A stretch of DNA of 50,180 nt from NCBI GenBank assembly GCA_913777025.1, contig CAJYQM010000292.1, forward strand, positions 1-50,180, read 5' to 3'. The position numbers and the translations under genes were made by a program. Source of the stretch: an uncultured Massilia sp. GTDB lineage: Bacteria > Pseudomonadota > Gammaproteobacteria > Burkholderiales > Burkholderiaceae_D. This document shows, in pieces, positions 1 to 50,180 of this stretch. The notes under the pieces were generated by a model, which had not been told where the DNA came from, did not search any database, and was given only the letters and a program-made list of their open reading frames with translations. Numbering within the stretch: position 1 is the stretch's first letter; each line of letters opens with the position of its first letter.

Positions 1-1
1 C

Positions 2-88
2 CTGCTGGAACCGCTCGGCTATATACCGCCGGCCGAAGCTGAGGCAAACTATTACAAGCAGTTGAGCAGTCAGGCCCTCCCGGCCTGA
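2..88 (+). CDS. IS3-family transposase OrfB, C-terminal fragment
   Basis: The frame from position 2 reads LLEPLGYIPPAEAEANYYKQ and a few more residues to a TGA at 86-88. A segment of the type P-x-x-Y-x-P-x-E-A-E-x-x-Y is the typical extreme C-terminus of IS3-group DDE transposases (OrfB, rve integrase domain). The catalytic core is outside the window, so activity cannot be judged. It ends 39 bases before the IS tip, the normal spacing for these elements. Confidence 0.8.
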   Translation: MLEPLGYIPPAEAEANYYKQLSSQALPA

Positions 89-100
89 CTCACACTAACC

Positions 101-127
101 GGCCTCCACGAAAGCCGGGGCGGTTCA
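101..127 (-). repeat. Terminal inverted repeat of the IS3-family element
   Basis: Read on the minus strand from 127, the sequence starts TGAACCGCCCCGGCTTTC, as IS3-group right terminal repeats do. Only this one end is visible. The 127/128 boundary is set by where homology to the interrupted MBL gene starts (the frame from 132 reads GLLDSSGQAAFPNAE) and by the TTCA tip. Confidence 0.7.
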
Positions 128-638
128 TGTAGGGGGGCTGCTTGACTCGTCAGGGCAGGCAGCCTTTCCCAATGCAGAGTTGGTGGTCCACCAGCTTGAG
201 GTTTCTTTCTGGAAGAACGATGGCAATCTCAGCCGAGCGAGTGAGCGCGCTCGCGGAAACTTTTTGTTTGCCCGCAAGGTATTCGATCTATATCGGGAGA
301 GGACGCGCACGTTTATTGATAACGAGGTGCTCACCGGTATCAGTGCGATGCCTCTTCTGGGACATACCGCAGGACATTCCGGTTATCGCATCGAATCCAA
401 TGGTCGTAGCCTGTTGATTTGGGGGGATATCGTTCATTTCCCCCAAATTCAGATCGCCCGTCCTGACGTGTCCATCGCATTCGACCAAGACCCGATTCTC
501 TCCGCCGAAACACGATCCAAACTGTTGGATGTTGTCAGCTCGGACAAACTTCTGATCGCTGGAATGCACCTGGAAGAACTCGGGTTTGCCCACATCAATC
601 GCAACGGTGCAGGCTACGAGATTTTCTACGAAGCTTAG
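128..638 (+). pseudogene. MBL-fold metallo-hydrolase, 5'-truncated by the IS element
   Basis: The open frame (132 to the TAG at 636-638) reads GLLDSSGQAAFPNAELVVHQ and continues to a normal-looking C-terminus. It keeps the second half of a metallo-beta-lactamase fold: the HTAGHSGY metal-ligand motif, the WGDIVH segment carrying the bridging Asp, and a late HLEELGFAHI strand. The N-terminal half is gone, including the HxHxDH zinc motif, which in this family lies just before the GGLL segment that is the first thing kept here. A TTG at 180 could start a 152-residue product, but without HxHxDH it should be inactive. The relatives are usually exported or cytoplasmic hydrolases of lactonase-like type; the substrate is unknown. 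Confidence 0.75.
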
Positions 639-725
639 CGGCCGATACTGATGTCCGGGATCAGCCGGAATGGCCGGCGTGCGTGCCCCAGCGACGGCGG
701 CACTGGCACGGAGGTCGCGGTCTTT

Positions 726-1073
726 CTAATGCACAGGAAGGTTTTTCGCCGTCGTTTCGGTCGTGAGCGGGTCGTCTTGCACGGCCCTCAGCAACGAGTC
801 GAGCAGGCCCGGGAAGCGGGCGTCCAGGTCGTCGCGGCGCAGGGACAGCAGGTTCTCGCGTCCATCAGGCCGCTGCCAGATCACCCCGCTGTCGCGCAGT
901 ACCCGCCAATGATGGGTCAGCGTAGATTTGGGGATGCCTTGCAATACAGCACTGCACGCATGCTCACCACCTCCAGCCAGCATCCGCACGACAGTCAAGC
1001 GTAGTGGATTACCCAGCGCGGCGAGCACGTTCTCCAGGCGGATTTGATCACGGTCAGGATGATTGGCAGTCAT
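726..1073 (-). CDS. ArsR/SmtB-family winged-helix repressor
   Basis: A 115-residue protein, the usual ArsR length. The core (residues about 15-85) shows the family pattern: an ALGNPLRLTVVRML helix, the recognition segment PKSTLTHHWRVLRDSGVIW, and the wing RPDGRENLLSLRR. No clustered Cys metal site (CxC) is present, so it belongs to the non-arsenic branch that senses other ligands or redox state. It is divergent from the efflux pump at 1232, and two inverted 18-20 bp sites lie between them, so it probably represses that pump and itself. The start ATG is at 1071-1073. This arrangement of a small ArsR beside a DHA2 pump is common; the inducer cannot be read from sequence. Confidence 0.85.
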   Translation of the reverse strand: MTANHPDRDQIRLENVLAALGNPLRLTVVRMLAGGGEHACSAVLQGIPKSTLTHHWRVLRDSGVIWQRPDGRENLLSLRRDDLDARFPGLLDSLLRAVQDDPLTTETTAKNLPVH

Positions 1074-1154
1074 CTCAGCACTTTATCCGATAGTACGAGG
1101 ACAGGCAAACTATCTTTGTGGCATGGATCGGCTGAGGCACAGGGGATTGCCAAA

Positions 1155-1200
1155 TGTACGAATATACGCGTACAGTAATAATGTTCGCATTTATTCGTAC
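1155..1200. promoter_or_regulatory. Paired inverted operator-like sites between arsR-type gene and MFS pump
   Basis: Site 1 at 1155-1174 is the near-palindrome TGTACGAATATACGCGTACA. Site 2 at 1183-1200 is GTTCGCATTTATTCGTAC, which on the other strand reads GTACGAATAAATGCGAAC and matches site 1 (GTACGAATA-TA-CGCGTAC) at most positions. Two related dyads in a 158-bp divergent intergenic region are the expected target of the adjacent ArsR-family repressor. No convincing -35/-10 pair could be fixed. Confidence 0.6.
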
Positions 1201-1231
1201 CTTTGACCTTTTTGCCTAGGAGCACGTATCC

Positions 1232-2671
1232 ATGTCCTCTATCGCCTTACCATCCGACACCCATCGCTCTCCAGGTTGGAGCTTGACCTTGCTGGCATTC
1301 GCTCAGCTCATCATCTCGTTGGACATCAACATCGTGTTTGTGGCGCTGCCGGAGATCGGCGCGGGTCTGGGCTTCTCTGAGCAGACGTTGCAATGGGTGG
1401 TCAGCGCCTACACGGTATTCTGCGGCGGCTTCCTGCTGCTGGGTGGACGGGCCGCCGATTTGCTGGGGCAGCGGCGTGTCTTCATCTTCGCCCTGTGGCT
1501 CTATGCGCTGTCATCGATGATTGGTGGACTGGCGTGGAACCCGGAGGTGATCATCGCCGCACGGGCGGTCCAAGGCATCGGCGGCGCTCTGCTGTTTCCT
1601 TCCACGCTGTCACTCATCAATCGGTTGTTTGCCGAGGGAGCACCGCGCAACCGTGCGTTGGCGATCTGGGGCGGCGCGGGGGCGAGTGGCTTGACTCTCG
1701 GTTCATTGGCAGGTGGTTTTCTAACCGGTGCTTTCGGCTGGCCCTCGGTTTTCTTCGTGAACGTGTTGCTCGCCAGCATTGCCATCGTGGCAGCGTTCTT
1801 TATGATCCCCAAAGATGCGCCCAGGACCGAGCGTCGCAGTTTCGACTTGCCCGGTACCTTGACGGTCACTGCGGGAGCCACACTGCTGGTCTACGCGCTG
1901 GTGCAGGGACCAGAAGACGGCTGGCGTGACACATCCATCGTGACATCCGTGGTGCTGTCCGTACTATTGCTGCTTGCCTTCGTGGCGATCGAGTCGCGCA
2001 GCCGCGATCCACTGATGCCAATACGGCTGTTCGGTAATCGAAACCTGGCGGCGGGCATGGCGATCACGTTTATCTACATGGGGACCTTCGGCGCACTGCC
2101 ATACTTTCTGACGGTGCTGTTCCAGAGCGTACATGACTATACTGCGCTACAAACAGGCCTGGCTTTCATCGTGCCATCGGTTGCAATCTTCTTGGGAACA
2201 CAGCTGGGTGCGCGGCTCGCAAACAGGCTGTCCACGCGCGGCACACTGGTGGCGGGGAGCCTGGTCGGCATCGTCGGCACGCTGGCGATGGCACCGGCCA
2301 CCTTCGTGGGAGCGGGGTATGCGTTGATAGTGCCTGGGCTGGTGATCTCTGGCCTGGGCCAAGGCATCGTGTGGACGGCCATGTGGATCGCGGCCAGTTC
2401 GGGGGTGGCCCATCACGAGCAAGGTATCGCTTCAGGCATGGCTTCGACCACACTCAACGTGGGCAATGCCATTGGCCTGGCGGTGCTGGTGGCACTGGCG
2501 AACTCCGGCGTATCCGGTCTGCACGGCGGCGAGCCGCTACGTAGCGCCTTGGCGCAGGGAACACAGCAAGCATTTTATCTGGCGGCGGCAGGGATGGTCT
2601 TGGGGCTGCTGATAGCACTTACGTTGCCACGTAAGGCAGCGAACCTTGCGCGGTCCGCCGAAGTAGCTTGA
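1232..2671 (+). CDS. MFS efflux transporter, DHA2 (EmrB/QacA) 14-helix type
   Basis: A 479-residue inner-membrane protein with about 14 hydrophobic segments, the length and topology of drug:H+ antiporter family 2. Visible motifs include the helix-1 segment LIISLDINIVFVALP (the D-x-N/T-I-V-x-V-A-L-P motif of DHA2), motif A after helix 2 (GGRAADLLGQRRVF) and the helix-5 motif C-like GASGLTLGSLAGG. An AGGAGC ribosome site lies 7 bases before the ATG. It exports small toxic molecules using the proton gradient; the substrate is unknown. It is controlled, by inference, by the divergent ArsR gene, and is followed 15 bases later by a LysR fragment. Confidence 0.88.
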   Translation: MSSIALPSDTHRSPGWSLTLLAFAQLIISLDINIVFVALPEIGAGLGFSEQTLQWVVSAYTVFCGGFLLLGGRAADLLGQRRVFIFALWLYALSSMIGGLAWNPEVIIAARAVQGIGGALLFPSTLSLINRLFAEGAPRNRALAIWGGAGASGLTLGSLAGGFLTGAFGWPSVFFVNVLLASIAIVAAFFMIPKDAPRTERRSFDLPGTLTVTAGATLLVYALVQGPEDGWRDTSIVTSVVLSVLLLLAFVAIESRSRDPLMPIRLFGNRNLAAGMAITFIYMGTFGALPYFLTVLFQSVHDYTALQTGLAFIVPSVAIFLGTQLGARLANRLSTRGTLVAGSLVGIVGTLAMAPATFVGAGYALIVPGLVISGLGQGIVWTAMWIAASSGVAHHEQGIASGMASTTLNVGNAIGLAVLVALANSGVSGLHGGEPLRSALAQGTQQAFYLAAAGMVLGLLIALTLPRKAANLARSAEVA

Positions 2672-2686
2672 GCGAAGGAGACGGCC

Positions 2687-2830
2687 ATGGAACTGCGCCA
2701 CCTACGTTGTTTCCTCGCCGTCGCTGAAGAACTCCATGTCGCCCGCGCCGCCAGACGGTTGCACATCGACCAGTCACCGTTGTCACGCACGATCAAGGCG
2801 CTGGAAGAGGAGCTGGGCGTGGGCGCCTAA
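2687..2830 (+). pseudogene. LysR-family regulator fragment (N-terminal HTH only)
   Basis: The 47-codon frame begins [20 protein letters not shown] and continues with the LysR recognition helix ([19 protein letters not shown]), then ends in TAA at 2828-2830 exactly where the conserved LGV-x-LF-x-R segment should continue. An AAGGAGA ribosome site precedes the ATG. No reading frame after the stop resembles the ~240-residue inducer-binding domain; the following 270 bp are AT-rich non-coding DNA, so most of the gene was deleted rather than merely interrupted. It sits 15 bases after the efflux pump, so the original locus probably had a pump-linked LysR gene. Confidence 0.75.
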
Positions 2831-3103
2831 CTGGCTTCTCGACGCTCACCACTACAGCGCACCCCATAGCGCACGCAACAGTCGAAACCTGGTCTAATCT
2901 GTTGTCTCATAAGACCTTTCGAGTAGCTGCATGCTCGCATCAAAGGCTTGAAAGCGGACATTTTTTTATTGCTGGTTTCACATCGTTTCCGTTATTAATC
3001 AATAACTTGTCAAAAATTTTCCTGTTGCAAAGAGCCTGAAAGCGGCCCCGGCACTACCGTTTTTCGCTACGCTTCCCTGTTCAGCTAACGAATAGGAAGC
3101 AGC
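2831..3103. other. AT-rich intergenic region with small repeats, upstream of the subtilase
   Basis: No gene seen. It contains a 6-bp-arm inverted repeat GTTATT-AATC-AATAAC at 2991-3006 and a near-direct repeat GCTTGAAAGCGG (2946-2957) / GCCTGAAAGCGG (3034-3045). Base composition is clearly lower in GC than the genes on the right, marking the junction between the accessory segment and the high-GC backbone. A GGAAG ribosome site ends a few bases before the ATG at 3104. Confidence 0.5.
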
Positions 3104-4936
<1,833 letters not shown>

Positions 4937-4939
<3 letters not shown>

Positions 4940-5040
4940 GGTGAACAGCTCCGCTGTCCACGCGGGGATTGATATCAGCTCCGTTTTCGTACACGAACTG
5001 GCGGCCGCTAACTATCACCGCGTGGACGGCACAGCCGGCT
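4937..5040. repeat. REP/BIME-like double-hairpin repeat, copy A (degenerate)
   Basis: It begins in the stop codon of the protease. The left hairpin GTGAACAGC-TCC-GCTGTCCAC has one mismatch; the spacer (CAGCTCCG...ACTATC) aligns with the spacer of copy C at 25336-25372; the right arm ATCACCGCGTGGACGGCACA matches copy C but its distal half has decayed. It probably acts as an mRNA 3' end or terminator for the protease gene. Confidence 0.7.
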
Positions 5041-5085
5041 GCGCGCCCCGGTCCCCCTACTTGCAGAGCCGCATCAATTCAGTAA

Positions 5086-5105
5086 TACTGTATGCAATTA
5101 CAGTA
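5086..5105. promoter_or_regulatory. LexA (SOS) box overlapping the dinB start codon
   Basis: TACTGTATGCAATTACAGTA is CTG-N10-CAG with the full outer half-sites of the classical gammaproteobacterial LexA consensus (TACTGTATATATATACAGTA): 16 of 20 positions agree and the dyad arms TACTGTA/TACAGTA are nearly complete. Its last base is the A of the dinB ATG. A possible -35 TTGCAG lies at 5061-5066. No Shine-Dalgarno fits between box and start, suggesting a very short-leader or leaderless message. Confidence 0.85.
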
Positions 5106-6181
5106 TGAACATCCCCGTCCGCAAGATCATCCACTGCGATTGCGATTGTTTTTACGCGTCCGTCGAGATGCGGGATGACCCGTCGCTGCGCGGACGGCCG
5201 CTGGCCGTGGGTGGACGCCATGACCAGCGCGGCGTGGTGGCCACCTGCAACTACGAAGCGCGGCGCTACGGCATCCATTCGGCCATGGCGACGGCCCAGG
5301 CCATCAAGCTGTGCCCGGACTTGCTGGTGATCCCGCCGAACATGGAAAAGTACCGGATCGCCTCGCGCCAGATCATGGACATCTACCGCGACTATACAGA
5401 GCTGGTCGAGCCGCTGTCGCTGGACGAAGCCTACCTGGACGTCAGCGAATCAAGGCAGTGCAAGGGCAGCGCGACGCTGATTGCCCAGGAAATCCGGCGC
5501 CGCATTTTCGACACCGTCGGCATCACGGCTTCGGCCGGCGTGGCGCCGAACAAGTTCGTGGCCAAGATCGCCAGCGACTGGAACAAACCGGACGGGCTGT
5601 TCCTGGTGCGTCCGGATGAAGTCTATGATTTCGTCGCCGCGCTGCCGGTGAAAAAGCTGCACGGCGTCGGCAAGGTCACGGCGGCCAAGATGAACCGCCT
5701 GGGCGTGGAGACCTGCGCCGATTTGCGCGGCTGGAGCATGGCGAAGCTGCAGGAGCATTTCGGTTCCTTTGGCGCGCGCCTGCACGACCTGTGCCGCGGC
5801 ATCGATGTCCGCGAGGTGAACCCGGTGCGCGAACGCAAGTCGATCAGCACCGAGGAAACCTATACGCCGGACGTGCCGGATTTGCCAGCCTGCATCGCGC
5901 TGCTGCCCGAGCTGATGGAACACTTGCAAGGCCGGATCAAGCGCAATGGTGCCGAAAAATTCATCAACAAGCTGTTCGTCAAAATCAAGTTTTCGGACTT
6001 CCAGCAGACGACGGTCGAGTGCGTGGGCTACGCGCCCAGCATGGAAACCTATGCGCGGCTGATGGAAACCGGCTGGCTGCGCGCCAGCCGCCCGGTGCGC
6101 TTGCTGGGCGTCGGCGTGCGCCTGGCCGACACCGAACAAGTCGAGCAACTGAGCTTGTTTGACGAACGTGCAACACATTGA
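5105..6181 (+). CDS. dinB: DNA polymerase IV (Y-family translesion polymerase)
   Basis: A 358-residue error-prone polymerase that copies past lesions. Motif 1 is IIHCDCDCFYASVEMRD, with Asp12 as first metal ligand and Tyr17 at the steric-gate position (Phe in E. coli DinB, Tyr in archaeal Dpo4). The catalytic acidic pair is in SLDEAYLDVS, and TASAGVAPNKFVAKIASDWNKPDG is the conserved palm segment. Helix-hairpin-helix segment KLHGVGKVTAAKMNRLG follows, then the little-finger domain. The C-terminal QLSLFD is a canonical beta-clamp binding motif, so the protein is complete. The start is supported by homology at KIIH. Regulation by LexA is strongly indicated by the box at 5086. Confidence 0.96.
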   Translation: MNIPVRKIIHCDCDCFYASVEMRDDPSLRGRPLAVGGRHDQRGVVATCNYEARRYGIHSAMATAQAIKLCPDLLVIPPNMEKYRIASRQIMDIYRDYTELVEPLSLDEAYLDVSESRQCKGSATLIAQEIRRRIFDTVGITASAGVAPNKFVAKIASDWNKPDGLFLVRPDEVYDFVAALPVKKLHGVGKVTAAKMNRLGVETCADLRGWSMAKLQEHFGSFGARLHDLCRGIDVREVNPVRERKSISTEETYTPDVPDLPACIALLPELMEHLQGRIKRNGAEKFINKLFVKIKFSDFQQTTVECVGYAPSMETYARLMETGWLRASRPVRLLGVGVRLADTEQVEQLSLFDERATH

Positions 6182-6268
6182 AAAAGCGTACGCCGTCGAT
6201 GAGAAATTGCTCATCCGCAGCGTGTAGAATGTCGTTCCCCTGAAATTGAGAGATAACCGAGAGTAACT

Positions 6269-7165
6269 ATGTGGTTCAAGAATCTTCAGATCTATCGCCT
6301 GCCCGCCCCCTGGAATTTCACCCCTGAACAGATGGAAGAGGCGTTGCGCCCGCAAGCGTTCACGCCGGCCAGCAGCAACGAACTGCTGCAGCAGGGCTGG
6401 GATTCGCCGCGCGGCAATGACAAGCTGGTCCACGTGGTGAACAAGCAGATGCTGATGATGCTGGGCACCGAAAAGAAACTGCTGCCGAGCTCGGTCATCA
6501 ACCAGGTCGCCAAGGCCAAGGCCGCCGAACTGGAAGAACAGCAGGGCTTCCCGCCGGGCAAGAAGGCGATGAAGGAACTGAAGGAGCGCGTGGCCGACGA
6601 ACTGCTGCCGCGCGCCTTCTCGATCCGCGGCAATACCTGGGCCTGGATCGACCCGGTCAACGGCTGGCTGGTCGTCGACGCCGCCAGCCCGAACAAGGCC
6701 GACGACGTGATCAAGCTGCTGCTGAAGGCCGTGGACAAGATGCCGCTGGAATCGGTGCGCGTGCAGAGCTCGCCGGTTGCCGTCATGACCGGCTGGCTGG
6801 AATCGGACGAGGCCCCGTACAACTTCACGATCGACCAGGACACCGAACTGCGCGCCACCGGCGAAAGCAAGGCGACCGTGCGCTACGTGAAGCACTCGCT
6901 GGACCCGGAGGACATCCGCCGCCACATCGCGGGCGGCAAGCAGTGCACCCGCCTGGCCATGACCTGGAACAGCCGCATTTCCTTCGTGCTGACCGAACAG
7001 CTGGCAATCAAGAGCATCAAGCCGCTGGACGTGATCAAGGAAGGCGAGACCATCACCTACAGCGACGACGAGCGTTTCGATAACGACATCATGCTGATGA
7101 CCGGCGAGCTGGCCAAGATGCTGGCGGACCTGGTGGAAGCGCTGGGCGGCGAAGCGAAAGCGTAG
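6269..7165 (+). CDS. rdgC: Recombination-associated protein RdgC
   Basis: A 298-residue protein of the RdgC family, which forms a ring-shaped dimer on double-stranded DNA and restrains RecA filament use at stalled forks. The whole length follows the family: the start [11 protein letters not shown], the central [22 protein letters not shown]-type strand region, the E-x-x-LRATG segment, [15 protein letters not shown], and the acidic ending [13 protein letters not shown]. It follows dinB on the same strand after an 87-bp gap, so it could share the SOS context, but no LexA box was seen directly before it. An imperfect REP copy overlaps its stop codon. Confidence 0.95.
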
Positions 7166-7304
7166 GGTGGACGGCTGTACCGCGCAATTTGAATTGTTGC
7201 GGCGTTGACGCCGTCCACGCGTTCAACCGGCCTTCGAATCAACGCGGTGCGCTTCCATCCATAAGCGATCTGAACGCGTGGACGGGAAACCCGTCCACCC
7301 TACC
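7163..7304. repeat. REP/BIME-like double-hairpin repeat, copy B
   Basis: It starts at the rdgC stop (TAGGGTGGACGG). The left hairpin is enlarged: GTGGACGGC and GCCGTCCAC are separated by an inner imperfect stem CCGCGCAATT / TTGTTGCGG. The right hairpin at 7278-7298 is perfect, GTGGACGGG-AAA-CCCGTCCAC, and ends CCCTAC as copy C does. It lies between the convergent rdgC and catalase genes. Confidence 0.75.
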
Positions 7305-7326
7305 CAAGACGCAACGGCTATCGAAT

Positions 7327-7362
7327 AAAAAACGGCCCGGATGATTCATCTGGGCCGTTTGC
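7327..7362 (-). terminator. Rho-independent terminator of catalase (probably bidirectional)
   Basis: AAACGGCCC at 7330-7338 pairs with GGGCCGTTT at 7352-7360, with further pairing inside (GATGA/TCATC). Read on the minus strand the stem is followed by TTTTTTATT, a proper U-run 20 bases after the catalase stop codon. On the plus strand a weaker run (TTTGCATTTTT) follows. Confidence 0.85.
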
Positions 7363-7380
7363 ATTTTTACCCCTGCGCGA

Positions 7381-9009
7381 TTATTTGGCGGCCGCCACTT
7401 CCTCGCTGGTCGCCGGCTCCTTCACCCCACCGGTGTCGCCGTTTTCCTGCTGGCCACTGGTATAGGTCGGCGCCTGGCGATTCGCGTGCGGCGCCGGCTT
7501 GCCCGGCAGCGGCGGCAGCGCCTTGGCCTTTTCCAGGTCGATGCCGGCGACTTGCGCCACGCGGCGGCCGTAGTCCTCGTCGCAGTGCCACAGGTGCCAG
7601 ACCATGCGCAGCTGGATCACTTCCGGGCATTTCCTGAGGTCGCCGCCGACGTTGTTCACCAGGTCGTCGCGCTCCCAGTCCTGGAAGCTGCGGTAGCGGT
7701 CGCCGGCCTGCTTGTAGTCGGCGGCCGTGCTGGTGGTCTGGTAGCGGCCCAGGTGGCCCTGCACGTACTGGTGGTAATCCTTTTGCGGCTGCGGCGCTTC
7801 CTGCAGGCCGCCGATCAGGCTCGGCTCGTAGTTCAGGTGCTTGTTTTCAACGCCATCGTCGACGACATACGCCATTTGCGCGTCGCGCTGGTTGGTGCGG
7901 GCGCGCGCCTTTTCCTGCGGCGCATTGATCGGCAATTGCAGGTAATTGGGGCCGACGCGGTAACGCTGGGTATCGGAATACGATAAGGTGCGCCCCTGCA
8001 GCATCTTGTCGTCGGAAAAATCGATGCCGTCGACCAGCACGCCGGTGCCGAAGGCCGACTGCTCGGTCTCGGCAAAGACATTGTCCGGATTCTTGTTCAA
8101 CACCATGCGGCCCACCGGCAGCAAGGGGAACTGATCTTCCGGCCAGCGCTTGGTGTCGTCCAGCGGGTCGAAGTCGAGTTCCGGGTGGTCGCCGTCGGCC
8201 ATGATCTGCACGCAGAATTCCCATTCCGGATAGTCGCCGCGCTCGATCGCGTCGTACAGGTCGCGCGTGGCGTGGCTGGTGTCCTGGCCCTGGATTTCCG
8301 AGGCCTGCTGGGTGGTCAGGTTGCGCACGCCCTGCTTCGGCTGCCAGTGGAATTTCACCAGGTGGGCGACACCCTGGTCGTTCACCAGTTTATAGGTGTT
8401 GACGCCGGAGCCTTCCATCTCGCGGTAGTTGGCCGGGATGCCCCATGGGCTCTTGACCCAGGTGACCATGTGCAGCGATTCCGGATGATTCGCGATGAAG
8501 TCGTAGAAGCGCCACGGTTCCTGCTGGTTGGTGACCGGGTCCGGCTTGAAGGCATGGATCATGTCCGGGAACTTGATCGCGTCGCGGATGAAGAACACCT
8601 TCAGGTTGTTGCCGACCAGGTCCCAGTTGCCTTCCACGGTCTTCAGCTTGACCGCGAAGCCGCGCGGATCGCGTGCCGTCTCCGGGGATTCCTTGGCGCC
8701 GATCACGGTCGAAAAGCGCACGAACACCGGGGTCTGCACGCCGGTTTCGTTCAGCACTTTCGCGCGGGTGTACTTGCTGGCCGGCTCGTCACCGATCTTG
8801 CCGTAGGCTTCGAAATAGCCGTGGGCACCGGTGCCGCGCGCATGGACCACCCGTTCCGGGATGCGTTCGCGGTCGAAGTGGGTGATCTTTTCGATGAACT
8901 GGTAGTTCTCGAGGGTCGCCGGCCCGCGTTCTCCCACCGATCGCAGCGACTGGTTGTCGCGCACGGGGTGGCCCTGGCGGGTGGTCAAAGTGGGGCGCTG
9001 CTCATTCAT
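7381..9009 (-). CDS. katA: Monofunctional heme catalase
   Basis: A 542-residue cytoplasmic enzyme disproportionating hydrogen peroxide. The distal catalytic His56 lies in [12 protein letters not shown], the distal Asn in the LVGNN motif (about 134-135), and the heme-ligand Tyr344 in [13 protein letters not shown]. Length and motifs fit the small-subunit (clade 3) catalases; the C-terminal ~40 residues (Pro/Gly/Glu-rich after [10 protein letters not shown]) are a low-complexity extension. A very strong ribosome site AGGAGGA precedes the ATG by 6 bases and a TATAAT lies ~35 bases further upstream. No signal peptide was found. OxyR-type control is likely for such genes but no site could be fixed by eye. 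It is followed by its own terminator. Confidence 0.95.
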
Positions 9010-9041
9010 CGCTCGTTCCTCCTGCGTTCGTTGGAAAAAGC

Positions 9042-9047
9042 ATTATA
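9042..9047 (-). promoter_or_regulatory. -10 element of the catalase promoter
   Basis: On the minus strand a perfect TATAAT lies 33 bases upstream of the catalase ATG, within CAGTTCCTATAATGC. No good -35 hexamer was seen at 16-18 bp, which would fit an activator-dependent promoter such as OxyR-controlled ones. The activator is inference. Confidence 0.55.
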
Positions 9048-9098
9048 GGAACTGACGAAAATGAGCAGCGTACCGGAGCCTTCAGGCAAGAAGACTTG

Positions 9099-9584
9099 TC
9101 AAGGTTCCTGGAACACGCCAGCGGCGCGGTTCTTCGTGACCTTATTCCAAGTAAAGATCTTGCCGTTCATTGCCACGTAGACGCCAGCCGGCAGCACCTG
9201 GGCCACGCCGCAGGCGAAGCCGAAGTTGAACAGCGCGTCCGAGTTGGCGATCTCATAAGGAATCATGGCGCCGGTGAAGACGATGGTCTTGTCGTTCAGC
9301 GCCGCGCCCAGTACCTCGGCGGTTTCGCGCATGGTGTCGGTGCCGTGCACGATCACGATCGCCTTCTCGGCGGAAGCCTGGCAGGCTGCCAGCACGCGCT
9401 GGCGGTCGGCGTCCTGCATCTCGAGCGAGTCGAGCAGGGGCAGGGTTTCCAGCTCGACCGGGACGGTCATGCGCGAGCGTGCGATAACGTCAGGCAAATG
9501 GCTATTGGAAAAGCCCAGTACACCGTTGAGTTCATTGTAGTGTTTGTCGAAAGTGCCGCCGGTGGCGATGATCCGCAGAGTCAT
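9099..9584 (-). CDS. Single-domain asparaginase-like protein
   Basis: A 161-residue protein matching only the N-terminal catalytic domain of type I/II L-asparaginases (normally ~330 residues). It has the first catalytic motif ATGGTFDK (Thr11), the second VHGTDTM (Thr82, Asp83), and Lys99 before VFTGAMIP, the positions expected for the catalytic Thr, Thr-Asp pair and Lys. The C-terminal domain that completes the dimer interface and substrate pocket is absent. The start at the Met of MTLRIIATGG is chosen because upstream residues are not conserved-looking, although no clear ribosome site precedes it. Small stand-alone asparaginase domains of this kind occur widely in proteobacteria with unknown substrates. 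It is divergent from the 9724 gene. Confidence 0.82.
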   Translation of the reverse strand: MTLRIIATGGTFDKHYNELNGVLGFSNSHLPDVIARSRMTVPVELETLPLLDSLEMQDADRQRVLAACQASAEKAIVIVHGTDTMRETAEVLGAALNDKTIVFTGAMIPYEIANSDALFNFGFACGVAQVLPAGVYVAMNGKIFTWNKVTKNRAAGVFQEP

Positions 9585-9723
9585 GATGATTTGGAAAGGC
9601 AGTAAAAAAAGGTGGGTAATGATAGCCGCAAACAGGTGTCCATCCACATGGGTCTGCGCTAGAATCATCTGGATCGGATGAGTACACTGATCTCTTTCCA
9701 GGCTTGAGCCTGCTTCCTTTCCT

Positions 9724-10479
9724 ATGAAACCCGTCGCACCCGGCACCGTTATTTTTCATCGCCATCGCGGCTATGGCGTCATCACCCATGTCAACCTGCT
9801 GACGGGGTGGATCTCTGCGCGCTTCGGCAACGAACCGCGCACGCTCGACCTCAACCTGTCCACCGACGAAGTGCAGCACGCCGATGGCGAAGCCATCCTG
9901 TTCCGCCGCTCGCCGCCGGACCGCATGCCGCACGCGCGCCTGATGGCCATGGTGCGCGAGCTGCACAAGGCCGGCTACGAAAAGCTCTACCTGCATTCCT
10001 GGCCCAAGCCATCCGGCCTGCACTGGCGCTGGCATTTGTTTGCCGGCCAGCGCGACTGGATGCAGCGCCCCTGGCGCGAGGGCTGGTACGGCTCAGGCGC
10101 GGACTACAACGGCAATCCCGTCATGGGATGGGGGGACGCCCCCGGCGCCACCACCGAGGAACTGATCCACGCGTTGGCCAAATTCGACCCGGAAGGCCTG
10201 GCGCGTGCGCTCGGCCGCGACGAAGACCACACCGCCTGGTTCGCGGACGTCTGCGATGCGTTATTGCCGGGTTATATGTACAGCTTCGACATGGCGCCGA
10301 GCAAGACCGGCGGCCTGGTCGAGATGCCGCCGGTGCCCGTGGTGCCGGTGCGCGCCGGCTTGCCGGCCTATGCGGGCCGCACCATCGGCTGGCCGCCGGG
10401 CTGGGCCGGCTTGTGGACGCGTCGCCACGAGATGCCGATGCGTAAACCCAACTTCACCGGCGAGCCGGAACTGCGCTAG
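9724..10479 (+). CDS. Conserved-looking protein of unknown function
   Basis: A 251-residue soluble protein with no signal peptide or membrane helix; not recognised. The N-terminus (about 3-55) has a small beta-barrel look, with PGTVIFHRHRGYGVITHVN followed by WISARFGNEPRTLDLNLS, reminiscent of the KOW/Tudor-like modules that start with V-x-H-x-x-F/Y-G-x-G. The middle is rich in Trp and His (LHSWPKP, HWRWHLFAGQRDW, WREGWYGSG), with charged helices after it, and the C-terminus is Pro-rich. Codon use is that of the backbone. It is convergent with the dehydrogenase gene, with a palindromic repeat between them. A nucleic-acid or protein binding role is possible but unsupported. Confidence 0.7.
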   Translation: MKPVAPGTVIFHRHRGYGVITHVNLLTGWISARFGNEPRTLDLNLSTDEVQHADGEAILFRRSPPDRMPHARLMAMVRELHKAGYEKLYLHSWPKPSGLHWRWHLFAGQRDWMQRPWREGWYGSGADYNGNPVMGWGDAPGATTEELIHALAKFDPEGLARALGRDEDHTAWFADVCDALLPGYMYSFDMAPSKTGGLVEMPPVPVVPVRAGLPAYAGRTIGWPPGWAGLWTRRHEMPMRKPNFTGEPELR

Positions 10480-10493
10480 GAGGGGCCAGAGCA

Positions 10494-10535
10494 GGGGTCA
10501 GAGCCCGGTGTTGCCTTTCAAGGGGCTCTGACCCC
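10494..10535. repeat. GGGGTCAGAGCC-type intergenic palindrome
   Basis: GGGGTCAGAGCCC at 10494-10506 and GGGCTCTGACCCC ending at 10535 form a perfect 13-bp inverted repeat around a 16-base centre (GGTGTTGCCTTTCAAG). It differs in sequence from the GTGGACGG repeats. It lies at a convergent junction, forms the 3' end of both neighbours, and contains the stop codon and last ~12 codons of the dehydrogenase gene. Confidence 0.8.
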
Positions 10536-11529
10536 GGTGTTCAGCCGACAGCGCCTCCGGATTCAAAATCCCAGTCGGCGCGCCATTGGCAAAATTGACC
10601 AAGTTCTCGAACGCCGCCCGGAAATACATCTCGTAGCTGTCCTGTTCCACATACCCCAGGTGCGGCGTCGCCAGCACCGTCGGCATTTTTAATATCGGCG
10701 CGTCCGGCGCCAGCGGTTCGCTGGTGTACACGTCGATGGCCGCCTGGCCCGGATAACCCTTGCGCAGCGCCGCTTCGAGCGCACCCTCGGCCACCAGTTC
10801 GGCGCGGCTGGTGTTGACGAACAGGGCATCCGGCTTCATGCGTGCCAAATCCTCCGCGGTGACGATACCGCGCGTCCCGTCCGCCAGGCGCAGATGCAGG
10901 CTCAGCACGTCGGCCTGCGCGAAAAAGGCGTCGCGCGACGGCGCGGCCAGGTAGCCGTCGGCCTCGGCGGCGGCGCGGCTCCTGTCGCTGCCCCAGACCA
11001 TCACCGTCATCCCGAACACCTTGGCGTAGCCGGCCAGCAGGCGCCCGATCTTTCCATAGCCCCAGATGCCCAGCGTGCGGCCATGCAGCACGCGCCCGAG
11101 CCCGTTCAAGAGCGGATTGATCGAGGCCGTCTGCCACAGTCCATCCTTCAGGTTGTTGGCGTAGGGGAGGATGCGGCGCGAGGCCGCCATGATCAGGGCC
11201 CAGGTCAGCTCGGCCGGCGCGACTGGCGAGCCGACCCCTTCCGCGATCGCGATGCCGCGCTCGGTGGCCGCCGCCACATCGACGTGGCCGGACACCTTGC
11301 CGGTCTGCGAGATCAGTTTCAGGTTCGGCAGTTTCGCCAGCAAGGCACGCGGGAAGGCGGTGCGTTCGCGGATCAGGACCAGCGCATCGAAGGGCGCAAG
11401 GCGGATCGCCAATTGGCCGAGGCCGCGTGCCGAATTATTGAACACCTTGACCTCGTGGTCTGCCAATAATTGGAAGCAGTCGAGTTTGTGCACCACATCC
11501 TGGTAATCGTCGAGAATCGCTATTTTCAT
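10498..11529 (-). CDS. D-2-hydroxyacid dehydrogenase family protein
   Basis: A 343-residue NAD(P)-dependent oxidoreductase interconverting 2-oxo and D-2-hydroxy acids. The Rossmann motif is GIWGYGKIG (154-162); catalytic Arg242 (VNTSRAELV), Glu271 (YTSEPL) and His290 (TPHLGYV) are all present. A C-terminal tail after GILNPEAL (last ~14 residues, with a basic GQSPLKGNTGL character) is encoded by an inserted palindromic repeat and is unlikely to be functional. Substrate (glycerate, lactate, phosphoglycerate-like) cannot be assigned. The ATG at 11527-11529 gives the standard MKIAILDDYQ start. It is divergent from pckG. Confidence 0.88.
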   Translation of the reverse strand: MKIAILDDYQDVVHKLDCFQLLADHEVKVFNNSARGLGQLAIRLAPFDALVLIRERTAFPRALLAKLPNLKLISQTGKVSGHVDVAAATERGIAIAEGVGSPVAPAELTWALIMAASRRILPYANNLKDGLWQTASINPLLNGLGRVLHGRTLGIWGYGKIGRLLAGYAKVFGMTVMVWGSDRSRAAAEADGYLAAPSRDAFFAQADVLSLHLRLADGTRGIVTAEDLARMKPDALFVNTSRAELVAEGALEAALRKGYPGQAAIDVYTSEPLAPDAPILKMPTVLATPHLGYVEQDSYEMYFRAAFENLVNFANGAPTGILNPEALSAEHRGQSPLKGNTGL

Positions 11530-11643
11530 GGGAGATGGGAGAAGTTTGCTTGCTGTAAGTAATGAAATGACAGGATTCGGAAGATCGAAAATAGCCTACT
11601 ACATTAGTCAACCAAATTTCCTACATTTTTGTTGTTGAAGCAT

Positions 11644-11671
11644 TTGAAAGGTCAGGATGCGGGTGTAGAAT
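11644..11671 (+). promoter_or_regulatory. Candidate sigma70 promoter for pckG
   Basis: TTGAAA (11644-11649), a 16-bp spacer and TAGAAT (11666-11671) make a good vegetative promoter in the 356-bp region between the dehydrogenase and pckG. It implies a 5' leader of about 205 nt before the ATG. I saw no further gene in 11530-11885; one frame stays open from 11757 into pckG but looks non-coding before the ribosome site. Confidence 0.55.
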
Positions 11672-11885
11672 CGTCCAGAAATAAGGGACCGCGATGTCTG
11701 ATTGATATCTTTTGCGGCCGATACGACATGTCCATGCAACCCGCATAACCTGACTCGTGAGCGCACCGAGCAGCCGGGACAAGGCAACAGGGATCACGAA
11801 TGCTGCAGCAGCACCGCACCCCAGATGCGACCGTGCGCCAGGTTCCAGGATCGCCAGGAATTCTTTATTGGCATTGGAGGTACTC

Positions 11886-13751
<1,866 letters not shown>

Positions 13752-13833
13752 AATATTTCCGTTGGAGAAGTTAGCGGGGAGACGATGGTTGCGGCACTGA
13801 CTGCAGCCACGAATATAAAAAAGAAGAAGAACG

Positions 13834-13864
13834 AAAAGGGACAGGCCATGCCTGTCCCTTTTTT
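13834..13864 (+). terminator. Rho-independent terminator after pckG
   Basis: A 12-bp perfect stem AAAAGGGACAGG / CCTGTCCCTTTT with loop CCATG, continuing into a T-run (TTTTTT). It lies 82 bp downstream of the pckG stop. Confidence 0.9.
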
Positions 13865-13949
13865 ATCCTGACGCCTATTGTGAGTTTCATTATCCGGTCA
13901 CATTGCCTCTGAATAATGCGCGGCATTCTTCAATGTTGCCGGAGCAATC

Positions 13950-15908
13950 ATGCTGCAGTCGTCCCACCGTAGTTCGCGCCACGCCATTTCCCTCGCCGTG
14001 CTGGTCCTGCTGTCCGCTTGCGGCGGCGCCAGCGACGGCGTCACCGACATCACCCCGGTCAGCGTCGCCCCGAGCGCGCCGGCCGACCAGGGCGCGCCCG
14101 ACACCGCGCCGGTGCCCGCCGTCGCCGCTTTCGTCGACACCGCCGCCAGCAACCAGCGCGGCGATGCCCGCTACGCGACTCTCCCCACCAACGCCGGCGT
14201 GCGCGTGCTGGGCGGCTTCCTGGATGTCTGGAAGCCGCTGACCGAAATCGTCGATGCCGACGCCAGCGCGCCCGCGGTGGATGGCTTCCCGGCTGTCGTG
14301 AAATCGACCTGGACCGGCGTGCCGAACGACGGCACGAATGGCGGCACCATCGTCAACGCCACCGTGCACAACGCGAACATCGACTACGTGGTCAAGGCAA
14401 CGACCGGCCGCACCGCGGAACAAGGCGTGATGGCCTACCTGGACGACCGCCGCAACAAGGGTTACAGCGTGACGGAAGGCATGGGCCCGCTGACCACGGC
14501 ATGGCGCAGCGCCAGCCGCGCGACCACGACCATCAACGGCGTGCCGGCCGACGCGACCACGGTCAAATACGATGACGGCGGCAACAACAACGGCGTCGGC
14601 GGCGATGCCAATGCCGACTTCGGCAAGGTGGTCGACTTCGTGAATTCGATGGGCGGCAACGGCTCGACCGAACCGGCCAAGCGCTTCTACAAATATGCGC
14701 GTCCTTACCGCTGGAGCAGCGCGGTCGCCGTGCTGCCGCAGCTGGTGCCGGCCAAGAGCCCGACCCCGGTCAGCGACGGCGGCTTCCCCAGCGGCCATGC
14801 GGCCGAAGCGACGCGCAATGCGGTCGGCATGGCCTACGTGCTGCCGGAACGCTACCAGGAACTGGTCGGCCGCGGCCTGGAACTGGGCGAGAGCCGCATC
14901 CTGGCCGGCATGCACTCGCCGATGGACGTGATCGGCGGCCGCGTGCAGGCGCAGGCCGTCGCCGCCGCCAACATCATCGCCGCGAATGCCACCACGCGCG
15001 CCGCCGCCGTGAGCCAGGCCCACACGACGCTGATGAAGCTGACCAATACCACGGCCGCCACCTTCCCGGCCTATGCCGTCTCCGGCACGGCCCCCAACGA
15101 CCACTTTGCCGACTACGCGACCAGCCGCGCCAACTATATCCGCCGCCTGACCTACGGCCTGCCGCAGATCGGCGCCACCAACGCGCCGGCCGTGGTGCCG
15201 AAGGGCGCCGAAGTGCTGCTCGAAACCCGCCTGCCTTACCTGAGCGATGCCCAGCGCCGCGTGGTCCTGAAGACCACGGCGATCGCTTCCGGCTATCCGG
15301 TGCTGGACGATCCGGAAGGCTGGGGCCGCCTGAACCTGTTCGCCGCCGCCGATGGCTACGGCAGCTTCACCGGCAACGTCGTCGTGAACATGGATGCGGG
15401 CAAGGGCGGCTTCAACGCGGTCGACCGCTGGCGCAACGACATCGCCGGCAGCGGCAAGCTGGTCAAGCAGGGCAGCGGCACCCTCAAACTGGGCGGCAAG
15501 AACAGCTGGACCGGCGGCACCCAGGTCGAAGGCGGCGTGCTCGAGGCGCTGTCGGGCACGGCCTTCGGCAACGGCGACGTCTACGTGGCCGCCGGCGCCA
15601 CCCTGGCCAGCAGCGCACCGACTGCGCTGACCCTGGGCGGCAACTACGCGCAACTGGACAAGAGCACGCTGGACATCACGCTGGGCGCCGACAATGCCGG
15701 CACGCTGAACGTGAAAGGCACGGCGACCCTGGCCGGCGGCACCCTGCGCCTGAAATTCGCCGGCGGCTTCAAGCCGAGCGTCGGCGCCAGCTACCAGGTC
15801 ATGACTGCGGGCGCGCGCAAGGGCGTGTTCACCGGCGTAACCGTGGATGGCTACAAGGCCTCGCTGCAGTACAGCGGCACCGGCGTTTCGGTCCATATCG
15901 ACGGCTGA
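13950..15908 (+). CDS. Lipoprotein PAP2-family acid phosphatase with C-terminal autotransporter-type repeat
   Basis: A 652-residue exported protein. A lipoprotein signal ends in LLSACGG (Cys about 25), so it is probably anchored to the outer membrane or displayed on the surface. The phosphatase domain (about 75-400) carries the PAP2 signature: K248-x-x-RP, FPSGHAAEATR with His283, and ESRILAGMHSPMD with His322 and Asp326, the residues of the vanadium-haloperoxidase-like site. From about residue 500 a GSGTLKLGGKNSWTGGTQVE motif marks a PATR beta-helix repeat normally found in autotransporter passengers, but no C-terminal beta-barrel follows. It probably releases phosphate from organic phosphates. 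It is followed by a modest terminator. Confidence 0.87.
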   Translation: MLQSSHRSSRHAISLAVLVLLSACGGASDGVTDITPVSVAPSAPADQGAPDTAPVPAVAAFVDTAASNQRGDARYATLPTNAGVRVLGGFLDVWKPLTEIVDADASAPAVDGFPAVVKSTWTGVPNDGTNGGTIVNATVHNANIDYVVKATTGRTAEQGVMAYLDDRRNKGYSVTEGMGPLTTAWRSASRATTTINGVPADATTVKYDDGGNNNGVGGDANADFGKVVDFVNSMGGNGSTEPAKRFYKYARPYRWSSAVAVLPQLVPAKSPTPVSDGGFPSGHAAEATRNAVGMAYVLPERYQELVGRGLELGESRILAGMHSPMDVIGGRVQAQAVAAANIIAANATTRAAAVSQAHTTLMKLTNTTAATFPAYAVSGTAPNDHFADYATSRANYIRRLTYGLPQIGATNAPAVVPKGAEVLLETRLPYLSDAQRRVVLKTTAIASGYPVLDDPEGWGRLNLFAAADGYGSFTGNVVVNMDAGKGGFNAVDRWRNDIAGSGKLVKQGSGTLKLGGKNSWTGGTQVEGGVLEALSGTAFGNGDVYVAAGATLASSAPTALTLGGNYAQLDKSTLDITLGADNAGTLNVKGTATLAGGTLRLKFAGGFKPSVGASYQVMTAGARKGVFTGVTVDGYKASLQYSGTGVSVHIDG

Positions 15909-15933
15909 TCCGCACGCATGGCCGGAAACAGGG

Positions 15934-15959
15934 GCGGCATCGAGGATGCCGGCTTTTTT
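15934..15959 (+). terminator. Putative terminator after the PAP2 phosphatase
   Basis: CGGCAT-CGAGG-ATGCCG (15935-15951) followed by GCTTTTTTG. The stem is only 6 bp but GC-rich, with a good T-run 26-50 bases after the stop codon. Confidence 0.6.
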
Positions 15960-16058
15960 GCTTTTACTCGGCCGTATTTATCCTTTATTCTTGTGCCAGA
16001 TGGATTGTTAGCGCAAACATCCGTCCGGAGACTTCGACACCCATAAAGGATAACAACC

Positions 16059-17636
16059 ATGTCATCACGCCGTACCCTGCTGGCCAGCGCCGTGGCGCTG
16101 GCCTGTGCATCGTTCTTCCATGCGCCCGGCCAGGCCGCCGAAGGCACCCGCACCATCGCCATCGACGCGCAGGCGCCGACCACGCCGCGCGACCGCTTCT
16201 ATGACCTGTCGATCGGTTCCGACTTCCCCGGCACCCTGCTGCGCGAGGACAGCCTGGCCCAGCTGAAGATGGCCAGGGACGAGCTGGGCTTCCGCACCAT
16301 CCGCTTCCACGGCATCTTCCACGACGTGCTGGGCACCTACAAGCTCGTGGACGGCAAGCCGGTGTACGACTGGACCAAAATCGACGCCTTGTACGACAAG
16401 CTGCTGGCAATGGGCATCAAGCCCTTCGTGGAACTGGGTTTTACGCCGGAAGCGATGAAGACCTCGGACAACAGCATCTTCTACTGGAAGGGCAACACCT
16501 CGCACCCGAACCCCGCGCGCTGGCAAGGGTTGGTCGACGCTTTCGTGCGGCACCTGCAGCAGCGCTACGGCAAGGAGGAAGTCCGCAGCTGGTTCTTCGA
16601 AGTCTGGAACGAGCCGAACCTGGAGGGTTTCTGGGAAAAGGCCGACCAGCCGGCCTACTTTGCGCTGTACGACCTGACGGCGCGCACCATCAAGGCGATC
16701 GACCCGCAGCTGCGCGTGGGCGGCCCGTCGACCGCGGGCGCGGCCTGGGTGCCCGAGTTCCTGGCGCATACCCGGAAGAGCGGGGCGGCGGTCGACTTCA
16801 TCACCACCCACACCTATGGCGTGGACGGCGGCTTCCTCGACGAGAACGGCAAGAGCGACACCAAGCTGTCGCCGTCACCGGACGCCATCGTCGGCGACGT
16901 GCGCAAGGTGCGCCGCGAAATCGAAGCGTCCTACCTGCCCAAGCTGCCGCTGTACTTCACCGAGTGGAGCACCAGCTACACGCCGCGCGACCCGGTGCAC
17001 GATTCCTACCTCAGCGCTCCCTATATCCTGTCCAAGCTGAAGGCGAGCGAAGGCCTGTTGCAGGGCATGAGCTACTGGACCTATTCCGACCTGTTCGAGG
17101 AACCGGGTCCGCCGACCGCGCCGTTCGAGGGCGGCTTCGGCCTGATGAACCCGCAGGGCATCCGCAAGCCGGCCTGGTTCGCCTACAAATACCTGCACCA
17201 GCTGGGCGAGCGCGAATTGAAGACGCCGGATGCGCAAAGCTGGGTCACGCGCGACGACAATGGCGGCGTGCAGGTGCTGGCCTGGGATTTCCAGAGCCCG
17301 GACCAGGGCGGCAAGAGCAACCGGCCCTTTTATACGACGGTGCAGCCGGCGCGCGACGGCACGCCCTTGAGCCTCGAACTGAAAGGCATGAAGCCGGGCA
17401 GCTACGCGATGCAGGTCCACCGCACGGGATTCAGGGCCAACGACCCGCAGACCGCCTACCTGGAGATGGGCAAGCCGAAGACGCTCACCCCGGCCCAGCT
17501 GGCGCAGCTGCAGGCGCTGACCGTCGACAAACCGGAGACGCGCCAGCTGAAGGTGGGCGCCGACGGCACGGCCCGCGTGCAACTGCCGATGCGCGTGAAC
17601 GACGTGGTGCTGGTGAAGATCGGCGCGGCGCGCTAG
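16059..17636 (+). CDS. Exported GH39-family glycoside hydrolase (beta-xylosidase-like)
   Basis: A 525-residue protein with a signal peptide (cleavage near GQAAEG, residue ~27). A (beta/alpha)8 barrel of clan GH-A follows: the acid/base Glu185 in FEVWNEPNL and the nucleophile Glu302 in LYFTEWSTSY, with RFHGIFHD and THTYGVDG strands that fit GH39. A C-terminal beta domain from ~400 completes the usual GH39 length. GH39 enzymes remove xylose or iduronate from the non-reducing end by retention; xylan side activity is the likeliest role, but the substrate is not fixed by sequence. The gene stands alone and is convergent with the YfcC-family carrier, with only 16 bp between them. Confidence 0.87.
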   Translation: MSSRRTLLASAVALACASFFHAPGQAAEGTRTIAIDAQAPTTPRDRFYDLSIGSDFPGTLLREDSLAQLKMARDELGFRTIRFHGIFHDVLGTYKLVDGKPVYDWTKIDALYDKLLAMGIKPFVELGFTPEAMKTSDNSIFYWKGNTSHPNPARWQGLVDAFVRHLQQRYGKEEVRSWFFEVWNEPNLEGFWEKADQPAYFALYDLTARTIKAIDPQLRVGGPSTAGAAWVPEFLAHTRKSGAAVDFITTHTYGVDGGFLDENGKSDTKLSPSPDAIVGDVRKVRREIEASYLPKLPLYFTEWSTSYTPRDPVHDSYLSAPYILSKLKASEGLLQGMSYWTYSDLFEEPGPPTAPFEGGFGLMNPQGIRKPAWFAYKYLHQLGERELKTPDAQSWVTRDDNGGVQVLAWDFQSPDQGGKSNRPFYTTVQPARDGTPLSLELKGMKPGSYAMQVHRTGFRANDPQTAYLEMGKPKTLTPAQLAQLQALTVDKPETRQLKVGADGTARVQLPMRVNDVVLVKIGAAR

Positions 17637-17652
17637 CGTTCGGACCCCGGCC

Positions 17653-19035
17653 TCAGTTCCACTGCATCAGGCAGGGCGGGATCAGCAGGAGCAGGGCCAG
17701 CACCAGGTAGATCAGCTGCAGCGGGATCATCCACTTGGCCCAGGTCAGCCAGGGCACGCGCGCCAGCGCCAGCACGCCCACCGTGATGCCCGAGGTCGGG
17801 ATCATCGGCGTGGACAGCTCGCCCAGCTGGAAGGCGAGGATCGCGGTCTGGCGCGTCACGCCCACCAGGTCGGCCAGCGGCGCCATGATCGGCATGGTCA
17901 GCGCGGCCTGGCCGCTGCCCGAGTGGATGAAGAAGTTGATCACCGACTGGATCAGGTACATCTTCTGGACGGCGAACACCGGGTGGCTCGATTGCACCAG
18001 CGGCATGAGCGCATGCAGCATGGTGTCGATGATGTGGGCGTCGCGCGCGATGATCATCGTGGCGCGCGCGATCGCGATCACCAGCGCGGTCGGCGCCAGG
18101 TCCTTCACGCCCTGCATGAAGGCGCCGACCCAGTTGTCGGTGCCGATGCGTCCCACCAGCCCGACCACGATCGCCATCGCCAGGAACAGGGCGGCGATCT
18201 CCTCGATGTACCACTCGTACTTCACCACGCCCACCACCATCACGCCCAGCGCCAGCGCGAAGATCGCCAGCACCGCCGCGTGGCGCCCGGTCATCCGGTC
18301 GAAGGCCAGGCTGGGCGGCTGCTCCTGGCGCTTGGCCTGGTCGAGCACGTAGGTCGGGCTGAGCGCCGGGTTGCGTTTCACGCGCGCCGCGTACCACATC
18401 AGGAAGGCGATGGTGACGACGGTGGCAGTGGCCCACACCACCAGCCGGTAGCCCATCCCCGAAAACACCGGCACGCCGGCGATGCCCTGCGCGATGCCGA
18501 CGTTGAAGGGATTCAGGAATGCGGCGCCGAACCCGACTTGCGAGCCGAGGAAGGGAATCGAGACCCCGGTCACGGTGTCGTAGCCGAGCGCCAGCGCCAG
18601 CGGCACGAAAATGAGCACGAAGGGGATCACTTCCTCGTTCATGCCGAAGGTGGCACCGCCCAGCGAGAACAGGGTGACGAACACCGGGATCAGGGTGGCG
18701 CGCACCAGCGGCGAATGTTCGTGCGCGCGCGCGATCGAGCGTATCGCGGTGTCGATCGCCTCGGTCTTCTGCACCACCGCAAAGGCACCGCCGACGATCA
18801 GCACGAAGCCGATGATCAGCGCCGCCTCGACGAAGCCCTTGATCGGCGCCTTCATCAAGGCCACCAGGCCCTGCGGGCTGCTCGCAATGTAGTGAAAGGA
18901 GGCCGGGTCGACCAGCTGCTTGCCGTTGACCAGGTGGGTCTCGTACTTCCCGCCCGGGACGAACCAGGTGGCCAGCGCGATCAGGGCCAGGATGGCGAAC
19001 AGCAGGACGAAGGTGTTGGGCAGGCGCAGGCGCAT
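17653..19035 (-). CDS. YfcC/DcuC-superfamily carrier, candidate beta-Asp-Arg or Arg/Asp importer
   Basis: A 460-residue inner-membrane protein with about 11-12 hydrophobic helices of the C4-dicarboxylate anaerobic carrier superfamily (YfcC branch). Family features are the N-terminal LPNTFVLLFAIL helix, the ATWFVPGGKYE loop, the re-entrant GGATFGMNEEVIPF segment, and the C-terminal FFIHSGSGQAALTMPIMAPLADL with its SGSGQA hairpin. Members are linked to amino-acid or peptide uptake but poorly characterised. Its ATG follows the stop of the upstream CphZ-like gene by one base, so the two are co-transcribed, and the locus also encodes a cyanophycinase. I infer that it imports the cyanophycin dipeptide or its products. 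Confidence 0.82.
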   Translation of the reverse strand: MRLRLPNTFVLLFAILALIALATWFVPGGKYETHLVNGKQLVDPASFHYIASSPQGLVALMKAPIKGFVEAALIIGFVLIVGGAFAVVQKTEAIDTAIRSIARAHEHSPLVRATLIPVFVTLFSLGGATFGMNEEVIPFVLIFVPLALALGYDTVTGVSIPFLGSQVGFGAAFLNPFNVGIAQGIAGVPVFSGMGYRLVVWATATVVTIAFLMWYAARVKRNPALSPTYVLDQAKRQEQPPSLAFDRMTGRHAAVLAIFALALGVMVVGVVKYEWYIEEIAALFLAMAIVVGLVGRIGTDNWVGAFMQGVKDLAPTALVIAIARATMIIARDAHIIDTMLHALMPLVQSSHPVFAVQKMYLIQSVINFFIHSGSGQAALTMPIMAPLADLVGVTRQTAILAFQLGELSTPMIPTSGITVGVLALARVPWLTWAKWMIPLQLIYLVLALLLLIPPCLMQWN

Positions 19036-19036
19036 G

Positions 19037-20164
19037 TCATTGACTCAGCAGGGAACCGGTACGGAAGGGCGTCGCGCCCGCGATCTTGCAGACCTGCATG
19101 CCGCGCAGCAGGTGGCGGTGGGCGGTGGAGGCGAACAGCAGGCCGCCGCCCCGCGCGCGCAGCGTCGTGACGGCGCCGCTCACGGGGTTGACTATGTCGG
19201 CCACCGCCTCGCCCGCTGCCACCGTGTCGCCGAGCGCCTTGAGGAAGACCAGCACCCCCGAGTGCGGCGCGGTCAGCGGCTCGACAGCTTCGAGCGGCGT
19301 CGCCGCGCACGCGGCTTCCGGCGCCGCTGCGGCGCCTGGCGCGTGCGCGATGTCGAGCACGCCCTCGCGCGCCAGGTACTGCAGCAGCGCCCGGGCATCG
19401 CGTTCGGCGTAGTCGTAGCGCACGTCCATCTCGCCGCGCAGTTCGACCGTGATGGCGGCGCAGGCCGGCGGGATCGGGGCCTGCGGACCGAAGTGGGCCG
19501 CCAGGTCCCACCACAGGCGGCTGCAGGCTTCGTCGAAGGGCTCGCCCCCGGAAGCGTCGGACACCAGCAGGGCGCGCGCGCCGAGCAGCGCCGCCAGGGG
19601 CCGGGCCTGCTCGAGCAGCGCCGAGCCCGTGTACATGTGCAGCAGCGCCTCGTTATCGCAGTGCAGGTCGAGCACGATGTCGGCGTCGATCGCCATCGAC
19701 AGCAGGGTCTTCTTGAGGGTGCCGGTGTGGCCGTCCGGCTGCCAGCGCTCGACCGCTGCGCGCGCCTCGGCGCGGATCAGGGCCACGTTGGCCACCGCGT
19801 CGGTGCCCAGGCGATGCGCGAGCGTCGCCTTGAGTTCATCGGCGACATGCGGGAAGCCGCGGTTGAAGTTGACGCCGCTGCCGAGGTCGAAGCGGCCGAA
19901 GGGCGTGCCGTGCACCAGCTGCGACAGGCCGACCGGATTGGCCGCCGGCACCAGGATGATCTCACCGCGCACGCGGCCTTCGGCCTCTAACCGATCCAGT
20001 TCGCGTTTGAGGCAGTGGGCCACCAGCATCGGCGGGACTTCGTCGGCGTGCAGCGCGGCCTGGATGTAGACCTTCCTGCCGCCGGCGGCGCCGTAGTGGA
20101 AGGACGCGAGCCGGAAGGCGGCAAGGCCGGGTTCGTCCGCGATCGGATGGGTTGTCGTATGCAT
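19037..20164 (-). CDS. cphZ: M14/aspartoacylase-like zinc hydrolase, probable cyanophycin dipeptide hydrolase CphZ
   Basis: A 375-residue enzyme of the succinylglutamate desuccinylase/aspartoacylase family. Zinc ligands His39 and Glu42 (AALHADE), His168 (DLHCDNE) and catalytic Glu241 (TVELRGE) are all present, as is the NFNRGFP substrate loop (99-105). The C-terminal ~80 residues form the small beta domain of this family (SGVLVFLKALGDTVAAGEAVADI). CphZ, homologous to Pseudomonas AotO, is an enzyme of this family that hydrolyses beta-Asp-Arg from cyanophycin. Assignment here rests on family plus the exported cyanophycinase 4 kb away; a plain N-acyl-amino acid deacylase is the alternative. It is first in a minus-strand operon with the carrier and divergent from an RpiR regulator. 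Confidence 0.72.
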   Translation of the reverse strand: MHTTTHPIADEPGLAAFRLASFHYGAAGGRKVYIQAALHADEVPPMLVAHCLKRELDRLEAEGRVRGEIILVPAANPVGLSQLVHGTPFGRFDLGSGVNFNRGFPHVADELKATLAHRLGTDAVANVALIRAEARAAVERWQPDGHTGTLKKTLLSMAIDADIVLDLHCDNEALLHMYTGSALLEQARPLAALLGARALLVSDASGGEPFDEACSRLWWDLAAHFGPQAPIPPACAAITVELRGEMDVRYDYAERDARALLQYLAREGVLDIAHAPGAAAAPEAACAATPLEAVEPLTAPHSGVLVFLKALGDTVAAGEAVADIVNPVSGAVTTLRARGGGLLFASTAHRHLLRGMQVCKIAGATPFRTGSLLSQ

Positions 20165-20239
20165 GGGGCGAAGTCTCCAGGCGCCGTGGCGGGGCTGCTG
20201 TGGCCGATTATGTATGAATTTTTACACAACGTAAATCGA

Positions 20240-20255
20240 TGAAAGAATATTTTCA
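20240..20255. promoter_or_regulatory. Candidate RpiR-family operator
   Basis: TGAAA-GAATAT-TTTCA is an inverted repeat with 5-bp arms in the 164-bp region between the divergent cphZ-like and rpiR genes; that region is otherwise AT-rich (GAATTTTTACACAACGTAAA). Palindromes with A/T-rich TGAAA/TTTCA arms are compatible with RpiR-type regulators. It lies 76 bp before the cphZ start and 74 bp before the regulator start, so one site could serve both. Confidence 0.45.
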
Positions 20256-20328
20256 AAATCTTGTTGAGTTCGCGGCGGCAGGCAGTTTAGAGTCAAAAAA
20301 TGTTTAAAGATTTGCATCGAAGGCGAGC

Positions 20329-21291
20329 ATGACCCTTCCCGCTTCTTCCAGCGCCGCACCCGACATCGGTTTTGCCGAATCCCGGCTCGGCCAGGCGCTG
20401 TTGCGCGTGCTGGCGGAGGGATCGGCCTCGAACCGCGCAATTGCCGACCACCTGCTGCGCAACCAGGTGCGCGTGACCGCGCTCGGCATCGGGGAACTGG
20501 CCGAGGCCTGCGAGGTCTCGACCGCCACCATCAGCCGCTTCGCGCGCGACCTCGGTTTCAAGAACTACGCGGCGATGCGCGGCGCGGTGGCCGAGACGCT
20601 GCAGTCGGTGCTGCAGCCGGTCGAAAAGCTGCGCAGCACGATCGCGCGCCGTGCCGGCGCGGCCTCGCCCGCGCTCGAGAGCCTGGGCTATGCCGAGGCG
20701 GCCATCACCGCCACCAGCCGCGCGCTCGCCGGCGCCCAGATCGACCGCATCGGCAACGCGCTCACCAAGGCGCGCGCCGTCTACGTGCTGGGCTTCGGAC
20801 TGTCCTCCTTCCTGGCCGGCGCGCTGGCGATGCACCTGCAACCCTTCTGCCACGTGGTCGACGTGGCCGCGAGCGGCGGCACCGAAGTCGCCGCCAGCCA
20901 CCTGGCCACCATCACGGGCAAGGACGTACTGGTCGTGATTTCGCTGCCGCGCTACACGCTGGACGCGGTCTCGCTGACCCGCTTCGCGCGCGACAGCGGC
21001 GCGACCATCGTCGCCATCACCGATTCGCCCGCGTCCCCGCTCGCCGAACTGGGGCACCACGTGCTGTACGCGCACAGCACGCATTCGGTGCTGCCCAGCA
21101 GCTCGAGCGCCGCGCTGGCCGTGATCGAGGCGCTGGCCGTGTCCCTGATGACGTCCAACAAGGCCAATGTCGCCAAGGCGGCCCGCCATACCGAGGCCAT
21201 CGCGGCCTATCTCTACGGCGAACACCAGGTTCGCGGCAGCAGCACGCACAAGAAAGAAGACGCCCGCAAGCGTACGGTCAGGAAGTCCTGA
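20329..21291 (+). CDS. MurR/RpiR-family transcriptional regulator (HTH + SIS)
   Basis: A 320-residue regulator. Residues about 15-90 are an RpiR-type helix-turn-helix (ASNRAIADHLLRNQ, then the recognition segment GELAEACEVSTATISRFARDLG and FKNYAAMR). Residues about 130-270 form a SIS domain (VYVLGFGLSSFLAGALAMHL; later DVLVVISLPRYT and IVAITDSPASPLA), which usually binds phosphosugars. In this context a sugar ligand is not obvious, so the effector may be an amino acid or dipeptide. It is divergent from the carrier/CphZ operon and 28 bp upstream of the receptor and cyanophycinase genes, and probably controls both arms. The C-terminal tail is basic and unstructured. Confidence 0.88.
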   Translation: MTLPASSSAAPDIGFAESRLGQALLRVLAEGSASNRAIADHLLRNQVRVTALGIGELAEACEVSTATISRFARDLGFKNYAAMRGAVAETLQSVLQPVEKLRSTIARRAGAASPALESLGYAEAAITATSRALAGAQIDRIGNALTKARAVYVLGFGLSSFLAGALAMHLQPFCHVVDVAASGGTEVAASHLATITGKDVLVVISLPRYTLDAVSLTRFARDSGATIVAITDSPASPLAELGHHVLYAHSTHSVLPSSSSAALAVIEALAVSLMTSNKANVAKAARHTEAIAAYLYGEHQVRGSSTHKKEDARKRTVRKS

Positions 21292-21319
21292 GTCATCCAT
21301 CACCAAGAGGGAGCATTGC

Positions 21320-24070
21320 ATGAGCAAGCAGAGTTCGAGTACGTTGCGGCCGACCGTCCTGGCGTCGGCCGTGGTCGCCTCGCTGGGGTTCATGGGGCAG
21401 CAGGCGCAGGCGCAGGAGCAGGATACGCAGCCGGTGCCGCACCGCGTCGAGATCACCGGTTCCTCGATCAAGCGCATCGACAGCGAGACGGCGCTGCCGG
21501 TGCAGCTGATCACGCGCGAGGACATCGACAAGATGGGCGCCACCACGGCCGCGGAACTGGTCAAGAACATCAGCGCCAACACGGCGCCGCTGACCGACGG
21601 CCCCAGCATCTCGGACGGCACCTCCGGCCAGCGCGGCTTCAATGGCGCCAACATGCGCGGCATCGGGGTCTCGTCCACGCTGATCCTGCTGAACGGCCGG
21701 CGCCTGGCCAACTTCGCTTCGCCCGGCGACAACGCCGGCGTCGACCTGAACAACATCCCGGCCGGCGCGATCCAGCGCGTGGAGGTGCTGAAGGACGGCG
21801 CCTCCGCGATCTACGGCACCGATGCCATCGGCGGCGTGATCAACTTCATCACGCGCAAGGACTACACCGGCATCGACCTGGCCGCATCGGCCGCCGGCAC
21901 CCAGCAGGGCGGAGCCGGCAAGCGCACCGCCAGCATCAGCGCCGGCGCCGGCAACCTGGCCGAGGACCGCTTCAACGTGTTCGGCGTGCTCGACGTGCAG
22001 CAGCTCGACCGCCTGCGCTCGGGCCAGCGCAGCTTCATCCGCGAACGGCCGCTGGCGACCACGCTGCCGGCCCAGATGTCCAGCAACACCTTCCCGGCCA
22101 ACATCGACATCTCGGGCGCGCAGCGCAATGCCCTGATCGGCGCCGGCCTGCTGCCGGCCGGCAGCACGGCCAGCCGGGTCAACCCGAGCGCGCCGGGCTG
22201 CAACCCGCCCGCCACCGTTTACGCCGAAAAGGGACCGGGCGGCGCGGCGGGCTGCAGCTACGACTACATGGAAGACACCGAGATCTACCCGGACTCGCGC
22301 AAGATCGGCTTCATCGGGCGCGCGACCTTCCAGCTGGACCCGGCCAACCAGCTGTTCGCGGAACTGGTGCAGACCGAGGCGAAGACGACCTACGTGCTGT
22401 CGCCGAATCCGGTCCGCATCCGCAACCTGCCGGTCGGCATCCTGCCGGCCGCCTACCGCAATGCCCTGAGCGCCCCGGGCCTGCCCGCGACCTTCAGCGG
22501 CATCCGCTACCGGATGAGCGAAGCGGGCAACCGCAGCAACGAGGTGACCAGCACCGGCCAGCGGCTGGTGCTGGGCGCCAGCGGCACCCTGGCCGGCTGG
22601 GACTACGACCTCGCCGTGTCGCGCGCCGAGAACCGCGCCGACGACAAGTACGTGGATGGCTATGTGCTGTACGACCAGTTCGAGGCCGGCGTACGCAACG
22701 GCACCATCAACCCGTTCGCGCCCTCGTCCCAGGCCGGCCTGGACCTCGTCAAGAGCCTGCGCATCAGCGACGAGGCGCGCAAGGCCAAGGGCGTGTCCAC
22801 CTCGATCGACGGCAAGATGTCGCGTTCCCTGATGACGCTGGCCGGCGGCGACCTGGCGCTGGCGGTCGGCGGCGAACTGCGCCACGAGCGCCAGCAATTC
22901 AATCCCTCGGCCCTGCTGCGCTCGAACAACATCGCCGGTGACCGCGACAGCACCTTGGACCCGGGCCAGCTGGCCGACGTGGAAACGCTGGACGACAAGC
23001 GCAAGGTGGCGTCCGTGTTCACCGAAGTGGTCGCGCCGATCACGAAGGAACTGGAGATGCAGTTCGCGCTGCGCTACGACCACTACAGCGAAGTGGGCAA
23101 CACCACCAATCCGAAGATCGGCGTGCGCTGGCAGCCGGCCAGGTCGCTGCTGCTGCGCGGCTCGGCCGGCACCGGCTTTCGCGCCCCTTCGCTGTCCGAC
23201 CTGAAGCGCCCGACCATCTTCGGCACCGCGGCCGGTTTCCTGACCGACCCGCAGTGCGTGCGCCAGGAAGGCAGCATCGACACCTGCACCGACCAGTGGA
23301 ACGTCGAGCGCCGCTCGAATCCTGATTTGAAACCGGAGAAATCGCGCCAGTTCACGCTCGGTGCCGTGGTCGAGCTGGACAAGCGCACCAATGTCTCGAT
23401 CGACTACTGGAACATCGAGAAACGCGACGTCATCAGCACGCTGGGCGAACAGGTCATCGTCGAGAATCCCGACGCCTACAACGGCAAGTACATCCAGCGC
23501 GACGAGGATGGCTTCATCTCCAACATCCTCCTGATGAAGGAAAACCAGGGCCGCCTGAAGACCTCCGGCATCGACCTGGTCGCTGACTGGCACAGCGAGC
23601 GTGGAAGCTGGGGACGCCTGGGCGTCAGCCTGTCCGGCACCTACATCATGCGCTACGACCGCCAGTTCGGCCCGCAGGAGCCCTACCGCAGCAACCTGGG
23701 CGTGTTCCTGAACGACCAGGTGATCCAGCGCTGGCGCCACCGCATCAGCCTGGACTGGGATTCGGGGCCGTACAGCCTGAGCCTGGCGAACCAGTACTCG
23801 TCCGGCTACACGGACCAGAACACGACCTACGACCCGTACACCGACCAGCTGCTCGCGCCGAACCACGTGAAAGCATATTCGCTGTGGGACCTGACCGGCA
23901 GCTGGGCGATCGGCAAGCGGCTCAAGCTGCGCGCGGGCGTGCTGAACCTGCTGAACACCGACCCGCCGTTCTCGAACCAGGCCTATTTCTTCCTGGCCGG
24001 CTACGACCCGAGCTACACGGATCCGCGCGGCCGCAGCGGCTTCGTGAGCGTGAACTATTCGTTCAAGTGA
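21320..24070 (+). CDS. TonB-dependent outer-membrane receptor
   Basis: A 916-residue receptor. The signal peptide ends near QQAQAQEQ (residue ~30). The plug (about 40-190) shows VEITGSSIKRIDSETALPVQ, the QRGFNGANMRGIGVSSTLIL motif and RVEVLKDGASAIYGTDAIGGVINFIT. The barrel contains FRAPSLSDLKRP and NPDLKPEKSRQFTLGA and ends GFVSVNYSFK. The start at 21320 is chosen for AGAGGGA 7 bases upstream and for the signal peptide; a frame open back to 21167 overlaps the regulator. The class resembles oligomer-import receptors of carbohydrate/peptide loci rather than siderophore receptors, because the gene is followed after 10 bp by cyanophycinase. Likely ligand: cyanophycin fragments (inference). Confidence 0.88.
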   Translation: MSKQSSSTLRPTVLASAVVASLGFMGQQAQAQEQDTQPVPHRVEITGSSIKRIDSETALPVQLITREDIDKMGATTAAELVKNISANTAPLTDGPSISDGTSGQRGFNGANMRGIGVSSTLILLNGRRLANFASPGDNAGVDLNNIPAGAIQRVEVLKDGASAIYGTDAIGGVINFITRKDYTGIDLAASAAGTQQGGAGKRTASISAGAGNLAEDRFNVFGVLDVQQLDRLRSGQRSFIRERPLATTLPAQMSSNTFPANIDISGAQRNALIGAGLLPAGSTASRVNPSAPGCNPPATVYAEKGPGGAAGCSYDYMEDTEIYPDSRKIGFIGRATFQLDPANQLFAELVQTEAKTTYVLSPNPVRIRNLPVGILPAAYRNALSAPGLPATFSGIRYRMSEAGNRSNEVTSTGQRLVLGASGTLAGWDYDLAVSRAENRADDKYVDGYVLYDQFEAGVRNGTINPFAPSSQAGLDLVKSLRISDEARKAKGVSTSIDGKMSRSLMTLAGGDLALAVGGELRHERQQFNPSALLRSNNIAGDRDSTLDPGQLADVETLDDKRKVASVFTEVVAPITKELEMQFALRYDHYSEVGNTTNPKIGVRWQPARSLLLRGSAGTGFRAPSLSDLKRPTIFGTAAGFLTDPQCVRQEGSIDTCTDQWNVERRSNPDLKPEKSRQFTLGAVVELDKRTNVSIDYWNIEKRDVISTLGEQVIVENPDAYNGKYIQRDEDGFISNILLMKENQGRLKTSGIDLVADWHSERGSWGRLGVSLSGTYIMRYDRQFGPQEPYRSNLGVFLNDQVIQRWRHRISLDWDSGPYSLSLANQYSSGYTDQNTTYDPYTDQLLAPNHVKAYSLWDLTGSWAIGKRLKLRAGVLNLLNTDPPFSNQAYFFLAGYDPSYTDPRGRSGFVSVNYSFK

Positions 24071-24080
24071 CGGGCGGCCC

Positions 24081-25295
24081 ATGTTGAAACGACTGTATTG
24101 CGTGCTGGCGCTGGCCTGCACGGTGGCGGGCGGCAGCGCTGCCGCTGCGGGCCCCGCAGCGTCACCGAAAGGCTCGCTGGTCATCATCGGCGGCGGCCTG
24201 CGTGCCGACAATGCCGCGGTCTGGCAGAAGGTCGTCGACCTGGCCGGCGGCAAGGGCGCGCGCATCGCGGTGCTGCCGACGGCGGCCGGCAACCCGGAGC
24301 GCGAAGGGGCGCTTACCGTGGCGAACCTGAACCGCTACGGCGCGCGGGCCTTCGTGGTGCCGGTCGCGCCGCGCCTGCCCGGCCGCGATGCGCGCCAGGC
24401 CGCGGACGATCCGGTCCTGGCGCGCGCGGTGCTTGGCGCCGGCGGCGTGTTCTTCACCGGCGGCGACCAGGGCCGCATCACGGCTGTGCTGCGCCACGCG
24501 GACGGCAGCAACACGGCCGTGCTGGACGCGCTGTGGGCGCTGTACCGGCGCGGCGGCGTGATCGCCGGCACCAGCGCCGGCGCCGCCATCATGAGCGCCA
24601 CCATGTTCTACGACCCGCCTCTGGAAGTGCTGCCGGTGCTGAAGAACGGCGTGGTGGACGGCAAGGACATCGCGCCCGGGCTGGGTTTCATCGGCGCCGA
24701 CGTCTTCGTCGACCAGCACCTGCTGGTGCGCGGCCGCTTCGCCCGCATGCTGCCGGCGATGCTGGCCAAGCGCTACACGCTGGGCCTGGGCATCGACGAG
24801 AACACCGCCGCCGTGATCGGCCCCACGCGTGACGTGACCATGATCGGCTACCAGGGCGCCATCGTGCTCGAGCTGGGACAGGCGAGCACGGACAAGGCGC
24901 AGGCCGGCTTCAACCTGTCCAATGCGCGCATCAGTTATCTCGACAGCGGCGACCGCTTCAACCTGGCCACGCGCACCTTTTATCCGGGGCCGGGCAAGGA
25001 GCCGGTGCATGAAGAGGTGCCCGAGCACCGTCCGCCGATCTTCTACACGGACATTTTGGGGAATACCTCGGTGGTCAACCTGCTGGAAAAGCTGGTCGAC
25101 AGCGACCAGCAGCGCGCCGGGGGGGTGGCGTTCGAGGGGCCGGGCAGCGCGATGGCGGAACGCGGGTTCGAGTTCACGTTTACGCGGATGCCGGACAGCG
25201 GGGAGTTTGCGACGAACCGGGAAGATGCGTTTTCGATCTACCGGATCAGGATGGATGTGCGGCCGGTGCGGGTGCGCCAGCCGTTTTATGAGTAG
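24081..25295 (+). CDS. cphE: Exported cyanophycinase (peptidase family S51)
   Basis: A 404-residue serine exopeptidase that cuts cyanophycin (poly-Asp with Arg side chains) into beta-Asp-Arg dipeptides. After an N-terminal signal peptide (MLKRLYCVLALACTVAGG...AAAAG) comes the S51 core: VIIGGGL, the TGGDQGR segment (126-132), the nucleophile Ser165 in IAGTSAGAA, and the VDQHLLVRGR motif that completes the cyanophycinase-type active site. The C-terminal ~130 residues (after the FNLSNARISYL region) extend beyond the ~270-residue intracellular CphB, as in extracellular CphE-type enzymes. With the signal peptide this indicates use of external cyanophycin rather than turnover of a store; no cyanophycin synthetase is in the window. 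Confidence 0.85.
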   Translation: MLKRLYCVLALACTVAGGSAAAAGPAASPKGSLVIIGGGLRADNAAVWQKVVDLAGGKGARIAVLPTAAGNPEREGALTVANLNRYGARAFVVPVAPRLPGRDARQAADDPVLARAVLGAGGVFFTGGDQGRITAVLRHADGSNTAVLDALWALYRRGGVIAGTSAGAAIMSATMFYDPPLEVLPVLKNGVVDGKDIAPGLGFIGADVFVDQHLLVRGRFARMLPAMLAKRYTLGLGIDENTAAVIGPTRDVTMIGYQGAIVLELGQASTDKAQAGFNLSNARISYLDSGDRFNLATRTFYPGPGKEPVHEEVPEHRPPIFYTDILGNTSVVNLLEKLVDSDQQRAGGVAFEGPGSAMAERGFEFTFTRMPDSGEFATNREDAFSIYRIRMDVRPVRVRQPFYE

Positions 25296-25406
25296 TAGGG
25301 TGGACGGCTGTGCCGTCCACGCGGTGATCGAAGCAGGCTCCGATGGCGTGCACGGTATCGGAGCCGATAACAATCACCGCGTGGACAGCGAAGCTGTCCA
25401 CCCTAC
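25296..25406. repeat. REP/BIME-like double-hairpin repeat, copy C (best preserved)
   Basis: It spans the junction of the convergent cyanophycinase and uvrA genes. Left hairpin GTGGACGGC-TGT-GCCGTCCAC at 25300-25320; central 9-bp stem GGCTCCGAT (25336-25344) / ATCGGAGCC (25357-25365); right hairpin GTGGACAGC-GAA-GCTGTCCAC at 25381-25401. The outer ends (TAGGGTGGAC...GTCCACCCTA) and inner CGCGGTGAT/ATCACCGCG pair too, so the whole 110 bp can fold as one cruciform-like structure. Confidence 0.85.
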
Positions 25407-25411
25407 GTACC

Positions 25412-28261
<2,850 letters not shown>

Positions 28262-28347
28262 TAATGTTTGAAGTCTTTCGAATGGTTGCGGGGCCGGCGC
28301 ACGAATGCCGAGTGAGCGGGCCGGACGAAGAGAACTCGCTAGTGTAC

Positions 28348-28363
28348 CTGTTTTTATTTACAG
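28348..28363. promoter_or_regulatory. LexA (SOS) box upstream of uvrA
   Basis: CTGTTTTTATTTACAG is CTG-N10-CAG with an A/T-only core. The flanks (TAC before, TGG after) partly extend the dyad. It lies 87 bp before the uvrA start, as for LexA-regulated uvrA genes, and about 395 bp from the divergent ssb start. It is the second SOS box in this window besides dinB. Confidence 0.7.
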
Positions 28364-28758
28364 TGGTTGGGCACCGTTACAGAAACCGTTGTCGCGTTAT
28401 CTGTATGAAATGTCGACTTGTAAAGGTCTACCCTACCACGGGAACTGGCGTGTTCCGTATGTGGTCCGGGTACGGGGCAATTCAATGGCAGACTCACCAG
28501 AAACGCCAAATTTTTTCGCCTTACGCCAAATTTATGCGGCAAATGTTGATGTCGATCTCTTCCATTTCGGGCACTTCGGCCCCATCTCCGCTGTCTGAGC
28601 GGATGTCGGGAACCCGGGCGTCCGCCAGCCTGCAACATGCCAAAAAATCTTGCCTCCTAGGGCAGTCAACGAGGCATAATGTCGGACGCAACATCTTAAA
28701 TTCCCTGGCGCTTAGTCTTCGCGCAGAGTCAGGGCCACACCAATGAAGGAGTAACACC
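28364..28758. promoter_or_regulatory. Long uvrA-ssb intergenic region with phased direct repeat
   Basis: No gene supported here; the frames through it lack family features and a ribosome site. It carries an exact 11-bp direct repeat ACGCCAAATTT at 28503-28513 and 28523-28533, start to start exactly 20 bp, i.e. on one face of the helix. Nearer ssb there is a possible promoter TTGCCT (28650) - 19 bp - CATAAT (28675-28680). The ssb ribosome site is AAGGAG, 9 bases before its ATG. Confidence 0.45.
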
Positions 28759-29274
28759 ATGGCATCAGTCAACAAGGTCATCATCGTCGGCAACCTCGGC
28801 CGCGATCCGGAAATCCGCTACATGCCGAGCGGCGACGCCATCGCCAACATCGCCGTTGCGACCTCGTACAAGTCGAAGGACCGCAACAGCGGCGAACAGA
28901 AGGAACTGACCGAGTGGCACCGTATTTCGTTCTTCGGCCGCCTGGCCGAGATCGTCGGCCAATACCTGAAAAAGGGCTCGTCGGTCTACGTCGAAGGCCG
29001 CCTGCAGACCCGCAAGTACACGGACAAGGACGGCATCGAGCGCTACGCCACCGACATCATCGCTGAAAACATGCAGATGCTGGGCGGCCGCCAGGGCATG
29101 GGCGGCGGCGACAGCTACGGTGGCGACGACAGCTACGGCGGTGGTGGTGGCGGCTACGACGCCCCGCCGAGCCGTCCGGCCCCGCAGCGCCAGGCCCCGC
29201 CGGCACCGGCAGCCCGTCCGCAGCCGAAACCGGCGCCGAACTTCTCGGATATGGATGACGACATCCCGTTCTGA
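28759..29274 (+). CDS. ssb: Single-stranded DNA-binding protein
   Basis: A 171-residue SSB that coats single-stranded DNA in replication, repair and recombination. The OB fold occupies about 1-110 ([69 protein letters not shown]). A Gly-rich then Pro/Ala-rich linker follows, and the acidic tip DMDDDIPF, which recruits partner proteins, is intact. The ribosome site GAAGGAG is 9 bases before the ATG. It is divergent from uvrA, as often seen in proteobacteria, and ends in a strong bidirectional terminator. Confidence 0.97.
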
Positions 29275-29299
29275 GTCGCGCCAAGGGTGCTGATTCAAT

Positions 29300-29336
29300 A
29301 AAAATCCCCGCAGCTGTCCAGGCTGCGGGGATTTTT
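29300..29336. terminator. Bidirectional terminator between ssb and the DUF1428 gene
   Basis: A perfect 14-bp stem AAAAATCCCCGCAG / CTGCGGGGATTTTT with a 9-base loop. A-run and T-run on both sides make it functional for both convergent genes. Confidence 0.93.
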
Positions 29337-29349
29337 CATTCACAGGCGC

Positions 29350-29709
29350 CTACATGTCCACCACCATCTCGAACCCGCCATACATCATGCGCTTGCCATC
29401 GAAGGGCATATTCTCCTGCTTCATGAACTCGGCCATGCGCGGATCCTTCATTACCTTGGCGTTGACCTCGTCGCGCCTGGCCCGCGATGCGTAGACGATC
29501 CACGAAAATACCACCACTTCGCCTTCCTCCAGCATCACGCTCTGCGGAAACGAGGTCAGCTTGCCGGGCTTGACGTCATCGCCGACGCATTCGCGGAATT
29601 CCAGCGCGCCGAGCTCGCGCCAGATCCTGCCTGCCTTGCTGGACATGTCCTTGTAGGCATCGAGCTTTGCCTTCTGGACCGGAATCACGAAACCATCGAC
29701 GTAGGCCAT
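29350..29709 (-). CDS. DUF1428 (YbaA-like) protein
   Basis: A 119-residue cytoplasmic protein matching the DUF1428 family along its length: MAYVDGFVIPV start, ARIWRELGALEFRECVGDDV-type core, the basic YASRARRDEVN segment, and the ending KRMMYGGFEMVVDM. The fold is a dimeric ferredoxin-like (Dabb-like) barrel; the function is unknown. The start at 29707-29709 is fixed by AGGAG 8 bases upstream; the frame stays open for 160 codons further but without family similarity. Convergent with ssb. Confidence 0.9.
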   Translation of the reverse strand: MAYVDGFVIPVQKAKLDAYKDMSSKAGRIWRELGALEFRECVGDDVKPGKLTSFPQSVMLEEGEVVVFSWIVYASRARRDEVNAKVMKDPRMAEFMKQENMPFDGKRMMYGGFEMVVDM

Positions 29710-29852
29710 GATCGTTCTCCTGTGGATTGTGTGCTCATAGACCTCATCGGCAGCGAAAGATTCCGCTGTCTGTACACGAATCCCGGCTGGTGGAAATCCG
29801 GCCCGGTGCGCATGACGCACCGAGGCGAAGCGGCCACAACGGCATGGCAAGA

Positions 29853-29882
29853 CTGGCACCGCCAGGCTCATCCGTGTAATAT
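29853..29882 (+). promoter_or_regulatory. Candidate promoter of the cobalamin operon
   Basis: CTGGCA (29853-29858) and TAATAT (29877-29882) are spaced 18 bp, immediately upstream of the riboswitch, where the transcription start is expected. The match to sigma70 consensus is only fair. The rest of 29710-29852 shows no gene; it holds a GGTGCG/CGCACC hairpin near 29804-29820 of unknown meaning. Confidence 0.4.
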
Positions 29883-29887
29883 CCCGA

Positions 29888-30075
29888 CTTTGGGTGCGCC
29901 CATTCCCGCCCGGGAATGGCGTTAAACGGGAAACCGGTGACCCCGCATGCAGATGCGGCCATTCCGGTGCAGCCCCCGCTGCTGTAAGCCTGACGACTCC
30001 GGCAACATGCCACTGCGATGCGATCGCGGGAAGGCCCGGAGGAGGATGAAGGCGAGCCAGAATACCGGCCCGAGT
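29888..30075 (+). promoter_or_regulatory. Cobalamin (B12) riboswitch
   Basis: Core elements occur in the right order: GGGAAACCGGTG at 29928-29939, CCGGTGCAGCCCCCGCTGCTGTAAGC (29964-29989), the B12-box region GCCACTGC (30009-30016) followed by GGGAAGGC (30028-30035), GATGAAGGCGAGCCAG (30045-30060), and the closing ATACCGG. About 140 nt separate it from cbiM; a hairpin GGAAGCC/GGCTTTCC near 30100-30125 may be part of the expression platform. It should switch off the downstream cobalt-uptake and corrin genes when adenosyl- or other cobalamin is plentiful. Confidence 0.93.
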
Positions 30076-30212
30076 GTCAGCACCATTCCCCGGGGTGACG
30101 GGAAGCCGCTGTCGACTGGCTTTCCGCATCCTGCATCCAGCGCCCAGCCCCCGTCGACCGTCTTTTCTACCCCGCCTGGTGTCCTTTTCGACCATTCGAC
30201 GGGAGGTTTCGA

Positions 30213-30893
30213 ATGCACATCATGGAAGGTTTCCTGCCCCCGGCGCACGCGCTCGGCTGGGCCGCCGTCTCCGTACCTGTCCTGGCCTGGGGCCTGCATG
30301 CGATGGGGCGCAGCTTGCGCGCGCATCCCGAGCGGCGCATGCTGCTGGGCGTGGCCGCCGCCTTTGCCTTCCTGCTGTCGGCGCTGAAGCTGCCGTCGGT
30401 GACCGGAAGCTGTTCGCATCCGACCGGCGTCGGGCTCGGCGCATTGCTGTTCGGGCCCGCGGCGATGGTGCCGGTGGGCTTCGTCGTGCTGCTGTTCCAG
30501 GCGCTGCTGCTGGCCCATGGCGGCCTCACCACGCTGGGCGCCAACGTGTTCTCGATGGCGATCGTCGGTCCCTTCGTCTCCTACGGCGTATTCCGCGGCG
30601 CCGCGGCGCTCGGCTTGTCGCGTTCCGTGGCCGTGTTCCTGGCCGCCTGCCTGGGCGACCTGGCAACCTATGTCACCACCTCGGCGCAGCTGGCCTGGGC
30701 GTTCCCGGATGCGGTCGGCGGCTTCCAGGCTTCCTTCGTGAAGTTCGCGGGCATCTTCGCGCTGACCCAGGTGCCGATCGCGATCAGCGAAGGCTTGCTC
30801 ACCGTGCTGGTCGTGAACGCGATGGCGCGCTTCAACGCGCAGGAACTGCGTTCGCTGCCGGTGATGGCGATCGGCGCAAGGAAAGCCGCATGA
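30213..30893 (+). CDS. cbiM: Cobalt ECF transporter S-component CbiM
   Basis: A 226-residue inner-membrane protein, the metal-binding component of the CbiMNQO cobalt importer. The N-terminus [10 protein letters not shown] is the diagnostic CbiM metal site (the free N-terminal Met-His after the first residue, followed by a conserved His). The [23 protein letters not shown] segment is the second conserved metal-site loop. About 6-7 membrane helices. It is the first gene after the B12 riboswitch; GGGAGG precedes the ATG. The stop overlaps the cbiN start in ATGA. Confidence 0.95.
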
Positions 30894-31234
30894 AGCCGCG
30901 CACCTGGGCCATCCTGGCGGCGGTGGTGCTCTTGACCGTGCTGCCGCTGTGGTTCGCCGCCGCACCGCCCGCAACGCCGGGGGCCGAGGCGCCGGCCATG
31001 TTCGGCGGTTCCGACGACCGCGCGCAGCAGGCGATCGGCAGCATCGCGCCGGCATATCGACCCTGGTTCGAGCCGGTGTTCCAGCCGGCCAGCGGCGAGA
31101 TCGCCTCGCTGCTGTTCGCGCTGCAGGCGGCCGTGGGCGCCGGCGTGATCGGTTTCTGGCTCGGCCTGTCGGTGGCGCGCGAACGCGCGCGCCGCGCCGA
31201 TGGCGCAGCCGCACAGGACACCCGTGCGGATTGA
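30890..31234 (+). CDS. cbiN: Cobalt transporter accessory protein CbiN
   Basis: A 114-residue protein with an N-terminal helix ([18 protein letters not shown]), a periplasmic loop containing [12 protein letters not shown] and [11 protein letters not shown], and a second helix ([23 protein letters not shown]), the CbiN topology. It pairs with CbiM to load cobalt. The sequence F-x-G-x-D-x-x-A and the YRPW-x-x-P segment are typical. It is translationally coupled to cbiM (ATGA), and its end overlaps the cbiQ start region. Confidence 0.9.
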
Positions 31235-31958
31235 TACGGCTGCCTATGCCTGCCGCTGGCGCGGCGTGGCGCCGTCCGCCAAGGCGCTGTTCGCGCTGGC
31301 GGGCATCGTCGCGGCCTGGGTTGCGGTCAGCCCCGGTGCGCTCGCCTTATTGGCGCTGCTGTCGATGCTGGTGACGCTGCTGGGCGCGCGCGTGGCCTGG
31401 CGTACTTATATCGGTGTGCTGCTCGCGCCGCTCGGCTTCCTGCTGCTGTCCTGCCTGACGATGCTGGTCTCGTCCGGCGCGGATGGCGGCTGGCACCCGG
31501 TGCCGGCGCTGCTGCCGAGGGTCGCGGTGACCGCCTTGCGCTCGCTGGCGGTGCTGGCGGCGCTGCTCGGCCTCGTGCTCACCACGCCGCTGCCCGACCT
31601 GCTGGCGCTGCTGCGCCGGCTGCGCGTGCCCGAATTGCTGCTGGACCTGATGGCACTGAGCTACCGCATGCTGTTCGTGCTGCGCCAGGCCTGGGATGAA
31701 GGCGTGACCGCGCAAAGCGCGCGCCTGGGCTACCGCGGCTGGCGCCATGCCTGGCGTTCGACCGGGCTGCTGGCCGGCCAGATGGCAGTGCAGGTGTGGC
31801 AGCGCGCCGCGGCGCTGCAGATGGCGGCCGACGCGCGCGGCTACCAGGGCAGCCTGCGCTTCTTGCCCGCCGACTATCCGCGGGCGCGGCGCCAGAATGC
31901 CTGTGCCTTGCTGGCCGGCGCGGTGCTGCTGGCCATCGCCGTGGGGGACCGGCTGTGA
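31200..31958 (+). CDS. cbiQ: Cobalt ECF transporter T-component CbiQ
   Basis: A 252-residue coupling membrane subunit. Five to six hydrophobic segments and the two cytoplasmic Ala-Arg-x coupling motifs fit CbiQ: SARLGYRGWRHAW and AADARGYQGSLR. The ATG at 31200 overlaps cbiN by 35 bases; a GTG at 31224 ([12 protein letters not shown]) is an alternative with an 11-base overlap, and neither has a clear ribosome site. The stop overlaps the cbiO start in GTGA. It connects the CbiMN substrate site to the CbiO ATPase. Confidence 0.92.
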   Translation: MAQPHRTPVRIDTAAYACRWRGVAPSAKALFALAGIVAAWVAVSPGALALLALLSMLVTLLGARVAWRTYIGVLLAPLGFLLLSCLTMLVSSGADGGWHPVPALLPRVAVTALRSLAVLAALLGLVLTTPLPDLLALLRRLRVPELLLDLMALSYRMLFVLRQAWDEGVTAQSARLGYRGWRHAWRSTGLLAGQMAVQVWQRAAALQMAADARGYQGSLRFLPADYPRARRQNACALLAGAVLLAIAVGDRL

Positions 31959-32815
31959 CCCCATTGCTCGAATTGCAGGCGATCGACCACGTGTTCGCCG
32001 ACGGCAGCACCGGGCTGCGCAGCTGCAGCCTGGCCCTGGCGCGCGGCCGCCGCCATGCGCTGCTGGGCGCGAACGGCGCCGGCAAGACGACCCTGCTGCA
32101 GCACCTGAACGGCTTGCTGCGCCCGAGCGCGGGCCGTTTGCTGCTCGACGGCCGGCCCGTCGACTACCGGCGCGCCGGCCTGGCGGACCTGCGGCGCCGC
32201 GTCGGCCTGGTGTTCCAGAACCCGGACCGGCAACTGTTCTCGGCCCAGGTCGAGGAAGACGTCTCCTTCGGTCCGCTGAACCTGGGGCTGGATGCCGCCA
32301 CCGTGCGCGCGCGCGTGGCCGCCGCGCTGGATGCGGTCGGCATGCGCGAGTACGCGCAGCGCCCCGTGCACCACCTGAGCTTCGGCCAGAAGAAGCGCGT
32401 CTGCATCGCCGGCGTGCTGGCGATGGAGCCCGAGGTGCTGCTGCTGGACGAGCCGATGGCCGGGCTGGACGCGCCGATGCAAGCCGAACTGGCACAGCTG
32501 CTCGACAGCCTGGCCGCCCGCGGCGTGACCGTCCTGCTGTCCACCCACGACATCGATTTCGCCTACGGCTGGGCCGACGACCTGCACCTGATGGTGGCCG
32601 GGCGCTGCATCGCCTCCGGCCCGGCGCCCGCCGTGGTCGCCCAGGCCGGGCTGCTGCACGCCAGCGGCCAGCGCCTGCCGCTGGCGCTCGCGCTGCATGC
32701 GCACCTGGTGGCGCGCGGCGTGCTGCCGTGCGGTGCGGCACCGCGCACCGTGGAAGCCGTGCTGGACGCGCTGCCGGTCGTGCCCATCCATTCTCAACAA
32801 GGGAACCCAATATGA
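31955..32815 (+). CDS. cbiO: Cobalt ECF transporter ATPase CbiO
   Basis: A 286-residue ABC ATPase: Walker A GANGAGKTTL (about residues 37-46), Q-loop VFQNPDRQLF typical of ECF ATPases, signature LSFGQKKRV (a CbiO-like variant of LSGGQ), Walker B VLLLDEPMAGLD, and the H-loop STHDIDF. It uses a GTG start at 31955, overlapping the cbiQ stop by four bases; an upstream in-frame start would lie inside cbiQ and is not supported. The C-terminal extension (about 230-286) is normal for CbiO. Confidence 0.94.
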   Translation: MTPLLELQAIDHVFADGSTGLRSCSLALARGRRHALLGANGAGKTTLLQHLNGLLRPSAGRLLLDGRPVDYRRAGLADLRRRVGLVFQNPDRQLFSAQVEEDVSFGPLNLGLDAATVRARVAAALDAVGMREYAQRPVHHLSFGQKKRVCIAGVLAMEPEVLLLDEPMAGLDAPMQAELAQLLDSLAARGVTVLLSTHDIDFAYGWADDLHLMVAGRCIASGPAPAVVAQAGLLHASGQRLPLALALHAHLVARGVLPCGAAPRTVEAVLDALPVVPIHSQQGNPI

Positions 32816-33615
32816 CATCCGCCACCCGCGCCGACACCCTCGGCAAGGTCTGGTTCGTGGGCGCCGGCCCCGGCGACCCGGAACTCCTCACCGTCAAGGG
32901 CCGCAGGCTGCTGGAGCAGGCCGGCGCGATCCTGTTCGCCGGCTCGCTGGTCGACCAGGCCGCCACCCTGTACGCGCCGCCCGGCTGCGTGATCCGCGAT
33001 TCCAAGGACATGACGCTCGAAGAGATGACGGCCTGGCTGGCCGAGCAGGCGCGCGCGCACGCGACTGTGGTGCGCCTGCAGACCGGCGACCCCGGCCTGT
33101 ACGGCGCGCTGATCGAGATGGCGCGCCCGCTCACGGCGGCCGGCATCGAGTGGGCGGTGGTGCCGGGCGTGTCGTCGGCGATGGCGTCGATGGCGGCGGC
33201 GGGCGAGTCGATGACGCTGCCCGAGGTCACCCAGACCGTCATCCTCACGCGCGTCGAAGGCCGCACGCCGATGCCGGACGGCGAAGACCTGGCCAGCCTG
33301 GCCGCGCACCGCAGTACGCTGTGCATCTTCCTGTCGATCACGCTGATGTACAAGATCGAAGCCGCGCTGCGCGCCGCCGGCTGGCCCGAGGATTCCCCGA
33401 TGCTGGTGGTGCACAAGGCCAGCTGGCCGGGCGAGGAAAAGATCATCCGCGGCACGCTGGCCGACATCAAGGCGCGCTGCCGCGAGGCCGGCGTGGCCAG
33501 CCAGGCGATGATCGTCGCCAGCCCGACCCTGGGCGCGCTGCACTGGGACACCCTGGTGCGCTCCAAGCTCTACGACCCCACTTTCACCCATCGCTTCAGG
33601 AAGGCCAGCGCATGA
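32812..33615 (+). CDS. cobM: Cobalt-precorrin-4 / precorrin-4 C11-methyltransferase (CobM/CbiF)
   Basis: A 267-residue SAM-dependent methyltransferase acting on the corrin ring at C-11. The class III methyltransferase motifs are VWFVGAGPGDPELLTVKG (13-30), the LQTGDPGLYGAL loop near 92-103, and VPGVSSAMASMAAAG. With CbiD and CbiG encoded further on, the substrate is more likely cobalt-precorrin-4 (CbiF role). The start overlaps the cbiO stop (ATGA) and the stop overlaps the cbiX start (ATGA). Confidence 0.93.
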   Translation: MTSATRADTLGKVWFVGAGPGDPELLTVKGRRLLEQAGAILFAGSLVDQAATLYAPPGCVIRDSKDMTLEEMTAWLAEQARAHATVVRLQTGDPGLYGALIEMARPLTAAGIEWAVVPGVSSAMASMAAAGESMTLPEVTQTVILTRVEGRTPMPDGEDLASLAAHRSTLCIFLSITLMYKIEAALRAAGWPEDSPMLVVHKASWPGEEKIIRGTLADIKARCREAGVASQAMIVASPTLGALHWDTLVRSKLYDPTFTHRFRKASA

Positions 33616-34601
33616 ACCAAGTCATCTTTACTCCCTCCGTCACGCTGAACCCGGAAGACACCGTCCTGATCGTCGGCCACGGCTCGCGCGAGGATTCCGG
33701 CAATCAGGAAATCCGCGAGTTCACGGCCCAGTGGCGCGCGCGCCGGCCGGACCTGCGCATCGAACTGTGCTTCATCGAGTTCGCGCCGCCCGAGCTGAAC
33801 GCCGCCCTGCTGGATGCCGCGCGCACCTCGCGCCGTGTGCTGGTGGTGCCGCTGATCCTGAATGCGGCCGGCCACGTCAAGATGGAGATCCCGGAAGCGG
33901 TCGAGCAGGCGCGCATCGCCTGCCCGCAGGCCGAGATCCTGCTGGCGCCGCACCTGACCGCCTGCGATCCGATCCTGGCCATCCTCAAGCGCCGCCTGCG
34001 CAAGGCCATGAACGCGCTGGACATGCCGGATCCCACCACCACCGGTGTCGTGCTGCTGGGGCGCGGCTCGTCCGACCGCGGCGCCAACGGCGAGATGGCA
34101 AAGATGGCGCGCTGGCTGCTGGAAGAGGGCGACCATGAACTGGTCGATCTGGCCTTTACCGGCATCACCTGGCCGCGCCTGGAAAAAGTGGTGCAGCGCC
34201 AGGTCCTGCTCGGGATGCGCCAGGTCGTGGTGCTGCCCTACTACCTGTACACCGGCACGCTGATGCAGCGCATCCACCGCCAGGTCGAACACCTGCGCGG
34301 CCAGTACCCGCAGGTGCGCTTCACCTGCAGCGAGCACTTCGGCTTCGAGAAGGAGATCTTCGAGCTGATGGACCAGCGCGTGAACGATCTGCGTGCAGGC
34401 GTCGCGGACAGCCGCCTGCCCTGCGACGGCTGCAGCTACCGCGAGCTCGCGCACGACCTGGGACACGGTCACTCGCACGCGCATACCCACGACCATGCGC
34501 ATGCGAACGGCCACGAGCACCATGAGCACGGCCACGCACATGGCCACGAGCACGGTCACGATCATGCTCACTCACATGAGCACGTGAAGGAAACCCTATG
34601 A
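33612..34601 (+). CDS. cbiX: Sirohydrochlorin cobaltochelatase CbiX, with a His-rich C-terminal tail
   Basis: A 329-residue two-domain (long-type) class II chelatase inserting cobalt into sirohydrochlorin. Metal-site residues His23 (VGHGSRED) and His88 (NAAGHVKMEIP) have the spacing of the small CbiX protein; the second-domain counterpart of the first is GRGSSD, without His. Cys residues in LPCDGCSYR (near 270) precede an unusual tail, residues 279-329, with 21 His in 51 residues, mostly as HxH with Gly, Ala, Asp or Glu between. Such tails bind cobalt or nickel and may hold metal for the active site. It is coupled to cobM and cbiC by ATGA overlaps. Confidence 0.93.
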   Translation: MNQVIFTPSVTLNPEDTVLIVGHGSREDSGNQEIREFTAQWRARRPDLRIELCFIEFAPPELNAALLDAARTSRRVLVVPLILNAAGHVKMEIPEAVEQARIACPQAEILLAPHLTACDPILAILKRRLRKAMNALDMPDPTTTGVVLLGRGSSDRGANGEMAKMARWLLEEGDHELVDLAFTGITWPRLEKVVQRQVLLGMRQVVVLPYYLYTGTLMQRIHRQVEHLRGQYPQVRFTCSEHFGFEKEIFELMDQRVNDLRAGVADSRLPCDGCSYRELAHDLGHGHSHAHTHDHAHANGHEHHEHGHAHGHEHGHDHAHSHEHVKETL

Positions 34602-35278
34602 GCACCGTGAACACCGTCACCGAGCAGCTGACCCGCGCCGGCCAGGTCATCGAGCACGACAGCTTCGCGATCATCGACGCCGAAGTGGGCGAACATGCCT
34701 ACACCGAGGCCCAGTGGCCGATCGTGCGCCGCATGATCCATGCGAACGCCGACTTCGACTTCAACGGCCTCACCGCCTTCCACCCGGACGCGGTGGAGGC
34801 CGGCGTCAAAGCAATGCTGGCCAGCGCCGCGCCGGTCGTGGCCGACGTCGAGATGATCTGTTCCGGCCTGTCGCAGCCGCGCCTGGGCCACTTCGGCATG
34901 AAGACGCACCAGTTCATCAGCGACGACGACGTGATCGAGCTTGCGAAGCGCGAAGACACCACGCGCGCCGTGCAGGCGATGCGCAAGGCCCATCGCCTGG
35001 GCCTGTTCGACGGCGCCATCGTCGGCATCGGCAACGCGCCCACCGCGCTGATCGAACTGGTGCGCCTGATCCGCGAAGAGGGCGTGCGCCCGGCGCTGGT
35101 GGTCGGCATGCCGGTCGGCTTCGTGTCGGCGGCCGAATCCAAGGAGCTGATGGCCGAGGTGAACGAGGTGCCGTGGATCGTGATCCGCGGCCGCAAGGGC
35201 GGTTCGACGCTGGTGGTGGCGGCCTTGCACGCGCTGCTGGCGCTGGCCGAGGCGCGCCAGAAAGCCGGGCAAGCATGA
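34598..35278 (+). CDS. cbiC: Cobalt-precorrin-8 methylmutase (CbiC/CobH)
   Basis: A 226-residue isomerase that moves the C-11 methyl to C-12, giving (cobalt-)hydrogenobyrinic/cobyrinic acid. The conserved catalytic His48 lies in VRRMIHANADFDF; the ICSGLSQPRLG, FDGAIVGIGNAPTAL and VVGMPVGFVSAAESK segments are typical. Cytoplasmic, complete length. The start overlaps cbiX by ATGA and the stop overlaps cbiD by ATGA. Confidence 0.94.
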   Translation: MSTVNTVTEQLTRAGQVIEHDSFAIIDAEVGEHAYTEAQWPIVRRMIHANADFDFNGLTAFHPDAVEAGVKAMLASAAPVVADVEMICSGLSQPRLGHFGMKTHQFISDDDVIELAKREDTTRAVQAMRKAHRLGLFDGAIVGIGNAPTALIELVRLIREEGVRPALVVGMPVGFVSAAESKELMAEVNEVPWIVIRGRKGGSTLVVAALHALLALAEARQKAGQA

Positions 35279-36462
35279 AGGACAAGGCCGCGGCCGAACG
35301 CGGCACCCGTACCGGCTTCACCACCGGCGCCTGCGCCGCCGCGGCCGCGCGCGCGGCGGTGCTGGGGCTGGCGGGCGGCAGCGTGCCCGGCGAGATCGAA
35401 AGCCTGCTGCCGAACGGCACCCGGGTGCGCTTTACCGTGAACGACGGCCGCAGCGATGGCGCGAGCGCGCACGCGATGGTCGTGAAATTCGCCGGCGACG
35501 ATCCGGACTGCACCGACGGCGCCCACCTGACGGTCGACCTGCGCCTGCTGCCCGGCCAGGCCGGCGTCGTCACCTGGATCGCCGGCGATGGCGTCGGCAC
35601 GGTGACGATGCCGGGTCTCGGCCTGGAGGTCGGCGGCCCCGCCATCAACCCGGTGCCGCGCCGGAACATCGCCGACAACCTGCGCGAAGCGGCGCCGCAG
35701 CTGCTGCTCGAGCATGGCATCGAGGTCACGATCAGCGTACCGGACGGCCAGGTCATGGCCAAGAAGACCACCAATGCGCGCCTGGGCATCCTGGGCGGGA
35801 TCAGCATCCTCGGTACTACCGGCATCGTCAAGCCCTACTCGACCGCCGCCTGGCGCGCCAGCGTGGTGCAGGGCGTGCAGGTGGCGGCGACCACAGGCCA
35901 CGACCTGGTGGCGCTGACCACCGGCGGGCGCACCGAGACCTTCGCGATGGCGACGCTGCGCGCGGAACGGCCCGAACTGCCGTCGGCCTGCTTCGTGCAG
36001 ATGGGCGACTTCCTGCGCTATGCGCTGGACGAAGCCGCGGCGCAGGGCATCGGGCTGGTGGTGCTGGCGGTCATGGTCGGCAAGCTGACCAAGATCGCGC
36101 AGGGCGAGACCATCACCCACGCCAACCGCAGCGAGGTCGACACCGACCTGGTGGCCGAGATCGCGCGCCGCATCGGCGCGGCCCCGGAAGATTGCGCGGC
36201 GATCGCCGCCGCCGAGACCGCGCGCTTCGGCGCCGAGCTGATGGTCGAGCGCGGCCTGGGCGACGCCTTCCACCGCGAACTGGCGCAGGCCGCGATCGAC
36301 ACCTTGACCGCGCCCGACCGCTATGGCCGCGCCTTCCAGCTGCGCGTGATCGTCACCGATTTCAACAACCAGCAAGTGGCCGACGTGTGGTCGCTTCCCG
36401 CCGAGAAGGCGCCGCGGGCCGGCGCGCGCATCGGCATCGACCACATCCTCGATAAGGACTGA
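35275..36462 (+). CDS. cbiD: Cobalt-precorrin-5B C1-methyltransferase CbiD
   Basis: A 395-residue SAM-dependent enzyme specific to the early-cobalt (anaerobic) pathway. The diagnostic N-terminus is RTGFTTGACAAAAARAA (12-28), then NPVPRRNIADNL, the GGISILGTTGIVKPYS segment and TTGGRTE. It is a marker that this operon follows the CbiD/CbiG route rather than the CobG/CobF oxygen-dependent route. The ATG at 35275 overlaps cbiC by four bases and fits the family start; upstream frame inside cbiC is not coding. Four bases separate its stop from the next ATG. Confidence 0.94.
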   Translation: MKDKAAAERGTRTGFTTGACAAAAARAAVLGLAGGSVPGEIESLLPNGTRVRFTVNDGRSDGASAHAMVVKFAGDDPDCTDGAHLTVDLRLLPGQAGVVTWIAGDGVGTVTMPGLGLEVGGPAINPVPRRNIADNLREAAPQLLLEHGIEVTISVPDGQVMAKKTTNARLGILGGISILGTTGIVKPYSTAAWRASVVQGVQVAATTGHDLVALTTGGRTETFAMATLRAERPELPSACFVQMGDFLRYALDEAAAQGIGLVVLAVMVGKLTKIAQGETITHANRSEVDTDLVAEIARRIGAAPEDCAAIAAAETARFGAELMVERGLGDAFHRELAQAAIDTLTAPDRYGRAFQLRVIVTDFNNQQVADVWSLPAEKAPRAGARIGIDHILDKD

Positions 36463-36466
36463 ATCC

Positions 36467-37777
36467 ATGGACACCACCATCAAGGATCCCAACCCCTGCC
36501 GCGTGATCGGCATCCTCGACGACGGCGTCGCCAGCCTGGGCGCCACGGCGCGCGCCTGGCTGAGCAATGCCGACGTGGTGATCGGCGCGACGCGCACGCT
36601 GGCGCTGCTGCAGGACGAATTCAAGCCGGGCGCCATCCGGCACGACCTGACCGGCCGCATGAAGGAGGTGCCCGGGTGGGTGCGCGCGGCGCGCAGCGAC
36701 CATCTTGCCTGCGTGGTGCTGGCGACCGGCGACCCGCTGTGCCACGGCATCGCGCCCTACCTGGCCCAGCACCTGTGCGTGCAGGCGCTCGACATCCTGC
36801 CCAACCTGTCGACGCTGCAGCTGGCCTGCGCGCGCATCGGACTGGCCTGGCAGGAAGCGCGCATCGTATCCGTGCATGCGCGCGACGCCGGCGAATGGTC
36901 GCGCGGCAGCCCGCCCACGCACGGCCTGTACGCGCTGGCCCAGGCCGCGCGTGCCCATGCCCGCCTGCTGGTGCTGACCAGTCCGGACAACAGCCCGGAC
37001 CGCATCGCGCGCATGCTGGTGGCCGAAGGCCTGGCCGACGATTTCCAGATGGCGGTGGCGGAAAACCTGCTGCAGCCGGAAGAACGCGTGCTGGCCGAAC
37101 TGAACCCGGTTGACGCGGCGCAGATGCGCTTCGCGGCGCTGAACGTGGTGCTGCTGTGGCGCGTGACGCCGCTGCCGCAACCGGTGCGGTTCGGCTTGGC
37201 CGACAACACGTTCGTGCAGCGCCAGCCCGAGAAGGGCTTGATCACCAAGCAGGAAGTGCGCGCGGTCAGCCTGGCGCGCCTGCAGCTGCGGTCGAACAGC
37301 GTGGTCTGGGACATCGGCGCCGGGTCCGGTTCCGTCGGCCTGGAAGCGGCGAGATTGTGCCCGCAGGGCCACGTGTACGCCATCGAAAAGAACGAGGCGG
37401 ACTTTGCGATCGCGGGCCAGAACCACGCCGCCTTTGGCGTTTCCAACTACAGCCTGTTGCACGGCAAGGCGCCGGAAGGCCTGGACGCATGGCCCGATCC
37501 TGACGCCGTGTTCATCGGCGGCTCTGGCGGCGAACTGGCCACGCTGATCGACGGCATCCTGGGCCGCCTGCGCCCGGGGGGCAACCTGGTCATGAACTTC
37601 GTCACGCTGGAAAACCTGGCCACGGCCACCGCCGCGCTGCAGGCGATCGAAGGCGTGGCCTGGGACGTGCTGCAGCTGCAGGCCGCGCGCAGCAAGCCGA
37701 TCTTGCACATGCACCGCATGGCGGCCGAGAACCCGGTGTGGATCGTGTGTGCGCGCCGCGAGGGAGAAGCGCCATGA
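36467..37777 (+). CDS. cbiET: Bifunctional (cobalt-)precorrin-6B/7 methyltransferase CbiE-CbiT (CobL-like)
   Basis: A 436-residue fusion. The CbiE half (about 10-215) is a class III methyltransferase (VIGILDDGVASLGATARAWL; LATGDPLCHGIAPYL; SVHAR). The CbiT half (about 245-425) is a class I Rossmann methyltransferase with KGLITKQEVRAVSLARL, the SAM loop VWDIGAGSGSVGLEAA (~279-294) and VFIGGSGG. Together they methylate C-5 and C-15 and decarboxylate the C-12 acetate. The fusion matches CobL architecture; in many anaerobic-type operons the two are separate genes. Its stop overlaps the next start. Confidence 0.93.
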   Translation: MDTTIKDPNPCRVIGILDDGVASLGATARAWLSNADVVIGATRTLALLQDEFKPGAIRHDLTGRMKEVPGWVRAARSDHLACVVLATGDPLCHGIAPYLAQHLCVQALDILPNLSTLQLACARIGLAWQEARIVSVHARDAGEWSRGSPPTHGLYALAQAARAHARLLVLTSPDNSPDRIARMLVAEGLADDFQMAVAENLLQPEERVLAELNPVDAAQMRFAALNVVLLWRVTPLPQPVRFGLADNTFVQRQPEKGLITKQEVRAVSLARLQLRSNSVVWDIGAGSGSVGLEAARLCPQGHVYAIEKNEADFAIAGQNHAAFGVSNYSLLHGKAPEGLDAWPDPDAVFIGGSGGELATLIDGILGRLRPGGNLVMNFVTLENLATATAALQAIEGVAWDVLQLQAARSKPILHMHRMAAENPVWIVCARREGEAP

Positions 37778-38565
37778 GCGGCACTCTGTACGGGATCTCA
37801 CTCGGCCCCGGCGACCCCGGCCTGATCACGCGCGCGGCCTGGGAGCAATTGCAGCGCCGCGACGCCGTCTGGGTCTACCCGGCACGCAGCGGCAAGACGC
37901 CGAGCTACGCCTTCGACATCGTGCAGCGCGCGGGCCTTGCGCCGCCCGAGGAGCACGCGCTGCTGCTGTTCCCGATGACGCACGACGGCGAAAAGCTGGC
38001 GCGCGCCTGGATGAAGGCGGCCGACACCGTGCTGCCCTGGCTGCGCGCGGGCCGCGACGTGCTGTTCCTGGTCGAAGGCGACGCCAGCACCTATGCCACC
38101 TTCGGCCACCTGGCGCGGACCGTGCGTGCGCTCGACGCCGGCGTGGGCGTGAAGATCATCGCCGGCGTCAACGCCTTTGCCGCCGCCTGCGCATCGGTCG
38201 ACGTGCCCTTTGCCGAGCAGGACGACACCGTCGCCATCGTGCCCGCCGCCTATGGCGTGAGCGCGGTCGACCGCCTGCTGCCGGACTTCGACACGCTGGT
38301 GCTGATGAAAGTAAAACCGCTGCTGGATGAATTGATCGACTGGCTCGAGCGGCGCGATCTGCTTTCCGGCGCCCACTTCATCGAACGCGTGGGCGCGCCG
38401 GACGAACGGCGCTTCAGCGGCGGCGAGATCCTGGCGCTGCGCGGCACGAAGGTCAGCTACCTGTCGCTGCTGATCGTGAAACACCCGCACCGCATCCGCG
38501 GCGAACGCATCAAGGGCTGCCTCAAGAAGAGCGGCCCGCAACCTCTCGATATGGAGACTGCATGA
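37774..38565 (+). CDS. cobI: Cobalt-factor II / precorrin-2 C20-methyltransferase (CbiL/CobI)
   Basis: A 263-residue class III methyltransferase that adds the C-20 methyl to the ring just after cobalt insertion. Motifs: GTLYGISLGPGDPGLITRAA (3-22), the LVEGDASTYATFGHL loop, and IIAGVNAFAAACASVDVPFAEQDD. The SYLSLLIVKHP ending is typical. The start at 37774 is fixed by the family N-terminus MSGTLYG and the ATGA overlap with the gene before. Confidence 0.92.
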   Translation: MSGTLYGISLGPGDPGLITRAAWEQLQRRDAVWVYPARSGKTPSYAFDIVQRAGLAPPEEHALLLFPMTHDGEKLARAWMKAADTVLPWLRAGRDVLFLVEGDASTYATFGHLARTVRALDAGVGVKIIAGVNAFAAACASVDVPFAEQDDTVAIVPAAYGVSAVDRLLPDFDTLVLMKVKPLLDELIDWLERRDLLSGAHFIERVGAPDERRFSGGEILALRGTKVSYLSLLIVKHPHRIRGERIKGCLKKSGPQPLDMETA

Positions 38566-39308
38566 GCAACCCGACACCGCGCCTCTGCCTGGTGGCCATC
38601 ACCAAGCACGGCGCCGCCCAGGCCGCGCGCCTGGCCCTCGACCTGCCGGAAGCCGACATCTGCACCTCGGCCAAGTTCGCGGCCACCTTCGCGCAACTGC
38701 CGAACAGCGTGCGCGCCTATGACGGCGCCCTGCGCGACGAGATCGGCCCGCTGTTCGCCGGCTACGACCAGATCGTGTTCTTCGTGTCGCTGGGCGCCGT
38801 CGTGCGCCTGATCGCGCCGCACCTGCGCAGCAAGGATGAAGACCCGGGCGTGATCGTGGTCGACGACGCCGGCCAGTACGTCATCCCCGTGCTGTCCGGC
38901 CACGTCGGCGGCGCCAACGAGTGGAGCGAGCGCGTGGCCGACCTGCTGGGCGCGGCCCCGGTCCTGACCACGGCGTCCGACGTCGGCCGCACCATCCCGG
39001 TCGACATCCTGGGCCGCCACCTGGGCTGGCGCGTGGAGGCGCCGAAGATCAACATCACGCGCGTCTCGGCCCACGTGGTGAACGGCGAGCCGATCGCCTT
39101 CGTGCAGGAAGCCGGCAGTCCGGATTGGTGGACCCGCCCGACGCCGTTGCCCGACACGATCCACAAGTTCGCAAGCTTCGGCGACGTGCCGCTGGACCGT
39201 TACGCCGCCGTGCTGTGGGTGACGCACGCCGAGGTGCCGCCGGCGCAGTGGGAGGCGCTGCACGAGCGCCTGGTGGTCTACCGCCCGCCCGAGGAGGATG
39301 GACAGTGA
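38562..39308 (+). CDS. cbiG: Cobalt-precorrin-5A hydrolase CbiG, N-terminal and central domains
   Basis: A 248-residue protein with the N-terminal and mid CbiG domains: LVAITKHGAAQA start, IVFFVSLGAVVRLIAPHLRSK, VVDDAGQYVIPVLSGHVGGANEWSERVA and the TTASDVGRTIPVD segment. These open the delta-lactone of cobalt-precorrin-5A, releasing acetaldehyde. The usual ~110-residue C-terminal domain is not attached but is encoded by the next gene. The start overlaps cobI (ATGA). Confidence 0.9.
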   Translation: MSNPTPRLCLVAITKHGAAQAARLALDLPEADICTSAKFAATFAQLPNSVRAYDGALRDEIGPLFAGYDQIVFFVSLGAVVRLIAPHLRSKDEDPGVIVVDDAGQYVIPVLSGHVGGANEWSERVADLLGAAPVLTTASDVGRTIPVDILGRHLGWRVEAPKINITRVSAHVVNGEPIAFVQEAGSPDWWTRPTPLPDTIHKFASFGDVPLDRYAAVLWVTHAEVPPAQWEALHERLVVYRPPEEDGQ

Positions 39309-39315
39309 GGGCCGG

Positions 39316-39732
39316 ATGACGGCCTACACCATCGGCCTGGGCTGCGACCGCGGCGTGCTGCTCGCCACCGTGCGCGACGCCGTGCACCTGGCGCTGGCGC
39401 AGGCCGGCGCGCGGCCCGGGGAGGTGGTGGCCGCCGCCAGCATCACGCTCAAGCGCGACGAAGCGGCCCTGCTGGCGCTGGCGCAGGAGCAGGGCTGGCC
39501 GCTGCACTTCTATGAAGCGCAAGAGTTGGCAGCGGTGCCGGTGCCGAATCCTTCCGAGACCGTGCGCCGCTACACCGGCACGCCGTCGGTGAGCGAAGCG
39601 GCGGCGCTGCTGGCCGCCGGTCCCGCAAAGGGCCAGGCTGCGCCGGTGAGCGCGCTGGTCATCGAAAAATACAAACACCGGGGCACCGATGGCAAGAACG
39701 CCACCGTCTCCATCGCTAGGAAAACCATATGA
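39316..39732 (+). CDS. CbiG C-terminal domain protein (CobE-like)
   Basis: A 138-residue protein matching the CbiG C-terminal / CobE domain: YTIGLGCDRGV, then AASITLKRDEAALLALA, LHFYEAQELAAVPVPNPS and SVSEAAALLAAG. In most anaerobic-type operons this is fused to CbiG; here it is a separate frame. The ATG at 39316 has GTGAGGG 4 bases upstream and matches the family start; an ATG at 39298, overlapping cbiG by 11 bases, is an alternative. The stop overlaps the cobJ start. Confidence 0.87.
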   Translation: MTAYTIGLGCDRGVLLATVRDAVHLALAQAGARPGEVVAAASITLKRDEAALLALAQEQGWPLHFYEAQELAAVPVPNPSETVRRYTGTPSVSEAAALLAAGPAKGQAAPVSALVIEKYKHRGTDGKNATVSIARKTI

Positions 39733-40733
39733 ACGATATGCTCGAACCGCTCGCGCAAACAAGCGCAGGCAAGATCATGCTGGTGGGGATCGGCCCCGGC
39801 AGCGTGGACCACATGACCCAGCGCGCCCGCGCCGCCATCGCCGAGGCCGACGTGGTGATCGGCTACGTCACCTACATCAAGCTGGTGGCCGATCTGATCG
39901 AAGGCAAGGAAATCATCCGCAAGTCGATGACGGAAGAGCTGGACCGCGCCGTCAGCGCGCTGGAAGCGGCGCGCGCCGGCAAGAAGGTGGCGTTGATCTC
40001 GTCAGGCGACGCCGGCGTCTACGGCATGGCCGGCCCGACCTACGAGGTGCTGTTCCAGGCCGGCTGGACACCCGACGACGAAGTGCAGGTCGAGATCGTT
40101 CCCGGCGCCTCGGCCCTGAACAGCTGCGCCGCGCTGGTCGGCGCGCCGCTGACCCACGATTTTTGCGCGATCTCGCTGTCCGACCTGCTCACGCCCTGGC
40201 CGACCATCGCGCGGCGCCTGGACGCGGTGGCCATGGCCGACTTCGTGGTCGCGCTGTACAACCCGAAGAGCGGGCGCCGCACGCGCCAGATCGTCGAGGC
40301 CCAGCGCCTGTTCCTGCGCCACCGCCGACCCGACACGCCGGTGGCGATCGTCAAGAGCGCCTACCGCCGCCGCGAGAACATCGTGTTCACCACGCTGGAC
40401 CGGATGGCCGATGCCGACATCGGCATGCTCAGCACGGTCCTGATCGGCAACAGCAACACCTTCGTGCGCCACGGCCTGATGGTCACGCCGCGCGGTTACG
40501 CCAACAAGTACGACATGGAAGATGGGGGCAGCACGCGCGAGGGCGAAAAGGCGGGCCGCTCGCTGTCCACCGGCCTGCTCGGCTGGCTGGAAACGCTGCA
40601 GGCCGAACACGCGGCCGGCGACGACATCGAGACCCTGGCCGCGCGGCACCGCCTGCCGGCCGATTACATCCGCGCCACCCTGGCCGAACCCGTGGCGCCC
40701 GAAACCCCTGCAAGCGAGGAGACCGAAGCATGA
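39729..40733 (+). CDS. cobJ: Cobalt-precorrin-3 / precorrin-3B C17-methyltransferase (CbiH/CobJ)
   Basis: A 334-residue enzyme that methylates C-17 and contracts the ring. Motifs: KIMLVGIGPGSVDHMTQRA (15-33), LISSGDAGVYGMAGPTYEVL and the PGASALNSCAALVGAPLTHDF loop, then SLSDLLTPW. The C-terminal ~60 residues beyond the methyltransferase core (from GGSTREGEKAGRSL on) are a poorly conserved extension; no FeS cysteines are in it, unlike the CbiH60 type. The iron-sulfur function could be supplied by the ferredoxin gene that follows with an ATGA overlap. Confidence 0.93.
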   Translation: MNDMLEPLAQTSAGKIMLVGIGPGSVDHMTQRARAAIAEADVVIGYVTYIKLVADLIEGKEIIRKSMTEELDRAVSALEAARAGKKVALISSGDAGVYGMAGPTYEVLFQAGWTPDDEVQVEIVPGASALNSCAALVGAPLTHDFCAISLSDLLTPWPTIARRLDAVAMADFVVALYNPKSGRRTRQIVEAQRLFLRHRRPDTPVAIVKSAYRRRENIVFTTLDRMADADIGMLSTVLIGNSNTFVRHGLMVTPRGYANKYDMEDGGSTREGEKAGRSLSTGLLGWLETLQAEHAAGDDIETLAARHRLPADYIRATLAEPVAPETPASEETEA

Positions 40734-41086
40734 GCGACGAGATCAAGAATGAGGTAATCAAACCGAAGATCGGCGACTACCGCCGCCACCTGCTGGTCTG
40801 CACCGGTCCGCGCTGCACGGCCGACGGCGCCTCGCAGGCGCTGTTCGACAGCCTGGGCGACAAGTTCAAGGCCGCCGGCCTGAACGCGGGCGATTTGCGC
40901 GTGAAGCGCAGCCGCGTCAGCTGCTTCGCCGCCTGCAAGGGCGGGCCGATCGTGGCCGTGCAGCCGGACGGCACCTGGTATTACAACGTCACGCCGGAGA
41001 ACATGGACCGCATCATCGACCGCCACCTGTGCAAGGGCGAGCGCGTGGAGGACCTGGTGTTCCACCAGGCCGGCGTGGAGGAATAG
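40730..41086 (+). CDS. Thioredoxin-like [2Fe-2S] ferredoxin of the cobalamin operon
   Basis: A 118-residue protein of the thioredoxin-like 2Fe-2S ferredoxin family. The four cluster cysteines are Cys24 and Cys29 (LLVCTGPRCT) and Cys65 and Cys69 (SRVSCFAACKGGP), i.e. C-x4-C and C-x3-C about 35 residues apart, as in this class. VQPDGTWYYNVTPENMDRII follows. It is last in the operon, overlapping cobJ by four bases, so its redox role is likely with the corrin enzymes or the low-potential cobalt reduction step; the partner is inference. Confidence 0.88.
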   Translation: MSDEIKNEVIKPKIGDYRRHLLVCTGPRCTADGASQALFDSLGDKFKAAGLNAGDLRVKRSRVSCFAACKGGPIVAVQPDGTWYYNVTPENMDRIIDRHLCKGERVEDLVFHQAGVEE

Positions 41087-41211
41087 CGTCAATACAACGT
41101 CCCGGCCCGGACAAAGGCGGGTTACGGTTAGATGACGTACTGTGATTAATTGGTGTTAGCGTAAAATAAAGTGCTACTCGCCATCGATTGCCTACCGGAA
41201 CCCCCATCATC

Positions 41212-44200
41212 ATGCCTGACGCCCACACCCAGCCACCCCAGGCAAACGATGACTTGAGCTGGCTGTCCGGCGGTGGCGAAATGGGGGCCTTGATCCGCTC
41301 CATGGATTGGTCGAAGACCCCGCTCGGGCCGCCGCAGACCTGGCCGCAGAGCCTGCGCACCTCGGTCAGCCTGTGCATGTCCTCGACCTTCCCGATCCTG
41401 ATCGCCTGGGGCCCCGACGACATCCAGATCTACAACGACGCCTACCGCCCGATCTGCGGCGACCTGCATCCGCGCTCGATGGGCGGCGCCTTCAAGGAAG
41501 TCTGGGCCAGCGCGTTGCCGGTGGTGGGCGACGCCTTCGACCGCGCGCACAAGGGCGAAGGCACCTACATCCGCGACCAGCGTATGTTCCTCGACCGCTA
41601 CGGCTACCTCGAGGAAGCCTTCATGACCTTCTCGTTCTCGCCGATCCGCGACGAGTCGGGCGAAGTCGGCGGCATCTTCCACCCGATCTCGGAAGCCACG
41701 GCCACGGTACTGAACGCGCGCCGCACCCAGGGCCTGCGCGACCTCAGCACCGCGATCGCCGACGCGCGCGTGGTCAGCCACATCGCGCACGACATCGAGG
41801 CCCATTACCAGAACCTGGCGCTCGACATCCCTTTCCTGCTGCTGTACCAGATCGATGCCGACAGCGGCAAGCTGCTGCTGCGCGGCGGCGCCGGGCTGGA
41901 CGCGCACAGCGCACTGGCGCCGGTGGTGGCGGCGCTGGACGATACGGTGTGGCCGTTCGCGAGCGCGGAACAGGCGCGCACGGCGCAGCAGGTGCACGGC
42001 CTGGCGCCGCGCTTCGAGGGCAAGCCCTGCGGCCCGTACGATGCCGCGCCGGATTCGGCGCTGGTGCTGCCGATCGCCGTGCCGGGCCAGCAGGAGCTGT
42101 TCGGCTTCGTGGTGGCCGGCGTCAGCGCCGCGCGCGCGCTGGATGCCGATTACCTGAACTTCTACCAGTTGCTGGGCGCTGCCTTCAATACCGCGGCCGG
42201 CAACGTGGTCGCCTACGAAAAGGAACAGCGCCGCGCCGAGGAACTGGCCCAGATCGACCGCGCCAAGACCGCCTTCTTCTCCAACGTCTCGCACGAGTTC
42301 CGCACGCCGTTGACGCTGATCCTGGGCCCGCTCGACGATGCGCTGGCGGACCGGGGCGACCCGCTCGGCCCCACACAGCGGCGCCGCATCGACGTCACCC
42401 ACCGCAACGCGCTGCGCCTGCTCAAGCTGGTCAATTCGCTGCTCGACTTCTCGCGCATCGAAGCGGGCCGGGTCCAGGCCACCTACGAGCCGCTCGATTT
42501 GTCTCGCCTGACCGGCGACCTGGCCAGCGTGTTCGAATCGGCGATGGCCAAGGGCGGGCTGGACTACCGGGTCGAGCTGGAAGACCTTGGGCAGCCGGTC
42601 TACGTCGACCGCGACATGTGGGAAAAGATCGTCTTCAACCTGCTGTCGAACGCCTTCAAGTTCACGCTCGACGGCGGGGTGACGGTCCGGCTGGGTCACC
42701 ACGACGGCATGGCGCGGCTGTCCGTGATCGATACCGGCAGCGGCATCCCGGAAGCCGAACTGCCGCGCGTGTTCGAACGCTTCCACCGCATCGAGGGCAC
42801 GCCCGGCCGCACCTACGAGGGCACCGGCATCGGCCTGGCGCTGATCCAGGAACTGGTGCGCCTGCATGGCGGCAGCATCGCGGTACAGAGCGTACAGGGC
42901 CGGGGCACCCGCTTCGACGTCGACCTCCCGTTCGGCCATGCCCACCTGCCGGCGGAACGTATCGTGCAGGCCGAGGCTGGTGCCAAGGAAGACGCCGGCC
43001 GCATGGGCGCCGCCTTCGTCGAGGAAGCGCTGCGCTGGCTGCCGGACGAGATGGCGCCGGCAGCGGGCGGGCCGACGCGCCCGCTGGCGCTCGATGGGCT
43101 GCTGCAGCCGGCCGAGGCGCCGCCGCGCATCCTGATTGCGGACGACAACAACGACATGCGCGCCTACCTGAAGTCGCTGCTCGACCCGTACGCCGTGGTC
43201 AGCGCCTGCAGCGACGGCGAAGCCGCCTTTGCCCACCTGTCGAACGATCCGCCCGACCTGCTGCTGAGCGACGTGATGATGCCCAAGCTGGACGGCTTCG
43301 GCCTGATCGCGCGCATCCGCGCCAGCGCGGCGCTGCGCCATTTGCCGGTGATCCTGCTGTCGGCGCGCGCCGGCGAAGAAGCCAAGGTCGAGGGCTTGCA
43401 GGCGGGCGCCGACGATTACCTGGTCAAGCCCTTCGCCGCCAACGAACTGCTGGCGCGGGTACGGCGCCAGATCGCGCTGGCGCGCGAACGGCGCCGCCAG
43501 CGGGACGAGCTGGCGTTGCGCGAAGCCTACTTCCGCACGTTGATCGATGCCGCACCGGTCATGCTGTGGACTACCGACCCCACCGGCTACTGCACCTACC
43601 TGAGCCAGCGCTGGTCCAACTTCACCGGCCGTCCGGTCGAGCAGGACCAGGGGCTGGGCTGGACCGAGAACATCCATCCGGACGAGCACGAGAACGCCAA
43701 GGCCGCCTTCCTGGCCGCCAACGCGGCGCGCACCGTGTTCGAGATCGATTACCGCCTGCGCCGCCATGACGGCAGCTACCGCTGGGTTGTCGACACCGGC
43801 CTGCCGCGCTTCGACGAGAACGGCGAGTTCGCCGGCTTCGTCGGCACCGTGATCGACGTGCACGACCGCGCCCTGCTGCAGCAGGAGCAGCAGCGCCTGG
43901 CCGCCGAGCTGACCGAGAAGAACCGCATGCAGAGCGAGTTCCTGTTCACGCTGGCCCACGAGCTGCGCAACCCGCTGGCGCCGATCCGCACCGGCCTGGA
44001 GCTGATGCGGGTGCGTCCGACCGCCGACAACGCCGGCAAGGTGCAGGCGATGATGCAGCGCCAGGTCGACCACATGGTGCGCCTGGTCGACGACCTGCTC
44101 GACATGGCGCGCCTGTCCGAGGGCAAGCTCGAACTGCGGCGTACGCCGGTGACGCTGCAGGAAGTCGTGCGCGACGCGATCGAGATGAGCATGCCGCTGG

Positions 44201-45042
44201 TGACCGCGGGCGAGCACCGCCTGGCCCAGCGCCTGCCCGAGGCGCCGCTGGCGCTGCACGTCGACCGCCACCGCATCGCCCAGGTGGTGAGCAACCTGGT
44301 CAACAACGCGGCCAAGTACACGCCCAAGGGTGGCCGTATCGAGGTCGAGGCCAGCGTGCGCGATGGCGGGGTGGCCGTGACGGTGATCGACAACGGCATC
44401 GGCATCGGTGCCGACATGCTGCCCTATGTGTTCGACATGTACGTGCAGGCCCACAACAGCCACGCGATGGCGCAGGGCGGGCTGGGCGTGGGCCTGAACC
44501 TGGTGCGGCGCCTGGTCGAGCTGCATGGCGGCCGGGTCGGCGCGGAAAGCGGCGGCGCGGGGCAGGGCAGCCGCTTCACCGTATGGCTGCCGCTGGCGGA
44601 GCAGGATCCCGCGGCGGCCCCGGTGCCGGCGGACGGAAAGCATCTGCAGGCCCAGCCGTCCGGCGCCGACGCCTTGCGCGTGCTGGTGGTCGACGACAAC
44701 CTCGATGCCGCGCAGACGCTGGGCGCGCTGCTCGAGATGAGCGGCTATGCGGTGTCGCTCGCGCACGACGGCGCCTCGGCCCTGCGCGTGGCGGCGCAAG
44801 ACCGGCCGGACGTCGTCTTCCTCGACATCGGCCTGCCCGACCAGAGCGGCTTCGACGTCGCGCGCGGGCTGCGCGCGGTCGAGGGCATGGCGGGCGCCAC
44901 CCTGGTCGCCCTGACCGGCTGGGGCGCGCAGCAGGACCGCCAGCGCTCCAGCGACGCCGGTTTCGACGCGCACCTGACCAAGCCGGCCGATTTCGCCTCC
45001 GTCGAAAAGCTGCTGCACGAGGTGGATATCCGGCGCGGGTAG
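41212..45042 (+). CDS. Double-kinase hybrid sensor histidine kinase / response regulator
   Basis: A 1276-residue protein without signal peptide or membrane helix. Order: PAS-like input (about 15-165), GAF-like (about 180-340), first kinase with His361 (SHEFRTPLT) and HATPase (VFNLLSNAFKF; DTGSGIP; GTGIGLALIQELV), receiver 1 with Asp644/645 and phospho-Asp687 (LLLSDVMMPK), PAS (about 772-890), second kinase with His916 (AHELRNPLA) and HATPase (VSNLVNNAAKY; GGLGVGLNLV), and receiver 2 with phospho-Asp1205 (FLDIGLPD). No output domain or partner gene adjoins it. The ATG at 41212 is preferred over an upstream TTG at 41188. The signal is unknown; chemotaxis-, light- or redox-type sensing cannot be separated. 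Confidence 0.92.
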   Translation: MPDAHTQPPQANDDLSWLSGGGEMGALIRSMDWSKTPLGPPQTWPQSLRTSVSLCMSSTFPILIAWGPDDIQIYNDAYRPICGDLHPRSMGGAFKEVWASALPVVGDAFDRAHKGEGTYIRDQRMFLDRYGYLEEAFMTFSFSPIRDESGEVGGIFHPISEATATVLNARRTQGLRDLSTAIADARVVSHIAHDIEAHYQNLALDIPFLLLYQIDADSGKLLLRGGAGLDAHSALAPVVAALDDTVWPFASAEQARTAQQVHGLAPRFEGKPCGPYDAAPDSALVLPIAVPGQQELFGFVVAGVSAARALDADYLNFYQLLGAAFNTAAGNVVAYEKEQRRAEELAQIDRAKTAFFSNVSHEFRTPLTLILGPLDDALADRGDPLGPTQRRRIDVTHRNALRLLKLVNSLLDFSRIEAGRVQATYEPLDLSRLTGDLASVFESAMAKGGLDYRVELEDLGQPVYVDRDMWEKIVFNLLSNAFKFTLDGGVTVRLGHHDGMARLSVIDTGSGIPEAELPRVFERFHRIEGTPGRTYEGTGIGLALIQELVRLHGGSIAVQSVQGRGTRFDVDLPFGHAHLPAERIVQAEAGAKEDAGRMGAAFVEEALRWLPDEMAPAAGGPTRPLALDGLLQPAEAPPRILIADDNNDMRAYLKSLLDPYAVVSACSDGEAAFAHLSNDPPDLLLSDVMMPKLDGFGLIARIRASAALRHLPVILLSARAGEEAKVEGLQAGADDYLVKPFAANELLARVRRQIALARERRRQRDELALREAYFRTLIDAAPVMLWTTDPTGYCTYLSQRWSNFTGRPVEQDQGLGWTENIHPDEHENAKAAFLAANAARTVFEIDYRLRRHDGSYRWVVDTGLPRFDENGEFAGFVGTVIDVHDRALLQQEQQRLAAELTEKNRMQSEFLFTLAHELRNPLAPIRTGLELMRVRPTADNAGKVQAMMQRQVDHMVRLVDDLLDMARLSEGKLELRRTPVTLQEVVRDAIEMSMPLVTAGEHRLAQRLPEAPLALHVDRHRIAQVVSNLVNNAAKYTPKGGRIEVEASVRDGGVAVTVIDNGIGIGADMLPYVFDMYVQAHNSHAMAQGGLGVGLNLVRRLVELHGGRVGAESGGAGQGSRFTVWLPLAEQDPAAAPVPADGKHLQAQPSGADALRVLVVDDNLDAAQTLGALLEMSGYAVSLAHDGASALRVAAQDRPDVVFLDIGLPDQSGFDVARGLRAVEGMAGATLVALTGWGAQQDRQRSSDAGFDAHLTKPADFASVEKLLHEVDIRRG

Positions 45043-45130
45043 GGCGCGCGCGGCGGCTCAACCGTGCGAAGCGCCGGGCGCCGAGCGCTTACACTCTCAT
45101 TTCCCTCGAACCCGCCATGAAAGGAGTGCC

Positions 45131-45955
45131 ATGCCTCGCATCCATACGTCCGGTCCGAATCCCACCGAACTCTATTATTACGAGCAGGGACACGGCCAGC
45201 CCGTCGTCCTGATCCACGGCTGGCCGCTCAGCCATCGCATGTGGGAATCGCAGATCACCGCCCTGTCCGAGGCCGGCTACCGCGTCATCGCCTACGACCG
45301 ACGCGGCTTCGGCCAGTCGGGCCACCCGGCCACGGGCTACGACTACGACACCTTCGCGTCCGACCTGAACGACGTGATGACCCGGCTCGACCTGCGTAAT
45401 GCCGTGATCGCCGGCTTTTCGATGGGCGGCGGCGAGGTGGCCCGCTACATCGGCCGCTACGGCACCGGACGCGTCGCGAAAGCCATGCTGCTGGGCGCCG
45501 TGCCGCCCTTCCTGCTGAAGACCGGCGACAACCCGGAAGGCGTCGACGAATCCGTGTTCGCCCAGATGCTGCACGGCGTGAAGAACGACCGCCTCGGCTT
45601 CCTGGGCGACTTCTTCTACGACTTCTACAACCTCGACAAGCATGGCCAGCAAGGCCAGGAACTGGTCGCCTTCAGCAAGTGGATTGCCTGGGCCGCCTCG
45701 CCGCTGGGCACCGCGCAATGCATCATCGCATTCGGCGAAACCGACTTCCGCGCCGACCTGGCCAGGTTCGACGTGCCGACCCTGATCGTCCACGGCGACA
45801 GCGACCGGATCGTGCCGCTGGAAGTGTCGGGCAAGCGCTCGCATGAACTGATCCGCGGCAGCCGCCTGGAAGTCGTGCCGGGCGCGCCGCACGGTTTCGC
45901 GGCGACCCATGCGCAGCAATTGAATGCCCTGATGCTGGACTTCCTGAAGTCCTGA
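45131..45955 (+). CDS. Alpha/beta hydrolase, non-heme chloroperoxidase-like
   Basis: A 274-residue cytoplasmic alpha/beta hydrolase of the cofactor-free chloroperoxidase/esterase group. The nucleophile Ser is in AGFSMGGGE (about residue 98), the acid Asp in VHGDSDRIVP (~225), and the His in PGAPHGFAATH (~256). The oxyanion HGWPLSHRMWE is typical. An AAGGAG ribosome site precedes the ATG by 7 bases. Members hydrolyse small esters and can make peracids; the natural substrate is unknown. The gene stands alone between the sensor kinase and a minus-strand operon. Confidence 0.88.
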   Translation: MPRIHTSGPNPTELYYYEQGHGQPVVLIHGWPLSHRMWESQITALSEAGYRVIAYDRRGFGQSGHPATGYDYDTFASDLNDVMTRLDLRNAVIAGFSMGGGEVARYIGRYGTGRVAKAMLLGAVPPFLLKTGDNPEGVDESVFAQMLHGVKNDRLGFLGDFFYDFYNLDKHGQQGQELVAFSKWIAWAASPLGTAQCIIAFGETDFRADLARFDVPTLIVHGDSDRIVPLEVSGKRSHELIRGSRLEVVPGAPHGFAATHAQQLNALMLDFLKS

Positions 45956-45967
45956 GGGCCTGAACCG

Positions 45968-46762
45968 TCAATCGGCGGGGCGCTGCTGGCCCTTGCCGGT
46001 GGCCGCCCACCAGATGCCGCCCATCAGGTGCGCCAGGTATTGCGCGTCCTTGTACATCTCGGCGTTGTGGCCGAGGGCGGTGACGAACACGCGGCCCTGC
46101 TCATGATGGTGGTACCAGGCCACGGGGTGGCTCTTCCCCATCCCGCGCGCCACCTGGCCCGGCCAGATTTTCGTGGGGTCGTAGCTGTCCTCGTCCACGT
46201 TAAGTACCGGCTGGACCGCCACCCCGTGCGGATTCGTCGTCTCGTACCATTCGTCGCTCCAGATCCAGCGCGCCGGCAAGCCGTAGGTGGCGGGGAAGCC
46301 GCGGTCGACCACGTCGACCACGGCGGTCTGCAGCATCGGGTGGATGGTGAAGCTGCGTCCCACCATGTTTTCGTACCAGACCCAGTTGCCGGGCGGCGTG
46401 ATGATCCCGCGATGGACAACGACGGCATTGCCGCCGGCGCGCATATAGGCTTCGAAGCGGCCGCGCTGGACGGCATTCAATTCCTCGCCCGAGGTGTTCA
46501 GGAAGACCACGGCCGCGTACTGCTTCAGGTCGCCCTCGAAGGACGATGGCTGGTTGGTCCAGCTGAATTCGAAGGCGTGCAGTTTCGCCAGCTTTTCCAG
46601 GCTGTCGCGCGCCACCGGGATGTACTCGTAGTGGTATTTGTTGGGGATGGCCAGCACCAGCAGCTTGAACTGGCTGTCGGCCGCCAGCACGGCCGGCGCG
46701 GCGGCCAGGGACAGGGCCGCGGCGGCGGCCAGCTTGCGATAGCGGGTCATGGCGCGGTTCAT
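45968..46762 (-). CDS. Exported ThuA-domain protein
   Basis: A 264-residue protein with a signal peptide (ending APAVLAADS, ~28) and the ThuA (trehalose-utilisation-type, glutamine-amidotransferase-like) fold: KLLVLAIPNKYHYEYIP, VVFLNTSGEELNAVQRGRFEAYMRAGGNAVVVHRG, and VAWYHHHEQGRVFVTALGHNAEMY near the end. The function is not established; it is frequent in sugar-degradation loci. Its start overlaps the stop of the upstream esterase by four bases, and it is the last gene of the operon. Confidence 0.88.
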   Translation of the reverse strand: MNRAMTRYRKLAAAAALSLAAAPAVLAADSQFKLLVLAIPNKYHYEYIPVARDSLEKLAKLHAFEFSWTNQPSSFEGDLKQYAAVVFLNTSGEELNAVQRGRFEAYMRAGGNAVVVHRGIITPPGNWVWYENMVGRSFTIHPMLQTAVVDVVDRGFPATYGLPARWIWSDEWYETTNPHGVAVQPVLNVDEDSYDPTKIWPGQVARGMGKSHPVAWYHHHEQGRVFVTALGHNAEMYKDAQYLAHLMGGIWWAATGKGQQRPAD

Positions 46763-47652
46763 GGGGCAGGTACGCCTTCGGGCTTGCGGCCACCCCGCGG
46801 CACCAGCCAGCCGCCGTCGGCCAGCCAGTCCGCCAGCCGGTCCGGCCAGTGCTGCAGCGAGACGCGCTGGCCGCGCTGGCCCAGGTTGAAGGCGTGGTCG
46901 GTATCGGCGTACAGGTGCAGCTCGGCCGACACGCCGGCCGCCACCAGCTGCTGATATAAGTTGAGCGCGGGCGGCATGCAGCAGGCGTCGCGCGAGCCGG
47001 CCACCAGGAAGGCCGGCGGCGCCTCCTTCGGGCTGGTGGCCGGCACGCCCAGCGGCCCCGGATAGACCAGCACCTGGAAGTCGGGACGGGCGCTCTGGCC
47101 ATCGAGCGCATCGCGCTTCACGTTCGACGCCGGTTCCGGATGGTCGGCCACCAGCGTCACCAGTTCGCCGCCGGCCGAAAAGCCCATCACGCCGACCCGC
47201 TGCGGATCGACACCGTATTCAGAAGCATGCGCGCGCACCCAGCGCACGGCGCGGCGCAGGTCGGCCGCGGCGTCGCCCTCGATGCTGTAGCCCGAGCCGG
47301 CATCGCGCGCCAGCCGGTATTTGAGCACGAAGGCGGACACGCCCATGCGGTTCAGGTGCTGGGCCGCCAGCATGCCTTCGTTCTGGAACACCAGCATGCG
47401 GTGGCCGCCGCCCGGCACGACGACGATGGCGGCGCCGTTGGCGTGGCGCGGATCGGCGCGCAGCACGGTGAGCGACGGATCGTGGACGTTGCTGACGTAG
47501 GCGCCGTCGGCCAGCTTTTCCGGCTCGCCGTGGCGTTTTTCGGAACCCGGCGCGCCCGCCGGCCACAGCGGGAAGACCGGCGGTGCGCTGGCCTGCTGGG
47601 CAGCGGCAGTGGCACAGGCCACGGCCAGCAGGAGAGGGAGCAGGCGCTTCAT
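46759..47652 (-). CDS. Exported esterase-like alpha/beta hydrolase
   Basis: A 297-residue protein with an N-terminal signal peptide (MKRLLPLLLAVACATAAAQQ). The fold is of the acetylxylan-esterase / BD-FAE type: VFPLWPAGAPGSE start, oxyanion GGGHRMLVFQNEG, nucleophile in GVMGFSAGGEL (~158), Asp in VAGSRDACC and His in TDHAFNLG. The start at 47652 is preferred over one 24 bases upstream because GGAG lies 8 bases before it and it gives a proper signal. It sits 4 bases after the upstream lyase-like gene. The likely role is removing acetyl or other ester groups from a polysaccharide, by context. Confidence 0.85.
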   Translation of the reverse strand: MKRLLPLLLAVACATAAAQQASAPPVFPLWPAGAPGSEKRHGEPEKLADGAYVSNVHDPSLTVLRADPRHANGAAIVVVPGGGHRMLVFQNEGMLAAQHLNRMGVSAFVLKYRLARDAGSGYSIEGDAAADLRRAVRWVRAHASEYGVDPQRVGVMGFSAGGELVTLVADHPEPASNVKRDALDGQSARPDFQVLVYPGPLGVPATSPKEAPPAFLVAGSRDACCMPPALNLYQQLVAAGVSAELHLYADTDHAFNLGQRGQRVSLQHWPDRLADWLADGGWLVPRGGRKPEGVPAP

Positions 47653-47656
47653 CGAT

Positions 47657-50180
47657 TTACTCCACGCGCGCCGCATACAGGCTGTGGTGGGTCAGGATGA
47701 ACAGGGTGCGCTTGTCGGGCCCGCCGAACACCAGCTGCAGCGGACGCTCCGGCACGTCGATGCGGCCCGCCTCCTTGCCGTCGGCGCCGTAGACGAAGAC
47801 CTGGCCGCCCGCCACGTAGACCTTGCCATCCGGCCCCAGCGCCGCGCTCTCGCCGCCGCGGTCGGCCACCTGTTTCAGGTCGGTGATGGCGCCGCCCGCG
47901 CCCAGCAGGCCGCTGAAGGTGAGGTTTTGCGAGCCGTTGGTGAAGACCACGCGCTCGCCCACCGCGCCCTGCACGAAACCGTGGCTGTCGAGCGCGTGGG
48001 ACCAGCGGTAGCCGAGCTGGTCGAACGGCCCCTGGGTCAGCACGCGCCAGGCCGGCAGCACCAGGCTGCCGTCCGGCGAGACGTACTCGCGCGCCTTGGG
48101 TTTCGCCACGTCGCGCGCGAACATCTCGGCCAGCGTGGTGAATTCATAGGTCTTCGGGTCGAGCTGGTCCTGGAACTCGGCGTTCTGCCAGAAGTTGACC
48201 GGGATCGCCATGCGCGCATCCGTGCGCGCGGCCACCGGCGTCGGCTTGATCGGCGTGATGCTCGTCGCCGGCGTGCCCGGCTTGAAGGCATACACGCTGG
48301 CTTCCTGGCCCCAGGACGACAGCACCATGACGTTGCCGCCGCGGTCGATCGCGAGGTTGACCGGATCGAGCGGGGCGTCGCGCTCGACCGTCAGGCCGCC
48401 GTCCGTGCTCCAGCCGTGGATGCGCTTGAAGTGGCGATCGACGAAATACAGCTTGCCCGCCGCGTCGACGGCGCCGCCGGCGATCGAATAAAAGCCGCCG
48501 GCCAGCTTCTCGACCTTGCCCGAGGGGGCGGGCGCGGCCGTCTGCTTGCCGCTGTAGTCGAACAGCGCGAACTCGCGCTCGCGGATCGCCAGGCCATGGG
48601 TGACGTCGGCGATGGCGTTCTCGTAGGGGAACTTGGACGCGCGCAGGTAGGCCGCGCAGCCGTTGTCGTCGCAGGTCGAGAAGCCGCTCTCGGCATTCAC
48701 GTGCACGTTGCGGAAGCGGATGTCGCTGGAGTTGGTGATCAGGGCCGCGTTCGTGGCCGGCTTGATCGAGCGCGTGACGCGGTAGGCGTGGTAGTTCGCG
48801 AACAGCAGGTTCCTCGAGTTGCGGATCTCGAGCGAGACCGCGTCCATGCCGTCGCGTACCTCCTGCTCGGTCTGCGGCGCCAGGAATTCCCAGTTCTGCA
48901 CGCCGTCCAGCACGATCTCGGCGCGGATGTGGTGCTCGGCCGAGAGTTCATAGACATGGCCGGGCGTGCTCGTGTTGGTGACGTAGAAGCCGGCCTGGCT
49001 GTAGGTGCTCGGGGTCCAGATGCCGGAGAAGGTGCCGCCGCCGTTGTCCGTCACCCAGATGCTCGGATACTGGCGGTCCCACTGGTCGGCGGTGTCCGAC
49101 TTGGCGTCCTTCCTGTACGGATCGGCGCGCACGCCGTCGGGCAGGCGGGTGCCGTGGCCACCGTGGATGCGCACGTCGTCGACCAGGGAATTGGCGCCGG
49201 CGCGCCACAGCAGGGCCACGGCGCGCCCGTTGACTTCACCGGTGGCCAGGCCGATGCCGGACACGATGGCGTCGCCGCCGCGCGCGCTTTCGAGCAGGGC
49301 CCTGGGCGCGTCGATGCCCTGGAAGGCGGGCGAACCGTTGGGCAGCATCAGCTGGGTCAGGCCAGGATGCAGGCCGACCAGCACCGTGTCCGGTTTCAGG
49401 CGGATGGTGTCGTTGACGAGGTAGAAGCCGAGCGGCAGGTAGACCACGCGGCGGCTGTCGATGGCCTTCTGCACGGCCGCCGTGTCGTCGGTCTTGCCGT
49501 CGCCGCGCGCGCCGAAGCTGCGCACGTTGGCCCATTGCGCGGTCGGCGGCAGCGGGCGCAGGGCCGGCGCGGGCGCGGGCGCGGCGGACAGGGCCGAGGT
49601 CTTGTAATGGGTGGCGAACTTGCCCGGCGTGCCCATGTCCTGCAGGCTCAAGCCGTAGTTGAAGGCATCGACGCGATACGATTTGCCGCTGCCGGCCAGC
49701 AGCTTGCCGCTGTCGCGGAAGCGGACGAAGGTCGGCACGTTGCGCGCGCTGGCGCCTTCGAAGCCGACCTGGGTGTTGACGTTGTCCTCGTTGCTGATGA
49801 CCAGCGCGGCCTTGCTCACGTTCTCGAAGCGCACGTCGCGGCCCCACAGCCAGTCGCCGTAGCCGCGGTCGATCTCGATGCCGACCGGGGTGTTGCGGAT
49901 CGCGGTGTTGACCAGCGTGAGGCTGGCCTCGTGCTCGCGGACGGCGGCGTCGCGCTGGCCCTCGAAGCTGGAGTCGAGCAGCGTGAACTGCCAGGCCGGC
50001 GAGGTCTTCTCGGCCAGGATGCCGTAGCGGCCGCCGTAGAAGCGCAGGTTGTAGGCGATGTTGCCGACCTGGTGGACGCCGGCCAGGCCGGAGCCCATGC
50101 GGAAATCGATGTGCGACAGGTTCGAGTGCTGGGCCGTGTGCATGCGCACGGCGGCCGCGGCCGGGTTGCCGTCGCCGACC
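47657..50180 (-). CDS. GH55/pectate-lyase-3-type beta-helix protein with C-terminal beta-propeller (5' end outside window)
   Basis: The frame is open to the window edge; at least 840 residues are present and the N-terminus is missing. The visible part starts in a first right-handed beta-helix, then after a Pro/Ala linker a second Pectate_lyase_3 unit begins at VRSFGARGDGKTDDTAAVQ, with LPLGFYLVNDTIRLKPDTVLVGLHPG. This twin-helix arrangement is that of GH55 beta-1,3-glucanases. The last ~270 residues form a different domain with NHL/SMP-30-like repeats (GGAVDAAGKLYFVDRHFKRIHGW; NLAIDRGGNVMVLSS; ALGPDGKVYVAGG; RTLFILTHHSLYAARVE). It is translated with the esterase and ThuA genes. Substrate unknown; a beta-glucan or pectin-like polymer is possible. 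Confidence 0.8.
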   Translation of the reverse strand, partial: VGDGNPAAAAVRMHTAQHSNLSHIDFRMGSGLAGVHQVGNIAYNLRFYGGRYGILAEKTSPAWQFTLLDSSFEGQRDAAVREHEASLTLVNTAIRNTPVGIEIDRGYGDWLWGRDVRFENVSKAALVISNEDNVNTQVGFEGASARNVPTFVRFRDSGKLLAGSGKSYRVDAFNYGLSLQDMGTPGKFATHYKTSALSAAPAPAPALRPLPPTAQWANVRSFGARGDGKTDDTAAVQKAIDSRRVVYLPLGFYLVNDTIRLKPDTVLVGLHPGLTQLMLPNGSPAFQGIDAPRALLESARGGDAIVSGIGLATGEVNGRAVALLWRAGANSLVDDVRIHGGHGTRLPDGVRADPYRKDAKSDTADQWDRQYPSIWVTDNGGGTFSGIWTPSTYSQAGFYVTNTSTPGHVYELSAEHHIRAEIVLDGVQNWEFLAPQTEQEVRDGMDAVSLEIRNSRNLLFANYHAYRVTRSIKPATNAALITNSSDIRFRNVHVNAESGFSTCDDNGCAAYLRASKFPYENAIADVTHGLAIREREFALFDYSGKQTAAPAPSGKVEKLAGGFYSIAGGAVDAAGKLYFVDRHFKRIHGWSTDGGLTVERDAPLDPVNLAIDRGGNVMVLSSWGQEASVYAFKPGTPATSITPIKPTPVAARTDARMAIPVNFWQNAEFQDQLDPKTYEFTTLAEMFARDVAKPKAREYVSPDGSLVLPAWRVLTQGPFDQLGYRWSHALDSHGFVQGAVGERVVFTNGSQNLTFSGLLGAGGAITDLKQVADRGGESAALGPDGKVYVAGGQVFVYGADGKEAGRIDVPERPLQLVFGGPDKRTLFILTHHSLYAARVE

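What the first reader, a model, noticed from the sequence alone, without database searches (positions are those of the whole stretch)
17653..25295. Self-contained cyanophycin-scavenging locus with TonB receptor and regulator
The five genes read as one pathway: an exported cyanophycinase, a TonB-dependent receptor 10 bp before it, an aspartoacylase-like enzyme of the CphZ type, a YfcC-family carrier one base after it, and a divergent RpiR regulator. Cyanophycinase and CphZ are known enzymes; their joining to a TonB receptor, a YfcC carrier and an RpiR switch as a SusCD-like nutrient system is, as far as I know, not described. No synthetase is present in the window, which points to use of polymer from other cells.
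Basis: partly seen in the sequence, partly recalled or inferred. Interest (0 to 1): 0.8.

Follow-up and report, generated by a model that had tools for sequence, protein, structure and literature searches.

The report
TonB-linked cyanophycin utilisation locus

Summary
A YfcC-like carrier and CphZ (minus strand) face RpiR, a TonB-dependent receptor (TBDR) and an exported cyanophycinase, CphE (plus strand). Of the window and 120 fetched loci, 50 hold all five genes, all in one order and strand pattern (43 distinct intergenic regions), although TBDR identity falls to 38%. CphE and CphZ co-occur in 113 of 294 family genomes (CphE alone 8, CphZ alone 14). Outside the family, 9 of 12 CphE loci hold a similar TBDR and 8 of 12 CphZ; in two families an arginine-type ABC importer stands where YfcC would be, the best hint that YfcC carries the dipeptide. 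A palindrome between the divergent promoters is a likely RpiR operator. 'Not described' is half right: cyanophycin-scavenging clusters and a TBDR near a cyanophycinase are in print. New variant of a known kind; substrates of TBDR and YfcC are inferred.

The parts
17653..19035 (-). YfcC-like carrier (PF03606, DcuC/ArcD-type), proposed inner-membrane importer of beta-Asp-Arg
   Evidence: PF03606 340.5 bits; NCBIfam YfcC 378 bits, below cut-off 500; 71-92% identical in 49 other five-gene loci, the narrowest range of the five
19037..20164 (-). CphZ-like cyanophycin dipeptide hydrolase, no signal peptide seen, taken as cytoplasmic
   Evidence: Best PDB 8ein 247 bits, next other protein 85 bits; H39, E42, H168, E241 invariant in 16 CphZ rows; E241 aligns with the Glu that is Ala in 8eip
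20211..20226 (.). operator-like palindrome 1 (2 mismatches), overlaps the CphZ promoter
20240..20255 (.). operator-like palindrome 2, TGWAAANNNNTTTWCA with 1 mismatch, overlaps the RpiR-side promoter
   Evidence: motif in 43 of 43 intergenic regions at up to 2 mismatches, shuffled mean 3.65
20293..20308 (.). weak third palindrome (2 mismatches)
20207..20248 (.). overlapping divergent sigma-70-like promoters (+ 20221-20248, - 20235-20207), the only two that the scan found in 17400-25500
   Evidence: 2 found, shuffled mean 0.7
20329..21291 (+). RpiR-family regulator (HTH_6 + SIS)
   Evidence: 57-90% identical in 49 other five-gene loci
21317..24070 (+). TonB-dependent receptor (plug + barrel, no STN domain found), proposed outer-membrane importer of cyanophycin pieces
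   Evidence: PF00593 146 bits, PF07715 80 bits; found beside CphE in four families
24081..25295 (+). exported cyanophycinase of the CphE type, Sec signal peptide, C-terminal extension beyond the CphB length
   Evidence: TIGR02069 138.7 bits, cut-off 126.6; Q130, S165, D211-Q212-H213, R217, R219, R222, E240 invariant in 32 rows; fold matches 7uqv/7uqw/3en0, target TM 0.84-0.88

Best explanation
This is a cyanophycin-utilisation locus of Oxalobacteraceae. CphE is exported by Sec (beyond that perhaps by type II secretion) and cuts extracellular cyanophycin to beta-Asp-Arg and short chains. The TBDR brings these pieces through the outer membrane, the YfcC-like carrier brings beta-Asp-Arg through the inner membrane, and cytoplasmic CphZ splits it into aspartate and arginine. 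RpiR sits between the two divergent operons and represses both until an unknown signal releases it. Shown here: gene identities, family-level fold of CphE and conserved active-site residues of CphE and CphZ, signal peptides by simple rules, conserved order, gene co-occurrence, an arginine-type ABC importer in place of YfcC in two other families, conserved palindrome. Inferred: cargo of the TBDR and of YfcC, RpiR effector and sign, location of CphE outside the cell. The polymer's source is open: the host also encodes the synthetase, so released polymer of lysed kin is as likely a food as that of cyanobacteria.
For: Identities. Order: 50 of 50 complete loci, made up of the window, 18 of 40 chosen family loci and 31 of the 80 best named loci. 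Co-occurrence of CphE and CphZ: 113 both, 8 CphE only, 14 CphZ only, of 294. Outside the family: a similar TBDR in 9 of 12 CphE loci, CphZ in 8 of 12, RpiR in 4, YfcC in 1. In L184 Pfam confirms binding protein, two permeases, CphZ and ATPase in a row; in L187 binding protein, one of two permeases and ATPase were scanned and confirmed; L188 was read from translations only. One locus of family f21 (L180) has RpiR-TBDR-CphE-CphZ-YfcC in a single direction. Where the locus has shrunk, TBDR and CphE stay together (L044, L048). Operator. Fold. The genome has AstA twice, so arginine can probably be used, and GspD. Literature: CphE of Pseudomonas alcaligenes is secreted, with a proposed Ser-His-Glu triad (passages of PMC3235067).
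Against: 31 of the 80 best named loci hold CphE with none of the other four within the fetched flanks, so CphE also works apart from this set. The dipeptide (about 289 Da, recalled) could pass porins, and in one gammaproteobacterium an OprD porin, with no similar TBDR found, stands beside the cyanophycinase (L200). The TBDR tree does not show one clade: 55 of 59 group apart from the own-genome paralogs, 4 join them, on long branches. The TBDR model failed (pLDDT 61.9). The palindrome was found by looking at these same sequences, and shows no genome-wide excess (115 against 112 control). It is also present, at exactly 2 mismatches, in 7 loci with no RpiR found nearby. RpiR/SIS proteins usually sense sugar phosphates (recalled), an odd sensor for a dipeptide. 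No expression data.
Confidence: 0.75

Rival explanations
1. Same enzymes, but the TBDR serves another cargo (for example a metal chelate or an unrelated peptide), while beta-Asp-Arg enters by ordinary porins; the locus is a dipeptide-use operon with a hitch-hiking receptor.
For: OprD porin beside the cyanophycinase in L200; TBDR identity falls to 38%; no TBDR found in some CphZ-CphE loci such as L101, L110, L056; deep tree ambiguous.
Against: TBDR beside CphE in four families despite rearrangement; kept with CphE where RpiR, CphZ and YfcC are gone (L044, L048); 69-71% identical to the window TBDR in family f38, where CphE is only 46%.
Confidence: 0.2
2. The locus mainly recycles cyanophycin made by the species itself, set free by lysis of sister cells, and not polymer of cyanobacteria.
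For: 118 of 121 CphE-positive genomes match CphA, against 130 of 173 others; the own genome holds CphA and two CphE but no CphB-type hit of PF03575.
Against: The export signal and uptake genes do not distinguish sources; the genome is 84% complete, so a missing CphB is weak; a relative, G018, has a CphB-type gene beside CphA; the counts share ancestry.
Confidence: 0.35
3. The S51 enzyme acts on another isoaspartyl or acidic peptide, and the set is a general peptide-scavenging operon.
For: Other S51-like structures match more weakly (6nqc, dipeptidase E); identity to solved cyanophycinases only 28-31%; an M64 peptidase stands beside one CphE gene (L101).
Against: TIGR02069 over its cut-off; cyanophycinase pocket residues invariant; [quoted passage not shown]
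Confidence: 0.1

Closest known systems
Cyanophycin-scavenging clusters (strain L21-Spi-D4, Flammeovirga pacifica), as told in PMC10206079
   Same: cyanophycinase with a dipeptide-cleaving enzyme and a transporter
   Different: told there with iadA/iaaA and for genomes without cphA1; here CphZ, a TBDR, a PF03606 carrier and RpiR, in a genome that has CphA
Citromicrobium sp. JLT1363 TBDT near cyanophycinase (PMC3400609)
   Same: TBDR near a cyanophycinase gene, cyanophycin proposed as substrate
   Different: one locus, no CphZ, carrier or regulator named in the passages seen
aot operon with AotO = CphZ in Pseudomonas (PNAS 2023, recalled; paper not held)
   Same: CphZ with an inner-membrane importer for beta-Asp-Arg; f38 and f22 loci here show an ABC plus CphZ layout
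   Different: window uses a PF03606 carrier and adds CphE, TBDR and RpiR
Extracellular cyanophycinase CphE of Pseudomonas alcaligenes/anguilliseptica (PMC3235067)
   Same: about 400-420 aa, Sec signal, Ser-His-Glu order with the same His-Glu spacing of 27
   Different: host family; gene neighbourhood not given in the passages seen
SusCD polysaccharide utilisation loci
   Same: would work alike: outer enzyme, active outer-membrane import, inner carrier, cytoplasmic enzyme, local regulator
   Different: no SusD found, TBDR not of the SusC family

Membership tests
Cyanophycinase (TIGR02069), extracellular CphE type | score over the curated cut-off | tested here: met
   138.7 against 126.6 bits
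Cyanophycinase (TIGR02069), extracellular CphE type | catalytic Ser, His, Glu and Gln/Arg pocket residues | tested here: met
   S165, H213, E240, Q130, R217, R219, R222 invariant in 32 rows, aligned with 3en0; triad from PMC3235067, Gln and Arg roles recalled
Cyanophycinase (TIGR02069), extracellular CphE type | Sec signal peptide and length near 400 aa | tested here: met
   404 aa; crude signal rule met in 69 of 81 rows; strict lipobox pattern in 0 of 81, though L130 and L149 show LQGC, which a looser pattern would accept
Cyanophycinase (TIGR02069), extracellular CphE type | releases beta-Asp-Arg from cyanophycin | not testable with these tools
   needs enzyme assay
CphZ (cyanophycin dipeptide hydrolase) | closer to 8ein than to other AstE/AspA proteins | tested here: met
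   247 against 85 bits; that 8ein is a CphZ is recalled
CphZ (cyanophycin dipeptide hydrolase) | metal-site HxxE...H and catalytic Glu | tested here: met
   H39, E42, H168, E241 invariant in 16 rows; roles recalled
CphZ (cyanophycin dipeptide hydrolase) | cleaves beta-Asp-Arg specifically | not testable with these tools
   needs enzyme assay
YfcC equivalog (NF008611) | score over the curated cut-off | tested here: not met
   378 against 500 bits; member of PF03606 only
SusCD-type system | SusC/RagA-family receptor | tested here: not met
   28.2 against 368.25 bits
SusCD-type system | SusD lipoprotein beside the receptor | tested here: not met
   none among the seven proteins of 13950-25295 scanned
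Cyanophycin utilisation locus of a non-producer | no cyanophycin synthetase in the genome | tested here: not met
   CphA 984 bits, cut-off 850

The most novel reading that the evidence does not exclude
The TBDR is a dedicated outer-membrane importer for a poly-amino acid or its isopeptide pieces. Together with exported CphE it gives cyanophycin-making betaproteobacteria, in which PMC10206079 found a recognisable cyanophycinase only seldom, a route to reclaim the polymer from outside, as a nitrogen store shared among kin.
Probability: 0.3. Interest if true: 0.75.

Novelty: new variant of a known kind. Interest (0 to 1): 0.55.

Why it matters
Sharon and Schmeing found a recognisable cyanophycinase in only 3% of cphA1-holding betaproteobacterial genomes and called this unanticipated (PMC10206079 discussion). 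In the family sample here 118 of 248 CphA genomes match CphE at E up to 1e-20, 116 of them at E up to 1e-70, and the enzyme is, judged by its signal peptide, exported. That turns a gap into a testable question: do these bacteria use cyanophycin as an extracellular or shared store? The locus also offers a candidate TonB-dependent importer for a poly-amino acid and a candidate dipeptide role for a PF03606 carrier, with natural swaps (YfcC or ABC importer; perhaps TBDR or OprD) that genetics can test.

Tried and rejected
SusCD membership: rejected on SusC score and absence of SusD. Scavenger without synthesis: rejected. Wider RpiR regulon: no excess of the palindrome in the genome, 115 against 112 for the reversed control; left as a local switch. 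TBDR structure: confidence too low (pLDDT 61.9, first 176 residues under 50), so no fold search was made with it. TBDR monophyly: quick tree of 67 rows inconclusive for the 4 most distant cluster members. Plasmid collection: 6 records with distant cyanophycinases only, 27-37% identical, none followed up. A literature search on cyanophycin with Oxalobacteraceae names gave nothing useful in its listing.

Limits of counts: the 80 named loci are the best 80 of 548 relatives, themselves from a capped list of 600 stretches, not a random sample. The 40 family loci (from 37 genomes) were picked by me from the hits, mostly high-ranking in the first batch and for spread over genera in the second. The 50 five-gene loci include doubles of one genome under G and L names (43 distinct intergenic regions; 7 dropped as identical); L199, seen later with the same layout, is not counted. 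The 121 CphE-positive genomes (E up to 1e-20) include G009 (2.4e-26) and G253 (5.8e-48), which may hold a CphB-type gene only; without them 116 of 119 match CphA. In one search, 2 of 20 loci without RpiR were skipped for length, and the 18 scored include three pairs from one genome. That searches drew the same 294 genomes is read from their handles. Genome counts share ancestry, so the Fisher values overstate certainty.
Full report
What is there. On the minus strand: a PF03606 carrier (17653-19035) and, one base upstream of it, a CphZ-like hydrolase (19037-20164). On the plus strand: RpiR (20329-21291), a TBDR whose start is most likely ATG 21317, and a cyanophycinase (24081-25295) 10 bp after the TBDR. 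Pfam and NCBIfam agree: cyanophycinase TIGR02069 138.7 bits over a cut-off of 126.6; SIS plus HTH_6; TBDR plug and barrel; AstE/AspA catalytic domain; DcuC. The YfcC equivalog model is hit below its cut-off (378 against 500), so the carrier is YfcC-like only.

Enzymes. The cyanophycinase aligns over its first 300 residues with solved cyanophycinases, and its AlphaFold2 model (pLDDT 84.7) matches 7uqv, 7uqw and 3en0 at target TM 0.84-0.88. The serine, histidine and glutamate and the Gln and Arg residues of the pocket are invariant in 32 rows. Spacing from His to Glu is 27, as in secreted CphE of Pseudomonas alcaligenes (His224, Glu251; passages of PMC3235067). Like that enzyme it is about 400 residues long with a Sec signal; a crude signal rule holds in 69 of 81 rows, and a strict lipobox pattern in none of 81, though two rows (L130, L149) show LQGC. 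The hydrolase is closest to 8ein (247 bits; next other protein 85 bits), and H39, E42, H168 and E241 are invariant in 16 rows. The identification of 8ein/8eip with CphZ is recalled; the PDB copy names them succinylglutamate desuccinylase.

Conservation. CphE was found in 121 of 294 family genomes at E up to 1e-20, 119 of them at E up to 1e-70. I fetched 40 loci from 37 of these genomes with about 9 kb flanks: 18 hold all five genes. A scan of named genomes kept the best 80 of 548 relatives, from Massilia, Janthinobacterium, Rugamonas, Duganella, Pseudoduganella and Telluria among others. Of the 80, 31 hold all five and 31 none of the other four; 43 hold CphZ, and of these 37 a TBDR and 40 YfcC. 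With the window this makes 50 complete loci, all with the same order and strands; one (L055) has only a TBDR remnant. Identities to the window run 71-92% (YfcC), 57-90% (RpiR), 50-80% (CphZ), 49-86% (CphE) and 38-91% (TBDR). CphZ at E up to 1e-60 was found in 127 of 294 genomes; 113 hold both, 8 CphE only, 14 CphZ only.

Outside the family. CphE at E up to 1e-70 is rare: 14 of 349 genomes of the order sample (10 outside the family) and 3 of 369 of the class sample, one of the three being the own genome. In the 12 loci outside the family a TBDR like the window's stands by in 9, CphZ in 8, RpiR in 4, YfcC in 1. In family f38 (L184) CphZ lies between two permeases and the ATPase of an operon that starts with a binding protein, all confirmed by Pfam. 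In f22 (L187) the layout is the same; binding protein, one permease and ATPase were scanned and confirmed, and L188 was read from translations only. L187 adds an AraC-type regulator and a class-III aminotransferase. So receptor, cyanophycinase and CphZ stay while the inner-membrane importer changes. By the recalled role of the aot operon in beta-Asp-Arg uptake, this points to the same cargo for YfcC. In a gammaproteobacterium (L200) a cyanophycinase with an SLH match stands by an OprD porin, two binding proteins and an RpiR gene 40% identical to the window's.

The synthetase. The genome (542 contigs, 84% complete) has one CphA over the cut-off (984 against 850 bits) and a second partial one at a contig end. 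In the family sample 248 of 294 genomes match CphA at E up to 1e-100 (237 over the cut-off). Of the 121 CphE-positive genomes only G171, G044 (68% complete) and G238 (48% complete) do not, so 118 of 121 against 130 of 173. In the own genome PF03575 found only two genes, both CphE-type. A relative, G018, has in addition a CphB-type gene with CphA and an asparaginase-type (IaaA-like) gene beside it. Among the 8 loci of other genomes in the phylum sample, 6 have the cyanophycinase beside CphA. Two settings thus exist: CphB-type with CphA, and exported CphE with uptake genes.

Regulation. The 164-bp gap between CphZ and RpiR holds the only two sigma-70-like promoters that the scan found in 17400-25500, divergent and overlapping. 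A palindrome TGWAAANNNNTTTWCA is there at 20240-20255 and, weaker, at 20211-20226 and 20293-20308; 2 of 100 shuffled windows had as many sites. It occurs in 43 of 43 distinct intergenic regions at up to 2 mismatches (35 at up to 1, 16 exact) against a shuffled mean of 3.65, largest 7. Of 18 scored loci without RpiR, the 11 in which CphZ faces CphE directly have none at up to 2 mismatches; the 7 that keep the TBDR have it at exactly 2. The motif was drawn from these sequences, and no genome-wide excess was seen. A local repressor overlapping both promoters is the simplest reading.

Mechanism. Exported CphE cuts polymer; TBDR and carrier bring in the pieces; CphZ gives Asp and Arg; AstA (two genes) can take arginine on. 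GspD is present, so secretion beyond the periplasm is possible. The cargo of TBDR and YfcC, the RpiR signal and the place of CphE are inferred.

Novelty. Seen in print: cyanophycin-scavenging clusters with iadA/iaaA and transporters (PMC10206079: outline, passages and discussion); a TBDR near a cyanophycinase with cyanophycin as proposed substrate (PMC3400609, passages); secreted CphE (PMC3235067, passages). Searches for cyanophycin or cyanophycinase with TonB, YfcC, AotO or CphZ gave no paper that describes this combination in the listings and passages I saw. The PNAS paper on CphZ is not held, so part of this may be there. I file it as a new variant of a known kind.

Noticed in passing
L041:5316-6437 (G000 contig C382): Second exported cyanophycinase of the same genome, about 59% identical, beside argH and near a gene whose translation looks like an M64 peptidase (by eye); argH also lies near many CphE loci of other genera, which may be the older site.
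   Followed up: partly
L200:7170-14929: Gammaproteobacterial cyanophycinase gene with an SLH match (32 bits for the whole protein, no single stretch significant), next to OprD, two amino-acid binding proteins and an RpiR regulator: perhaps a porin version of the same idea.
   Followed up: partly
L072, L076, L130, L135, L147, L149, L151, L158-L160: Tandem duplicates of the cyanophycinase gene at the end of the locus, in Duganella, Rugamonas and Pseudoduganella among others; seven of these loci have no RpiR found between the divergent genes.
   Followed up: no
L044 and L048: Same-genus loci without RpiR, CphZ and YfcC that keep TBDR plus CphE; their genomes have a CphZ elsewhere.
   Followed up: partly
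L055:10688-10867: TBDR reduced to a remnant while the other four genes are kept.
   Followed up: no
L182, L184, L185: In family f38 the TBDR is 69-71% identical to the window's but CphE only 46%, which hints at separate transfer of the receptor.
   Followed up: no
L192:10389-11501 (G000 contig C497): A second CphZ gene (about 70% identical) in the own genome, with no other gene of the set found in the 20 kb read.
   Followed up: partly
window 13950-15908: PAP2 phosphatase with an autotransporter-type repeat (PF12951) in one protein.
   Followed up: no
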